Assembly (NCBI GenBank): GCA_006503535.1
Contig: QYRS01000008.1
Location: forward strand, 1,302,001 to 1,366,000
Length of the DNA stretch: 64,000 nucleotides
DNA from: Arthrinium phaeospermum
Lineage: Eukaryota > Ascomycota > Sordariomycetes > Amphisphaeriales > Apiosporaceae
Direction: 5' to 3'
In this document: in pieces, positions 1-64,000 of the stretch
How positions within the stretch are numbered: position 1 is the stretch's first letter
Layout: each line of letters begins with the position of its first letter
Translations under genes and position numbers: made by a program
Notes under the pieces: model-generated
What the model was told of the DNA's origin: nothing
Seen by the model: the letters and a program-made list of their open reading frames with translations, nothing else
Databases searched by the model: none

Positions 1-2231
1 CATATTGCAGTATCATAGGCTGCGCCCTTGGCGAAGGAGGCCATGAAAGCAATTTGACGATGTACAGGCAGGTATTGGTCGAGAGCGGACATTGATCCCG
101 CTTCGCTGGGGGGGTGTTATTGCACAGGACCGATTGCCCATTGGCACGGCTACGGGGCGCCCGTCCCCCTTTTTTCCCCTACTTAGCCAGATCACTCACT
201 GGTTACTGCTCGTAGTTTAGCTCAGTTCCTGTCCGTTAAATTCGCCCGAGACGGAATACTACGTACGCACTAGGACGGCCGCTGGCCGCTTTGAAAAACC
301 TGGGGTTTGGATTTTCATTGGCAGCGGACCAAGTGGGACACGCTTTTTGCAAACCAACCCACTATCTCCGTACACGACTTCGTACCTGCTTGTAGCAGCA
401 GACGAGAGTTGGTGATTTTTTTGGGCGATGCAGATTACCAGATATAGTGTTAGGTAGCGTAACCACTGTCCCACTCACGATACCCGGTTAGTATACGACT
501 GCTAGCCCCAGGAGACAGGAGGACGGCGCCTTGGGAGCTTTCACGTGGGTATCCGTATGTAAACGGAGCAAAAGGGCCTTGGTTGTCAATGGTGTTGTGT
601 TGTTGTGTGTTTTGTTTTTATTCAGACCGGGAACCCAATGCTACCATGTATGTATCAGTTCTTTGACCAGTTCATCTGCGTCGCAGGTGCCCCGACTCGA
701 GCGCACATGACCCAGGGTTTGATTTGATGAATACTTACGTGCAGGCGGGACTCTGATTTACTGTTGCATTATCGCAACGGTGATCGGCAGACTGTACACC
801 GACCGCCCGGGACGCCCCCACCGGACGGGGAGGAGGGGCGTTGCTTTGCGTGTGTGTTGCCTTGCGTTGCGTTGCGTTCGTCCACTCGTGATTGGGTTTG
901 GTTTGGTCCTGGGGCGGGCTGGGTGTTCATGTCACCCACGGCAGTTTGGCCCCAAATTGTGAGACCTTCCTCTCACTCTGCGCTCTGACAAGTTTGCTGC
1001 TTGGGCCCTACGGGGAGGGGAACGTGGCCGCCACTGACACAGGGTCACTTTTCACCGCATCGTGTCAGCGTCTGAGAGCCAACAGACAGACAGCATGGCT
1101 TCATTGAAGGTTACCTTGCCCTCCCAGAAGCAAACAACACCGGATTGACAACCACCCGTAACATCATCTCGGAGTGCACATGAGTCATGTGGTGTCTTGA
1201 CTCGCAGTGCCGACCAGCTGTCGGAGATACTGTACCAGGCATCGCGCCTCGTTGGGCGAAAATCTGATATTCCACGCGAACCTCGGCCGGATCGACCCCA
1301 AAATCGTCGGCGGAAGGGTCGAAGATCCATCCCGGGCGCCAGGGCAGAATGACATATAGTTGCCTATTCTGGCATATGTGAAGACGAAGGAATCCTGGAA
1401 CGACACACCAGACACACACAGCATTACTTGCGGCGTGGAGTCCGGTGAAAGGAACTGGCCCCACTGTGAGTTGGAGGAGGAGCGAGCGAGCAAACCCTAG
1501 CGGGACTTCTCCCGTGCAGATCCGCGACGCCGCGAACTGTCGCTTTTTCGGGTGGAGACCTTCGTTCGAGGTTGATCGACTTGTCATCGATGCACGCTGC
1601 GCACTGCATTCAGTATAAGCCCCTGAGCAACCCTCGACTGCCGAAGCTTGGCCGATGCGACAAGTAGATACTCCAGCCGGTGATGAACTCGGGGGATGCT
1701 ATATGTGACATTGGTGTATAGGCGTGTAGGGCCAAGGCGATGCAGACGTCCCAGTGTGGAAGCATGCAACTCACGATCACATGCCAGCGCAGTCCCCATA
1801 CTGTGGACCACTCACTCTGATACGCGAAGGGGGGTGATCTATGGTCATGCAAGCACTCCAGAGAGGCGTGTTACATATTGTGCCAAACGTCGTAAGGATC
1901 TGTGGTCACAGATGCGCGATGAGAGGTCGATGATTCTGTTGACTACTCGAACATCCTCGGTCTATCCGCCAAGCCAGATGATCAACCCAGACACAGGCAT
2001 TCGCCTCCTATACGAGAAGTACACATGCAAACAAACACACAGCAGACAGCTCTCTGCGCAAGCTAGCATAACCATTTCCATCTCCATCTTCAATAATTCC
2101 CCACAGTGTGGCATGCCTCTTGGCTGCATCTCGTGGTGTTATCGGACACACCTGGTAAATGAACACCGACTTCCAGCGTCCCCCTTCATTTTCCCGACAT
2201 ATCTCACTCGCGAGAGCAACATGGGATATTC
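1..2231. other. gene-free stretch
   Basis: No reading frame here shows family-like composition, and the short frames on both strands overlap each other without a clear winner. A short run of GTTGC repeats lies near 854-880. I see no tRNA, repeat array or mobile element. Confidence 0.5.
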
Positions 2232-2849
2232 CTAGTCGCCGTGGGCAGGCTGTGCCCGGGTTCTGGGAATAGGGGTATGAGCCTGCGATGTCGTGGAGGT
2301 GTTGAACACTCGCTGGGTCAGGAGAGTCCCGCGCTGTCTCGCAACGTCTGATCCCTTCGTCGTTTTGCTGCGCGGCGGGCCATCGTCGTCAGCGTGCGTC
2401 TTAGTGATGGTAATGATCACATGAGGTTGTGGTGGAGCCTTCGGTGTGGCCTCTGGCTTGGGGGGCTGTTTCTTATCATCGATGACCTGTGCCTGGGTGG
2501 TTGCCGGATGAGGTTGATCTGGTGTTGCGACTGTTGCGACTGGCTTGCAGTCCTTCCCTTCACCAATGGCAAACAGTTCAGTTGCGACTGAACATGTTTC
2601 TTGGTCCGGTACTACCAACGCTGCCTCTGGCTCGGCATGTTGTTTTCCTGGGACAAGGGCTCGGTCGGCCTCAGGGGGGACTTTCGGAGATGGGGCTTCG
2701 GCCTCGGCCCCGCGAGCTGCTGCTGGTGGGCTTTTCAATTCTACCATGCCTCTCTGGAGTATCAGGAGCGAGATTGTGTTGCAAGCAACGAATGCGGGGA
2801 TGAACACGACGAGCAGCTTCAGCAGTCGGGGGAGAAGGCGAGGAAACAT
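2232..2849 (-). CDS. small membrane-anchored hypothetical protein
   Basis: This is an intronless frame of 205 residues that I do not recognise. Residues 1-9 carry basic residues (RLLPRLLK) and lead into one hydrophobic helix at about 10-32 (LLVVFIPAFVACNTISLLIL), so it is probably a type II anchor or an uncleaved signal. The rest is low-complexity, rich in Pro, Ala, Glu and Lys, and probably disordered. One short ordered-looking patch, VIITITKTHADDDGPP, lies near 145-160. There are few cysteines and no catalytic motif. The low-complexity tail and a single exon fit a lineage-restricted fungal protein. The start is the first Met before the helix. The assignment as a gene rests on frame length and the anchored architecture only. 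Confidence 0.6.
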   Translation of the reverse strand: MFPRLLPRLLKLLVVFIPAFVACNTISLLILQRGMVELKSPPAAARGAEAEAPSPKVPPEADRALVPGKQHAEPEAALVVPDQETCSVATELFAIGEGKDCKPVATVATPDQPHPATTQAQVIDDKKQPPKPEATPKAPPQPHVIITITKTHADDDGPPRSKTTKGSDVARQRGTLLTQRVFNTSTTSQAHTPIPRTRAQPAHGD

Positions 2850-4003
2850 GGGGATGGTTTAAAGGCAGTCTTGGCTAGGTATGTGTATAAACAACATGAG
2901 GCAGTATAATAAATGTCGGAGACAGGTTCACGTTGTGAATAAAGACAGCCGGTCATAATGCTGCGAAGCTAGAGTCTACGAGTGGTTATATATATTATAC
3001 CAATATACAGTTTATAAGTCTTCGGTCCTTACTTCGAATTTGTGTGTTGTTTTCAACTTTCATCTCACTCACCCTCATGAGAACCAAATGACAAATCGAT
3101 AGTTGCCTGAACTCGCGCTGGACCGTAACGTACCACAACATAACCTCAGCAGCCACGGGAAAACTGAGATCATATAAATAGGGGCCCTACATGTTAATGG
3201 CAATCGACTGCGTCCAGCCGAAGCAAGTAGGATATAGGGTATGTCGTGCGCGGGAGCAGCTCGCATGGCCTGCCCATCTTGCCTGTTAAGGGCACTTCGG
3301 TCTGACACGATGAGTAACGCTTGTCTCATAAGCTACGTGTAGCAAGCTGAGCGACGCGAAGGTGTGCGAGAATGAGGGAGCAGAAGACGGGAGCAAGATC
3401 TCCTCCATGTATCTGCAAAGATGGCTGACGGCTGTGGGTAACCGCACGGCATGGATAGAGACTCCGTTACGCTTCATGTACATGTTCTTTATGTATGTGC
3501 CACACCATGACCTTGCAGTATTAGCGAACAGTGTTGCGGTGCTCATAACGTACACTCAGCCCAAGGACATAGTGTTTGTGCATCGCATGTAACGGCCATT
3601 GCTATGGAAGTTGCACAGCATCAAACGGCACGCTGCTCGCCCGGCGCGAAATGGCGGTTGACGTCGAACCGAGAGGTTGAAATTGCGTTCGGCAGCGCAC
3701 CTTGTGTTCATCCCACAGGTGAAGGTTCACGGAGCAAAATGGCGCTCCACCAATTGGAGCAAGCATGGGAGCTAGCCTAAAATTAGCTGCAGCCGCCGAC
3801 CGTAGCGATCAATTGATACATTGATTGATTGAAGCTCCCACGGTGCTACAGCAGAAAAATAAGAAAAATAGCACCACGAACAACGCAAGCGCAACGCAAC
3901 GCAAACCAGAAGGGCCAGGGCGCACACAAACACACGCAATCGCAACCGCAGCAAGCGACACTGACCGACGAGACGAGCGACCCGCCAGCCAACCAAACCC
4001 ACA
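2850..4003. other. intergenic region between divergent genes
   Basis: This is AT-richer sequence between the minus-strand anchored protein and the plus-strand gene at 4004. Only short frames with mixed composition are present. It presumably holds both promoters and leader sequences. Confidence 0.5.
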
Positions 4004-5083
4004 ATGTCCGCCTCGGCCTTCGCCAAGACGCTGCCGCAGTCGCTGAGCTCGCGCACCGTCCTGGTCAAGTGCACGCCCGCGCCGCGGGGCCTCTCGGAGC
4101 GGCGCGCGATCCTCAAGGGCCTGCAGATGACGGGCATCTCGCCCGAGATCGAGGTCTTCCGCAAGCTCGACGACGACTCCTCCTTCATCGCCGTCACCGC
4201 CGCCGCGGGCACCGCCCGGAACCTCGTCGACGACTCGCCCTTCCGCCGCGTCGTCATCACCGCGCCCGCCCCCGCCTGGGGCGGCGCCGCCGTTGCCGCC
4301 GGCTCCCTCCACCCGCAGCCGCAACAGATCGCCGAGCCCGTCGTCGTGCAGTCCCTCAAGAAGATGCAGAAGAACGTCGACAAGAAGCCCACCTGGTGGC
4401 GGCGGCGGCTGGCGGCGCAGGAGAAGGCGGCGGCCGAGAAGCAAGCGGCCAAGGAGCTGGCCGAGAAGCTGCAACAGCAACAGCAACTCGAATCGGGCGG
4501 TGCAGCCGCAGCCGGCGCCACCCCCGTCGTCGGAAAACCCGCAGGCCTGGAAGAAAGCATGCCCATGCAAAAGAAGGAATTCACCATCCACGTCTTCCCC
4601 GCGAACCCGAGCTTCAGCCACCAGCGCATGCTGGGCCGCGGCCTGCTGCACGGGCCCTGGCCCCTGGCCATCAACCCCTTCACCAGCAGCAAGGAGCAGG
4701 GCCACCAGGACCAGGCGGAGCTGCGGGACACGTTCGTGTCGGCGGCGCTGCGCAAGAGCGTGCCGCCGGGCCGGCTGGCGCCCAGCCTCAAGGACTGGGA
4801 CACGGGCCGGCAGACGGCCGTCGGCCGCGGCACCGCCGCCAGCTACGACGACCGCGCCGCCTGGGAGCTGCTCGGCGGCGGCGTCCACGGCGCCGCCTTC
4901 ATCCAGGCCCGCCTGCACAAGAACCGCATCGCCGCCGAGACCCCCGCCGTCATGCGCAGCCTGGCGGCCGTGGCGCGGCACGGGCAGGGGCAACAGTACC
5001 GCCAGCGCGAGCGCCGAACCTCGTACGGTCGGGACGAAGAGGACGGGGAGGCGGGATTCGGGTCACGGAATAACTTTGGCTGA
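4004..5083 (+). CDS. fungal protein of unknown function, possibly mitochondrial
   Basis: One exon encodes 359 residues. The start sits in a good context (cacaATGTC) and the frame has strong C/G third-position bias, unlike the overlapping frames on both strands. The first 75 residues (after MSASAFAKTLPQSLSSRTVLVKC) look like a small alpha/beta fold. A Lys/Ala/Glu coiled-coil stretch follows at about 130-165, ending in a short Gln run, and then a conserved-looking half containing FTIHVFPANPSF, LGRGLLHGPWPL and INPFTSSKE. The N-terminus has Arg/Lys and hydroxylated residues without acidic ones, which fits a mitochondrial presequence, but this is an inference. I do not recognise the family and give no function. 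The tail is hydrophilic and Arg-rich. Confidence 0.75.
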   Translation: MSASAFAKTLPQSLSSRTVLVKCTPAPRGLSERRAILKGLQMTGISPEIEVFRKLDDDSSFIAVTAAAGTARNLVDDSPFRRVVITAPAPAWGGAAVAAGSLHPQPQQIAEPVVVQSLKKMQKNVDKKPTWWRRRLAAQEKAAAEKQAAKELAEKLQQQQQLESGGAAAAGATPVVGKPAGLEESMPMQKKEFTIHVFPANPSFSHQRMLGRGLLHGPWPLAINPFTSSKEQGHQDQAELRDTFVSAALRKSVPPGRLAPSLKDWDTGRQTAVGRGTAASYDDRAAWELLGGGVHGAAFIQARLHKNRIAAETPAVMRSLAAVARHGQGQQYRQRERRTSYGRDEEDGEAGFGSRNNFG

Positions 5084-5980
5084 ATACAGCTCGGGACGAC
5101 CTTTTACCGCATACATATATTACAGTGAGGTAATTCGGGTTTTCTGCTGCGGATAGCCATGTTGGACTAGTTGGAGCCAGAGCCAGCATCATCATGGGGT
5201 TGCGAGCCGCTGACGTGACTACGGCACTCGAATCCTGAGGCTGTTATTGCGCCAGGGCGACTAATCCAGCCCGCCTAGCGTATCTAGGTCCAAATCTACA
5301 GGCCAGTCAACTATGGCAGAGTCTATATGGGATTGAGGACATGTTCAGAAGTGGTCATGATCATTGATCAAACATATCCTATAAATCAAGATGGACGCGC
5401 CATGGAAGCCGATGGCGCCAGGCGCAAGGCACGGTACTCCCTACACCCTGATATTCTTACTACACGAGTTGCAACGCTGTGGCATATATCAGCTCTCCAG
5501 CAAAGAGAAGACAGAAAGTAGGATTGGCTCGGCCATGAAAGCTAGGCTCATATATCACCAAAATTGGCCGCGCCAAAGAAAGGCGTTGGTCATGCAAGCT
5601 AGATATTATCATCACAAATTGAAGCAGCATGCAAAGCAAGGAGTTATGTTGGGTATTAAGGTTTATTGAAAATTATATGGTACACGAGCCGCATGCCCAG
5701 AGTGGTACGGGGGTATCGTAGTAACATTACAGTATACAATCTGGACATGTGTAACTGTGAAGTCTTCTTCCACCTTCTCTCTTCTCTCTCTCTTTCTCTC
5801 CGTGTGGTATCGTGTTCGTGGTCGTGAGGGTATTGTTCGCCGCTAAGGAATTCCAAATGTATAAGGAGATGTATGGATTTCGTGATTATCGTAAATCAGA
5901 CATATTGATTTATTGATTTATGGCAGGGAAGGCCAATTGTTGTTTTGGGTTGAGAAGATATGCATGTATGCATTTAACTC
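5084..5980. other. intergenic region with a CT-rich microsatellite
   Basis: This is the convergent 3' region between the gene at 4004 and the SUR7-like gene. A pyrimidine (TC/TCT) microsatellite lies at about 5763-5801. The frames that cross it owe their length to simple sequence, and I call no gene. Confidence 0.5.
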
Positions 5981-6716
5981 TTAGAACCGATCGGCCTTGG
6001 TGGCGGCAGCAGAGTTTCGGTTGCGCTTCTTGTGCAGGCGGGCGCTGCAGCAAGTGAAGAAGAGGATAATAGTGGCCAGCAGGTTGCAGACAGCGCTGGC
6101 GAGCAGAGTCCAGGCGGCGGCGCCGTAGCGGGCCTCGGCCTGGTTGCTCTTGTTGATGGCGTTGCGGATCAGGGCAAGGCCGACGAAGTCGGTGACGAGC
6201 ACAACGAGGGTCACAATGAAGGACAGCAGTGCCACCATGGACGCCAGGAAGGAGCCGAGGACACCCGCGCCCAGAGCGAGCAGGAAGGCGATGAAAGACA
6301 GGCCGCAGGCAACGGGGTGCAGGACCATGACTCGGGTCAGTCCGTTGGCCGTCTTGGCCGCAGCGTCGCTCAGATCAATGTCGCTGCCGGGCACGCGCTG
6401 AACGAGGGCGGCGGCGTCGTAGCCGACGTGAGAACGGGTGCAGCCGTTGATGGAGCTGATGAAGAAAACAAGGGTTAATATACGTTGGTTATACTATCGA
6501 CCGTAAAAAGGTAAATACTTACGGGCTGACGTTATCCACACAGTAACCAAACGTGCCGAAGTTGATTTCTCCGTGCTGGGTGGCATCGTTGACCCGGACC
6601 TTGAGCACCGAGAGGTGGTGAACGACGGGTGCCGAAATGCTGGTGACGATCAAGAGAACGGTCGCAGCCAACAGGAAGAAGCTGCCGATGTGGTGGAAGA
6701 AGCCGGTTTTCGCCAT
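5981..6716 (-). CDS. SUR7/PalI (Rim9)-family four-helix membrane protein
   Basis: There are two exons, 6716-6523 and 6455-5981, joined across a 67-nt GT..AG intron (donor GTAAGT, acceptor TCAG), giving 222 residues. Family features are a first helix at about 12-31, an extracellular segment with a paired-cysteine region (FGYC near 57-60, NGC at 68-70), then three helices at about 106-128, 130-155 and 178-198, and a short basic cytoplasmic tail (HKKRNRN). Proteins of this superfamily sit in the plasma membrane, either in eisosome/MCC patches (Sur7, Fmp45) or as pH-sensing partners (PalI/Rim9). The length and short tail fit the Sur7 side better than PalI, which usually has a long disordered tail, but the subfamily is uncertain. 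The splice join restores frame exactly and supplies the C-rich loop. Confidence 0.88.
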
Positions 6717-8473
6717 CTTGTCTCTGGGTTTCGAGATGTAGATATACTTGTAGTATACCTAGTAAGGAATTTTGGTTGTTGGTATAGACCGGGAGTAGAA
6801 AGACCCTGCTCTTTATATATACGGGCACACAGGCACACGTTGTGTAAGTCGACACGGGAGAGATGAGAGAGCTGATTGATAGATGGATTGGATGATGTGA
6901 CTCGAAAAGAAAGGTGTGGGAGAAGATGTCAACTTATAGAGCCAACCAACCAGCCGACAACATCTTGATTGAACCCTAGACCCTGGTTAATATGAGGACA
7001 TCATAGGTATGTGCTCGGGTGACGGCACACAGAGCAGTCGTTCCCAAAGATCGCAGGCTTGCGGACCCTTGCTCTGTCCAAAAAACAAGCATAGCGCTGG
7101 GCTGACAGGGGGGCTTGATTGGTGTGCGCAAGCCCAAAGCAATTTTTGTCTCATTCCGGTCTTGGTCGGTAGAGGCCTAGCTTGGCTTGACACGACGTCG
7201 ACACGTTACGTCATGTTCCCTTTCATTAAAGCCCCGAGGCCCCCCAGGGCGCGCAAGGATCCATGGATCTCGGGAGATTTGCCAAGAGTCGGCTCAACGG
7301 CACGACTGACACGAAACGATCAGAATGGTGATTGCCGATGGAGAAGCCATCGTGGCTCGCTACCAGGGATTGGTCGATCCCAGACTAGACTAGGCCAACG
7401 GACAATTCATTAGCAACGAAACCAAGGTGCAGTCGCGAGCGGTTCTGAACGACTTCAAGATGCGCCTTAGGAACAAGACTCCGGGCTGCATCATGAATTG
7501 CCAGTACAAGCTGCCGACGCGCGCATGATGAAATACTCGAGTAAAATCATCAAGTATATACGCTCTCGAATCAACGATATGTATGAGTGTAATGATACTA
7601 CCCAGAATAGCTCGATAGTGCGGCCGCTGGTTCATCTATTGACAATTGGCGAGTCTGGTGTCTTGCCAATTGGATTACGGCTGGCCCCCCATGCTTGTTT
7701 GAGAGTCGGCAGAGAGGATGCAGAAGGTGATGCAATGTGACGTCGGCTGGGTTTTTCTTGTTTTAGGGCCTCTTTTAGGCTGCCCGGCCCTTGCAGGTCT
7801 GGCAGTCTGGTTCGTCTTTCCCCCGTCACATCAGTGGATGACGGGTAGAAGTGGGCCGCCAGCTCCAGTTGCCCAGTTTCCCTGATTTTAAGGCGCCTTT
7901 TGACACCTTAGTCACCAGCTAGCCACAGTTCGTCGTGACTGCCAGAGTGCCATTGCTCAACGGCTTGAGATGCTAGTTTGCGCAAGCCATCTAGCCATGT
8001 GCCGGTTACCCTCTTATTCCACGCGCGTCTGAAATAAATGAGCTTCGAGAGGGATGGCCTGTAGGCATTGTGCGGCCGCCCACCAAAGGCTAGATGGAAC
8101 CTATGCATCAAACTTTATGCACATATTATGCGAGTAAGTGACTTTCGGTGTTCATTATGTTGTCTTATCCTATGTAGCGGTTATTCCGTTCTACATTATT
8201 CCAGTGTATTGAGGGTGATTACGACGTTTATTCCGAGGTCCTCTGGTTATTCCCCTTGTAGGCGACGCTCGAGCTCACTGTGGTCACACACATGACAACG
8301 GAGTTTTAATACCAATACGCCGATTTTCATTATGTAGACTACAAACGCCCTTGCTCAGGCCCAAAGCTATGTCGATATTCCAGGCTGCTCAAAGCAGACT
8401 ACCGTGTCTCATCCTATAAATCATACATACAAGAACGTAGCTGGGTGCCCCTATTCATAAATGAAGCCCCAAC
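6717..8473. other. intergenic region
   Basis: This stretch lies between the start of the SUR7-like gene and the 3' end of SPT16. It holds TATA-like runs upstream of 6716 and only short, compositionally unconvincing frames. No RNA gene was recognised. Confidence 0.5.
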
Positions 8474-11400
8474 TTAACGGCGCTTCTGCTTCTTGCTACG
8501 GGCCTTCTCTTCCTCTTCATGACCAGCCTCGCGATCCTTGCGCTTCGCCTTCTTCTCGAGCTCGTCCCAGTCTTCGCCTTCGTCATCTTCGTCGTCGTCC
8601 TCCTCTTCGCTGGCCTCGGCAGAGGCGTTGCTGTCGAAGTCGGAGTCTTCCTCAGATGATTCGGAAACCTCATCAAGGTCGCTATCGTCCATCTCGAAAG
8701 CTGACTCTTCATCCTCTTCCTCTGCATCCTCATCATCACTATCATTGGCCAGGAACTTCCAGCCACCATCAACAAAGAATTGATGTGTGTCGGCTGTGAC
8801 CGTCTTCATGATAGTGGGCCAGTTGAGGTTGAGAGGTCCCTCGGTGAAGGCAATGTCGCTGCTATCCAGCCACTCTTTAACGTCCTCGATCGACTCTACC
8901 GGGATCGTGTTCACGTGGAAGGGCGCTCTGGTAAAGTCCTTGAACACAAAGACCAGGTCAAAGTTCTTCAGGCCGAATTGGACGCGTTCCAGATGGGCAA
9001 CCTCGATGTCTTCGAGGGTAATCACCATGAACGGCGGCTCCGTCACCTGGATCAAACAATCCGTAGTAGGTTGGATGTAGACGTTACTGCGGAACGGTAC
9101 ACCGTTGAAGCCGAGTTCCCGCAGAGGCATGTCCAGCTCGAATCCTTCGTTCTTGCCGGCGTCAGCAATCTTGCTAGCAAAGTTCTGGAAGAGCTTGTCC
9201 AACTCAGCGCGGCGTCTGCGCTCTTCCTGTTCTTGCTCGAACTCGTCTTCATCACCATATCGGTACTTTCTCTTGCGGTTACCAGTTTCGTCGAACTGGA
9301 TATCTGTAGCCTCTCGATAGAACTGGACATCCTTCGTCTTCTTGTTCTTGCCGCCGATAAGAATAGGATCCTTGAGGTGGATGTGGATAATGACAATCAG
9401 CTCATGCTGACAAGGCTGGAAGAAGAGATGGCGAATATTGGAGAACAGCACATCCACCCTTTGCTGGCTGCTGAGAGGCGACTGGTATCGGAGACCGTTC
9501 TGGTGAATCTCGACCTTGCCGGGAACACGCTTGCCCTCCATAGCAGGACGAATGAATACATTGTCGAGCACAGCAGGACGTCGATCTAGAGAGTGTTAGC
9601 GAATGTCGCATCACGTTGCAGAGTTTATGGCCGACTTACTCCTTATCTCGACAAGTTTATCCTGCTCCACGACATCCTCCATGTCCTTCTTCTCCTGCTC
9701 CTTCTTTGTCGCCTCCTTCTTCATGTTGGAGATCTGAGCTGCGATATCCTCGTAGCGGTCGCCATCCAAAGAACGGAAGGTCAAGCTTCTAACAAACTGA
9801 GCGGTCGCGTCTTCGAAAGGCTGATCATCCTTACGGCCAACTCCCTGACCTGGCGAAAGGAAATTGATTCGAAGGAAAGACCACTCTCCCTCGTCGTTCT
9901 TGCTGGCATTCTTGATCGTGTGGATGTGGAAAGGCACCGGTCGGCCCATCACCGGCAGAATGACGGTACCATTCTTCTGGTCCACAACAATCTCCAGGTT
10001 CTTCACCTTGGAAGGAAACTGGTTGTCCCGCTTGTACGACTCGAACTTCTTGAACTTCTTGACCTCGGTGCCGTTCTTGTCCTCGATAGACTCGGCAAAC
10101 CGGACCAATCCCTCTTCTTGCTTCCTATTGGCCAGCTCCTTCTGATGTTCGTGACGCCTCTTTTCCTGATCCTCATTCACCTGTGCGGTGCGCTCGGAAC
10201 GCAATCTGGTGTTGGTGATATTCTTGGTGGCAACAGCGCCGACACGGCCATCCTTCTTCTCCTTCTTGGGGGTTGGCTTATCGTCCTCCTCGTCCTTGAA
10301 GAAGAACGATGTGGCATCGAGCTCAGTAGGAGCGTCACCAGTGAACACAACAGCCTCGCTGCTGGTCACACGGATGGTGTCTGTAATGACCAAGGAGTAG
10401 GTCTTGCTCTGCTTGTCCTGGGGCTGTGGGTTTTCGATGTCGGTGAATCCGGTTGTGATGCAGAGAGCCATACCGTCCTTCAGAGTTCGGGAGCTCTTGG
10501 CGTTGAGAACCAGTGTGTTGTCCTTGCTTTCCAGACCGATACCGGCACCGACGTTCTTCAGGAAATGCTTCTCCAGCTCGGGCTTCTTAGCCTTGACCAT
10601 GCCAATGGCCTTCTTGTAGACGTCGCTAGCGCTGACACCATCTCGAACCTCCTTCAGAACCAGGTTGTGGATGGCAAAAAGAAGCTTGTAGTTGCTCTCT
10701 TGCGTTTTGTTGGGGTCTACCAGGAATGTTCGAGCGATGACGGAACTGTACGACTTGTATCGCAAGCCCATACCAGCGATGATGATGCCGGCGTGCAGAG
10801 GGTCGTCGTTGGGCTCAGCAATGAGCTTAAGATCGTACTTGCCGCCACTTTGTACGGCCGGACCGAGATCCCAGTCGAGATTAGCTGGATCGAAGTCGGA
10901 GGGGAGCTTCTGCTTGTTGGGAAGCTCAACCGCCTTCCACCACTTGGTATCGTCGAGCTTGCCATCGACCTTGTTGGCCAATGCACTGTGCTTCACCTTC
11001 TTCTCCTGGTCAAGGATGTCGGACATCTGATCAAGGAAGTAGGGGTTCATCAGAGCCACACAGGCCTTGGAGGCTGCTCGCATGGCACGAAGCTCTGACT
11101 CATCCTTGACAGCCAAGGCAGCCGCCGAGAGAGCAGGGGAAATATCTGTGGGCTCGATGTCTTTGCATTTGTCCTCGAAAACCTTCTTCCACTCGTCGAC
11201 GAAGGGGCCCTTGGAGGAGTCCTTTGTGATGACGCCAAGTTTCTTGCCAGCTTCGTTGATGGTGTCGGCGATCTTGACAAAGAGTTTCTCGTTTTCAGCG
11301 GCGTCCTTTCCGCGAACCAGGACCTCGATAGGATAGCGACCGCCCTTGAGTTGTTCCAAGTGCTTGGCTTTCTTGGACGTGGTGATGATGTAGAGACAGT

Positions 11401-11714
11401 CGATGGTGAACAGCATGAGGGTCGTGGGGAATTCGTATCCTAAGAGCCAGAACTAAAAGCGCACGCATGGTCAGTATCTGCTTTGCTTCGGGTCGGTTCG
11501 GTTGCGCTGGCAGCCCAGCATTGGTGAATAGACGTACATGCATGGAGTTGTTCTTGTGAAAAACGGGATCGTCGACCTTTCCCATCATGATGAGAATGGA
11601 CGAGACGCCCGAGAAGACCGCATCGCCGGCGCGCTTGTCGTTCTTCCAGGCGCCAACAAAATGGTTGATGCGCTCTTGGAAGAGCTTTCCGTCGATCTTG
11701 ACGTTATCAGCCAT
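8474..11714 (-). CDS. SPT16: FACT complex subunit SPT16
   Basis: Spt16 is the large subunit of the FACT histone chaperone, which handles H2A-H2B and reorganises nucleosomes during transcription and replication. There are three exons, 11714-11538, 11452-9640 and 9585-8474, giving 1033 residues, the usual fungal length. Both introns are short GT..AG introns. The first join gives [12 protein letters not shown] and the second [17 protein letters not shown], both matching the family. Order of domains: an N-terminal aminopeptidase-like (pita-bread) domain, a middle dimerisation and PH-like region ([26 protein letters not shown]), a second PH-like module containing [13 protein letters not shown], and a strongly acidic Asp/Glu/Ser C-terminal tail ending in a basic KKQKRR patch, probably a nuclear localisation signal. 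The start at 11714 ([12 protein letters not shown]) is chosen over an in-frame Met ten codons upstream because it matches the conserved N-terminus. Confidence 0.98.
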
Positions 11715-12960
11715 CTTGGAGATTGACGCGACAAAATCGCGCAAATTCGAGATGACGATGTGCGACGGTGGAGGAGTTGATGTTGGGATAGGTAGAAGGG
11801 AAAGGCTGTAGGACGGAGTGCCTCCCTGTCGAAAAAAGATATGGGAGACGGCTGGAATTGGCTCGATAGCTCCCTTTCAGGTAACGAGGCGTTCTTCGCC
11901 TATGGTGCAGGTGCCATGGGCGGCGGCGCTGCAACGCGAAATAAGTGGAGACCACCACGTAGCTTGGCGCGTCCTCTTTAAAACTTAATGGGGGATGCTG
12001 TTGCTAGGCGGTAGCCTCATGTGGCTGGTGCTGATTCAACGTTGGCGACAGCTTGGGGTTCAACTATCCACCAGTGTCGAGGTAGTGGGTGTTTTCCAAA
12101 TGATGGTTATTCAATGGCTTAATAATTAATCGTCTGTCTGTAGGCAAGCACGTCCGTCAATTTTTAGGTATATGAGATGGATCATGAGGTGTTCGTAATG
12201 CAAGTCCGCCACCGAAAACCGTGGTGGGTGGGTTTGCTATTCCACGATTACTCCGGTAGCCGAGGCAAGGTATGCTACTGATTAGAAGGGGAGAGCATGA
12301 TTATACAACTCTCGGCGCTAGTATTGTACTTCTTGGAATAAACAGCAGATCCGAAGGAAGTAAAGGTAACATCTCGGACAATTGTTGGTTCCATTTCCCA
12401 TGAGACGCTGGGATAACAAGGAATAACCACCGGGGTAGGAATCGACAAACTTCCCAAAAGTTGCTTACACGGGTTGGTATCTCTTATTTCAATCCTCGTT
12501 CACATTCATAGATAATTGGAAACGATTTGGTGAGTATATCATAGGTAATCTGGCCAGCGTATGAGCCCGGTTACGGTATACAGGATGCAGTGGACAGTTG
12601 TGTCTCACACGATATATCCCACTAGTTATGGCAGTATACTACTGTATACAGTCTCGCCTGGTGTTTGCCAGGGAAACGCAGTAGCTGTATTCCAGAACAG
12701 CGCTTCGAAAATGCTTCATCTTCTAAGGATGAGTTTCACTACTTCCCTTCCCCGCATGATAGAGTAATGGGTTCGGAATACAAGACAGCCGTCTCCACCA
12801 TGACGTGAGGGACTCGAATGGAGTCGACAAAGCGTATCTGGTGACAGGTGTCGAGCAATCTGAAGCTCACATTCTTCCACCATCTCTTCATTGTGAAGTA
12901 GCCAGTATATCGAACCGAACCATACCATACATACGTATACATACACCCACAGCAGCAAAT
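11715..12960. other. intergenic region between divergent SPT16 and GST genes
   Basis: This presumably holds the promoters of both flanking genes. The GST leader contains several short ACATAC-type repeats just upstream of its ATG. No further gene is supported. Confidence 0.5.
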
Positions 12961-13763
12961 ATGAGTCCCCAACCCCTCATCCTGCACGCCCACTCCACGG
13001 GGCCCAACCCCTACAAGATCGCCGAGGCCCTCGAGTTCCTCGGGGTGCCGTACGAGGTCAAGCTGTGGGACTTTGGCGACGACGCGCAGAAGGGCGTCAA
13101 GGGCGCCGCGTTCCTGGCGCTCAACGAGAACGGCCGCGTGCCGGCGCTCGAGGACCCCAACACGGGCGTCGTCAGCTGGGAGTCGGGCGCCTGCATGAAC
13201 TACCTGCTCCGCGTCTACGACCAGGACAACAAGCTCGGGCCCCGCGGCGGCAGCGAGCAAGACCGGGTCGACTTTGACAAGTGGAACATGTTTCTCCTGA
13301 CCACCCTGGGCCCCATGATGGGCCAGACCAATTGGTACAGGTAAGTGGATTTGAGGGGGGCGCTGTCCTTTCACACACTCGAGATTTAAGGAAGTTACTA
13401 ACGGGTATATCAGACACTACAACGCGACTAAGAATGAGGATGCGTTGAAGCGATATGTCGAGCAGAGTGAACGTTGCTACGGCGTTCTTGAGGGGCAGCT
13501 GAAGAAAACTTCCGGGGACAGCATTATCCCTGGCGGCATCACGGCCGTCGATTTGCAATTTGAGCCCTGGGTTCGGCAGCACAAGGTAACTGCCCCTTTA
13601 CCCCATGAAATATCCGAAGCCAAAGAACTTACCAACTTTGCCATAGTTTGCTGGAATCAGCCTAGACCCATATCCCAATGTTGCGAAGTGGCTCTCCAAC
13701 ATGGCCGGACTCCCAGAAGTGATCAAGGCATACAAGAAGATCTCAGAAGCGCCGAAGCCTTGA
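12961..13763 (+). CDS. glutathione S-transferase, Ure2p/GTT-like
   Basis: There are three exons, 12961-13340, 13414-13585 and 13647-13763, giving 222 residues, the normal GST length. Donors are GTAAGT and GTAACT, acceptors TCAG and ATAG, and all phases agree. The N-terminal thioredoxin fold begins at LILHAHSTGPNPYKIAEAL. NENGRVPALEDP carries the cis-proline, and the glutathione gamma-glutamyl-binding site is WESGACMNYLL (Glu-Ser) near residue 75. The helical C-terminal domain includes DLQFEPW and ends with SNMAGLPEVIKAYKKI. The protein probably conjugates or reduces electrophiles with glutathione in the cytosol. The plus-strand neighbour 600 nt downstream is an MpaB-like oxygenase, which could supply oxidised substrates, but no shared pathway is shown. 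A nitrogen-regulatory Ure2 role is unlikely without the prion-type extension. Confidence 0.93.
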
Positions 13764-14370
13764 GGCTTGTAGCTCTTGACAGCGGACCTCGTGGATAGAG
13801 AAGTAGTCAATCAATGGTATATTCCATAAGGCCCATTCAGTCTTCGCCTCAATATAATCCTTGAGACGCCTCTCCGACATAACCAAAAACAGCAGAACCG
13901 TGGACAAGAACGTCAAGTTGCCATCTGGATTGTCTAACTTGATGTCACAACAGGTACCTAATGGCAAGGCCCTTCGGTCAAGATGGTTTATCATAGTCAC
14001 CCAAATTCGCTGACTCGTCGTTCTCAGCTTCCGCACCCCTCAACCCGCCAAGAGTGCAACCCTGTAGCCAGCTCGTGTCCGATTGGCAGATGACCAACAA
14101 CCTTGAAGATGTCTTATTCGCCCCTCAACGATACTTAGTGTAGCCATTCCTTGCCTCGGTTAGAGATACCGTCCATAACTTGGCGCTGATGCTCAGTCTA
14201 TGCACAAATGTGGTGTTGAGGTGCTTACAACCAGATGCTCGAGACATCACTACACCAAAAATTCTATAAAACTCGCGATGCCGGATCTGATTAATGAGGT
14301 TTCACAGGCATGGAATTCAAGCACCACATATAGTCAAAACAAAAAAATCGTTTCAATAAAGTGAGAAGAT
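13764..14370. other. intergenic region, putative promoter of the MpaB-like gene
   Basis: About 600 nt separate the two same-strand genes, too far for a shared transcript leader. A minus-strand frame of 97 codons overlaps the last GST exon and is not supported by composition. Confidence 0.5.
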
Positions 14371-15358
14371 ATGGCTTGCCCAGCAGGTCACCACGATACA
14401 ATCGCCAATAGACAGGTCGCTGAGCGGCCAAAGCCCAAGCTGGGAAAGCCTCCCATTTACCCGACTATCAAAGAGCCCCAAGAGCTCAAAGAGTTCGTCG
14501 ACGACGCCATCTACCTGACCGGCGGGCAGTTCGCCATCCTCTGCCAGTTTGCCCACCCGGCACTGGCCGAGGGGTCGTTCAAGCATTCGAACTTCGCCCA
14601 TCGGATCCTCAACCGGCTGACCACGACGACGCGGTTCCTGAACGCCGCGGTCCACGGTACGCAGCGGGAGAAGGAAGCCATATTCGGCGTAATACATAAG
14701 GCGCATAGTACGTTTCCCCTGAATCAGATATTGGGGGCGGGGGTGCTACTTGGACCACCTCACTGGACAAGTGCTTAGCTATTTTGCAGCCAGGGTCAAG
14801 GGCGAGAACTACTCCGCCGACGACCCCGAACTCCACAAGTGGACGGCCGCGACCCTCTTCGTCGCACTTGTAGTGGTGCACGAGGCCTTCTTCGGCAAGC
14901 TCCCGCGAGCGAAGCAGGAGGCCGTGTACCAGGAGGCCGCCGTGTACGGCACGTCGCTGCGGATGCCGCCCGAGCTGTGGCCCGCGACGCTGGACGATTT
15001 CTGGCAGTATTGGCACCGCCAGATCGAGACGCTTACCGTCACCGACTGGGCCCGGAGCCTCTGCCGGGATATGCTCTGGCCCCGTAAGATCCCGCTCTAC
15101 CTGTGGCCCGCCATCCCCCTGGGCCGGCTACTGACCATCCACTGGCTGCCCGAGCGCCTGCAGAGGGAGTATGGTCTGCCCCGGCCAGGGCCTTGGAGCA
15201 ACGCCTTCTATCACTCTGCCGTGGCCGGTACGGCCCTGATCTACCCGCATCTCCCCCGGGCGTTGAGGACTTTGCCGTCCAAGATGTACATTGAAGACAT
15301 GAGAGAGGCGGTCAAGCGTATTGAGGCAACAGGAACATGGTACAACAAGAAGGATTAG
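14371..15358 (+). CDS. DUF2236 (MpaB/Lcp-like) oxygenase
   Basis: There are two exons, 14371-14707 and 14790-15358, giving 301 residues. The intron starts GTACGT and ends GCAG, and the join gives GVIHKAHTRVKG. This matches the family pattern of a conserved His-x3-His segment followed by a second motif, HKWTAATLFVALVVVHEAFFG, in the middle of the all-helical domain. Relatives include the haem-containing rubber oxygenase Lcp and the ER-bound oxygenase MpaB of the mycophenolic acid pathway, which cleaves a terpenoid side chain. The histidines here are candidates for haem ligation or catalysis. There is no obvious cleavable signal; the hydrophobic middle segment could associate with membranes. 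The actual substrate is unknown. The neighbour upstream is a GST on the same strand. No polyketide or terpene synthase lies in the window, so a secondary-metabolite role would be inference. Confidence 0.88.
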
Positions 15359-17577
15359 GACAACTTAACGAGAAGGGTTCTTTGGAAAGGGGGGCGACAG
15401 GCTCTGATGATGACATCAATCTAGCGTGAGGTATTGCAAATAGTCATTGTGTGCGCCCCTGTGTAAGTCACCACCCATCAGGCCGACGGCTGCATCGAGA
15501 ACATATGAGAGCTTGCTCATGTTTTCGATCCCAACAGCTCGAATGGTTTCCCGGTTATCCCGGCTCTGTCAAATGGTTCGTCTAGCGTCCTGCACGGTAG
15601 CACAGATGATGTTGACCGCCACTGGGGGTAGTCGAAAGGCTACCGACCCCGTCTGGCCGAGCGAGCCGTTCATGCTTAGTTTCATGCTTAGGATCAGAGC
15701 ACTCTGAATTACTCAGCGGGAATTCGAAATTCGATAGACGGAGGGTATTGAACTGACTACGGGTGACAAATTTCGACTGTTAACTTGACGTCAACATATC
15801 CGGATTGTAAAGATGCCGAATTCTTGAACGTGAGCAATACTTCCGTGGATATTTCGATCGCATGTCTAATTAAAGATGATAAACTTATCTTCATCACAGC
15901 ATATCGTTCTGCCATGAACAGACGATTGATCCTCAGATTTAGTAAATGTGTTGCAAGATCCAAAATCCTGTCTAGCCCATTACGGGGCAGGTATTGTTGG
16001 ATAGACAGTACCCTTCACGATATTTTCCCTTGCCCTTATACGATATCAGTAAGGTCGTCTGCTGTTTGTTTCATCGACACCTGTTATGATTGCACCGTGT
16101 TGGGCAAAGTCGACCTAACTCGAGTGTCAACAAAATAGAGTTCACAGGATATGGGAGCTAAGCACTCAAGGAGATGTCACTGGCCTCATCACAATTCAGA
16201 TGACGCCCAGACTACTGCATTCCATGCTTGAGGACACCATTGGAGCGGCCGCTCCGTGTTTGAGGCAACATGTCAGCATCAAACATCGACGGCTGGCATA
16301 CAAAAGTTGAGATGGAAACAAAGTTATATCAAATTTGATCTCAGGCAAAGACGTTTCGTATCCGGTTGCTATTTCTGTCAACTTCAAGTGTAGCTGGTCA
16401 GTCCATACCAACTAATGAATGCGACTATGCTGCGGTTTCGATGAATCCGGTTGCTTATACCTCTCCATACGGGCTCGCGAGCCGTATTAGAGCCTGTCGC
16501 TTCAAGGACTGTAAAAAATTGACGGAGGTATTGAGAGTGGTCGGATACACTCTTCCTCGTCGGACAACACAAGATCATTGGCTGATTCTGGAGAACGTTT
16601 GCGTTGCCACGATTCACTTAACTACAGGTATGACAGATCAATGGTTATTCCCGGTTAGCCGACGTTGATATGTTCTTCGTTTCATCAAGACTGCCACCGG
16701 AAGAAGATCGTGCCTCACAGTATCTGGGGATGGCTTTTTTAAGCTTCGTGTGTTGAACCCCTTGTTTCGTGAATGGGTGGCCCGTTTTGGCTGTGAACGC
16801 ACCTTCCACCTCGGCGTCTACTGTTTCCTTCAGACGACATCCCCTTCTTTGGAAGCAGCAGGTAACAAAATGGGAAAGTACGATTTCCATCAATGCCCCA
16901 TCAATCCATTGACTGCAAACCTTAGGCACACCGTACCTTCTCAAACGAGGAAGAAACACAAAACACACAGATCGGGGAACCAATCAGTGTGCCGTCTTTC
17001 CTTGTCAACTTTCCATCGTCTTTGCCACCCGCATCTGCAATTTTCTGTGAGGTCTCCTGTCTGAGATCGAGGTCGAACTCCAGTCAAATAGGTCCACCAG
17101 ACGAACATTGATCAATTTTAGACTCAAGGTTGTACCATAGTCACGAGCCCTTCTCGCTGCTGCCTCTTTCTTCCCCGGCTGAGACTTGGTTTCTTGCTTC
17201 ACCTAATGTATTTGAGATCCAATTAGGTTGTTTGCTCTCTAGGCCACTTGCAGCATCGTGTGTTCTCGGCTTTCGGGGATTGGAAATGTGGCTGTGTCCT
17301 GACTGGGATAGCTTCATGGGACTCATGTCCATGCCATCAAAGACCTGTAAGTCGGGTTGAGATCTATAAGAGAGCCAAGTCCTTCCCAGAAAAGACGACT
17401 ATTCTCTTATCTCTGTTCCATCATCATCAACCATCAGCAATCACAGCCCGTCACCTTCACTTTTCCTGTCTATTCCCATCTTTGAGCCCGGTGCTCTATT
17501 AACGTGCTTACTCCTTTATTACATTTTACTTGGGCAACCTATCTTTTCGATTTTCTTCCATCCCCCCAACTACCAAA
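15359..17577. other. long gene-free stretch with a broken coding-like segment
   Basis: Read on the minus strand, 15460-15710 gives a protein-like frame (MNGSLGQTGSVAFRLPP..., then SRDNRETIRAVGIENMSKLSYVL) interrupted by a TGA at about 15568-15570. It may be a decayed gene fragment. A perfect TGACGTCA palindrome (CRE/ATF-type site) lies at 15786-15793. The remainder holds only short frames, and the last few hundred bases are the CT-rich promoter and leader of the secreted-protein gene. Confidence 0.4.
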
Positions 17578-18507
17578 ATGAAGTATTACACTGCCATCCT
17601 CTCTGCTTTTGCAGTCACCAACGTCTTTGGCCATGGAGTTATCACCGAGGTCCAGGGTAAGACCCCTCTCCAGCTCGATCAAGTCAATGAAACAGAGACT
17701 AACTTACTTCTAGGGGCCAACGGCGTGAAGCTTCCCGGCCTGTCCACCATCGACGGCACCCCTCGCGACTGCCCAACTCCTGGCTGTGGTTCCGAGGCCG
17801 ACACCTCCATCATCCGCGAGCGCGAGCTCGGCACCAACCGCGCCTCCGCCCTCGGACGGTCTCAGAAGGGCGGACCCGTCGATGCCGCCAAGATGATGAC
17901 CATGTTCATGGACGGCGCGGGCGGCAACACCACCACCGTCAAGGAAGCCCGCGAGCTTCACGAGGCTAATCGGGCCCGCTATGTCAAGCTCGCCGTACGC
18001 GCTGGCAACGGCGGCATCAAGACCCCCAAGGGCACCCTCGAGACGGGCGTCAAGGCCGCCACGGGTATGGCCATGTCGGGTGGTCTGCCCACAACCTCGG
18101 ATGATGGCACCATCATGATGACCTTCCATCAGGTGAACCAGGATGGTGCCGGCCCGCTCAAGGCGGCCATTGACGCAACCTCGGGCGGCAAGGACACCGG
18201 GGCCTTCAAGGACGCCAGCGTCAAGACCAACGTCCCCGGCCTCGGCATTGGCGGGCTCTCGGCCGCCCAGACCATGGATTTCCCCGTCGCCGTCCAGATG
18301 CCCCAGGGCATGACCTGTCAGGGTCAAGTCGGCGGCGCCAGCAACGTCTGCGTCGTCCGCCTGAACAACGCCGCCCTGGCTGGCCCCTTTGGCGGCTCTG
18401 CAGTCTTCACCCAGAGCACCACTGCCAAGAAGCGCGCTATCGAATTCAACCTCCGCAAGCGCCGCTTCGCTCGCGGCCTCGAGGCTGAAGAGGAGGCGGA
18501 GCAGTAG
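17578..18507 (+). CDS. secreted GEgh16/Egh16H-family (appressorial MAS/GAS-type) protein
   Basis: The start is ATG at 17578 (accaaaATG). A 57-nt intron at 17657-17713 (donor GTAAGA, acceptor CTAG, candidate branch ACTAAC) is in frame and stop-free, so the unspliced frame reads through; splicing gives 290 residues and the conserved join VQGANGVKLPGL. An 18-residue signal peptide probably ends ...NVFG, leaving His as the mature N-terminus (HGVITEVQG). Family blocks seen are GTPRDCPTPGCGSEADT, FMDGAGGNTTTV, TFHQVNQDGAGP and MTCQGQVGGASNVCVVRLNN. Known relatives are Blumeria gEgh16 and Magnaporthe Gas1/Gas2/Mas3, expressed during host penetration. The C-terminus has basic clusters (AKKR, RKRR) that could be Kex2-type sites, then an acidic tail. 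The biochemical activity is not established from sequence. Confidence 0.92.
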   Translation: MKYYTAILSAFAVTNVFGHGVITEVQGKTPLQLDQVNETETNLLLGANGVKLPGLSTIDGTPRDCPTPGCGSEADTSIIRERELGTNRASALGRSQKGGPVDAAKMMTMFMDGAGGNTTTVKEARELHEANRARYVKLAVRAGNGGIKTPKGTLETGVKAATGMAMSGGLPTTSDDGTIMMTFHQVNQDGAGPLKAAIDATSGGKDTGAFKDASVKTNVPGLGIGGLSAAQTMDFPVAVQMPQGMTCQGQVGGASNVCVVRLNNAALAGPFGGSAVFTQSTTAKKRAIEFNLRKRRFARGLEAEEEAEQ

Positions 18508-19058
18508 TCACAAGCAGGCCTGAGTGACATTGCTATCGACCACGCGAATATAGGTAAAGCAAGAGGAATTGGAACCCAAAAGACAGAGTAAAGCGATGTA
18601 TTTACAATATTGTGCTTTGATATAACGGTCAACTACAGACATATAGCCCTGTATGTATACGGCGCAAGAAGCTTTTCTAGGCGGCCTTGTTTCGCAACAA
18701 GGACTGTCGGGGGAGATGGTACATAGATGCCTGGTTTAGTAGGTAGCTGATCAATGATGATGACCACGTTCGTTACCAAACATGCCTGTCTTTTCATCAC
18801 CTCTGTTACGTTCAACTTTAGTATTGGTTGGGATCTTGATTATTATTACGCCTCCCAGAGAGGTAAAAGATCGCCGTATCATACAAAACTCGGGTGTCCT
18901 AGCCTAAGCCGGCTGACCCCTGAATCCAGAAATATCGAGTGGCGTGATTTCTCAACCTGTCCACCCTTTCTAACTTGCACTATACCAACCAACATTAATG
19001 GGCCGTTCTCTTTTCCCAGCCTCACCCCTTAACCACCTGTGCACTGAGATTGATTCAA
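18508..19058. other. convergent 3' intergenic region
   Basis: About 550 nt lie between two genes that end toward each other. I see nothing beyond presumed 3' untranslated sequence. Confidence 0.5.
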
Positions 19059-22032
19059 TTAGAGGAAACTCCGACCCGTACTCAGTCGCTTGTAGCTCTT
19101 GGAGTAACTACCGTCCGCGAGCGAGACAACCGACGAGCCGGCGAGCGTCTGGCCGCTGTACCGGCCGCGCCAGGGCGACTGGCTGGCCTCCTCAAAGTAG
19201 TAGTGGTTGGCCGCGTTGGCGTAGGCGAGGCGCCAGGGGACGTCGAGCTCGCGCGCCTTGGGCCCGCTGCCGCAGCTGCCGTAGAGCTGGCGCGAGGGCG
19301 GGGAGTTGACGGCGAGCGCGAAGGCGTTCTGGGGCTCCGTCATGTCCGTCACCATGCCGTTGGCGGCGATGAGGAGGTAGAGCAGGCAGCAGACGTTCAA
19401 AACGAAGACGGCGCCCAGGACGAGGTAGAAGAGGGACTGCCACGACTTCTCGGAGCCCGAGGCGTACTGCTGCATCATGATCGTGGCGTTGAACTTTTCG
19501 TGGACGGCCGGCTCGAGCGTGGTGTTGGTGTGGTTCCAGAAATGCTGGAAGGTCGACTGCTTGCTCCCGACGATGAGAGTGGAGCTGGCGAGCACGGAGA
19601 TGGCTTCGGCCATGGACGGCAGGGTCGTGGACAGCTCGGGCTTGCCCAGGATGAGGTTGGTGAAGATGCGCGCGTTAGAGGCGTTGTTGTTCTGGACGCC
19701 GCCATTGATGTCCATGCTGAGCCGCCACTGGTCGGCGGCGTTACGCCAGTCGGTGCTCGGAGCAGGGAAGAGCGGAGCTTCCTTTACCTTATAGGAGTAC
19801 GCATTATCGTCATCTGGGTCATCGCAGTGTGCTGTCATCTTCGCGCCAGAGATACCGGATATGTTGAAATGTGTAGAACACTGCGGGGACAGCCAAGAGC
19901 GCAGCTCGCAGATCGTGAAGTCACCAGAGACCTTGCCAGGTGCTTTGGAAACAATATATATCGAGTCAGACATATACACGGTGGTGTTCGTGATCATATT
20001 ATATTCGAGGGGAAACTGTAATCTTGGTTAGTCATGCTGTAATTTGCAAAGGTAGGATAACCACGAATCGACTTTCACCACAGCACAGCATTACCACAGT
20101 CATGTTGTGAAATGAAGTGTTGATACTGGCTGGGAAACAGACTGGCTTACCATGGGGAAGATGGGTGGGCGGCGCCCGTACTTCGGCCCCCATCGGAAGA
20201 TATCGTCAACCGCAGTACGATTCAGCCATGTCTCCTCATCTGCAATCGGCATGTCATCCATCCAGGCCTGGTCGGGCACGTATTGGCCTGGAATCTCTTC
20301 TGAAGCCTTTTTATTGGCACCCGGCCATGCAGTGTAAACCAACGGCTCTAATTCGTGAGGCGATAAGTTCACGCACATGGTGTTTACCACCGGCGATACG
20401 ACACTTGCTTGGATCTGGTACTCGCCCACGCCCGAGAGGTCGTTGGGTTGCAGAATTTTGTTCCTGGGGTCCGTGGCCGCGGCGTACACGCCGGGATGAG
20501 GCATGGCCAACGTGACATTGTTGACGATGCGTTTGTGAGCGTCAAAGGCCTTTTTAGGGTCTGAAAACCCAGTATTGACCCACGCAGAAGTAAGGGTTGT
20601 GTTGTCATACAGTATGGCAGTCCCTACCGGCCTCGACTGCATGTTCCCATCTGGAGACACCGCAGTTTCGTTCCCATCCAGAGTCTGCCAGTCTTTCATG
20701 AATGACAGCAGGTTTCTGTAGGATTGGCCTGAGTATTCTACCTCGACACAGGATACACCGGCATTGAGTTCGTCGAGGCTAGCAGAAATTGGCGTGGTAC
20801 AAGAAGATTTGATGTATTCGGGGTTAGCATATGACGTCTCGACCAAGCCTTCCAATTCTCTTCGCTCCCAATTGCCCATTTTGAGATGGGGGGTCACCAA
20901 GGCATCCGAAGCCGCTGTATAGGCCATGCTCGCGATAGTGGCGATCATCGTCAGGATCCCGAGCAGTGTTTTGCCAGAGTAGGTGACGGTATCCCAGTGC
21001 GATACTAGACTCCCTGGCTGAATGGCCCAGTTTCTCATGGTCATTTCAGATATGGTCATACCCATCGAATTCTCGGCGAAAGCCCGGCGTGTAAGAACCT
21101 GCCCAAGACACCCAACGAACACGGTGACAAACGTTAACTCTGTTAATTTTGCAATTGCTGTTGCCACCAGAGACGCAGTAGCCGGCTTCATTACGGACTC
21201 GGCAGACTCGCCAGAGGATATGCCTTTACCATAACGGGGCTGCTTGATCGCGACCGCGAACCATAAACCGCTCATCAGGGTTGATAATACCGAGAAGAAA
21301 ACCAGTTGGCCGTAGAACCAACTCCTGCGCCTTACGTGCACGTCTGTTCTTGAATGGCAGTCCAAAGGTGCTTGTGCTATAGGACACGAGGTTAGCTCAG
21401 AAGTCCCAAGTCTTGATCAGATATGCAAGCTCATAGAGAGGGTCGTTACCGTAGCGTCTTGCTAAGCTGTCAGTCTCGTAGTCTCTTTGCCGGTCTCCAC
21501 GGTCACGATCATCAATGGGGAATAGCAAGCTTGACCGCGCAGATGATGCACCCAGATAGGGGTTGCCGGCCGGGTCCGACAAAGGGTCGACGGGTTTGTC
21601 CCCAGGTGATGTGAGAGACTTTTTCAGCATCTCTGTGAACCGTGTTTGACGTTCACTTTGGGGTCTGGAGCTAGGAGTTGTGGTTCCCGTTTGCGAAGGC
21701 GGCGTCTCATCTTGGTGTGTTATCACGAAAGATGGCGTGGAGTAAGTACTGCGATGCCTGCGAGCCGACATTGGCGTTTCAGCATCGTCGGTACCAGTAG
21801 GAGTTACGGCAGACGGTCTCCTGGGTGGCTGGAGGAAACTTGGGACGTCCATTGGCGGCGTTGCACGTATGCCTCTTGTCTCAATGGGCGAGTATGGCCT
21901 TATTGGCTCAACATCGGCCAGATCGATGTCGCCATCCGAGCTCATCCGTTGGTACGCATGACCCCTGGAGAATGCGGAAGGAAGAAGACTGGCTCGCTGG
22001 CCTTCATCTTGTCCGCGAGAGGAGTCGGCCAT
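19059..22032 (-). CDS. large polytopic membrane protein, fungal-specific, function unknown
   Basis: There are three exons, 22032-21450, 21376-20151 and 20015-19059, giving 921 residues; all introns are GT..AG and phases agree. The first 200 residues are a Ser/Thr/Pro-rich cytoplasmic region. Helices follow at about 214-238, 262-290 and 330-352, then a long Cys-containing region (about 355-790) with many N-glycosylation sequons (NETA, NVTL, NRTA, NTT, NISG, NHTNTT), then a last helix at about 797-821 and a short tail. The glycosylated segment is therefore probably extracellular or luminal. I do not recognise a named domain. Similar architectures recur in ascomycete genomes as uncharacterised proteins. 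A DUF6536 membrane protein lies 1.2 kb upstream on the same strand. The function is unknown, with a receptor-like or cell-surface role as inference only. Confidence 0.8.
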
Positions 22033-23221
22033 ATTTTCAGAGATCCGTCTTGCGTTCGCCTAGCAGAGACCAGCCAGGTGAAGGGACAAGAAAGCTTGAT
22101 ATGGGTGGCTCAGACCCCAGTCCAGGTTGCCAACCCCAAATGGAGTTTTTGTAAGTCGATTGAACGAGCTCCGAAAATTCAAGCAGGCCGGATTGCTATT
22201 CTGGGGACGTGAGGGGAGTGTGCTTGCTGCGGGCTGTGTAGGGCAAACGTCGAACCAACAGGCCGGATACCGTCTGAGGTAGGAAAGTACATAGCATTCC
22301 GGATCTCTCCCCCTGCAGTCAGGTGTTAGTTGTAGTAGCAGCAGAGCAGATGTCAGGGACCCTTCAAAGCTGTACGTGCCAGCCACTTACCCATTGAACG
22401 GTTTGGGACTGGTCATATCTGGTATAGTATGAACGCATTGAGGGAAATCCATTGCTGCGATGAAGCTAGCACCGAATGCGCTGTCCTGGTATGTCAAAAT
22501 GTATCAGGTCCTTTTCAGCCTTTGTCCCAGAAGGATCCCGGATGGGAACGGGGACAGCAAACCCCCCACTGAAGCTTACTGAGTGAAAGAAAGCCTTGTG
22601 GGTCGAGCTGACAGGTGCGCCGGTGCCGTTCTAATCCCTTAGTGAGTGCAAGGTAACCCCCATTGGGTTATCAGTAATCTAATAATAAAAATAAAGACGG
22701 GCCTGCAGGTTGTAGCTGGAATTGCGCCACGTTGTAGAACATGTTCGTCCCATCAGGACCGTTGGAATGCACCTGCAGTCTGACGCAAACATCCGTGGCT
22801 CTTGCGGCTCAGCGGGCCAATCACACAACACAAACACATGGTCACAATTGACGCAAGGTAAGGAAGGCACTGTCTCACTTTGACACCCGACACGATAATA
22901 ACTCCGGCTCCGGTCGCGTGTAAAACTGGTTTCGTCATCATGAATAAAAAAGCGCATCTGTCTGCCAACTGGATACACACGACAGAAGGCTGAAGGGCGG
23001 ACTTCAGACAAGTAGCAAGGGAGAGGAGATCGGCAGCCCTTGAGGCGGAGGCTTCGCAACAGCCCCCTTCATCTTCGTCAAGTAGATGCGCTAGAGTCGT
23101 ATACCGGCACAATGTGAAATTAAGTACTAGTATGGCCTAGGAGGCGTTCTACTTAATGTCGGGCATCCCCACTTGCTCTCGACGGAATTCCCGGCCAGCC
23201 CAATGCTTTTTCTTTGCTAGT
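22033..23221. other. intergenic region between two membrane-protein genes
   Basis: About 1.2 kb separate the 3' end of the DUF6536 gene and the start of the next minus-strand gene. Only short unconvincing frames occur. The part next to 22032 is the presumed promoter. Confidence 0.5.
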
Positions 23222-26200
23222 TCAAGCGTACCAATGCCCCCGGATGGGTGGCTTGACACCATCCTCCTCGACCCCGAAGCCAAGATGCCCGACCGGTTCC
23301 GGGGCGCGGCCAGGACGCGTTATGTTATAATTCTGCTGCTCTTCGTACCACTCGGGCGGCATCGCGATGAGCCCCCAGCGTATTCTGCTCCGGCTTAGCT
23401 GCGCAAACTGCTCGATGCTCCCTACGGGCCCGTAATGGTGCCTGTAGGCTTCGTAAGACTCGCTGTCGCTGCGGTTCACGAGGGTCTTTTCCGATCCTTT
23501 CTGATCTGCCAGGGCCTGCATCTCCAGATCGCTGCCGTCCGTGACCAGACTCCCACCGAGCCCGTCTGCCTCGCCATCGTCCATGCTTGATCCCTTGAGT
23601 GACGAATAGGCGCCTCCCATTGGCAACAACTTGGACGTGGAGGACTTCCTCGAGGACGACAACCCTGGGTGGTGGCTGGAGCTTGGGTTTCCAGCCATCG
23701 TCAGGGCCGATGCGTGGCAGGAAGCCGAGATGGCAAGAGAGTTGCTCCCGACGTTGACCATGCCGATCGGCAGCCTCTGGAAGGAGAGGAAGACGGGAAT
23801 GGTGATCAAAACGCACACGACGCAAAGCAAGGTCAGGAGGGAATACGTACTCCAGCCCACTGCCACGGCTGTGTTGGGTGGGAGCACGCCGTTAACATCC
23901 CCAGACGGGAAGTGATCGGTGCCGAAATAGCCTATCGCAAATATCATCCATTAGTGGTTAGTTACGAGAGTATTTCGATCACGACTGAACACTAAACTGC
24001 GGCGGAGGTTATGGGAAGGGGGCAATAGGAACTGCACTTACCACCCTCGGATATAAAAAGGTAAAGAGTGTTGGACAGCATCCAGTGTAGGAATATGCTG
24101 ACGATTATCAGCGGGATACTATATTTGTACGGAAGCTGAAGTCTGTATGTCGAATACTGCAAGCCCCTTTATCATCATGTTAGCACCCACGATCAAGCCC
24201 CACCCTACAGGAAGGAGAGTGAACAAATAGGGGTTAGCCACTAACTTGGGATCGGTGACCCGTAAAGGGCGGTACTCATTGGCAAAGTGAAACCACTCCC
24301 GCGCCATCTGCAGTCTTGTAAATAATGAATTGTAGGCGAGATAAAAGAACGACAACAACAGCTGCGGACTATTGGCCGCCAAGACACCCTGCGTAAAGGT
24401 AAACTTGGTATGAGCGAACGCATTGCGGTCGCCTTCCAGGAACGAACCGTTGCTAGAGAGTTCTAAGCGTCAGTCTACTCTTCTTCATGAGTATAGGTGA
24501 GAAGAGAGATGTACATTCCGACCTCACCACCAGATGTGTGCAATAATGTAGCCATGATGGCGATGCCGATGGCGAAGAGGACGTAGCTTGTCGCCCAAAC
24601 AGACCAGGGCACGACCGACCACCGACGGTGCTGAAGCGCGCGCCATTGTCTCGGCCCCTTGAACCGCTTGTGCGCCTGTTCCTCTTCCCGACGCACGTCT
24701 CGCTGGCCTAGTAGGCACCGCCGCGCCGTGACGGGATCCGGACGACACAGGAACGACTGGACGGCATCGCCCGTGGTGACCAGAGGCTCGTGATTCCGGC
24801 CCCCGAGGATACAAGTGACAGTCACAGCCGCGGTCGTCTTGATGAGTATGCACACAGAGACGGCCAGCAGCAGTGTGGTGGAAACCCCGACATGGCATAT
24901 CCTCTCGACCGGCTCCGCCAGGCAGTATTCGACCGTCAGGTCTCCATCTCCGAGCAAGCCACTCCGATAAGTGTTGTTGAGGGGATTGTAGTCGTTGAGG
25001 CTTGGATGATAGCCAGAAAATGGATCGCGCAGATCATAGTCTTGGAAAGAATACTCGATACCGCGGAAGAATTTATAGGCCCATGTATACCCCTCGCGCC
25101 ACTCGGGGAGAGCTTGTGCAAACTCGCCTGCGAAGTTTGATGACAGGGCTCGAGTGCAGGTATTACCTGTCGTGTTTCAGCGTTAGCCTTACGCTTTTGA
25201 GAAATCATCAAGTGTTTTTCCCAGGGCAGAAGTACTAGAGTTGAAACTACTCTAGGCAAGTCTGTATCCAGCTGTCTATATCTCTTCCCAGGGACACCCT
25301 GCAAATGAAGAAACAGCCCGGCGCTGACTTACCACACTCAACTGGTGTATCTCCCGCACCATGCGCGAACTGAGCACATTGCGTCGCATACCACAAAGAA
25401 TTGGGCTCGTCGGCCGGCACCATTCGATCCCAGAACTCGGCCTGGTCGTCCTTCAGTTGCCAGACCTCGTTGCGCCTCCATCCCCCAGGCTTTCCGACCA
25501 CGACGACCACGTCGCGGTAATTCCGCAGCCCATCGCAGTATAGATATGTGTTGTAGCACTCCTCGGGGCTGATCCGGACCCAGTTCGACGCGGAAGCGGC
25601 GGTCGCGGTGATGTTCCTCACGGCTGGGGCGTCGGGCTGCAGGTATTCGGATATGTTTTGATTAAAGCCGTAATGGGTAAACGAAGACCCTTGGATGTCT
25701 GCGTTCTCGTTTGTTGCGTACCCCAGCTTATCTTCTCCCCCGGCAGCCAATAGGCTGATTTAATTCTCCCATGTTAGCATTGTTCTTATAAAGCCGATCC
25801 TGACGAAATAAACTATAACCGGAAGAAACTCAAGTCCGCAATCGTACCTAGCCCCTGGCGCATAATGTTTCCCGCCGTTCGCGAACTCCTCACTGGCGAT
25901 GGTCAAGTGAAAGTCCGAGGCCCGCTGGTCAGTCTGGAACACAGCCGAGTTGAAGAGCAAGTGAATCGGCACCGAACTCAGCAACAAAACAACCCAACAC
26001 CACGTCTTGAAGCGGCCGACGTGAAACGCGTTGCGGACGCTGGGGACGCCGATGCCGAGGAACGTGCCCCTCCGGTGCGCCCTGTCGACCTCGCGGCGCG
26101 ACGGCGCGTTGAGCACCTGCATGAAGAAGCTGGAAGAGGCCAGCGCCGCCGTCGACACCACGTTGATGACCAGGTGGAGGGCCAGGTTGACGCGGGCGGC

Positions 26201-26395
26201 GCCGCTGCCGTCCCCGGCGCAGGTGCCCGCGTAGAACATGTGCGTCTTGAGCGCGCCGTGGGTGTGCTTGAAGGCGCCGATCGTGCAGCCGAGCAGCGTG
26301 ACCGACGTGGCCGCGAGGATCGTGCAGTTCACGTGGGCGGCCTGCCGCCAGCCCGTGGCGCTGCTGAAACGCAGGCCGAGTCGGTTCATGTCCAT
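23222..26395 (-). CDS. DUF6536-type polytopic membrane protein
   Basis: Six exons, 26395-25848, 25754-25333, 25166-24515, 24452-24246, 24166-24042 and 23931-23222, give 887 residues with consistent phases. The N-terminal 185 residues (GWRQAAHVNCTIL..., then VPSVRNAFHVGRFKTWCW) match the DUF6536 pattern, with three helices and a Cys-containing loop. ECGNTCTRALSSNF, SIFLHWMLSNTLYLF and SEGGYFGTDHF are later conserved-looking blocks. About eight helices are present in total, with a large luminal region between the third and fourth. The C-terminal 200 residues are a Ser/Gly-rich cytoplasmic tail. The exon 3/4 join uses a weak GTACAT donor because the stronger GTGAGG nearby breaks frame. The exon 4/5 join uses an AAAG acceptor because it gives DPKGLQYSTYRLQLPY. 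Both need transcript data. The function is unknown. Confidence 0.82.
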
Positions 26396-27631
26396 CGTGT
26401 AAGAGCCTCTTCAAACCGGCGGCGAAGACTATATGGGCAATACCCTTTCAGGCGAAACATATGTCGCACGCCCAAGAGAACGGGAAACAGGAAGAAAGAA
26501 GACCAACGTGATATCATTTTGCATCCTATGGGGTTCGTGAGGTTGGCTTGCTGTGCCGCACCCATAGGAGGGACTTACTTTCAAGGATCCATCCAACCCT
26601 TGCTTCAGGTGCTGATCTGCGCCAGCAAGGGGGTCTAAATACAATAAAATTGCAGGGCAAACAGCACAACCACAAGATCGCGATGCAGTCGATTAACGTT
26701 ACTTGTGGGCAACTGGATAGCAAACCCCTATAAGGGAAATCAAAGACTCGGCAGCTAAGATGATCAGCACTGATTGGGTATCGCGAAGGATTCACTTGTA
26801 ATACCTGAAGTATACAAGTTCACCCTGACATCGCTGTCCAAGAAAAAGACCGACTATCTATATTATAATCAATCTGTAAACTGATGAGGACCGGAGAACA
26901 TACTTAAGAAAGCAAAGAAGAAATTATATCTGCGACAAGACGTAGTAGTAGCTGTTGCTGGCTTCATCATGGCTACGAGGTTTTCTGGCAAGATCCTCCT
27001 ATCAAGTCGCATTGGTTGAGTGAATGCTGATATATAATTGAGTTTGGCACCTGGCGCTCCTCTCCAGCCTGCGCTCGCTCAATACTTCAATCATTGGAGA
27101 TATAGACGCATATCTCTTTTGTATCACGAATTGTGATGAGTCCAAGGCCAATAGTAGTCTTTCCGCTTCTGGACGGCCGACCAATGAAAAGAAACTGGAC
27201 GATGAGAACTAATAAGAGCCGACCCTTTCCTGCTTACCTGCGCAGCAATGGAAACAGCCGGCGGTGATTGGCCGTAGATGCACATGCACCAACAAAAACA
27301 TCGTGAGTCAGAGTGGGACATGAACCCCCCCAAAAAGGCCTGGGGATAGGTATCCATCCCCGCTGCGGGCCTTCTCCCTGCAAAGCATCAATTGAACGGC
27401 GGGGCCCTGCCAACACCCCTCCTCCGGCTCCGGTGATCGGGATTCTGGGGAAAGTTGCGACCCGGCCTGGCCATCGCTTAGCCGAGCTTATCAGGCAGGG
27501 CAGATAGTCACACTTCGGATAGCCGTGCACGCCGTATTGTGTCATATGCATAAGTGAACTTTGAACATAGCTTCTCTCTCCTAAAACTTTACTAGTATAA
27601 GTACTTCATATATCAATCATCAAAGTCTCTC
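26396..27631. other. intergenic region between divergent genes
   Basis: About 1.2 kb of AT-richer sequence between the DUF6536 gene and the CMD-family gene presumably holds both promoters. No gene is supported. Confidence 0.5.
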
Positions 27632-28440
27632 ATGCCACCCCGCCTCCCCCAGCGCTCATTCCCACTCCTAACCAGAATCCTAGCCTCATCATCACCATCA
27701 CCACCACGCCCATTCATATACCCCCTTTCCCCTAAAACCTCCCACCCCCTCTCCACCACCCCAACCCCCAAAATGCGCATCCCCTACACCACCGACCCCC
27801 CGCCCCCGGGCACGAGCGAAGAAGACGCCCAAGTCTACGAGCGCGTCCGCGCCCGCCGCGCCCCCCGGCCCCTGCAGCCCCTGGACCTCGCCCTCCTGCA
27901 CGCGCCCCCCGTCGCCGACGGCTGGAACTCCTTCCTCGGCGCCGTCCGCACCCGCACCACCCTCCCCGCCGCCGTGCGCGAGCTGGCCATCTCGCGCGTC
28001 GCCGTCGTCAACGGCGCCTGGTACGAGTGGGCCCACCACGCGCCCCTGGCCGCCGAGGCGGGCATCTCCCAACGGGCCCTGGACGAGATCGTCAAGGGCC
28101 GCCCGGGCGATCTGGCCGACGATAACCTGGTCACCCCCGAGGAGCGCGAGGCCGTCGGATTGGGCGACGCCGAGTGGGCGGTCCTCCGGGTCACGGACGA
28201 GATGACGCGGCACGTCCGGGTCCGCGACGAGACCTTCGCCGAGCTGCGGAAGCACTACAACGAGCGCGAGGTCGTTGAGGTGGTGGCCACGGTCAGCGCG
28301 TACAACTGCGTCAGCCGCTTCTTGGTTGCGCTGGATGGTAAGTCCGGAACTTTCAAAACCCCTTTGTGACTGGTTTGCTAACTATCGCACTTCAAGTTGG
28401 CGAGAAGAACGGAACGGGACCGGACGACGCTCACCACTGA
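27632..28440 (+). CDS. carboxymuconolactone decarboxylase / AhpD-fold protein
   Basis: There are two exons, 27632-28337 and 28397-28440; the GTAAGT..CAAG intron joins ALD to VGEKNGTGPDDAHH, giving 249 residues. The CMD/AhpD helical core is clear (LRTR-like VRTRTTLPAAVRELAISRVAVVNGAWYEW at about 105-133, then AHHAPLAAEAG). In AhpD the active site is a CxxC; here those cysteines are absent and Tyr-Glu-Trp-x-x-His takes their place, as in gamma-carboxymuconolactone decarboxylases and many uncharacterised fungal relatives. The substrate is unknown. Family similarity seems to begin at the internal Met48 (27773, aaaATGCG). The 47 residues before it are Arg/Ser/Pro-rich without acidic residues and could be a mitochondrial presequence, so two start sites are possible. 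Confidence 0.88.
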
Positions 28441-28938
28441 AGGTCCAGTTCTGGTTGAGAAAATTGTACAGACACAGAGTCACCGAAATAAAGTATCGCA
28501 CATGTATTGTCCATAACATACTAATTGTATATAAATAGTATACTGTATATGGTTTGTGCATCTATATACTGCTTCCAAAATCTTTGCGACTCCTTCGTAC
28601 CAATTCCACCACATGACTGTGTGATACATGAATACTCCGCACCTCCTTTGCAACTGAATGGTGATGTGTGTCAAGGGCAATGCTGTGTTGTGGCGGTGAT
28701 GGTGAGGGTCAGGGCAGGGGGAAGTGTGGATGCGATAAAAAAGGGTGTATAAGGGGGTATCTAAATTTCGATAAAGAAGCGAAAAACAGCTGCCCCAAAG
28801 TAGGACCGGTCTGTTGTAACGTGAATGCATAATCTAAGATGCAAATGATGTGATAATAGGGAATATCGTTGAGTACGGTTCATGGTTCATGTCGTTAGTT
28901 CTCATCTTTCGTCGTGAATTTTGGGTTTTTTGTCATCA
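28441..28938. other. convergent 3' intergenic region
   Basis: About 500 nt of AT-rich sequence between two convergent genes. Nothing recognisable. Confidence 0.5.
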
Positions 28939-29808
28939 TCAGGGATTTTGCGTAATGGTGGTGTATTCCGGGGTTCTCGGAAGATATCGTCGTGCGCTTG
29001 GCGATGACGGGGGTGTCTTGTCAAACAGGGACGGCGGTGTCTTTTCAAAAAGAGATGGCATACTTGTAGTAGGAGTTGGAGGCGGCGTGCGCATGGCCAT
29101 GGCGTGGGCGCTCTCGACAGACGCGTGCCTTCGCTTCAGCAGCGGCGACTTCTGCAGCTCCTGTACGACACCGAGCCATCCTGCCCGGTGAGGCGGCGTG
29201 GTCTTCTCCGTGTGCCCTATGGCTGACGTGGTGAGTCGCCTCAGCGGCGGCGCCCTCTTGATGTCTTCGTTGATGTTCTCGAGCATGCCCTTCGGAATGG
29301 CGGGGGCCGACCTCGGCTGTTCCCGCATCATGGCGGCCGTCCTCTCTAGGTTGCGGGCGAGGGTTTTCTCGGCGGTCTTCTCGCGCTCTCCAGCCGCCGT
29401 GGAGATGACGCCCATGTAGACGACGAGGAAGCGCATGCGCAAGAGGTCCAGCCTGCGCACACGTTCCTCCAGCTCGGTGCGGTGCCCCGCCCACAGGATG
29501 CGGGCAGTCATCTTGAGCGTCACGCCGTCCTCCTTGACCAGCAGCTTGTTCAGGTCTTCGCGTAGATCGTCGCCACCCCTCTGGATCTCGCGGAGCAGGC
29601 GACCCAGGCGCATCTTGTCTTCGAGCCGTGGCACGCTGGCCACATCTCGGTCGTAACTCTCATTCTCCTGGATGGAGAAATCAACAGCGTCAATGAAGGT
29701 GGCGACCTCGCGCGGCGCCACAATGTAGGCGCGCGAGTAGCTCACGACAGTCTGCGCGCCAACAACTAGGATGCAAGTCCATACGAGAGTTGAGGGTGAG
29801 CCGGTCAT
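28939..29808 (-). CDS. hypothetical protein with N-terminal membrane anchor
   Basis: A single exon encodes 289 residues that I do not recognise. A hydrophobic helix at about 7-30 (LVWTCILVVGAQTVVSY) is followed by a helical, charged region with heptad-like spacing (EDKMRLGRLLREI, LREDLNKLLV, ELEERVRRLDLLRMRF). A second weak hydrophobic stretch (LVVYMGVISTAAG) and another Arg/Glu-rich helix follow. The C-terminal third is disordered and carries the near-repeats SLFEKTPPS and SLFDKTPPS with many Ser/Thr-Pro sites, possible kinase targets. The frame is open over its whole length with consistent third-position bias, unlike the overlapping frames. Confidence 0.72.
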   Translation of the reverse strand: MTGSPSTLVWTCILVVGAQTVVSYSRAYIVAPREVATFIDAVDFSIQENESYDRDVASVPRLEDKMRLGRLLREIQRGGDDLREDLNKLLVKEDGVTLKMTARILWAGHRTELEERVRRLDLLRMRFLVVYMGVISTAAGEREKTAEKTLARNLERTAAMMREQPRSAPAIPKGMLENINEDIKRAPPLRRLTTSAIGHTEKTTPPHRAGWLGVVQELQKSPLLKRRHASVESAHAMAMRTPPPTPTTSMPSLFEKTPPSLFDKTPPSSPSARRYLPRTPEYTTITQNP

Positions 29809-31183
29809 TGTGCCGAACGAGTTTCGCCTTTGGGTCTACCAGCTCATGATGCGGTGGGAGGGGTGGGTGGTGTAAGGTGGTGAAGGAGGAAATTCAGTTG
29901 TGTGCGCGCGGAGCAAAGAAATCAAGTATACCACCATACCTACTGGGTTAGAGACTTAGGCAGGGCGATGGAGAGGGGGAGGGGACGGCCGCTGGGAGTG
30001 GATGACGTTCCTTCTTTGTAGGTACTCGAACTCCGAGGGCTGGGATTTGATGTGTGTCGGCCAAAAAAGAAGGAAGTACTCCCCTCCACCGCCAAGGTTA
30101 CGGGTGGTAAAATCGCGATTTAGCGGGTAGGCGTGGTATCGTGCCCCGAACGACCCGATGGCGGCTAGGATGGTGAACCCCCCCTCTTCTACCTGCTTCT
30201 CCCACCTTAGCCAGTAGTAGCTGCATCCTCGTGCATGCTTCTGCCATGCCTTTTCCAATGTTCCATGTCCTTCCCCTCACTCCCTCACCTTACCCTCAGC
30301 TCATAATGCCTGCCCACACTGGCGAGTGGGTGACCTGACCGAGACCAAGTTTTGAAATTTTCTTTCTCATTTGCGACCTGCATATCTGCCTCGCGAATAC
30401 GGAACATGGCCGTCGATCATCGTTGGTTGTGTTGCAATACTCTGTGTCATCGACTTGCCAAAATGTGTGCCGGCATCCAGTCACACACCCTTTGCCGCCA
30501 GCCCTAGACCGCGTCACATGGCCTTGATAACTTGTTTGCTTGCCTGTTTAGTGTAGTACTTAGCCAGCCGCAAGGCGCCTTTGTCTTGTTGGTTCCTGAG
30601 CGGTGAGTTTCGCAAATTGTTGAGCCGGCGCAGAAACGCAGAAACCCGGGCGAACACGCGAATGCGACGGCACATATATATGTAGACACGAAGAAAGGAC
30701 GGAGATTGCGAATGCGACTCGTGCTCCATGTTTTCGAGAATTTAAACACAGACCGACTTTCAAATCGGTTTGCCGTCATTCAATTGATTGATCGTCTTTC
30801 CCCGTGCCCCTCCCCCATCCTCCCCAATGTTCTTGAGGAGCGTTAAAATGGATAGGTGGCTGAGTAATGCGGTCACTGCATGAGCCACTAGGCCTAGTTA
30901 CATGTTACTCCAATACATAATCATCGTACCTGCAGAACTGCATGTGGCTTTATGGATCTTGTTAGCGCTCAACCCCCGTATAAGTGAACTCAACCTCGTT
31001 AGAACCCGAGCAACACCAGTTGCGGTCGTCTGTCATTCCCCATGGGCCTCTAGACCTTGCCGGCGACCCAGCACGCCAGCTCGACCATCGTGTCACGATG
31101 GGCGGCTTTGGTGTCCTAGTCCCACCAGTCGACAGACGTACTTGAACCGGTCGCCCACTGCGGCGTTCTCGGGGAGCCTTGGT
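29809..31183. other. gene-free stretch
   Basis: This holds short overlapping frames on both strands, none convincing. The sequence next to 29808 is the presumed promoter of the minus-strand gene. No RNA gene was recognised. Confidence 0.5.
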
Positions 31184-31564
31184 CTAGCTCGTGCCGCTCT
31201 GGACGCGGCGGGGTGACGCGGTCCAGGACTCAATAGGCAGCAGGCTTGCAAAGCGGTCGCTGCAGGGCGCGCCCTCCTCGGCGCCAACGTAGACGGGTTG
31301 GTTTGGTCCTTCCAGCATGCCCCGACCGGTGCCGAAGCCGTCGTCAGGACCGCACCACTTCCACTTGTTTTCTGCAGCGCTGTCGCTGCCACGAAGAAGC
31401 TGGTATAGCCGTATACCCTCGCGCTGGTCGTCACAGGTGTCCGTCTCGAACCGCTGCTGCCCACCTTCCGCATCGGCTGGCGCGACCTCCCCATGATAGG
31501 TCACCTTAAAACCGAGATCGATGACGGCTCCATACGTCCATTCGGTGGGGCAAGCAATATCCAT
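31184..31564 (-). CDS. unrecognised small ORF, possibly the 3' part of a decayed gene
   Basis: From ATG at 31564 this frame encodes 126 residues (MDIACPTEWTYGAVIDLGF..., SLLPIESWTASPRRV) with coding-like third positions, four cysteines and several Trp. It extends upstream without a stop to 31753 through AT-rich sequence that looks more like leader or intron. I do not recognise the family. Further upstream on the same strand a coding-like frame is broken by three stops (see the pseudogene entry), so this may be its last exon rather than an independent gene. Beyond the stop at 31184 another frame again looks protein-like (LPENAAVGDRFKYV), consistent with a frameshift or a missed intron. Confidence 0.35.
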   Translation of the reverse strand: MDIACPTEWTYGAVIDLGFKVTYHGEVAPADAEGGQQRFETDTCDDQREGIRLYQLLRGSDSAAENKWKWCGPDDGFGTGRGMLEGPNQPVYVGAEEGAPCSDRFASLLPIESWTASPRRVQSGTS

Positions 31565-31739
31565 GCTGAGGATCGGGGACCCAGCACGGTGTCGCGTTCG
31601 AGTTCGCGCGTAAGTTAACCTAGCTCGTTGTATGCACGCAGTATTGTAAAAGAAAGTAGCAAAAGAAAAGAATACAAAAACAATAAGAGGAATCGAAAGG
31701 AATAAATCGGAACTTAGATCACTAGCAGACGAGGAAAAG

Positions 31740-32190
31740 AAACGAAACCCCATACTTCATCTCCGACAGCTGTCTGGGCAACGGTGAAGGCGGCGGGTTC
31801 CCCCAACGTTCTTCTTCCTCGCGGCAGCTTGTTCTTCCCGATAGTGTGCTGGGATTCCAGCACTTCGTCTTAGTGGTTCGCCAGGCTGCCCAGTGTCCAC
31901 AGAGCCATCTCGGCCCCAGGTCAGAGCAGCACGTAACGCCTGCCGGCCGCGAGACGCCGTTGGTAATTGCCGGTCAGGGTCACTATCATGGCGACACCGT
32001 CTCCCGGCGGCAGCATGTTTTTGAGATCATCGGCGTAGTCGTGCATGAGCCGAGTGTCGGATCTCGGCGGTGTTGTCGGGGCGGAGCTGTTCAGGGGCTC
32101 GACTGCCTCTCTCGGGGCTATATTCCGTTACGCGGAGTCGAATAAGCTGTGCGTTGAGAAGCGCATCAGGACAGGGACCCTAATTAAAAA
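31740..32190 (-). pseudogene. coding-like frame interrupted by three stops
   Basis: Read on the minus strand in one frame, this segment gives protein-like text such as MRFSTHSLFDSA, LMHDYADDLKNMLPPGDG, VAMIVTLTGNYQRRLAAG and TLGEPAAFTVAQTAVGDEV. In-frame TAA, TGA and TAA codons interrupt it. Each stop could arise from CAA or CGA by a single C-to-T change, as expected of decay (including RIP in ascomycetes at CpA), but that is inference. The plus strand is also partly open here, so composition could mislead. No family was recognised. Confidence 0.3.
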
Positions 32191-32796
32191 TGAATGGCTT
32201 GCCTTTTCCTGGGTCCGCCGGTCTCCATAGAGTGAAGTACAGAGAGTAAGGTCTGGTGAGGGTCAGTTTCCCAAGTTAGAAGTCTACGAGCGTGTTTGTA
32301 GATATTTGCTCATAGGTGATGACTGGCTACAAAAGTATCATCCTAACAGCTTCGCATTGTTGACCGACAGGCAACGAAGTTCGACCAAGGCGTCTTATTG
32401 AGCCGACCTGGAAATGTGTAACCAACCATCGCCCTCTGCAATGACGATGGACCAGGCGAGTTCCGGGAGTAGAGCTCGTACGTGCTGTGCCGCACTTGAA
32501 GGTGGGACATCCAGGTGAAAGCTCCCGATAATGTGCCACGAGAAGCTCGCTGTCATTTTATATCTACTTTACGTCGGGAGCAATTTCTCAAACTCAATGG
32601 GTTATACTTGACAATTTATAGACTTCAGCTTCGTTGTTTATTTTTATTTACATCTACTTGTAATGCTTTTATATTGAGCCCCCGTTGTGTAAACCATAAA
32701 ACATAATCGGATTTTTCGACGCCCTCAAGACAACAGAAGCTGGCTCGTATATCTCTACATCATGCACATCATCACTCAAAATCGACATTCCCTACC

Positions 32797-35700
32797 TTAC
32801 GCCGCACCACCGCGTCCACCAACACCCCACTGCGCTTGCGCCTGAGCAACGTCAACCCCGATAGCCGGCAGTTCCCTGCCCCGGCCGGTTGGCCAAGCCA
32901 AGAACTTGGTCTCGGCCAGGTACCGCAGGAAACGGCCGACGGCCTCGCGGCTGATGCCCTCGCCGGCGCTCTCGTCGACACCGGTCCACCGGTCCGCATC
33001 GGCCTTGAGCACGGTAACGGCATTGCGGTCGTCCAGCTCTGGCGCACGCGTATCCGTTGGAAGATCATTTGTCGCCATGTGGAACAGAGGCATCAAGGCG
33101 CTCTGTTCCTGATCCTTCTGCACAGAACCAGCTGAGACAAAAGCCTCAAGCTGGGCCTTCCAGTCGTTATATTCCACTTCCGGCACGTCATAACCATAGT
33201 AGCTCAGCGTAGAGAGATACTCGTTCATACGCAGGCGCGGATGCGCAGTGACCTGGATCACATGAACACCGACGTCCTTGACGTCACTGTTGGTGGTGGG
33301 AGTCTCGGTCGAGACGGGGTTAAAGCTAGACGCAACGACGACGCGGGCAACATGGCCTACAGGCACAGCGTTGACGGTGTTAACTATGTGCGGACGGCAT
33401 GACAGCTGGATGCAGCCCTTGAGCATGCGGATGAGGAAGTCGTCGTTGTTGCAAATACCAGTGGCAGCGTCTCCTAGAATGTAGCCAGGTCGAGCGATAG
33501 ATCCGAGCAGACCTCTCCTACCAGCCTCGCGGACGAGCTGTTCGGATACCTGGACTCTGTTAGCATCATGATTATGTGTAGGAAAGGGGCTGGAAACTAC
33601 TCACCCACTTGGTCTGGCCGTAGCCAGTACCAAGACCGACGCGGCTGCCCATCATGTCGTCTGCCTCCATAACGGCGCCTCGTCCCGTGCTGGTCTGGTC
33701 TTGTGACAGCTTGATGTAATAGTCGGTGTCGAGGACACTTGTTGAGCTGACGAACGAGAAAAGCTTGGGCTTGCCTTGGTTGCAGAGCCTCAGGGCATCG
33801 AGCGTTGACAGAACGTTGCTACGCTCGAGCTGCTTATACCGCTGGACCCAATGAACCTGGGCGCCGTTGTGGATGATCACGTCCGCAGCGTCACCGACCT
33901 CGTTCCATGTCTTGTCGTCAAGTCCAAGTCGCGGCTGCGACAGATCGCCGATGACTGCGCTCAGCCTGTCTGTCCACGAATCCTGCCAGACGCCATATCC
34001 GCGCAAGGACCTCTTGAGTCGCTCGAGGGCGGCCGGGACGTCTCTGGCCCCACGTACATGGGCGATCACGCTAACGTTCTTACGCTCAAGCAAGTCCTTG
34101 ATTAGGTAAGAACCCAGGAAACCCGTGGCACCGGTTAAGAAGACGGTAGCCTTGCTTTCGGGAGAGAGCGAAGCAGGGTCCGCCGTTTGGTACTTAGCCT
34201 CGAGGCTGCCCAGCAGCTTGTCGAACGACTGAGCATAGACCGGCTCGCCTTCTTCCGCCACGCCCGTTTCGCCCTTTCCATCACGCAGGCGGTCGATCTG
34301 TGCGCTGAGCGCCTTGAGAGATGAGCTGGTGTAAAGCGAGTTGATGGAAACGTTAGTGCCCATCTTCTTGCGGATAGTCAGGAGAAGCTGCTGAGCCAGC
34401 AGACTGTGACCACCACTCTCGAAGAAATCCGAGTCAGGTCGCAGAGTCTTGGCATTCAGACCACCGATAAGCGTCGCCCACTGCTCGGCCACTTCCTTCT
34501 CGGTGCTGCTAAGGGCCTCCCAGCTCTTCAAATCCTCCTCTGAGGCTTCCTCCGAGATCAGGGCTGCATCCGGGAATGGCAGGTTCGGACTGTCTACCTT
34601 GCCGTTCGGGTTCAGGGGCATCTTGTTCAAGAAGATGTAATAGCTTGGCACACCGTAGGCCGGCAGCCTGGATTTGAGATGATCCCGAACCTCTGCTTGC
34701 ATCGGCCTGAAGCGTTTGTGGTAGACAACAACGGGTCCAATCTCAGTGCCTTCATCCTCGGTGTCCTGTAGGCCGCGGTCTGCCAACCACTTGGTCCACT
34801 CTTTAGGCTCAGTTACGATATAGCTGACGAGAGTCGGCTCTTCGTTCTGATCCCTTCGAAGAAGCGTCTTGCACTCGCGGATCAAGGCGTGCCCTCTCAG
34901 GTTACTATCGATTTCGTTCAACTCGATGCGGAAGCCACGAATCTTGATCTGGCTGTCCGCCCTTCCCGAAATGGCGACTACACCAGAATCATCGAGATAC
35001 TTGCCGAGATCGCCAGTACGATAGATCCTGTCGCGGGGACCCTTGTAGATCTTTCTCCAGGGCTCGTTGGCAGCAATCTTGTTGTCGGCCTCGACCCATT
35101 TGTTATTGTCGACGAACCAGTTATCCAAGAACTTCTCCTTAGTCTTTTCCGGGTCGCCTAGATATTCGTAAGGGCGAATGTTAGTTGAGATCTCTGCTGG
35201 TTCATGAAAGGGGTACTTATCTCAGCCAAACCCGCCGCTCTCATCATAATTTCACCAACTTCGCCGACACCGCAAAGTTTGGTGATATCCTCCCGGTTCA
35301 CTATGAACAGCTGCACGTTCTCAATGCCCTTTCCGGCGGGGACAATATCGCCAAACTTGTCTAACGCATCCGGGTCTTCGGCGCGGCTCTTGATCTGGTA
35401 GTAAGAAACACTTCGGCTCGTCTCGGTGGTGCCATAGGCGGCGCAAATTTCTGCGTTGGGTGCCAGCTTGCGCAGCGCAGCACAGTCCTTCTTGGTCAGG
35501 ATATCGCCGACGTAGAGGACCCATTCCAGGGAAGGCATCTCTGCCGTTGCGCCTCCAACCAGAATCTGACCCATGGCAGGCGTCAGATGGGTGGCATTGG
35601 GCTTGTGCTCACGGAACCACTCGCTCAGCTTCTCGTGCTGGATGTTCTCTCGAGCCGGTAGGATCAATTGGGACCCGAGGAAAAGCGGGGTGAAGATATC

Positions 35701-36529
35701 GCGCTGGATCGGGTCGTGAGCAATGCCCGAGAGGCACGCGAACTTGGTCTCCGAAGTCCAATTGAACTGCTTGGCCATCCAGGGGAAGTACTTGGCCAAG
35801 CTGTAATGTCTACCCAGAACACCCTTCAAGAAATGTTAGCTTATTGACGTTTTCCTGCCCGCCTATTGGATCTCGGAAGCTGGCCACATCACTCACCTTG
35901 GGTCGTCCCTCTGATCCAGAAGTGAAACTGAGGGTGGGATTTGAGTCTGGTCCCACTAAGACGTCGGGAGGCGCCGACGCCTTGCTTTGAGCATCGGCAA
36001 AGATGTCCTTGCCATTGACCTCGCCGCCCGAGAGGGAGCCGTCATCGGCCATCCGCATCTCGGGGATTTGCGTCTTGAGTGACAGCTCCTCATCGATATA
36101 CTTCTGCACTAGCGGCGCAAAGGGGCCGTTCTCGTCTCGGGCCTTTCCAATTGAGATAAGAGCCTTTGGTTGCGAAACCTCGAGGTAAATCTGCTGTCTG
36201 GCTGGGGGGTACGCAGGGTCCAGCACGGTGATGGTCGCGCCGGATGCGAGGGTACCCATAAAGGCAATTACGAGCTCGACGGAACGGTGGGCGAAGATCA
36301 TGACAACATCGCCATTGGTGATGCCGGCATCGTGGAGCTGATTGGACAGCACATTGGACGCCTCGTAGATCTGCTTGTAGGTGAACCGTCTCTCGGGCGT
36401 GGTAGAAGAGGCCGTCTCCGTCACGCATGGCCTGTCGGGATGCGCTTGAGCATTCTTGTGGAAGATCTCGTGGATGGCTCCGATGTAGCCGCTCCAGTCG
36501 AGATCGACAGTGGGATCAGGGAGTCCCAT
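32797..36529 (-). CDS. LYS2: L-2-aminoadipate reductase large subunit (LYS2)
   Basis: This enzyme adenylates alpha-aminoadipate, loads it on a phosphopantetheine arm and reduces it with NADPH to the semialdehyde in fungal lysine synthesis. Four exons, 36529-35897, 35823-35221, 35167-33605 and 33549-32797, give 1183 residues. Adenylation motifs include SFTSGSEGRPKG (about 200-212), AYGTTETSR and YRTGDLGKYL (about 461). The carrier motif is FFESGGHSLL with Ser667. The reductase domain has TGATGFLG (about 757-764) and Tyr928-x3-Lys932. Intron 2 (35220-35168) begins ATAAGT and ends TTAC; this restores motif A6 as GLAE/EYLGDPEKTKEKF, while a GT..AG alternative also stays in frame but deletes EYLG. 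The roughly 200-residue N-terminal region of yeast Lys2 is absent, and the 658-nt upstream gap leaves no room for it. A TGACTCA site lies upstream. Confidence 0.97.
35168..35220 (-). other. LYS2: candidate AT-AC intron within LYS2
   Basis: This 53-nt intron starts ATAAGT, carries a CTAAC branch sequence at 35184-35180 and ends TTAC. The ATAAGT donor equals the U2-type consensus GTAAGT with A at position 1, so it would be a U2-dependent AT-AC intron rather than the U12 type (ATATCC). The competing GT..AG intron runs from 35216 to 35158. Confidence 0.7.
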
Positions 36530-37187
36530 TGTGGCAGTGGTATCCCGTTATCTTTGGTGTTTGAGAGTATACCTCGCGGTGATTGAGTTGCCGGAGCATG
36601 AAGTCAATTGGTGCCAAAAATAATTCTATATATTTTCGGGCGATGCCCTCCGAAATTCGGGGAAGAGGGGCATTCTGTAGAGTCACGTCACCCCCCGCGG
36701 CACACCCAATACGTTTCTAGGTACAGGTACGTAGAGATGATGCTTATCGATAATAATTGCTCAAAGTGCCCATATTGCCAGCACTTGAGGATTTTTATAA
36801 TTTCTTTACCGTTAGCAAAGCAATACGTAACAAGTAGCTCTACTAGAATACCTATTTATAATTGTCAAGTGACTCAAAGTCTGCCGAGTGTGCTGCCACA
36901 GCCGGTACGCCGATCACACCTTGCACGAGTGACAACGGTCTATCAACCTTATCAGATCTTTGGGATCTTCAACCCCGCAATTTCATTTTGAACCCCTCCA
37001 TCGCTAGGCAGCTCGAGTTGTGATAGTTGCATTACAGTATACGCACAAACACCAGCCAATCTCCCACCTAGCCCGAAACAGCGAAACAGACCATTCTCTC
37101 AAGCTTCAGCCTTTACGCCCACGTGCAAACGGCACTCGACAAGCCCCCCTGCTCTCCAACGCCAGGATCCCCCGAAACACCTGCACA
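36530..37187. promoter_or_regulatory. divergent LYS2/BUD32 promoter region
   Basis: These 658 nt separate two divergent genes and hold no coding sequence. A perfect 7-bp TGACTCA palindrome sits at 36870-36876. It is the binding consensus of the Gcn4/CPC1/CpcA activators of general amino acid control, about 340 nt upstream of the LYS2 ATG. Confidence 0.6.
36870..36876. promoter_or_regulatory. Gcn4/CpcA-type site TGACTCA
   Basis: The match is exact to the Gcn4/AP-1 palindrome in the shared LYS2/BUD32 upstream region. Lysine genes are classic targets of cross-pathway control. Binding itself is inferred. Confidence 0.5.
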
Positions 37188-38072
37188 ATGGCGACGCCCG
37201 AGCCCGCGGCCGCCATCCAGCCGCCGCCTCCATCGGATCCCACATCCGCGCACGAGTTCCCCCTGCCGCCGATTCTGCAACACCCATCGACCGCGGGCCC
37301 GGCCGAGCTCATCACCCAGGGCGCCGAGGGCCGCCTGTACCGGACGTCGTGGCTGACGCCGACGCGGGAGTGCGCGCTGAAGCACCGGCCCAGCAAGCCG
37401 TACCGGCACCCGACGCTGGATGCGCGGCTGACGCGGCACCGGATCCTGTCGGAGGCGCGGATCCTGCAGAAGTGCCGGCGCGAGGGCGTCGCGGTCCCGG
37501 CCCTCTACGGCATCGACGAGTCCCAGGGCGTGCTGAGCATGGAGTGGGTGCCCGGCCGGCCGGTGCGGGTCGAGGTCAACGAGTTCCTGCGACGGCGCGC
37601 CGAGAAATACCCCCACGGCGACGGCGGCCGCGGCAAAGAGGAGGTGACGCGCGACGAGGAGGGCGCCGCGCCGCTCGTGGCGCTCATGCGTCGGGTCGGC
37701 GAGGCGGTGGGGAAGCTGCACAAGGCCGGCATCGTACACGGCGACCTGACGACGAGCAATATGATGGTTCGGCCTTGGGAGAAGGACAAGGGACCCGTAA
37801 ACGGCCATCAGGAGGACGAGGCGGATCATTCACTCGAGGGTGAGATAGTCGTCATTGATTTCGGCTTGGCGAGCCAGGGCAGTGCCGACGAGGACCGGGC
37901 TGTTGATCTATATGTGCTGGAGCGCGCTTTTGGCAGCACACACCCCCGAGCAGAGGCGCTGTTCACGGTGGCGCTGGAGGCATACAAGGACACATTCAAA
38001 GCGGCTCCCGCCGTGCTGAAGAAGCTCGAGGATGTTAGGATGCGTGGCCGCAAGAGAAGTATGCTTGGCTAG
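37188..38072 (+). CDS. BUD32: EKC/KEOPS complex kinase-ATPase BUD32
   Basis: Bud32 (PRPK) is a small atypical kinase/ATPase of the EKC/KEOPS complex, required for threonylcarbamoyl-adenosine (t6A) modification of tRNA and linked to telomere maintenance. One exon gives 294 residues from ATG at 37188 (cacaATGGC); the frame is open 56 codons further upstream but that part is not family-like. Motifs: a glycine-poor ATP loop ITQGAEGRLYR, the beta-3 Lys in CALKHRPSKPYRHP, the alpha-C Glu in ILSEARIL, the catalytic loop HGDLTTSNMMV, and the metal-binding DFG in VVIDFGLAS. A C-terminal basic tail (RMRGRKRSMLG) is typical. A roughly 30-residue charged insert (EKYPHGDGGRGKEEV...) precedes the catalytic helix, and a second (KGPVNGHQEDEAD) precedes DFG. 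It is divergent from LYS2 and convergent with the next gene, 207 nt away. Confidence 0.95.
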   Translation: MATPEPAAAIQPPPPSDPTSAHEFPLPPILQHPSTAGPAELITQGAEGRLYRTSWLTPTRECALKHRPSKPYRHPTLDARLTRHRILSEARILQKCRREGVAVPALYGIDESQGVLSMEWVPGRPVRVEVNEFLRRRAEKYPHGDGGRGKEEVTRDEEGAAPLVALMRRVGEAVGKLHKAGIVHGDLTTSNMMVRPWEKDKGPVNGHQEDEADHSLEGEIVVIDFGLASQGSADEDRAVDLYVLERAFGSTHPRAEALFTVALEAYKDTFKAAPAVLKKLEDVRMRGRKRSMLG

Positions 38073-38279
38073 GCCAAAAAGATAAATAAAGATACCCAAA
38101 GTCAACAACAAGAAGAATGAAGTAAAACTGTATGCAAATCTCTAGAGGAGCCGCAATATGCTCGCCTCAGAAACGTGTATCGTAATGGACTTTCTATGTA
38201 TGCATGCTATTAATGTTATATATCAATGCCGCCCGCAACCCAAAACTCCGAAGTATGAAAACGAGCCCAGCAGGGAGGG

Positions 38280-39333
38280 CTAAGCTACCAGCTCCGCACC
38301 GGCGAAATAGCCTTTGTTCTCAATGACACCACGATCCTTAACGAAGGCTGTATACTTGACTACCCATTGCGGGACAAGGTCTCCCTTCAGCCCATTATCG
38401 TCTGTCTCGTCGTCCGAGAGTATGCCGGCACCCAGTTGACCTGTTCCCAGGAGGTCCCGGAGTGTGCCGCTCGGTAGGATGTCGGTGCAGTCGCCGTGGG
38501 TCAACAGCTCGATGCCCTTCTCCTTGGCCAGCTGCGCCAGCGGTGGCGGCACGTTGCAGCAGTTCTTGAGGTTGATCTGGTCGACCTCGGGCATGGTCTT
38601 GATCTGGCTCAGGAAGTGCGCCAGCTTTTGGCTGCCAAACTCGGCGATGCCGAGGCGCTGGATGGCGCCCTGCTTGTGCAGGGACTCGAGGGCGGACCAG
38701 GTCGCCACCTCGTCGGCCTCGCTGCCCATCTTAGCGTTCAGCTTGTCGGCCTCCCACTCGCAGTCGCCCTCGAAGGAGATGCCCGGGAACGACGCGATCA
38801 GCAGGTCGACGTCCGCCACGCCGAGCTCCTTCTTGACCAGCCTCAGCGCCTCGGCGATGTACTCGGCCCGCTGGTCCACAGGAGCTTGCGGCAGGAAGAA
38901 TAGCTTCACGGTAATTTCGTACTGCGACCTCTCTTCCTGCAGGCCGGCGCCCGCCCAGTCTATGCGGGGGATGTAGATAACATCGCCCTCCTTTTCTGTC
39001 CAAGACGCTGTCGTATTGTCGTGGTAACCATTAACGCCGTTGCCGTTTACCTGCTCGTAGGAATGTCCATTGGTGCCGTTGGTTCCGGTGACCGGAGAGC
39101 CGTTGCTCGTTGGCGAAGTGGCGGCCGAATAGTCTTCTTGGGCGGCGACGAAGTTGCTGCGCAGAGAATTTGTGAACTCGAGGTTGGAGCGGAAGATGCC
39201 TGGTTTGCGAATGATGCAAGGCCCGCCAGAGATGATATTCCTGATCACACCTAATTAGTCATGCCGAGACACCCTGAATAAGCAAGCGCAAGACTGGGAA
39301 AACTCACCCTGTCGACAAGACTATCCTGGTCAT
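38280..39333 (-). CDS. glutamate-cysteine ligase modifier subunit (GCLM-like, aldo/keto reductase fold)
   Basis: The regulatory subunit of glutamate-cysteine ligase tunes the first step of glutathione synthesis. There are two exons, 39333-39308 (26 nt) and 39240-38280, giving 328 residues. The donor is GTGAGT and the acceptor TCAG. The join yields MTRIVLSTGNIISGGPCIIRKP, which matches the family; a nearer TTAG acceptor breaks frame. The protein keeps the aldo/keto reductase barrel (LTNSLRSN, VDLLIASFPGISFEG, LESLHKQGAIQRLGIAEFG, INLKNCCNVPPPLAQLAKEKGIELLTHGD) but as a non-enzymatic partner. An insert of Asn/Gly/Thr-rich low complexity lies at about 48-90. The window's GST and this gene share glutathione but are 25 kb apart. 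Confidence 0.95.
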
Positions 39334-40892
39334 GGTCGGCGAGATTGTGTGTGTTCCCGGCCGTTATGGTATATAATTTAGGCGAATAATAAAGTTGGCA
39401 ATGCAATGCAATGACCAAAAGACAAATTGCGCGTCGATGTGGTGTAGGGGCAGTTCTCCTCACAACTGATGATGGTATCGCGACGTGGAGGGGTAAAGTA
39501 CTTCCTTGTCTAGACTCGAAAAATATGAAGATGTCGCAAGGGTCCAAGTGGGGTCAAGGGTTTATATACGCCGAGAGGAAATAGTACGATGATATATTAA
39601 GAGGAGTATAAGGTCATTTCTGGGTCGTGCCGTACTTGTGCGTGTGTGAATGCAGAGAAGGTGATTACGGAGAAAGCCCCAGTTCCAGAATTCAACGACG
39701 AGAGTATTTGGAGATATACTTCGATAGGAGGTAGGTAGGCAACCTAGGTAGCGAACGAAGAAAAAGACCGTTGAGATAACTTCTCCGATCAAGGGAACGC
39801 CCGGCAGACACTACCGTATTTAGTTTATGTATTTCCGTAGCCTGATCGCCTACTTTTCCTTCCCATCAGCAAAGCCCACCGCACCTTCGAGGAGCCATGA
39901 ATAATCATGTTGATTTGTAAAGGCCCACTCGAAATGGCGTTGAATCATGGGCCGGCAACAGACAATGGCATGGGCCTCCTGTCATCCAGTGCGAACTAGT
40001 GCGGCCGGCCATGCTGCCATGCCATCGTTTGGGCCAGCCGCATGAAGCAGGTCGTTCGTCTGGTGGCAACGTTCCGGTTGGGGGTTCGGGTGTGTCAAAC
40101 CTGCTCTTGGTGGAGTGTAGCAGTCTTGATATGCCGCTGTTATCTCGCATGCCCAAGTATTTGTATATATAGGTGGCATACTTCGCCTAACACTGCAGAG
40201 TCTTGATTGAAGGGCGTATGTATCACTTGCTTTTCCAATCTCGAGTCAATCTGACAACCGCATTCCGTCTGCAGTATGTGCGCTAGTGTGCTGCAGTGCA
40301 TCTAGGACAGACAAACACACCATCGCCAGGCGCATGTAGTCATGGACTGTTACAACTTGAAGTCAGATCCTCGGAGTCCCCGGTGCCAATATCTACCGGC
40401 TTGTAGGTGACTATAATCCATGGGATCATGTTACTTGAAGCGTTGCATTGCAGACAGCCATCAGTCTAATCGACTGATCGGGACGCCTTACTGTCTTAGT
40501 TGGTTGATGTTGTTGCCAACCAGCGAACATGGGATTCCTGAAAGAGCAGGAGGTTTCGCGGGGTTCGAATTGGTGTTGGAGGGGTACCGCGGAGGATTAG
40601 CACCGGCTCAGGTCAATTGAATGTACCTAATCGCCTAGAGATACCAAGCCTTTGCAGGCCCGGGCGCTCTGAACCCTTTGGGATTGGATCGGCCCCCTCC
40701 TCCCAGCGACAATCGTGATTGATCCCCTAATTGGCAATGGTGTCGTGGCCAACCTAGAAAGAAACACCTGCTGTCCGGATCGGGTCCACCGTCATTTTTC
40801 TCTGCCAGCTCACATTAAAACTCTCCTCGCCGAAGAGGACCAATCCAGTCGCCTTCCCCTCTCTTTTCGCCGTGTGATGTGAGAGCATCATC
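39334..40892. other. intergenic region between divergent genes
   Basis: About 1.5 kb between the GCLM-like and AP-1 sigma genes holds only short frames. It presumably contains both promoters. Confidence 0.5.
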
Positions 40893-41523
40893 ATGGCTAT
40901 CAAGTATGGCTTCAGCTTTCCATCCATCCGAGCGGTGCACTCCCTTTACTAAGACCATGTTGACAGCTACCTGATCCTGCTCTCGCGGCAGGGCAAGGTG
41001 CGCCTTGCCAAATGGTTCACCACCTTGTCCCCCAAGGACAAGGCCAAGATCGTCAAGGACGTCTCCCAGCTGGTCCTCGCCCGACGCACCCGCATGTGCA
41101 ATTTTCTTGAGTACAAAGACACCAAGATTGTCTACCGCCGATATGCCTCGCTGTTCTTCATCGCCGGCTGCGATTCCGACGACAACGAATTGATCACCCT
41201 CGAGGTCATCCACCGATACGTCGAGCAGATGGACAAGTACTACGGCAACGTGTGCGAGTTGGACATCATCTTCTCCTTCACCAAGGCCTACTACATTCTT
41301 GACGAGCTCTTGCTGGCCGGAGAGCTGCAGGAAAGCAGCAAGAAGGCGGTACTACGGTGTATCGGGCAGCAGGACAGCCTGGAGGATATGGAGGTAAGCT
41401 TCATTATGACCTTGTTTCTTTGTTTCCGCAGCCTTGCGTTTCCGTTTCCTCTTGCCATTTGTGCCAGGACTGACGCGTCCTTCTCGATATTAGGTCGAGG
41501 ACGAGGTTACGAGAATCATGTAA
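40893..41523 (+). CDS. APS1: AP-1 clathrin adaptor small subunit sigma-1
   Basis: Sigma-1 is the small core subunit of the AP-1 adaptor that packs cargo into clathrin vesicles at the trans-Golgi and endosomes. Exons 40893-40903 (11 nt, ATGGCTATCAA), 40967-41393 and 41494-41523 give 155 residues. Hallmarks are [65 protein letters not shown], and [14 protein letters not shown], the region that contributes to dileucine-signal binding with the large subunit. After LEDME the first possible terminal exon adds VEDEVTRIM and a stop. A second terminal exon at 41670 is in the same phase and adds a different tail. Introns are short with clear donors (GTATGG, GTAAGC) and acceptors. Confidence 0.96.
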
Positions 41524-41669
41524 AGCGCATCGACAACATGTACAATACCAACAGTTCAGTACGGCATCTGGGAGCGTCCCGACATAGCGAGGACAGGCTT
41601 TCTCAAAGACAACAAGTTTCTTGGTCACAGCTTGTGCTAATGAACGGTCTCTGCTCGATGTGACCACAG

Positions 41670-41717
41670 GCCGACGAAGAGATCAAGAAATCACTGAAGC
41701 AGCACGGACTTCTTTGA
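41670..41717 (+). other. APS1: alternative last exon of AP-1 sigma
   Basis: Behind a CACAG acceptor and a GCTAAT branch-like sequence, this 48-nt exon joins in phase to the donor at 41394 and encodes ADEEIKKSLKQHGLL plus stop, giving a 161-residue isoform. The tail resembles the end of animal AP-1 sigma (acidic, then a short helix ending G-L-x), so it is unlikely to be chance. Confidence 0.65.
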
Positions 41718-43203
41718 GTCCCCTGGGGAGAGACTGAGAACGGCGAATACCAAGAGGTGCAATGCATGCAATGCACCCACCTTTTTGGATATCTAGAGTG
41801 CCGTAAGGAAGAGAGGAGAGCAGCAGGTCACCATGCCACCAGAACCTGTACAACAGGATCTATTTATCAGTGGAATAAAAAAAGACTTTTGATGATGACC
41901 ATTTTTTGAGACATGCCAACAAAAAGCCCCCTTCAACGTGTTCCCATGAATCGCCGCCGCCACGGTGGGGATGCTCGAGCAGCTCCCCCTCCCCCTTTGA
42001 AATGCAATGACCACCAACCAGATCAGGCACGATAACGACACCTAACGGATTTCCCAACCGGGAAGCAGCACCAACCACACCACATGGCGAAATGATATGC
42101 TGATTCTCGACTTCAATTATTAGCATTGGAGCACTTATTCACCAAAGCTAGCAGCTAATTACGAAGCCGTCTGCAGATTGGCAGTGAGCTGAGGTTTGTT
42201 GACAGGCGGTATTGTCGACCCGTGGCCTCCCACTGGAACCCGATTCGCTCACAGGCCCCCCAGCTGGGTGGCCTAGCTCCCCATGCCCCCAATGGCAGCG
42301 AGAGTTTAGCAGCTGTTCAACCCATCCACACCAAACTGTCACCACCTCAGCACTGCCTAGGGATTGCGCAACTACCTAACCATTACCTACATCCCCCGAG
42401 CCCCCTGCCTTCCGGCCTGCCTTCCTTGCAGTCGCAGTGCAGAGATACCCCACGCAAAGCAACTGCCAAGGTCAAGGCGGGAACCTCCAATGGCTTGTTT
42501 CTTTGATTGATGAGAGTTGGAGCACCGAAGCCGGGAAGAACAACGCAACATAGCGTCAGGGTAGCGCAACTGTTGGAAGATAACGATCCCCCCCAAACCG
42601 TGACCCTCACCTCCCCGTACCCATCAGCTGATCAAACCGCACCCGCATGATTCCCGTCAGTCCGATTACGACTTCACTCCCGCAGGTCCCCTTTGTCCCC
42701 TTTCGCCAATTCCCGGTTTCTCGTCTCTTGGGAACTCAACCACCAACAACCAAACCACACCTTTTTACTTCGACCATTCAGTTCTCGCATTATGTCTTCG
42801 CGTCTCTGCTAGGCGACTAACGTCTAGCCCGTTTCATTCTAAACTTGACACGCAGGGACCGAGTCAAGCGTGTATCGCCTATTCGCAAACAATCGCAATA
42901 GGGTCACTATACGGAGTACCGTTAGACACATAAGCATCACCACACCGACAGCCTTACCCATCCGCCCCCATTGCGCCAGGTGCAGCAGCGCAAATCACTT
43001 TGTTCGACTGGACTGAATTATTTCGAGGTGGCCCAGTTTCTTTGCAGGCAGCATAGACACCGCTTCCAACGATACCTTCTTTCCCCATTTGAAACAACCT
43101 CGCGACGTCATTAGCGCATGAATCGCCAACGTTGTTACAACCTCATTCCATCAATTACTCACCACTTGCATTCAGTTGCCATTGTCGCATCAACATCTTC
43201 AAG
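41718..43203. other. intergenic region, MAF1 promoter side
   Basis: About 1.5 kb with only short frames. The part upstream of 43204 is probably a long 5' leader and promoter of MAF1. Confidence 0.5.
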
Positions 43204-44395
43204 ATGAAGGTTCGTGTGCAGCCTCGATACTGTTGGGCAGATTTTCCTGCGCCGTCCGTCGCATCCGCTAACCTGGTTTCCGCCGCAGTTCCTACCTCTT
43301 CGCGATTTCGACACAGTGACGTCGGCGCTCAACTTCCTCACCTCAGATTGCCGGGTCAGCGGAGGCTGCGATCTGTATACGACGAAAGCCGCAGGGACCG
43401 ACAAGAAGCTATACAAATCTATTGATCGATCGCTGGAATCGCGACATGAGGCACTTCTCAAGTTCGGGGCCAGCTTATCGCCGCCGCAGCGCGAGCAGAT
43501 GGCTGCGTCCCTCAACCTGTCGCGATCCAGCCCGTTCGGCTCAATGTCGGAGATCTCGAGTAGGCGCACGTTCGCCTATCTCATCGCAACCCTCAATGCG
43601 AGTCATCCGGACTACGACTTCTCCCACGTCTTGCGGCCCGCCGACTTTCGGCGGGAGAAGTCTTTACAAAGCGCCATTGCCACGTTTGACAATACGATGA
43701 GCAATGCGCGCCCTCGCGGATCTTCGTATTTGGCGCCCAACTTGGGGTCTTCGTTCCGCTCGTACAGCACATCCCCCGCGGCCGTGGCGGCGAATGCCAG
43801 CCTACCCATGAGTAGCCCCGTATGGGGCCCGCAAATGTGGGCTATGATAGATAAGGAGATGAAGCTCAAGGACTGTACTTGCTTCTCCTACCAGCCCTCG
43901 GACGACCCCTTTGATGGGGAGGAAGCCGCCATCTGGCGCGTGCACTACTTTTTCTTCAACAAATCCCTCAAGCGCGTTGCGTATTTGTACGTCCGGGGCG
44001 TGCCGGTGGTCGTGAACTCGCCGGCGCTGCAACCCCACGCCGGCAGGCGCGGTAGTAACTCGTTTGCCAAGCGCCAGGCCGAGGCCGACATGGCGTCGGC
44101 GGGCGGCGCCAGTAAGCGCGCCAAGTACTGGCTCGGCGACCAGTACGCCGACCGTGTCGTCGCTAGCGAAGATGACTATGACAGTGACGGGGCCGACGCC
44201 GTCATGTGGGACCCCGATGAGGACATCGACTTCGATCCCCTCTCGGAGATCAGCAAGGACGACTCTGACGATGAGTACCTGCAAAGTGACGAGAGCGACG
44301 AAGAGGGCGACGCAGACGAAGGAGAGTCAGTCGCCCGGAGCCCTCAGCGCGGAATGAGCGAAGATATCGCCGCGCGCATGGAGTTGGACGTGTAA
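43204..44395 (+). CDS. MAF1: MAF1, repressor of RNA polymerase III
   Basis: Maf1 is the global negative regulator of Pol III, binding the polymerase under stress; TOR and PKA phosphorylation keep it inactive. The first coding exon is only ATGAAG (43204-43209); a 79-nt GT..AG intron (donor GTTCGT, branch CTAAC, acceptor GCAG) joins it to 43289-44395, giving 370 residues that begin MKFLPLRDFDTVTSALNFLT, the conserved start. The A box includes VSGGCDLYTTKAAG; the B/C boxes include RRTFAYLIATLNASHPDYDFS, WAMIDKEMKLKDCTCFSYQPSDDPF and IWRVHYFFFNKSLKRVAYLYVRG. Between them lies a Ser-rich linker with candidate phosphosites. The tail is strongly acidic (DDYDSDGAD, SDESDEEGDADEGE), as in other filamentous ascomycetes. 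Confidence 0.97.
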
Positions 44396-46292
44396 AGGAG
44401 AGACTTATGTCCCTTTCACTAGCCAACCCGTTCTATCCCGCCCGTAAAACATCTTCATTCAGTTGGATGTGTGCGGCGTCTTCTGTTTTCCTATTTTTCT
44501 CTTTCTTTCCTTTCTTGTATCAACTACGATGACAGGGTTGTCATGGCGTTTTGATCGGTCCTCTGGCCATGGGGCGAAGGCGTGTGATGAGACGCTCAAT
44601 ACCCCCGTTTTCCCGGCATCTCCGGGGAATGTTTTTCACTGGCCTTGATTTTTCATGTTCCGGCATCGCTGGTTTTTGCTTTTGACTCTTGGGGCCCCTG
44701 ATGAAATGAGGACGGGCCGCCACTGATGAATTGATGATTTCTTGCATTTGCCATTGGCTTTTGGAATCACGCGCAAACGATGTGGAAACGAGTTGGGGAG
44801 GGGAAACTTTTGTTCCTTCTCCGGATTGGTTTCCCCTCCTAAGCTCCTTCTTCCTTCATGCCTTTCAACGTCTGGCCTGGATGACGACGGGGTTTGTGCG
44901 GTCTCGGTTCCTTGTTCCAAGATGAGGAAGGGATTGGTATTTCATGACGATGGAGCTAAGCCGCTCAGGAGTTGGGGATTGCGTACCGTGCATGGGTGTT
45001 TATAGCTCTTGATTTACGAGATACAGCAGTAAATGACATGCTTGCATCAATTTCTTCTTTTATTTTGCTTAACCTTGTGATGGATATGTGTTTGTTTGTC
45101 TTGCTTGATATGGGCGCGTATGGCGAGGAGAGGAGGTTGCCTCGACCGGTCGTCCTAGGAGGTAGTGAGGGATGACTGAGGCATGTAAGCCAAGTGACAA
45201 AACATGTAGTCAAAATATGAAGTTTACATTCACGCAAACTCCTACTGTTCTTCAGCCTCTACCTATTCCAAAGGTGATGAAACCACGCTTGGTACGGGTG
45301 ATTCTTGGCAATTGAAGAACATCATCAAAATGGGCTGCTAAGGGAACCAGCCCGTACTGCAGCAGTGGAAGCAATGTCTCTTATAAGAGCAGTGTCACAA
45401 AAGTCGGATCATACTGTTGTCTTTAAGAAGGCTTTCATTCTTCTCGTTTCCCTCATTTATTACCGTCCGCTTTTCTATCCTTCGTTATTCAGCTAAGTCT
45501 TCTCTGTTATCTCAAGTAGTTGCAGTGGTAGTGGTAATAGTGACAACATCTGCTCTTATTCGTCTCTCCTCTTTCATGGACATCCCCATCCCACGACGAT
45601 AGGTAGCAAGCAGCTGCTTCTTCTTCTCATTCTCCTCTCTCCTTCTTCGCTACCGCCCTCACCGTCTCCCCGGAGGCAATTGGTATATATATAGAAAATG
45701 GAATAAAACATGTGACAATAAAAAAATCGGAATAGATAAAAAAAGAGATAAATGGATGGCTTAGAACGAGAGGGATAGAGAAACCCTCGAGGCCAATTAC
45801 AATTCGCAGTATGTAAAATGGAAAAATAGACGTTGGAAGGACTTTGAATCCGAATCAAATAGAAAAACCCCTTTTGTGAGCACCGTCCACACACATACTA
45901 TCCCGTAACAGTATGGTGGGCTGCTTGCTGGTTTGTAAAACGCCACTACGCCATTTGTTGTACCCTCCCAATAGACTGCAAAGACCTGTTCCGTTTTTGC
46001 CGGTGTTTGCAATCCTATGGCTTAATCCTCCTCTTTGGTTCTTTCTCTTTTTGGTCACACAGGCCGCCAAATCGCCGAGAACCCCACGAGGAAAAGGAAA
46101 AAAGCATGCTTCTAAAATACAAGAGAACGGGTATAGCGCATCGCTGGCTGGAGTAAAATGTTGATGGTATAGAGAGATGAAAGACTGGAAGGGATGGTGG
46201 ATGGATGGATGGAGGAAGGGTTTGATGTTCAAACAACGGACGTATCCGCCATGTTAGATCTGGACGTATTGCTCAGGCTGCAGGTCTGTCTG
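44396..46292. other. convergent intergenic region (MAF1 and SLN1 3' ends)
   Basis: About 1.9 kb between convergent genes contains 3' sequences, pyrimidine- and A-rich runs and a short ATGG tetranucleotide repeat near 46196-46213. No gene is supported. Confidence 0.5.
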
Positions 46293-49200
46293 TCATAATC
46301 CGTTCGTCGTGATGCCGTTGGCTGGTAAATGCGGCGGAGACCCGTTCATCGACACGTGCTCCTTCTCCTTGACTTCCGGCTTATCCTTGACCTCCGGTAC
46401 TGTGGTGGAGGTGGGTGCTGGTGGTGGTGCCGGTGCCCTCTCGAGGGTCGGGCTCGGCTTGCTCTTCACCGATGCCGTCTCTGGCTCCTCGGGAATGGTA
46501 GCAAACCGTTTCAACACCTGCTTCAGAGCCGGCCGGCGAATAGGCTTGGCCAGGAACTCATCCATGCCGGACTCCATGCATTCCTTGACGTTGCTCTCTT
46601 CGGAGAAGGCCGTCAGAGCCACGATCGGGGCCGAGTAGCCCATCTTCCGGATCAAGCGCGTGCTTTGCAGGCCGTCGAGGTTGGGCATTTGGATATCCAT
46701 AAAGATGACATCGAAGTTGAGGTTCTTGTCCATATTCGCCTTGACCAGATCGTAAGCTTCTTGGCCATCTTTCGCAATGGTAACGTCGTAGATATCTTCG
46801 AGCTTCAGCATTCGGCTAACGACTTCGATGTTTGTCGAGTTGTCGTCGGCAACCAGAACCCGCAACTTCTGCCCCGGCTTGTTGGCCATGGCGCGGTCGA
46901 TGGCTTTTATTTGCTCCTCGGTACTGGGCTTCTTAGAGCCAGCTTGAGGATGGGCTGCAAAAAACGGCTGGCTCAGGCCGACAAGACGAGGTTGCTGGTC
47001 CAACACGGTAGCCTTCGCTTCAGCCGTCGTCGTCTTTCCTGCCGTCGCCTTGGCTGGAACGGAATTACGCTGATTTTCTGCCTCCAAGGCCGAAGTCACA
47101 CTGGGGGCCCGGGACTTCATACTGCTGGAGGCTGTGCTGGAAGGTCTGAAAATGCCACAAATTAGTATCAACAAACACCAATAGCCGCATAAAGGGAGTT
47201 GTCTTACCTGTCCTTGGTGTACTTCAAGGGGATGTGCATGGTAAACGTAGTACCAGTGCCCACAGTACTCCGCAGATCAATGTTGCCTCCCATCAAGTTG
47301 GCAAGCTGTTGACAGATACTCAGACCGAGACCAGTTCCGCCAAACTTCTTACTCAGACCCAGATCGCCCTGCACGAACGGCTCGAACACGCGTTGTTGCA
47401 TGTGTTCCGGGATACCGGGGCCTGTGTCTTCCACCTCAAACTCGAACATGTACGACTTCGCGTTGCTGGGCGGCGGTGTCGGCGATCGCTCGCGCACATG
47501 CACGTGTGGGGTGGCCTTGGGGTCCATGGGGTTAATGGTGAGCGCGGTGCCACCCTTGTAGGATTGGGAGTTTCCTTGCCCCTTGGCCCCTTGTCCCTTA
47601 GAGCTGGCCGAGTGGTTGGAACCGGACCCCATCCGATGGCGGGTGCGTCCTGCTCGGCCTGATCCCTTGGAGAAGGACGAGCTCCTACTTTCGTCCATAC
47701 GCTGCTCGATCTCACCGACACATCGTATCCTCACTCGAACATGCCCACCGGCTGGTGTGAACTTCAGACTGTTGCTGACCAAGTTGATGATAACCTGGAG
47801 AATTCGGTGCTGGTCACCCCAGAGACACATATCCTTCAACCGGCCAGTTCCTTGCGGGCCAATGGCAGGTAGCTTGGGATCGATGATCTCCGTGCTGGCC
47901 CGTTCAGGGCTCCGGCCAGGGTCCATGTCCGTGCTCAAGAAATCCACCGAAAACACGATCTTGCCCTCGCGAACCTGCTTATCGAAAATGGTCAAGACCT
48001 GCGATCGAATATCGCCCAGCCGGAATTCCTTCTCTTCGAGACTCAACTGCTGGCCGATCTGGTTCTTGGAGAAGCTGAGAAGATCCTCCAAAAGATGCAA
48101 CAGCAAGTCGCCCGACTTGTATAGTGTCTTGAGAGACTGCTTGATGCGCATCAAATCGTCCTCCTCCATGCAAACCGCACACATGCCAAGGATGCCGTTG
48201 AGTGGCGTTTTCAGCTCATGCGAAATGTTAGCAATGAACAGCGTCTTGCTTTCGTTAGCAGCTTCGGCGGCCTTCTTGCTGATTTCGAGCTCGCTTGTCC
48301 GCTCGGCGACTTTTTGGTCGAGGGAGGTGTACTGCTTGAGAAGCTCGTCGCCCATGTCGTTGAACACCGTCGTCAGCTCGGTCAGCTCGTCTGTGACCCA
48401 GTGCTTGCGGTCGCGTACCCTGCCGGGGATCTTAAAGACACGCCGCCTCGGGTCACTGTCGTGCACTGACGGCTCAGGCCCGTTGCGTCTTCTACGACGG
48501 AACCTCCTTTTCAGCGTCGCAAAGAACCCCCTTTTAGACCTGTTAGAGTGGCCTGTAGACGGTGGCTGGTCAGGGTCATCCTCGTCGTAGCTGAATTCAC
48601 TCATGGAGCCGTAGCCAGGAGGCGCGACTGATTTCTCGGTTGCCGCTTTGAGCCGCCGAATGGGCTGCACACTGAGATGCGCGCAGGGGACGATCAAGAG
48701 GATAATGACGCCGACAGTTCCAAAAACACAGCCCAGGAGAATCTTGCGAAGCGTATCCACGGGTCGATAGGCCTCGTACTTATCCTTTTCGATCACCAGT
48801 GTCCAATTGACTAGGTTGGTCTGAGGGCGAGCGTAGCCCGCGGCAACGGGAACTCCCTCTTCGTTTGTTGTCGACAAGGTAGCACTGGCGTTGTTCACAG
48901 CTCTATTAAACTTGGTGAGCGCCCAAAGCACCGCCGGATATTTATCCACTTTGAAGGAGTCCCGGAAGTTGCCTGAAGCAAAGTTATAGTCCGGATGTCT
49001 CTCGGCGACATCTGGTGGGGGGATCGGCGGCAGCACGAATCTGACCATCACGTCGCTAAAATTACTGGCAGCAGGCTTCGCAGCAGTAGCAGGAAGATTG
49101 TACTTCTGGAAACGATTCCAGCCGGAATCTGGGCCAATAATGAGCACGCTGCCGGTTTCGCCCAGACCTTCCCTGGACTTCATAATGCTGATCAACGAGG

Positions 49201-49948
49201 AGGCTTCGGCGACTATGGTCATGTAACCGAGGATGACGGTGGTGTTTGCATTTCTGCGGATAGGGAGCGTCAGGGACATCAGCGCATAATCCATGCTGAG
49301 AACGAGTGGCCCAAGTACAAGGCCATCCACAGACGTCGCATCGATGCGCACCTCGGGAAAGGGCCGAGCCACCGTGAGATTGACAGAGGGCCAGAGAGGA
49401 TCTTTCTGGTCGGTGGGATAGTAGGAGATGTTCGGGTACAGCGAGGGCGGGTAACCCAGCCCCTCGTCGCCCAAATAGACATCGGATCCGTTGGGCGCTT
49501 TGTAAGGGAGCTTGATGCGATCAACAGCCGGTGCTGTTATGCTGAAGAGGCCGGACTCTGCTTTGCCCGTGTCATTCCGAGAATACAGTCGGGCCTGCAG
49601 CAGGTTCGCCTTGGACGTGTTGGAATCGTCGCCCGAGGTGAGGGCACTCAGCAGATCGCTGGAAGCCAGGTCCCAGTTGGAGTCCGAGGTGTTGCCTTCG
49701 TAAAAGTTCTTCAACGCATTCTGGATCAGCAGTCGGGTGGATATCGTCCTGCACGTCGTCTGGATCAGCTCGATTTCCGAGGAGACCTGGGCGGCCTTGA
49801 GGGAGGCCGTCAGCGACAGCGACTCCTTCTCGACGCTGGTGACGAAGTTGTTCACATAGATCCATGTCGGTATCGAAACAATGGCGAGTGCACAGAGCAC
49901 GGCTAACAGCACCAGGGCCGCTAGTTGTTCCCGTATCGCGATCCTCAT
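46293..49948 (-). CDS. SLN1: Sln1/TcsB-type osmosensing hybrid histidine kinase
   Basis: Sln1 senses osmotic stress at the plasma membrane and feeds a His-Asp phosphorelay (Ypd1, Ssk1) that holds the HOG MAP kinase pathway off. Two exons, 49948-47208 and 47145-46293, give 1197 residues (donor GTAAGA, acceptor TCAG, join [13 protein letters not shown]). Helix 1 is at about 10-32, a large extracellular sensor with many sequons at about 33-400, helix 2 at 402-422, then a HAMP-like linker with an Arg-rich run (RRFRRRRR) and a coiled coil. The H box [14 protein letters not shown] places the phospho-His at 577. ATPase boxes are [24 protein letters not shown] and [13 protein letters not shown] Ser/Gly-rich insert splits the ATPase domain, as in yeast Sln1. 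The receiver has Asp1014-Asp1015, phospho-Asp1064 ([11 protein letters not shown]) and Lys1114. Confidence 0.96.
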
Positions 49949-52900
49949 GGTTGGCGAGGGAGAGGAAGGGGACTACCTATAAGAGGGAGTCAGAGGGTCG
50001 CGTTGTCCTATGCATCCTCCTCTGTTCGTCTGATGGCCAGGCGTTTGTTCCTTTTCTTCGTTTTTTTTTTTCCTATTTGGTAATCGGACGATTCTGGAGA
50101 AGGAGAGGAGGGAACCCTCGTCAAAAGTGAAAAGGCTTGGCTCTATACGGTTATATCAGTTCCCGGGCGATTGGGCGAACCGCATTACTCGGACCCTGAT
50201 TGCTGCTGAATCGCGGGCGTTCGCGAGCTTGCGTGGAATGGCTGAGGAGGGATCGGCAAGGACGGAGAGCTGTAGGGCCAGCGGGAAGAATTGGCGCGAT
50301 CTGGGAAACCGCTGTCACGCCAGCCAGACACGTGTGTGTAGGTGGATGTGTGGGTGTGGGTGTGTGTTGGAACGTTGGCTCCTCGGATTGCGGCAAAGAA
50401 AGGAAAGTAAAAACAAAATAGAATAAAACCAGACAGACTGATATTGTACGAGCAGCAACAAACCGAAGCCAACCTCCGACCACCCTTGTGATATTCGATG
50501 ATACAGCAGCCGCACGTTGTTGGTCACAAAGCATAAAGAGACAACATACAAGAGAGAGGGAAGAAAAAAAACCAGATGACAACCTTCACACCTTGGCCCG
50601 GTTGCTCACACCACACTTGCTTCGGTGGTACAGTACAAAAAACTGGGTGAGACTGCGACTGCGACTGCGACTGCGACTGCGACTGCGGGAAGAGGGGCGA
50701 CAGACAGACGACAGGGCGAGCTTGGAGGAAGGTCGAGTCGAAGGAGTGGAATGGATACTTGATACCTACCTAGCAAGCATACGCCCAGTGGGACGTTGTA
50801 GGCCGGGGGAGGCTAATTACACACTGCTTTGCTGTATGCAGCTACTAATACTACAGGGCTTTTTCGTGTTATCGCCAATGCAGTCTAGCCCCAAGCACCT
50901 CCTCCTGCAGCTAAGCCCTCCCATTGCCATTGCTGCTGTAAGTAGGAGAAGGGCTAGTGGGAAAAGGGTCGGGTACTGTACGCCCAATACCCATCTCCAT
51001 ATCCAGATGGAGATGACAGTGTTTGGAGCTAATCAACAAGTAGGCTGACGAGCGAGCGAGGTTGCGAGGCAGCTGAACCTCGAGAGAGAAACGAGAGAGC
51101 TGCCGCCGCCGGCCATCAATCAAACAGTCCGTGTGTTGTGTGTCTCGAAACAAGCAGGACTCGTCAATCAATGCACACACTTCAGCCCGTCTGGGCATCT
51201 AAACTTACCCACTTGTTTGCAACGGAGCAAAGAGAGATCTGAAGAACCAGTATTATCACGTCTTGTTTCGATCCCGCAAAGCCAAACAATGGAGGCTCCC
51301 GCAATGGGGAAGTCTGGCTCAAACTTTCCAATAAGGCGGAACTGACAAGGGGAACGCAACAGCGCAAGGACCGGGCGTGCGCAGCTGGGAGACGGCTCGT
51401 GACATGGTTCCCTCGCTCTCTGTGTGTCGAATGTCGAATGTTCGGCTATTCTGGGTCTCCATCAATTGTTTTTGTAGTGGGCCAGCCGGATACGACACTC
51501 CTCCCCAACAGCAACACTGAGATGAACCGTGCAATCAAACAGACACACGGGGGATATAATATATAACCACAGGAGCTTCTTCTTCTGTGACAAAACTGCC
51601 GTCTGTCGCTTTCTCGTATGCCGTGAGAAACCTACAGACAGATACCTTATGTACGTACGTATATCTTAAGCTGAAACAGCCACCACCTACGCAAACCCGT
51701 TCAGACATGCTTTTAACTACACAAATCTAATCTCACAGCATTAACCGACTGGATTCCGGTTTCCCGTCCCATCTCACATGTAGCTTAGCAGCTTACATGT
51801 AGCTACATCCAAACTCGCCCATACGACATGCCTAATCAGTCCATCCCAAAAACACCAGGAAATCCGAGCGCTGGAGCTACCAAGCACCCGGAGAGGGACC
51901 TTTCGTGACACATGTAATCTAGCGTGGCATTACTCGTCATCTTCTTCCGTCAGCATTTTCCTTCGGCTCTTGTAACGACTAGGTATCTACTCCGTGCCAC
52001 GCGACCACACTACGGCAATCCCCTAAGCCAAGAAGCTAGAAGGTTAGAGTCAACTGCCTTGCTAGTTGCTAGCTGACAGAACAGTAGTGCGTAGAATTAC
52101 GTAGATTGATTCGGTATGCAGTGGACACCTTTTCCGGAGTGAACGACATAGAGAGAGGAGCAGAAAGAAGAAGATGGCTATTTTTCATTCTTCCTTGGCT
52201 CTCTCCCTTCCATCAATAAGCAGCTGCATGGATTATGGGTTGATGGGTGGTGGTTGCTGCAAGCCAGCCCAGCAATCCAAGCAAACCAGTGCCAGGGGTA
52301 AGCAGCCATGGAACCCGTTCTAGACCCAATATGGGCAAGGATGCCAGGCCTACCCTGGCCCGCGCCAATTCGATTCCCGATACATAATTCGACCACCTTC
52401 GTCCGAGCCAAGCCAATGAGGAGATGTGTATCGTATTCCATTCCATCTCTCTCTCTGTGTGTGCACTTTAGCTGATGAGTTTCTCTTCTGTTCTTTCCGT
52501 CCGGTCGGTCGGATGACTTTCCCCGTTCGTCGCGAAATCTCCGTGCTCAGATTGGGCCATCCATGTAGAATGTTCCACCGAGATATACAAGCCGAATTGC
52601 TTTTTGCTCGAGACGGTCTGACGGTTATTGTGTGCGCTATATGGTCAGACGCGCAATCAAACGACGTGTTGTGTAGGTATCTGATATGTGTGCAAATCAG
52701 GTCGGAGCTAGCCAACGTTCTAGATCCGAAATGTCACATCATGTCTCTTGTCAAAGAGCGCGAGAGAGCAATACTGTACAGTAGAGAAGAGAGAGAAAAA
52801 ACCAAATTGGAGCAATAGAAATCCACCCCACTAATATCGCACCATCCCATCCAATCCACCCCGTCGGCTTACATACGAGCTTGCAAGTGGAGGTGGCATT

Positions 52901-53682
52901 GGAGGTGGGGTGGGCTTCTTGGCTCCTTCGAGAGTATGGAAAAGTCTTGGGGCCAAACACCGCAATCAGCTACTCGCGCATGTCCGTCGACCGTGTCGCC
53001 CTCGGCTGGTGGCCCACTCCTCGCCACAAATCGGCGATGGCGATAGCTTTGGGAGTTTCGCACTGCACGGAGTCCTTTTTTTCCCTCTCTTCCCCTTGCC
53101 TCTCTATGCTACACCCGCAAGACAAACAAGGCCGGTCGGTGGAGTCGTCGGCAAATCGAAACGATCAAAGATACAATCTACCTTGTGGAAATATATATAC
53201 TAAAACCCAGTTACGCGGGTTTGAAAAAAATCTCCGTGATAGCACTGCCCTCCATGCTTGGCTACACCTGCCTCTCGAGTCTCTGTATGGCCTATGCGGA
53301 TCGCACGTTCAAAATGAGTGGGATTGGAAACAACCCGAAAGGAGGGGGTTTTGAGAGGGGGTTTGATCCTCACAGTGGATGATGGCCCGATGAAAACTAT
53401 GGAATTCAACTTTTAGGCTTCACATTTTCCATCGAGATCGAGTATGGTATAATAGTAAGCAAACCCCACGATTAGGCCCGTTACATAAGTAAAATAGATA
53501 CACGAGAATGCGCCCTGCCCGGCCCTATAGAGCCCAGATGAAACGAGCCCAGCTCATTATACAACAGAATTCTTCCCAGCTCACAAGCGGTAACGCTTTT
53601 TGCACCGTATAAGTCGTAGTCCTCATAACCCGTCGTCAGAAAGGGAAGTAGATAGATACACTAGGTAGGTCAGGTCAACTCA
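49949..53682. other. long (3.7 kb) intergenic region upstream of SLN1
   Basis: No convincing gene is found. It contains GT-rich sequence at about 50332-50367, six perfect GACTGC copies at 50651-50686 and several TATATA runs. The SLN1-proximal part is probably a long promoter and 5' leader; the distal part is the 3' side of the SMP-C2 gene. Confidence 0.5.
50651..50686. repeat. hexanucleotide tandem repeat (GACTGC)x6
   Basis: Six exact head-to-tail copies in non-coding sequence upstream of SLN1. Such a tract would be length-variable between strains. Confidence 0.95.
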
Positions 53683-56600
53683 TTAAACCTCCGTCTCAAT
53701 GCCCGTCTCCTTTTCGCCGTGGTGGAATATCCTCGACACGTTGCCCAGCTTCGAGAGCTTGGACCCGAGATAGTCGGCCTCCCGGGCGACTCGCCATTGC
53801 ATGATGCCGCGGTGCTTTCTGTGAAGTTGGTTCTTGTGGTCCTTGTAGTCGCGCATCTGATTCCGTAAGCCGCGAGAGCTGTCATTCTCATCAATGTGAC
53901 CCGGAGCCATGACCGACGTAGCCGTGTCGACAGTCCCGTCCACCGGGTTCTTCAGAATGTTCTTAGCCTTCTTGAACCCGGATAGGGACAGCACGGAGTT
54001 CGATTTTCCGTGTTTATTCCTGTCGCCGCCATCGTCAGACTCGGAGTCAGAAGAGTCCACGGACGAATCGTCGTTGGTGTGCACTTTCAGCTTCTTCTTA
54101 GTCTCGCTGTCGACCTTCTTCGCGTCCCCCTCGTCGTCCGAGGAGTCGTCCGAATCGGACTCGGACCCTACCAGGCCATCCTCGCTATCATCGTCCAGAG
54201 CCTGGTCCGAAACCGTGTCGAGGCATTCCATCACGCTCCGCATGTCGTCGCTCTTCGCCTTGGCGGCGTAGCTCTTGTGGTATCCCGACAGGCCCCGCCA
54301 CAACTTGAGCGAGATCTCGATCTCCCCTAGGGGCTGCTCGCCTTCCTCCATGCCGTTGTACGCGCAGCAGGACTCGGCGCGCTTTTGGGCATCCTTTCCA
54401 CCCTTCCACACCTTCACCGTGTGGGTCTCGTCCTCTTCTTCCGTAATCCCTTGGAGCCAGAGCACCCCGAACGCCGGGGTCCTGTCTGGCCCAAAACTAC
54501 TCTGCCTAAACTCCATGACGAGCGGCGACGAGTATCGCTTGCGCACCGGAAGGAATTGGGAGTCAACTCTGTTCTTTTGAACCCATTCACCGTCAGGTCC
54601 ATTCGTGTTGGTGTACATCTTGCAGCGGCCCATGTTGGTGTGAAACTTGATGCGATGACCCTTCAAATTGTCCGGGAGACCCGATTTGGCCTTCGCGATT
54701 CCTTTGAGTTCGATGGTGCCGTAATCCCAACCGCGCAAGTGAGGCGGTAGTTGCAGGCCGACGCTTCTCCAGACAACACTTATCCTCGCTCTGCCGTAGC
54801 CCACTCCGCCCACCAAGGGGTAAGTCTCCATGATCTGACTTCTTTTCGCAAGAAGCTTCTCGAGCGGAAGGTAAACGATACCAATAAGAGGGTCGGCCTC
54901 TCTCTCCCGTTGGTCGCGGACAGCAACGATGATCTCCGTGTTTTTCCAGTCACGGACGAACTTCTCTGTCCCCGCGTTAAAGAACGGTTTCGAGTTCTTT
55001 GGCTTCGTTCGTGTCCTGTAGATTTTCCGGTGGTTCATGATAATGTTGCAGTAACTGTCTGGCATGTCGTTATCTTGCTCAGCTTCGTCTTCCCGGTCTT
55101 CACCACCGCCCTTGTCCGACTTCTGGAGATTGTGTATCCCGAGGCCCATAACATTATCTGCAATGGGTGTTGTTAGTTGAAATAAGATCAGCGAGTTTTC
55201 GGGAAGACTTACGGATTTGGATACTGAGGATACCAGAGACAAGCTCGTCACTGGGCGGAGCAGAGCAGATCATCTCATCTTCAAGCTCGGCCATATCCTG
55301 TGTCTTCTGCTGCATCAACTCGTCGTCGTCGGGTGCTTTGTTGGCTTCCCTAAGCTTTTGCTCCGCGTTCTTCGAGACGTGCTCCTTGAGCTGGTCTCTG
55401 GTTCTGATGTCGGTGTTGATTGTTTGCTGCTCCAACTGCTTCTCTGTGATCTTTGCCTTGGTGAAATACCCCACTGACCAGGACAGAGTGCCAGCCATCT
55501 TCTCCGAGGCGTCCTGTCCATGGAAACGGTCTTCCCGGTCCATAATCTTGTTATGCGTCTTTGGATCGTGGATCAGCGATTTCAAATCCAGTTCCACTCG
55601 TCCCAGGTCATCATCAGCAGACATCTTATCAGAGTCCCACAGACCTAATCGCAGCTTCTCCTCGGCATTCAGCTCCTCTGGCGATACAAGAATACTAGCA
55701 TACTCGTGCCAATCGGGCGTCTGGCTGGTCTCGATAATACGAGTAGATGCGACCGGTTTGCCGAATTTGCCCCAAGAAATCGAGACGTAGGAGTCACTAC
55801 TTCCCTCGATTGGGCCAAATCCACCATCTCCCTGCTTGAAACCACGGGCTTGCTTGATGAAGATCCATACAACTCCATGGCTGATTGTGTTCTTCTTGTA
55901 ATCGGTTCCCACAAGCATATCCTTGAGGTTGAGGGTAAGACTCTTTGGCGCCACGTATTCGGCCATTGCAGCATCGATTGCCGATTGAACAAATGATGAG
56001 ATCAGAGGCACGTCCAGCATGTTGACGCTATGCTTGGAAATCGGTACACATGAGATTCGAGCTCTAGGCTGGCCGAGGAAAGTCAAAGTGCAGAGACTGA
56101 CGAAAGGAGGATCAGGCTAAAACAGCGTAAGTAAAATACCCATAAATAGGGGTAAATGCTTGAAATGCAGCAATTCACAAAAGTTGTCCAAGACACGTAC
56201 CGTTAGTTGTAAGCGAAGCCGCACAATCGCCACAAATCCACGCAGTTCGACCCAAACCGGGACCGGTACACCCCCAGGGAGGTAGAACTTCAGGTAGAGA
56301 TGGGCGTTCTTGGCCTTGGCCTTGATCCCCTTGCCCGACGAGCGACTCCGGTACGACAACGCGAGCTCCAAGTTGATGAAGTCGCCCTCCTCGGCCTCCA
56401 TACCCGCACGTTCCTCCGGCGACCCGCCCTGCTCGTCCCCCGTCTTGACTCGATCGTCCTGGGGGTTGCTGTCCGCTCCATCGCCTCCGTCTTCTTCGTC
56501 TTCGGCATCGGTCGAATCCGAGCTCCCCGTCTTGGTATTGTCGGGCTTTTCCAGCCCGCCGTCCGAGTTGAGCGTCATGCTCGCGGCGCCGCTGGGCAAC

Positions 56601-58004
56601 CACCGGACTCCGAGGATGCGGATGCCTTCGTTGCCTTGTCCCATGTCGTCGACCGAGACCATCTTGACGACCTTGGGCAGCGAAGCCTGCATGATATCTT
56701 CGATCTGGTCGATGAGAGACGAGAACAGGTCCGGGTTCACGATCGGCCAGATGGAAGCCACGAGGCGGTTGAGCCACTGGACGGACTCGGGGAGCTCGGT
56801 GTCAGAGTCCAGCCGAGCGTTCTCCTCCCGCTTCGAAGCATCCCAAACCTCGTCGTCGAAGATCTCGTTGGACTTTTTGCTAATCCACCGGCCCATACCT
56901 ACCACCACCACGCCTGCCGTTCCCAGGAAGCCCGCAAGGGCGATTGCCGCGTTTACCGAGGGGTTAAACCGGCCCCAGAATGACGGAATAAGAAAGAAAA
57001 AGGCAGCAAGGCATCCGAGACTACCCAGGCCCGTCCTTATTGCTTGCTGGTAGACAGTGGCCATTTCGCCCTTCAAGTCCTCAAAGTCGGGCGGTGGGAA
57101 CAGCCTCTGCATACCATTAAACCCCTTTTGCAGATATGCCTCTTCTTCGTCGAGATGTTCATCTGATTTGGATGCTCCCTGCAGTCCGGTGGCTGTCTCA
57201 TGGCCAGATCCAGGCTCTGCCACATTCTCCGGAACATGATGCATGTCTTTCTCCTATATCAATGAGGTCAGTCACAACACGCGCGATAGTCTCTTTCGCA
57301 ATGACTAATTGTAGCTAGATTGTAATCCCAGACCAAACGGTTGGCAGTCTCCAACGTATAAATAGGGTTATGTTCATGAAAGCACAGGATATACATACGG
57401 TCTGGTCATGAATGACAATGGGAAGGTGAGTAACCGGGTCAGTTACTTCACGTCCTCCTCCATGCCGTTTCGTCTTCTTCATGGCCTTGCGTTTCTCCTT
57501 TGGGTCAAGAGTGCCGATGACAGCCTCGGTTGCGGTCTGTTCCTGTTGCTGGTCTTCGCCTCCATCATCGTCATCACGGCCACCCGTTTGTTGCTGTTGC
57601 GGTTGCTGCTGGCGGCTATCTGTCTGGTTACTTGACTGGTCTTTTTCATCCTCCGCGTCGACGTCGGACATTTCTCCGCCGTCGCCCGTCTTGTCGCCGG
57701 GCTCCGCCTGGTTACCCTGGTATTGGTGGTTGGATACCGGGTACGGGTCATGGTTTGACCTGGCGGGCTCATCCTCTTCCTTGAAAATGGCCTTGACCGA
57801 GCCGTAGGCCCGCTTCGGCCTGGACTCGTCCTCGGGGTCCTGCTGAGCCTCCTCCGTCTCCCGCATCTGGCCCTCGAGCTCCCGTCTCTCGGCCCGGTAC
57901 TTGGAGATGGTGGGGATCTGCCTCTTGCCCGATCTGGGGTGGCCGTAGGGCTGTTGCGCCTCATCCTCCTCATTGAACTGGTCTGGCACGTCTGGTTGCG
58001 ACAT
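53683..58004 (-). CDS. Mug190/tricalbin-like SMP and C2 domain membrane protein
   Basis: Four exons, 58004-57399, 57253-56201, 56116-55213 and 55157-53683, give 1345 residues with consistent phases. The first 250 residues are disordered, with Gln and acidic runs. A helical pair at about 278-296 and 303-323 probably forms an ER hairpin. An SMP-type lipid-binding domain begins near 356 (VQWLNRLVASIWPIVNPDLF), interrupted by an acidic insert. A C2 domain starts near 634 (GVVWIFIKQARGF, SDSYVSISWGK), a second near 855 (GILSIQIHNVMGLG, DSYCNIIMN), and a third beta-rich segment follows (WDYGTIELKG). The tail is Ser/Asp-rich then basic. The layout matches S. pombe Mug190 and tricalbins, which tether ER to plasma membrane and move lipids in a calcium-dependent way. 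Equating it with Mug190 is moderately sure. Confidence 0.87.
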
Positions 58005-59302
58005 GGTGGGAGAGCGCAGTTAAGGTGGAAACAGGTATGGCTGTACACATTGATGTGTAAAAGTCCGGAGGTAGGTGATGTGTGTCAAGGAATGGTAAGC
58101 AAAAGAGTGGGTTGATGAAAGGCTTATTTACTAGGTTAGCACTTCGTAAGGGGAATGAATACAGGAGCCAGAAGGAGAAATTGACAATTATCGGAAGTCG
58201 CGTTGGTGGCGATACTGGATCTAGAAGTGTTACCGTTTCATTTTCATTCGACAAGACAATTGTTTATGTGATATCAGCCCTGGGGCATTTGGAGCGAAAT
58301 CCTGTCTTTGGCCTTGGGACTCGTGCCACCTTGTTACCAATCCATCCATGCCTGCAGGGACAGCACCTGCTGCAACCATAGTAGGCAGTAGCACACGAGC
58401 ACACAGTAAGGCAGTAAGGCGCACAATTGACGTCGTGACAGCTCAGTGCATGGAGGCAGGATGAGGTCATACTGCCTCTGAAACAACCATGACATCCTTG
58501 TGGGCCTTTGCCGGTTTGCCGTTCAATGTTGTTTCGATGGGGACATCTGGGATTTCTGGGTTGTACAAGCAAGCTTGGAATGCGTGAGCTTGGCTGGCTT
58601 GGCGGGTTCTTCCTCTCCCTCACGGTCCACCTCCAGGACTGTAGGTATGGATATTTCCAGCGAATATACTTCTAACATGTACATACGTCGAGACTCTGCC
58701 GATTCGAGGTCAATGAAACAGCGAGACTAAAATAGCCTTTCGATGCTTGGGTTTGACGGAATAAATGCCCGATTCGTTTGGTAGGGCTTTATGTACAGGC
58801 CCTGGACTGGTGTCAATAGCGCTTCGGTTCGGTACTTGACCGTTGTTTTAGGTACCTTGCGCCGATGTCAAGCATGGGCCGGAGCTAACCAAACGGTCGT
58901 CCCACAAGCTTGGAAACAACCCCCGCTTTGCCGCGTCACTTCTTTTTGAGCCGCCAGTACACACACACACACCTCTTGCAAGCAGCTCTGTGGCCTTGGA
59001 CCAACGAGGTTCTACGGACTCATCTCCCGAAAATGCAGACCGCTGATCATCGGTAATGTTTCGACTTCAGGATGCACGTGTCTTGGCTTGGGTCTTGAGC
59101 ACTTTGTCTGATCGCGATCTGAAGCCCGCAATGGATGTATGTCATGAATACAAAGGGGGAGGGAAAATGCTTAATTGCTCCAGCCCCAGCGGCTGCTAAA
59201 TCGACCCGCTTCTTCCCAAAGTGCTGTATATACAACAGAACGGTACATATGTAACAATGTCGGAGATGTTAAGTCGGAAATATCCCTAATATCTCAATGT
59301 CA
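58005..59302. other. intergenic region
   Basis: About 1.3 kb between the SMP-C2 gene start and the 3' end of the CoA ligase gene. A short CA run lies at about 58961-58971. No gene is supported. Confidence 0.5.
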
Positions 59303-61415
59303 CTATAGCTTGGCCTGCTTGTCGCCAACCTCCTCCTTGGCCCTATCTCTGAGAAGCTTGCGCAAAATCTTGCCCGACTATTGGAAGAAGAGAAAAGAGT
59401 TAGTGCCTGTATCCTTAAGTAGGTAAATAAATCGCGTAAGACGTACCGGGTTCTTGGGGATCTCGTCGACAAACACGACGCCGCCGGCCAGCCGCTTGTA
59501 CCGCACGACGCGCCCCTCCATCCACTGCGCAATCTCCCGCTCCGAAGCCTTGATCTCGGGGTTGGGCACGATGTAAGCGCGCGGGACCTCCTCGCCGCCG
59601 ATAGTCACCCCAACGACGGCCGCGTCCGAGACGGCCTTGCTCTCCAGTAGCACGCCCTCGAGCTCCGCCGGCGCCACCTGGTTCCCCTTGACCTTGATCA
59701 GCTCCTTGAGCCGGTCGACCACGTGCCAGAGGCCGCCCGGCTCGTACTTCTCCACGTAGGCGATGTCGCCCGTCTTCAGCCAGCGCGTGCCGTCGGCGTC
59801 GACGTGCAGCGTGGCCGCCGTCTCGGCCGGCTTGTTCCAGTACGACTTCAGCAGGGTCGGGCCCGTCACCCACAGCTCGCCCGTCTCCCCGGCCTTGGTG
59901 ATTTCGCCGGACCCGTCCAGCCTCATGAGCCTCGCGCTGCAATTCGGCAACATTTCGCCCACGGCTAGACTCCGCGAGGTAATCCTTGGGTCCCACGACA
60001 TTGCCGTACAGGTGATCTCGGTCATACCTGTGGTTTGTAAAGTTAGCAACGACCCATTAACCCAATGCTATGGTCCCCACTGGGACGTTTCTGGAGGCTA
60101 AACTTACCCCATCCCTGGCGAACCTCCATAGCTCCAGGTGGCCACAGCTTGGTCACCTCTTCAGCGATCTCCCCTGACAACGGTGCGGCGCCGCTGCCGA
60201 TACTTTCGATGCTGCTTAGGTCATACTTGCGCACGAGAGGGTGCTTGGCAAGAGCAACCACGATGGGGGGTACACAGTTCAGAGACGTGATTCTAAACTT
60301 CTGGACGTTCTCCAACACCTTGACGAAATCGAATTTCGGCATCACGTAGGTACTATTGATATTGTCAGCATCGGTAGGAAGCCGGGAAACAGTCTCAGAA
60401 AGTGGGTCCTGCTCTCCCTGTGCAACTTACGGTATTCCGAGCTTAGGGTAGTTGACCGCGAAGTAGGTTTGGCCATAAGCATGGTACATGGGCAAGAAGC
60501 ACAACGCCTTCGAATTCTCGTTGGCCTCCTCGTAATCCTCCTTCAGGTTCGACATGTGGATGACACCGACGCCGTTGGCGATGTAGGAACGGTGCGTGAT
60601 CTCCACCCCCTTGGGCACGCCCGTCGTACCGGAGCTGTAGTTCAGGCAGCACGTCGCCGTCTTGGCGTCGGCGGGCTCGTACCATTCGAACGTCTCGGCC
60701 TCGGCCGCCGAGGCCAGCAGTTCGGTCCAGTGCCGCGCCCCCTGCGGGGCCTGGCCGGGGGTGGCGTCCAGGGCCGTGGCGTCGAAGCTGAAGCAGCGTT
60801 CCTTGGGGAGACCCGCTTGTTGGGCCGCCTCTAACGCGATGGAGATGCTGGCGTCGGCGGCGATCAGGAATGACGCACCGCTATCTTGTAGCTGATAGGC
60901 AAGCTCCCGGGGGACAAAACTCGGGTTGGCCCCGGTGAAAACACCTAAAAGTTTGTTTAGTAAGTTCACAATCGGGAAATGAACGCCAAGTAAAATGAAT
61001 TACCTCCAGCCATCAGAATCTGCATAGCATGTTAGTTATCACAGCCAAGACGTTTTATACGATAAGTCAGGTAGCGGCATTTGAGACAAGAAATAAAAAG
61101 CAAAACATCGTCTCAACTCCCGGTCCTCGAAAAGAAAATTCTGTCACATACCCCCATGAAAACAACCGAGAAGAACAGGTTGTTTCCAGAAAATAGCAGA
61201 ACGCGGTCACCGGGCTTCAAGCCCGCCCTCTTCAGGCCCAGGGCCAAACGCTTGGCCCATAGTCGGTAGTCGCTCAAACTCAGGTGGTGAGTATCCGGGC
61301 GTTCGGGGTCGATGAAGATGGGCTTGTCCGAGAGGGGACCGGTAGAACTCTCAAACAGCCATTTCTGTAGGGAACCCGTCGGAATATCGACGTTCCAGCG
61401 TGAGTGGATTGTCAT
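59303..61415 (-). CDS. peroxisomal 4-coumarate-CoA-ligase-like acyl-CoA synthetase
   Basis: Six exons, 61415-61152, 61019-61004 (a 16-nt micro-exon), 60944-60431, 60352-60108, 60027-59447 and 59377-59303, give 564 residues. Every join keeps phase and family sequence: GILMAGGVFTGANPS, GIPTYVMPKFDF, RQGWGMTEIT, PKNP/SGKILRKLL. ANL-superfamily motifs are YSSGTTGVPKG (about 196-206, phosphate loop), GWGMTE, YVEKYEPGG after KTGD, and the catalytic Lys in SGKILRK. The enzyme activates an aryl or fatty acid with ATP and CoA. The last three residues, Ala-Lys-Leu, form a peroxisomal targeting signal type 1, so it probably works in peroxisomes, for example in beta-oxidation or phenylpropanoid side-chain shortening. 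The acid substrate cannot be told from sequence. Confidence 0.95.
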
Positions 61416-64000
61416 GGTGAGAGATCTGGTGCGAGAGGCACTCTCGTTGACAAGGACTGTGATACGTCCCTAACGTGTAAGACGGCAAGTTGGTTGTTGA
61501 TGATTGGCTAGAATAAGTAACGAATAGGGATGCAAATAGGGATACAGTGGACGAAAAAGTGAATGCAAGAAGACCCGATATGTTGGTTGTGAATGGAAGA
61601 TCAAGCAAGCAGGACTGTGAACGAACCACTGTGGTGCGAGAGAGAGGCAAGGGGTAAGACGTTTGGATATCACTTTCGGTAAGAACTCTATGATGAGGCA
61701 CTGGCGGACGGGCGGGCTCCAGACCACTTATTATTATCCAGGTATGTCGGCTAAGACGGTTTGATGGGCGGTTTGATGACAACCCGCAGCCACCGACGAA
61801 AGCCCTCCTTCAGGCATGGCGAACCCACGTTGCTCGGAGTCGCATCATCATCAGAGATACCGTTTAGTAGGCGGGGGGCGAATGACAGTGTGCCTCACCG
61901 GGCCCCCTTACCCACTTCATCTTGATCTGACCCATGGCGACCCCCGCATTTATCCCCACGAGCCCGGGATGCCAATATGCGGAGAAGCCAGCAAGCCGAG
62001 GCAGCCTTTTTGGCTCTGTACCTACCTACTCAATTGGAATATCTAGCTGCATCGAAGTGGGAGGGCAGGCAGTCGTGTATTGTGAGGCAGCGGTGTTGTT
62101 GTTCTATTCCTTTGCAGGCTTGTGTGAGCTGAATGCTAGTGTCTAGGTAATTCAATGCCAAGTGCAGACACAATCAGTGCGACCCGCGGCTGTGGTTGAG
62201 GCGCACTCGCTAAAACCAACGCCCATGATGACCTTCTCGCGAAGTTGAACAAGCCCGCCTCGCCTCTGGCCAGACTTTCGGTGTAGGCCGTATTTTATCC
62301 AATTGAAGCCATTGGCGATCGCAACTTTCCATTCAATGCGCGTCAGTATATAAAAACAATGCGCGTCAGTATATAAAAACAATTTGGGTGTTTCAATACA
62401 TAGAGATAAGGTTGCGGTAGAGAGATTGGGATAACCCAAACCTAGGTGCCGCCGCCTGAGTAGCATCCATGGTATTGATGGTTGTACATCCTCGGTTAAT
62501 AATAAGTCCAGGTCTTGCGGCGTACATTTTAGCATTGCCCAAGGTCTCACCCTCTTCGCGAGATCGATTTTGTGGACGTGCAACACGACCACAATTCGGA
62601 GAATTATCATTTGCACATACACGTAAGGACGATTCGAGAAGGAAATGGCACCACTTAGTGCGCCGTTCCTACTTCACTTCCATGGACTCCGTAGCCTGGC
62701 TCTTTTTCTGCGTCGGATGTGTAATCAACAAGCTCGAGCTCGCAGGTAAGATTTGGGCAAAGAGGAAAGTATAGTTGCATTTTACTTATCCCATGCACAT
62801 AATGCATTGTGACAGATGCAGCTTCTGGCCAACGGCATGTTCCTATTGGGTTGCGGTCAACATCCGTCAAAAGAGACCACTGCATGTAGCCGACGAACAT
62901 CTGCAATTTGCGCAAGCCGCGCGCGCGTGTGCGTGTCAACCCGAGCGGAATCCGAGACGGGGCAATGAAGACACCGATCAACTGCGATTACCAAGCTAGT
63001 ACGGGGGAGACATAATAGGAAGCCGGATCTAACAACCCGGCCGTAGATTCTGCATAAGAAGGACGTTTGTCTCAGATAGACATGTATTGCTGCATGTTCT
63101 ATTGATCCCATCCGGCCTATCGCTTCCAGAAACTGAAGGCCATCGATGGTCAAGCTAGAGATCGGCAGGGTCTTTTTTGGCGGGTTTCCTTTTCAAGGAT
63201 GCCTGATTCCGACATAACGAGTTTGCATATCTCAGCTGGCAACTAAAAATAAAAAATGGCATGATCAGATACTCCGTATATATGAGCATACTGCAAACAT
63301 ATGCATCCCACCGAATCATAAATGAATAATCCCGCAATCACAGCAGCCTGCTAACAACCAGGGTATTGGTTTCCTTCGGAAGTTCTGGGTCTCGGTAACC
63401 GCAGTCATCTAACCGAGCTGGTTGCACCTAGTGCATGTTTTAGCCGCATTAGCTTCGCCTAGTCAGGTCCGGGGCTCCAGGTTTGGTGAGTAGGTCGGTT
63501 TGAAGGATATCATATTCAACATGAAAGGTATTTATTAATGTATTCACATACCTGGCCTTTTGGTGAGAGCAATGGGTGGACTCGTTCGGTTGGACGGACC
63601 AGACGGATGTTTGTCGTTATGCACGGGCTGGCATCATCATGATAGAATGCAGGCAGATTCAATACTGGCAGGGAGAACGAAGTACAGCAAGGTAATTTGG
63701 GTTGCAGACCGCTATTGCTCGTCTTGCCCATTAGGGCGTCTACGACTCTTGTGTCAAGGAGCAAGTAACCAATCACGCCTTCGAAACCCCACCAGATCAA
63801 CAGCAATAGTGCATATTCCAACGTCTAGCCATTGGCGGGGAGAGGTCGCTAAGTGAAGGTCAGGGTCGAACCACGTAACCCTTATCATGAACTGCCTCTT
63901 GGCAAGCCCTTGAGTCCGATGTGCGCTGATTGACCGAATCAGTCTCTTGTCACATTCTCTCAACCCTTCATTGGCCCCGGCCTGCCTAGTGTCCCGCTTG
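61416..64000. other. gene-free stretch to window end
   Basis: Upstream of the CoA ligase gene no frame looks coding. A perfect 23-bp tandem duplication containing a TATATAAAAA core lies at 62335-62380. The last 1 kb has only short mixed frames. Confidence 0.5.
62335..62380. repeat. perfect 23-bp tandem duplication
   Basis: Two identical adjacent copies, 62335-62357 and 62358-62380, each containing GCGCGTCAG and TATATAAAAA. There is no coding context; it is probably a recent slippage duplication. Confidence 0.95.

Follow-up and report, generated by a model that had tools for sequence, protein, structure and literature searches.

The LYS2 gene of Arthrinium phaeospermum very probably contains a genuine AT-AC intron that would be removed from the pre-mRNA by the U2-type spliceosome, and introns of the same kind appear to interrupt LYS2 genes across a clade of fungal homologs. 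The intron (35220-35168 in the window, that is, the whole 64,000-nucleotide stretch of DNA that was analysed) falls at adenylation motif A6. The original prediction of a U2-type AT-AC intron within LYS2 at this motif is supported by an exhaustive scan of possible excisions, by the scores of the alternative proteins against the TIGR03443 profile and by the read-through of the intron in relatives. The gene is organized as follows.

LYS2 (alpha-aminoadipate reductase), 32797..36529, minus strand: ATG at 36529, TAA ending at 32797; four exons; 1183 aa with the putative AT-AC intron removed.
Intron 1, 35824..35896, minus strand: GT-AG, 73 nt, GTGAGT...GCTAAC...AAG; the spliced protein, PKGVLGRHYSL, fits the relatives.
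Intron 2, 35168..35220, minus strand: probable AT-AC intron, 53 nt, ATAAGT...ACTAAC, then 12 nt to the end, TTAC; second of 4,598 in the excision scan; read through in relatives.
Rival GT-AG choice for intron 2, 35158..35216, minus strand: 59 nt; used in the public Apiospora marii model; rank 242 of 4,598.
Intron 3, 33550..33604, minus strand: GT-AG, 55 nt, GTGAGT...GCTAAC...CAG; the spliced protein, KWVSEQLVREAG, fits the relatives.

With the AT-AC intron removed, the protein scores 1554.5 bits against TIGR03443 (L-2-aminoadipate reductase), for which the curated cut-off is 1030.1, and its top match, the best of 4,631 proteins, is A. marii PG991_003868 (P0001, 99%), which assigns the gene to A. 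marii or a very close relative. No second LYS2 is present among the matches listed when the 48.4-Mb assembly is searched with the central part of the protein and with P0093 from A. arundinis, the next best match being 29% identical. The A. arundinis LYS2 represents the other lineage and is only about 67% identical; within the genus, this would fit either the sorting of paralogues or the replacement of one gene by the other.

On the minus strand, the exon ends with TTTGGCTGAG, the intron starts with ATAAGT at 35220 and proceeds through CTAAC to TTAC, which ends at 35168, and the next exon begins with GAATATCTAG. Thus, all the sequence elements originally singled out, namely ATAAGT, CTAAC, TTAC, the length of 53 nt and the rival GT-AG choice at 35216-35158, are indeed present, the span given at the time (35158-35225) taking in flanking exon at both ends. 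The expectation that both choices preserve the reading frame holds as well: excision of the 53 nt yields a protein of 1183 aa with the junction GLAE|EYLGDPEK, and excision of the 59 nt yields one of 1181 aa with GLAEISDPEK. If the intron is retained, the product is 432 aa long, the unspliced open reading frame (ORF) continuing after GLAE with ISTPFMNQQRSQLTFALTNI up to the stop. Because the exon ends with G where the intron starts with A, and the intron ends with C where the next exon starts with G, the AT-AC boundary cannot be slid at the DNA level to give the same product. Compared to AG|GTAAGT, the donor AG|ATAAGT matches at 7 of 8 positions and the rival AA|GTACCC at 4 of 8. The string pattern ATAAGT-N20-50-CTAAC-N3-25-YAC is found once in the 64-kb window and at least once in 16 of 100 shuffles, so that by itself it is within chance, and the weight of the argument rests on protein homology.

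Accordingly, all in-frame excisions of 30 to 149 nt across the region (6,590 in frame, of which 4,598 are stop-free) were scored against a profile built from those 96 of the listed relatives that do not belong to the clade described below. Excision of 35220-35168 ranks second, with 138.1 bits. The first rank belongs to the same excision shifted by one base, with TA-CG ends, and its advantage of 0.1 bit speaks against the AT-AC boundary; ranks 3 and 4 are further shifts of the same length, with AA-GA and AG-AA ends, and to our knowledge AT-AC is the sole known pair of intron ends among these four. The best of the 24 stop-free GT-AG excisions reaches 123.4 bits, 14.7 bits below the AT-AC excision, and the best of 36 GC-AG excisions is at rank 274 with 122.6 bits; none of the 24 GT-AG choices scored restores the conserved protein. 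The two versions of the entire protein differ to much the same extent on TIGR03443, where the GT-AG version obtains 1539.6 bits, 14.9 bits less than the AT-AC version.

The same junction is broken in many public LYS2 models. Among the best 120 of the 4,631 proteins found (each entry being a cluster at 90% identity rather than a species), 24 are distinguished by an insert of two residues and by their junctions. In a tree of 162 sequences constructed with the junction masked, these 24 proteins group together with the window and P0121-P0125 (30 of 30, support 1.0), and a second tree (178 sequences and the 172 columns that precede the junction), to which five unspliced ORFs were added and from which P0125 was left out and P0150 dropped for gaps, recovers the clade in full (34 of 34, support 1.0). 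By a pattern test on these 120 proteins, an intact GLAE-x-Tyr junction is absent in 20 of the 24 clade members versus none of the 96 remaining proteins (Fisher p 3.6e-19, which is a guide only given that the sequences are related), in each of which GLAE, or what corresponds to it, is followed by residue-Tyr. The four intact members are P0005, P0006, P0008 and P0013; in P0002, P0003, P0014, P0022, P0024 and P0104, the junction is broken through deletions such that neither intron end is visible. This distribution suggests that the intron is shared across one LYS2 clade.

Some of the faulty sequences translate parts of the intron, the ends of which can be back-translated from the protein. In P0123, the whole 51-nt intron is read, with Ile-Ser after GLAE, as ISAPFFIRWSPANIRLY and on into GYLND. 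The Astrocystis model (P0017) reads GLAE-I-TNMRLY-GYLND and five Trichoderma models (P0007, P0009, P0010, P0011 and P0021) read (T/A)NILLY-GYLND; the residues in front of Gly-Tyr-Leu are HANNLLY in Fusarium oxysporum (P0018), HANDFLY in Sarocladium (P0019), PANLLLH in Colletotrichum viniferum (P0012), PANTRLH in Niveomyces (P0020) and AAVY in Torrubiella (P0016). Tyr or His thus precedes Gly-Tyr-Leu in P0123 and 11 models (P0007, P0009-P0012, P0016-P0021), and with TAY or CAY as the final codon, the intron in these sequences would end with AC or AT, not AG. Furthermore, Thr-Asn or Ala-Asn, compatible with a branch site [A/G]CTAAC, is located at the same distance in 11 of these 12. At the other end, the Ile-Ser that follows GLAE in the Coniochaeta model (P0015, GLAE-ISLSLL) implies that the intron starts with AT. 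The isolated Ile of Paramyrothecium (P0004, GLAE-I-GDP) and of P0017 is weaker evidence because the annotated junction may fall within that codon.

The same ends can be read from unspliced ORFs. A search with the unspliced ORF of the window as the query gave 270 ORFs; among the best 120, 64 reach the motif by pattern. All five ORFs with the best match in the clade have Ile-Ser after the motif: P0162 (ISTPL-stop), P0188 (ISSPSLIYGPC-stop), P0163 (ISTPRLQITRPLLTFLLRISE-stop), P0164 (ISVLLVLIKIYLLTFDLTDI-stop) and P0175 (ISLSFWFPYTALLTFDFTDI-stop). In the window, the end of the intron is spanned by the codon ACG, and P0164 and P0175 have a Thr codon at the same place, which, combined with an exon starting with G, makes AC the last two intron bases in both; the Arg codon of P0163 at this position allows A or C, not G. 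Thus, all readable starts in the clade are Ile (AT) and the readable ends are compatible with AC, not AG. None of the other 59 ORFs has Ile-Ser: 46 are free of an intron at this point, four have Val (GT), seven, all from other lineages, stop right after GLAE (P0167-P0170, P0172, P0174 and P0253) and one, P0208, has ASHFLL after the motif. A stop in this position is what would be expected of a GA|GTRAG intron located one base upstream of the AT-AC intron. A short ORF from outside the clade, P0198, reads GIAE-Ile-Gln-Arg-stop, which resembles neither exon nor a GT intron.

So could the canonical intron be used instead of, or along with, the AT-AC one? That both would be used, the GT-AG product being a regulated inactive isoform, was raised as a possibility along with the original prediction, and we regard it as improbable. 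Both choices do keep the frame, and the GLAE-I-GDP of Paramyrothecium might mean that the GT-AG acceptor also exists in that fungus. However, the donor is weak, matching at half of the positions, and relatives show no clear sign of preserving the option: the acceptor lies within the CTA-G of Leu-Gly, and the exon of P0163, as reconstructed from the read-through, has no CTA-G, so this suggestion finds no support. Exclusive use of 35216-35158 appears still less probable, notwithstanding that this intron is canonical at both ends, is in frame and is the one in the public A. marii model. As had been anticipated for gene finders in general, P0001 carries GLAEISDPEK and has 1181 aa; it differs from the GT-AG version of the window protein in six residues, with the junction unaffected. 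The resulting protein would lack the Tyr of motif A6, which every one of the 96 non-clade relatives listed retains by the pattern test, and this reading has to contend as well with the deficits in the excision scan and on TIGR03443, with the poor donor and with a TAG acceptor that is not expected in the P0163 exon.

With regard to the machinery, the major spliceosome is the likely one. The donor has TAAGT at +2 to +6 and the branch site is ACTAAC, both U2-like. U12-type introns have the consensus donor RTATCCTT and the branch site TTCCTTRAC, in place of which the window has ATAAGTAC and CAACTAAC. The AT-AC ends themselves and the short distance from the branch site to the end (12 nt after CTAAC) would also be compatible with excision by the minor spliceosome, but ATAAGT is unlike the U12 donor ATATCCTT and CTAAC is a branch site of the fungal kind, so that we consider a U12-type intron extremely unlikely. 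The genome contains two matches to U6 and none to U6atac or U12, the searches for the latter two having matched no control genome either. In a survey of more than 3,000 genomes, Ascomycota are reported to have yielded no minor introns that were convincing (PMC10639083). Finally, a sequencing error or a decayed pseudogene masking an ordinary GT-AG intron, for which two base changes would suffice, can be practically dismissed given that the deposited A. marii protein agrees (none of its six differences falls at the junction), that AT and AC are found at the same place in other fungi, that the gene has an uninterrupted frame of 1183 codons and that it is the only LYS2 among the matches listed for the assembly.

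Under the U2-type AT-AC reading, we infer the course of splicing from the established work on U2-dependent AT-AC introns. U1 and U6 would recognize the donor via TAAGT at +2 to +6 despite the A at +1, U2 would recognize the fungal CTAAC branch site, and the A(+1)-C(-1) end pair would replace G-G in the joining of the exons. GLAE would then be joined to EYLGD, restoring adenylation motif A6, whereas retention would cut the protein at 432 aa. With one LYS2 among the matches listed, lysine production through the LYS2 route, should the fungus depend on it, would require the AT-AC intron to be spliced.

The likely ancestry of the intron is indicated by the sister clade. In the ORF P0234 (95.6% to the F. 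fujikuroi protein P0080), GLAE is followed by Val-Ser, which fits a GT intron that matches the AT-AC one in place and phase; P0190 and P0137, from the same sister clade, have no intron at the junction. Since the sister-clade ORF reads GT, conversion of a GT-AG intron to AT-AC is the likely history, and a single change at the base of the clade is the simplest and most likely version of it. An introner origin was considered and rejected: a 141-base query comprising the intron and its flanks matches only itself in the genome. The AT-AC intron is not universal in the clade because four ORFs of the clade continue across the junction without interruption, namely P0121 (3.6-kb contig), P0122 (22-kb), P0124 (6.5-kb) and P0013 (longest contig 79 kb); along with the intact models P0005, P0006 and P0008, these speak against an intron common to all members. 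The 22- and 79-kb contigs suggest that P0122 and P0013 are genes without the intron, and some of the read-throughs may come from spliced RNA; P0121, which reads through two intron places, and P0006 (Trichoderma) could be either. Relatives of P0006 were sought in collections of genomic and viral contigs that are not intended for fungi, and none of the 24 and one pattern stretches, respectively, was confirmed. P0175, P0164 and P0016, which show the intron, are near P0122, P0124 and P0013 in the 178-sequence tree. Exact loss is the outcome that would be expected from the copying of a correctly spliced mRNA. The orders and classes of Apiospora (Amphisphaeriales), Coniochaeta and Xylogone were looked up. 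A far more intricate scenario, in which the AT-AC intron arose once from GT-AG in an ancestral LYS2 paralogue that was kept across several orders of Sordariomycetes and perhaps Leotiomycetes, spread partly by horizontal transfer and can be the only LYS2 of its host, with the AT-AC state preserved through slow splicing that acts as a lysine checkpoint and not through drift alone, seems to us doubtful as a whole.

The initial notion that such introns are little known in fungi is right in part: RNA-seq surveys already list fungal AT-AC junctions. One of the fungi concerned is Trichoderma longibrachiatum, which we take to belong to Hypocreales. In this species, 69 of 14,305 junctions detected by RNA-seq are AT-AC, with short branch-to-end distances as in LYS2, but the passages used here name no genes and the main text mentions neither aminoadipate nor lysine (PMC4324775). 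Among the junctions of Fusarium graminearum, AT-AC is listed as one of the rare types (PMC3577648). The closest parallel might be Ganoderma lingzhi, for which the relevant passages report 13 AT-AC junctions, one of them confirmed by Sanger sequencing where the gene model had been broken; that intron, in chr6g0094801, is likewise an AT-AC intron of a Dikarya fungus that was missed by prediction, with a domain broken as a result, although those passages do not give its spliceosome type, and in the present case the gene is LYS2, the intron appears to be shared over a clade from several orders and splicing is deduced rather than sequenced (PMC11590231). Extra, divergent lys2 copies have been described in F. 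oxysporum and Nectria haematococca, with horizontal transfer as one hypothesis; they too form a second divergent lineage, whose tree departs from that of the species. That analysis excluded lys2 introns, and the passages considered here do not mention AT-AC (PMC3270093). The extra copy presumably belongs to the clade found here. No prior report of an AT-AC intron in LYS2 was found in the open-licence literature. Thus, U2-type AT-AC introns as such are already known; the LYS2 member, its clade-wide spread and its repeated mis-annotation appear to be new.

In practical terms, these findings correct the model of a core enzyme in A. marii and point to what probably broke 19 further entries in the list of proteins; more generally, a cluster of models broken at one spot can expose a hidden non-canonical intron. 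The likely change from GT-AG to AT-AC, the GT sister and the intron-less members together would constitute a natural fungal series for the tolerance of A at +1 by the major spliceosome, and the simple lysine requirement that results from LYS2 failure would be useful for testing that series.

Two further observations pertain to the gene and its surroundings. In motif A3, which precedes intron 1 (35890-35930), three Apiospora proteins have SFTSGSEGRPKG, and the other clade members that cover the site have SFTSG/RTTSxP, a change inside the clade in a core adenylation motif. The adjoining ORFs at 37020-38072 (plus strand) and 38280-39248 (minus strand) presumably encode, judging by eye, a Bud32-type kinase and a glutamate-cysteine ligase regulatory subunit, respectively.
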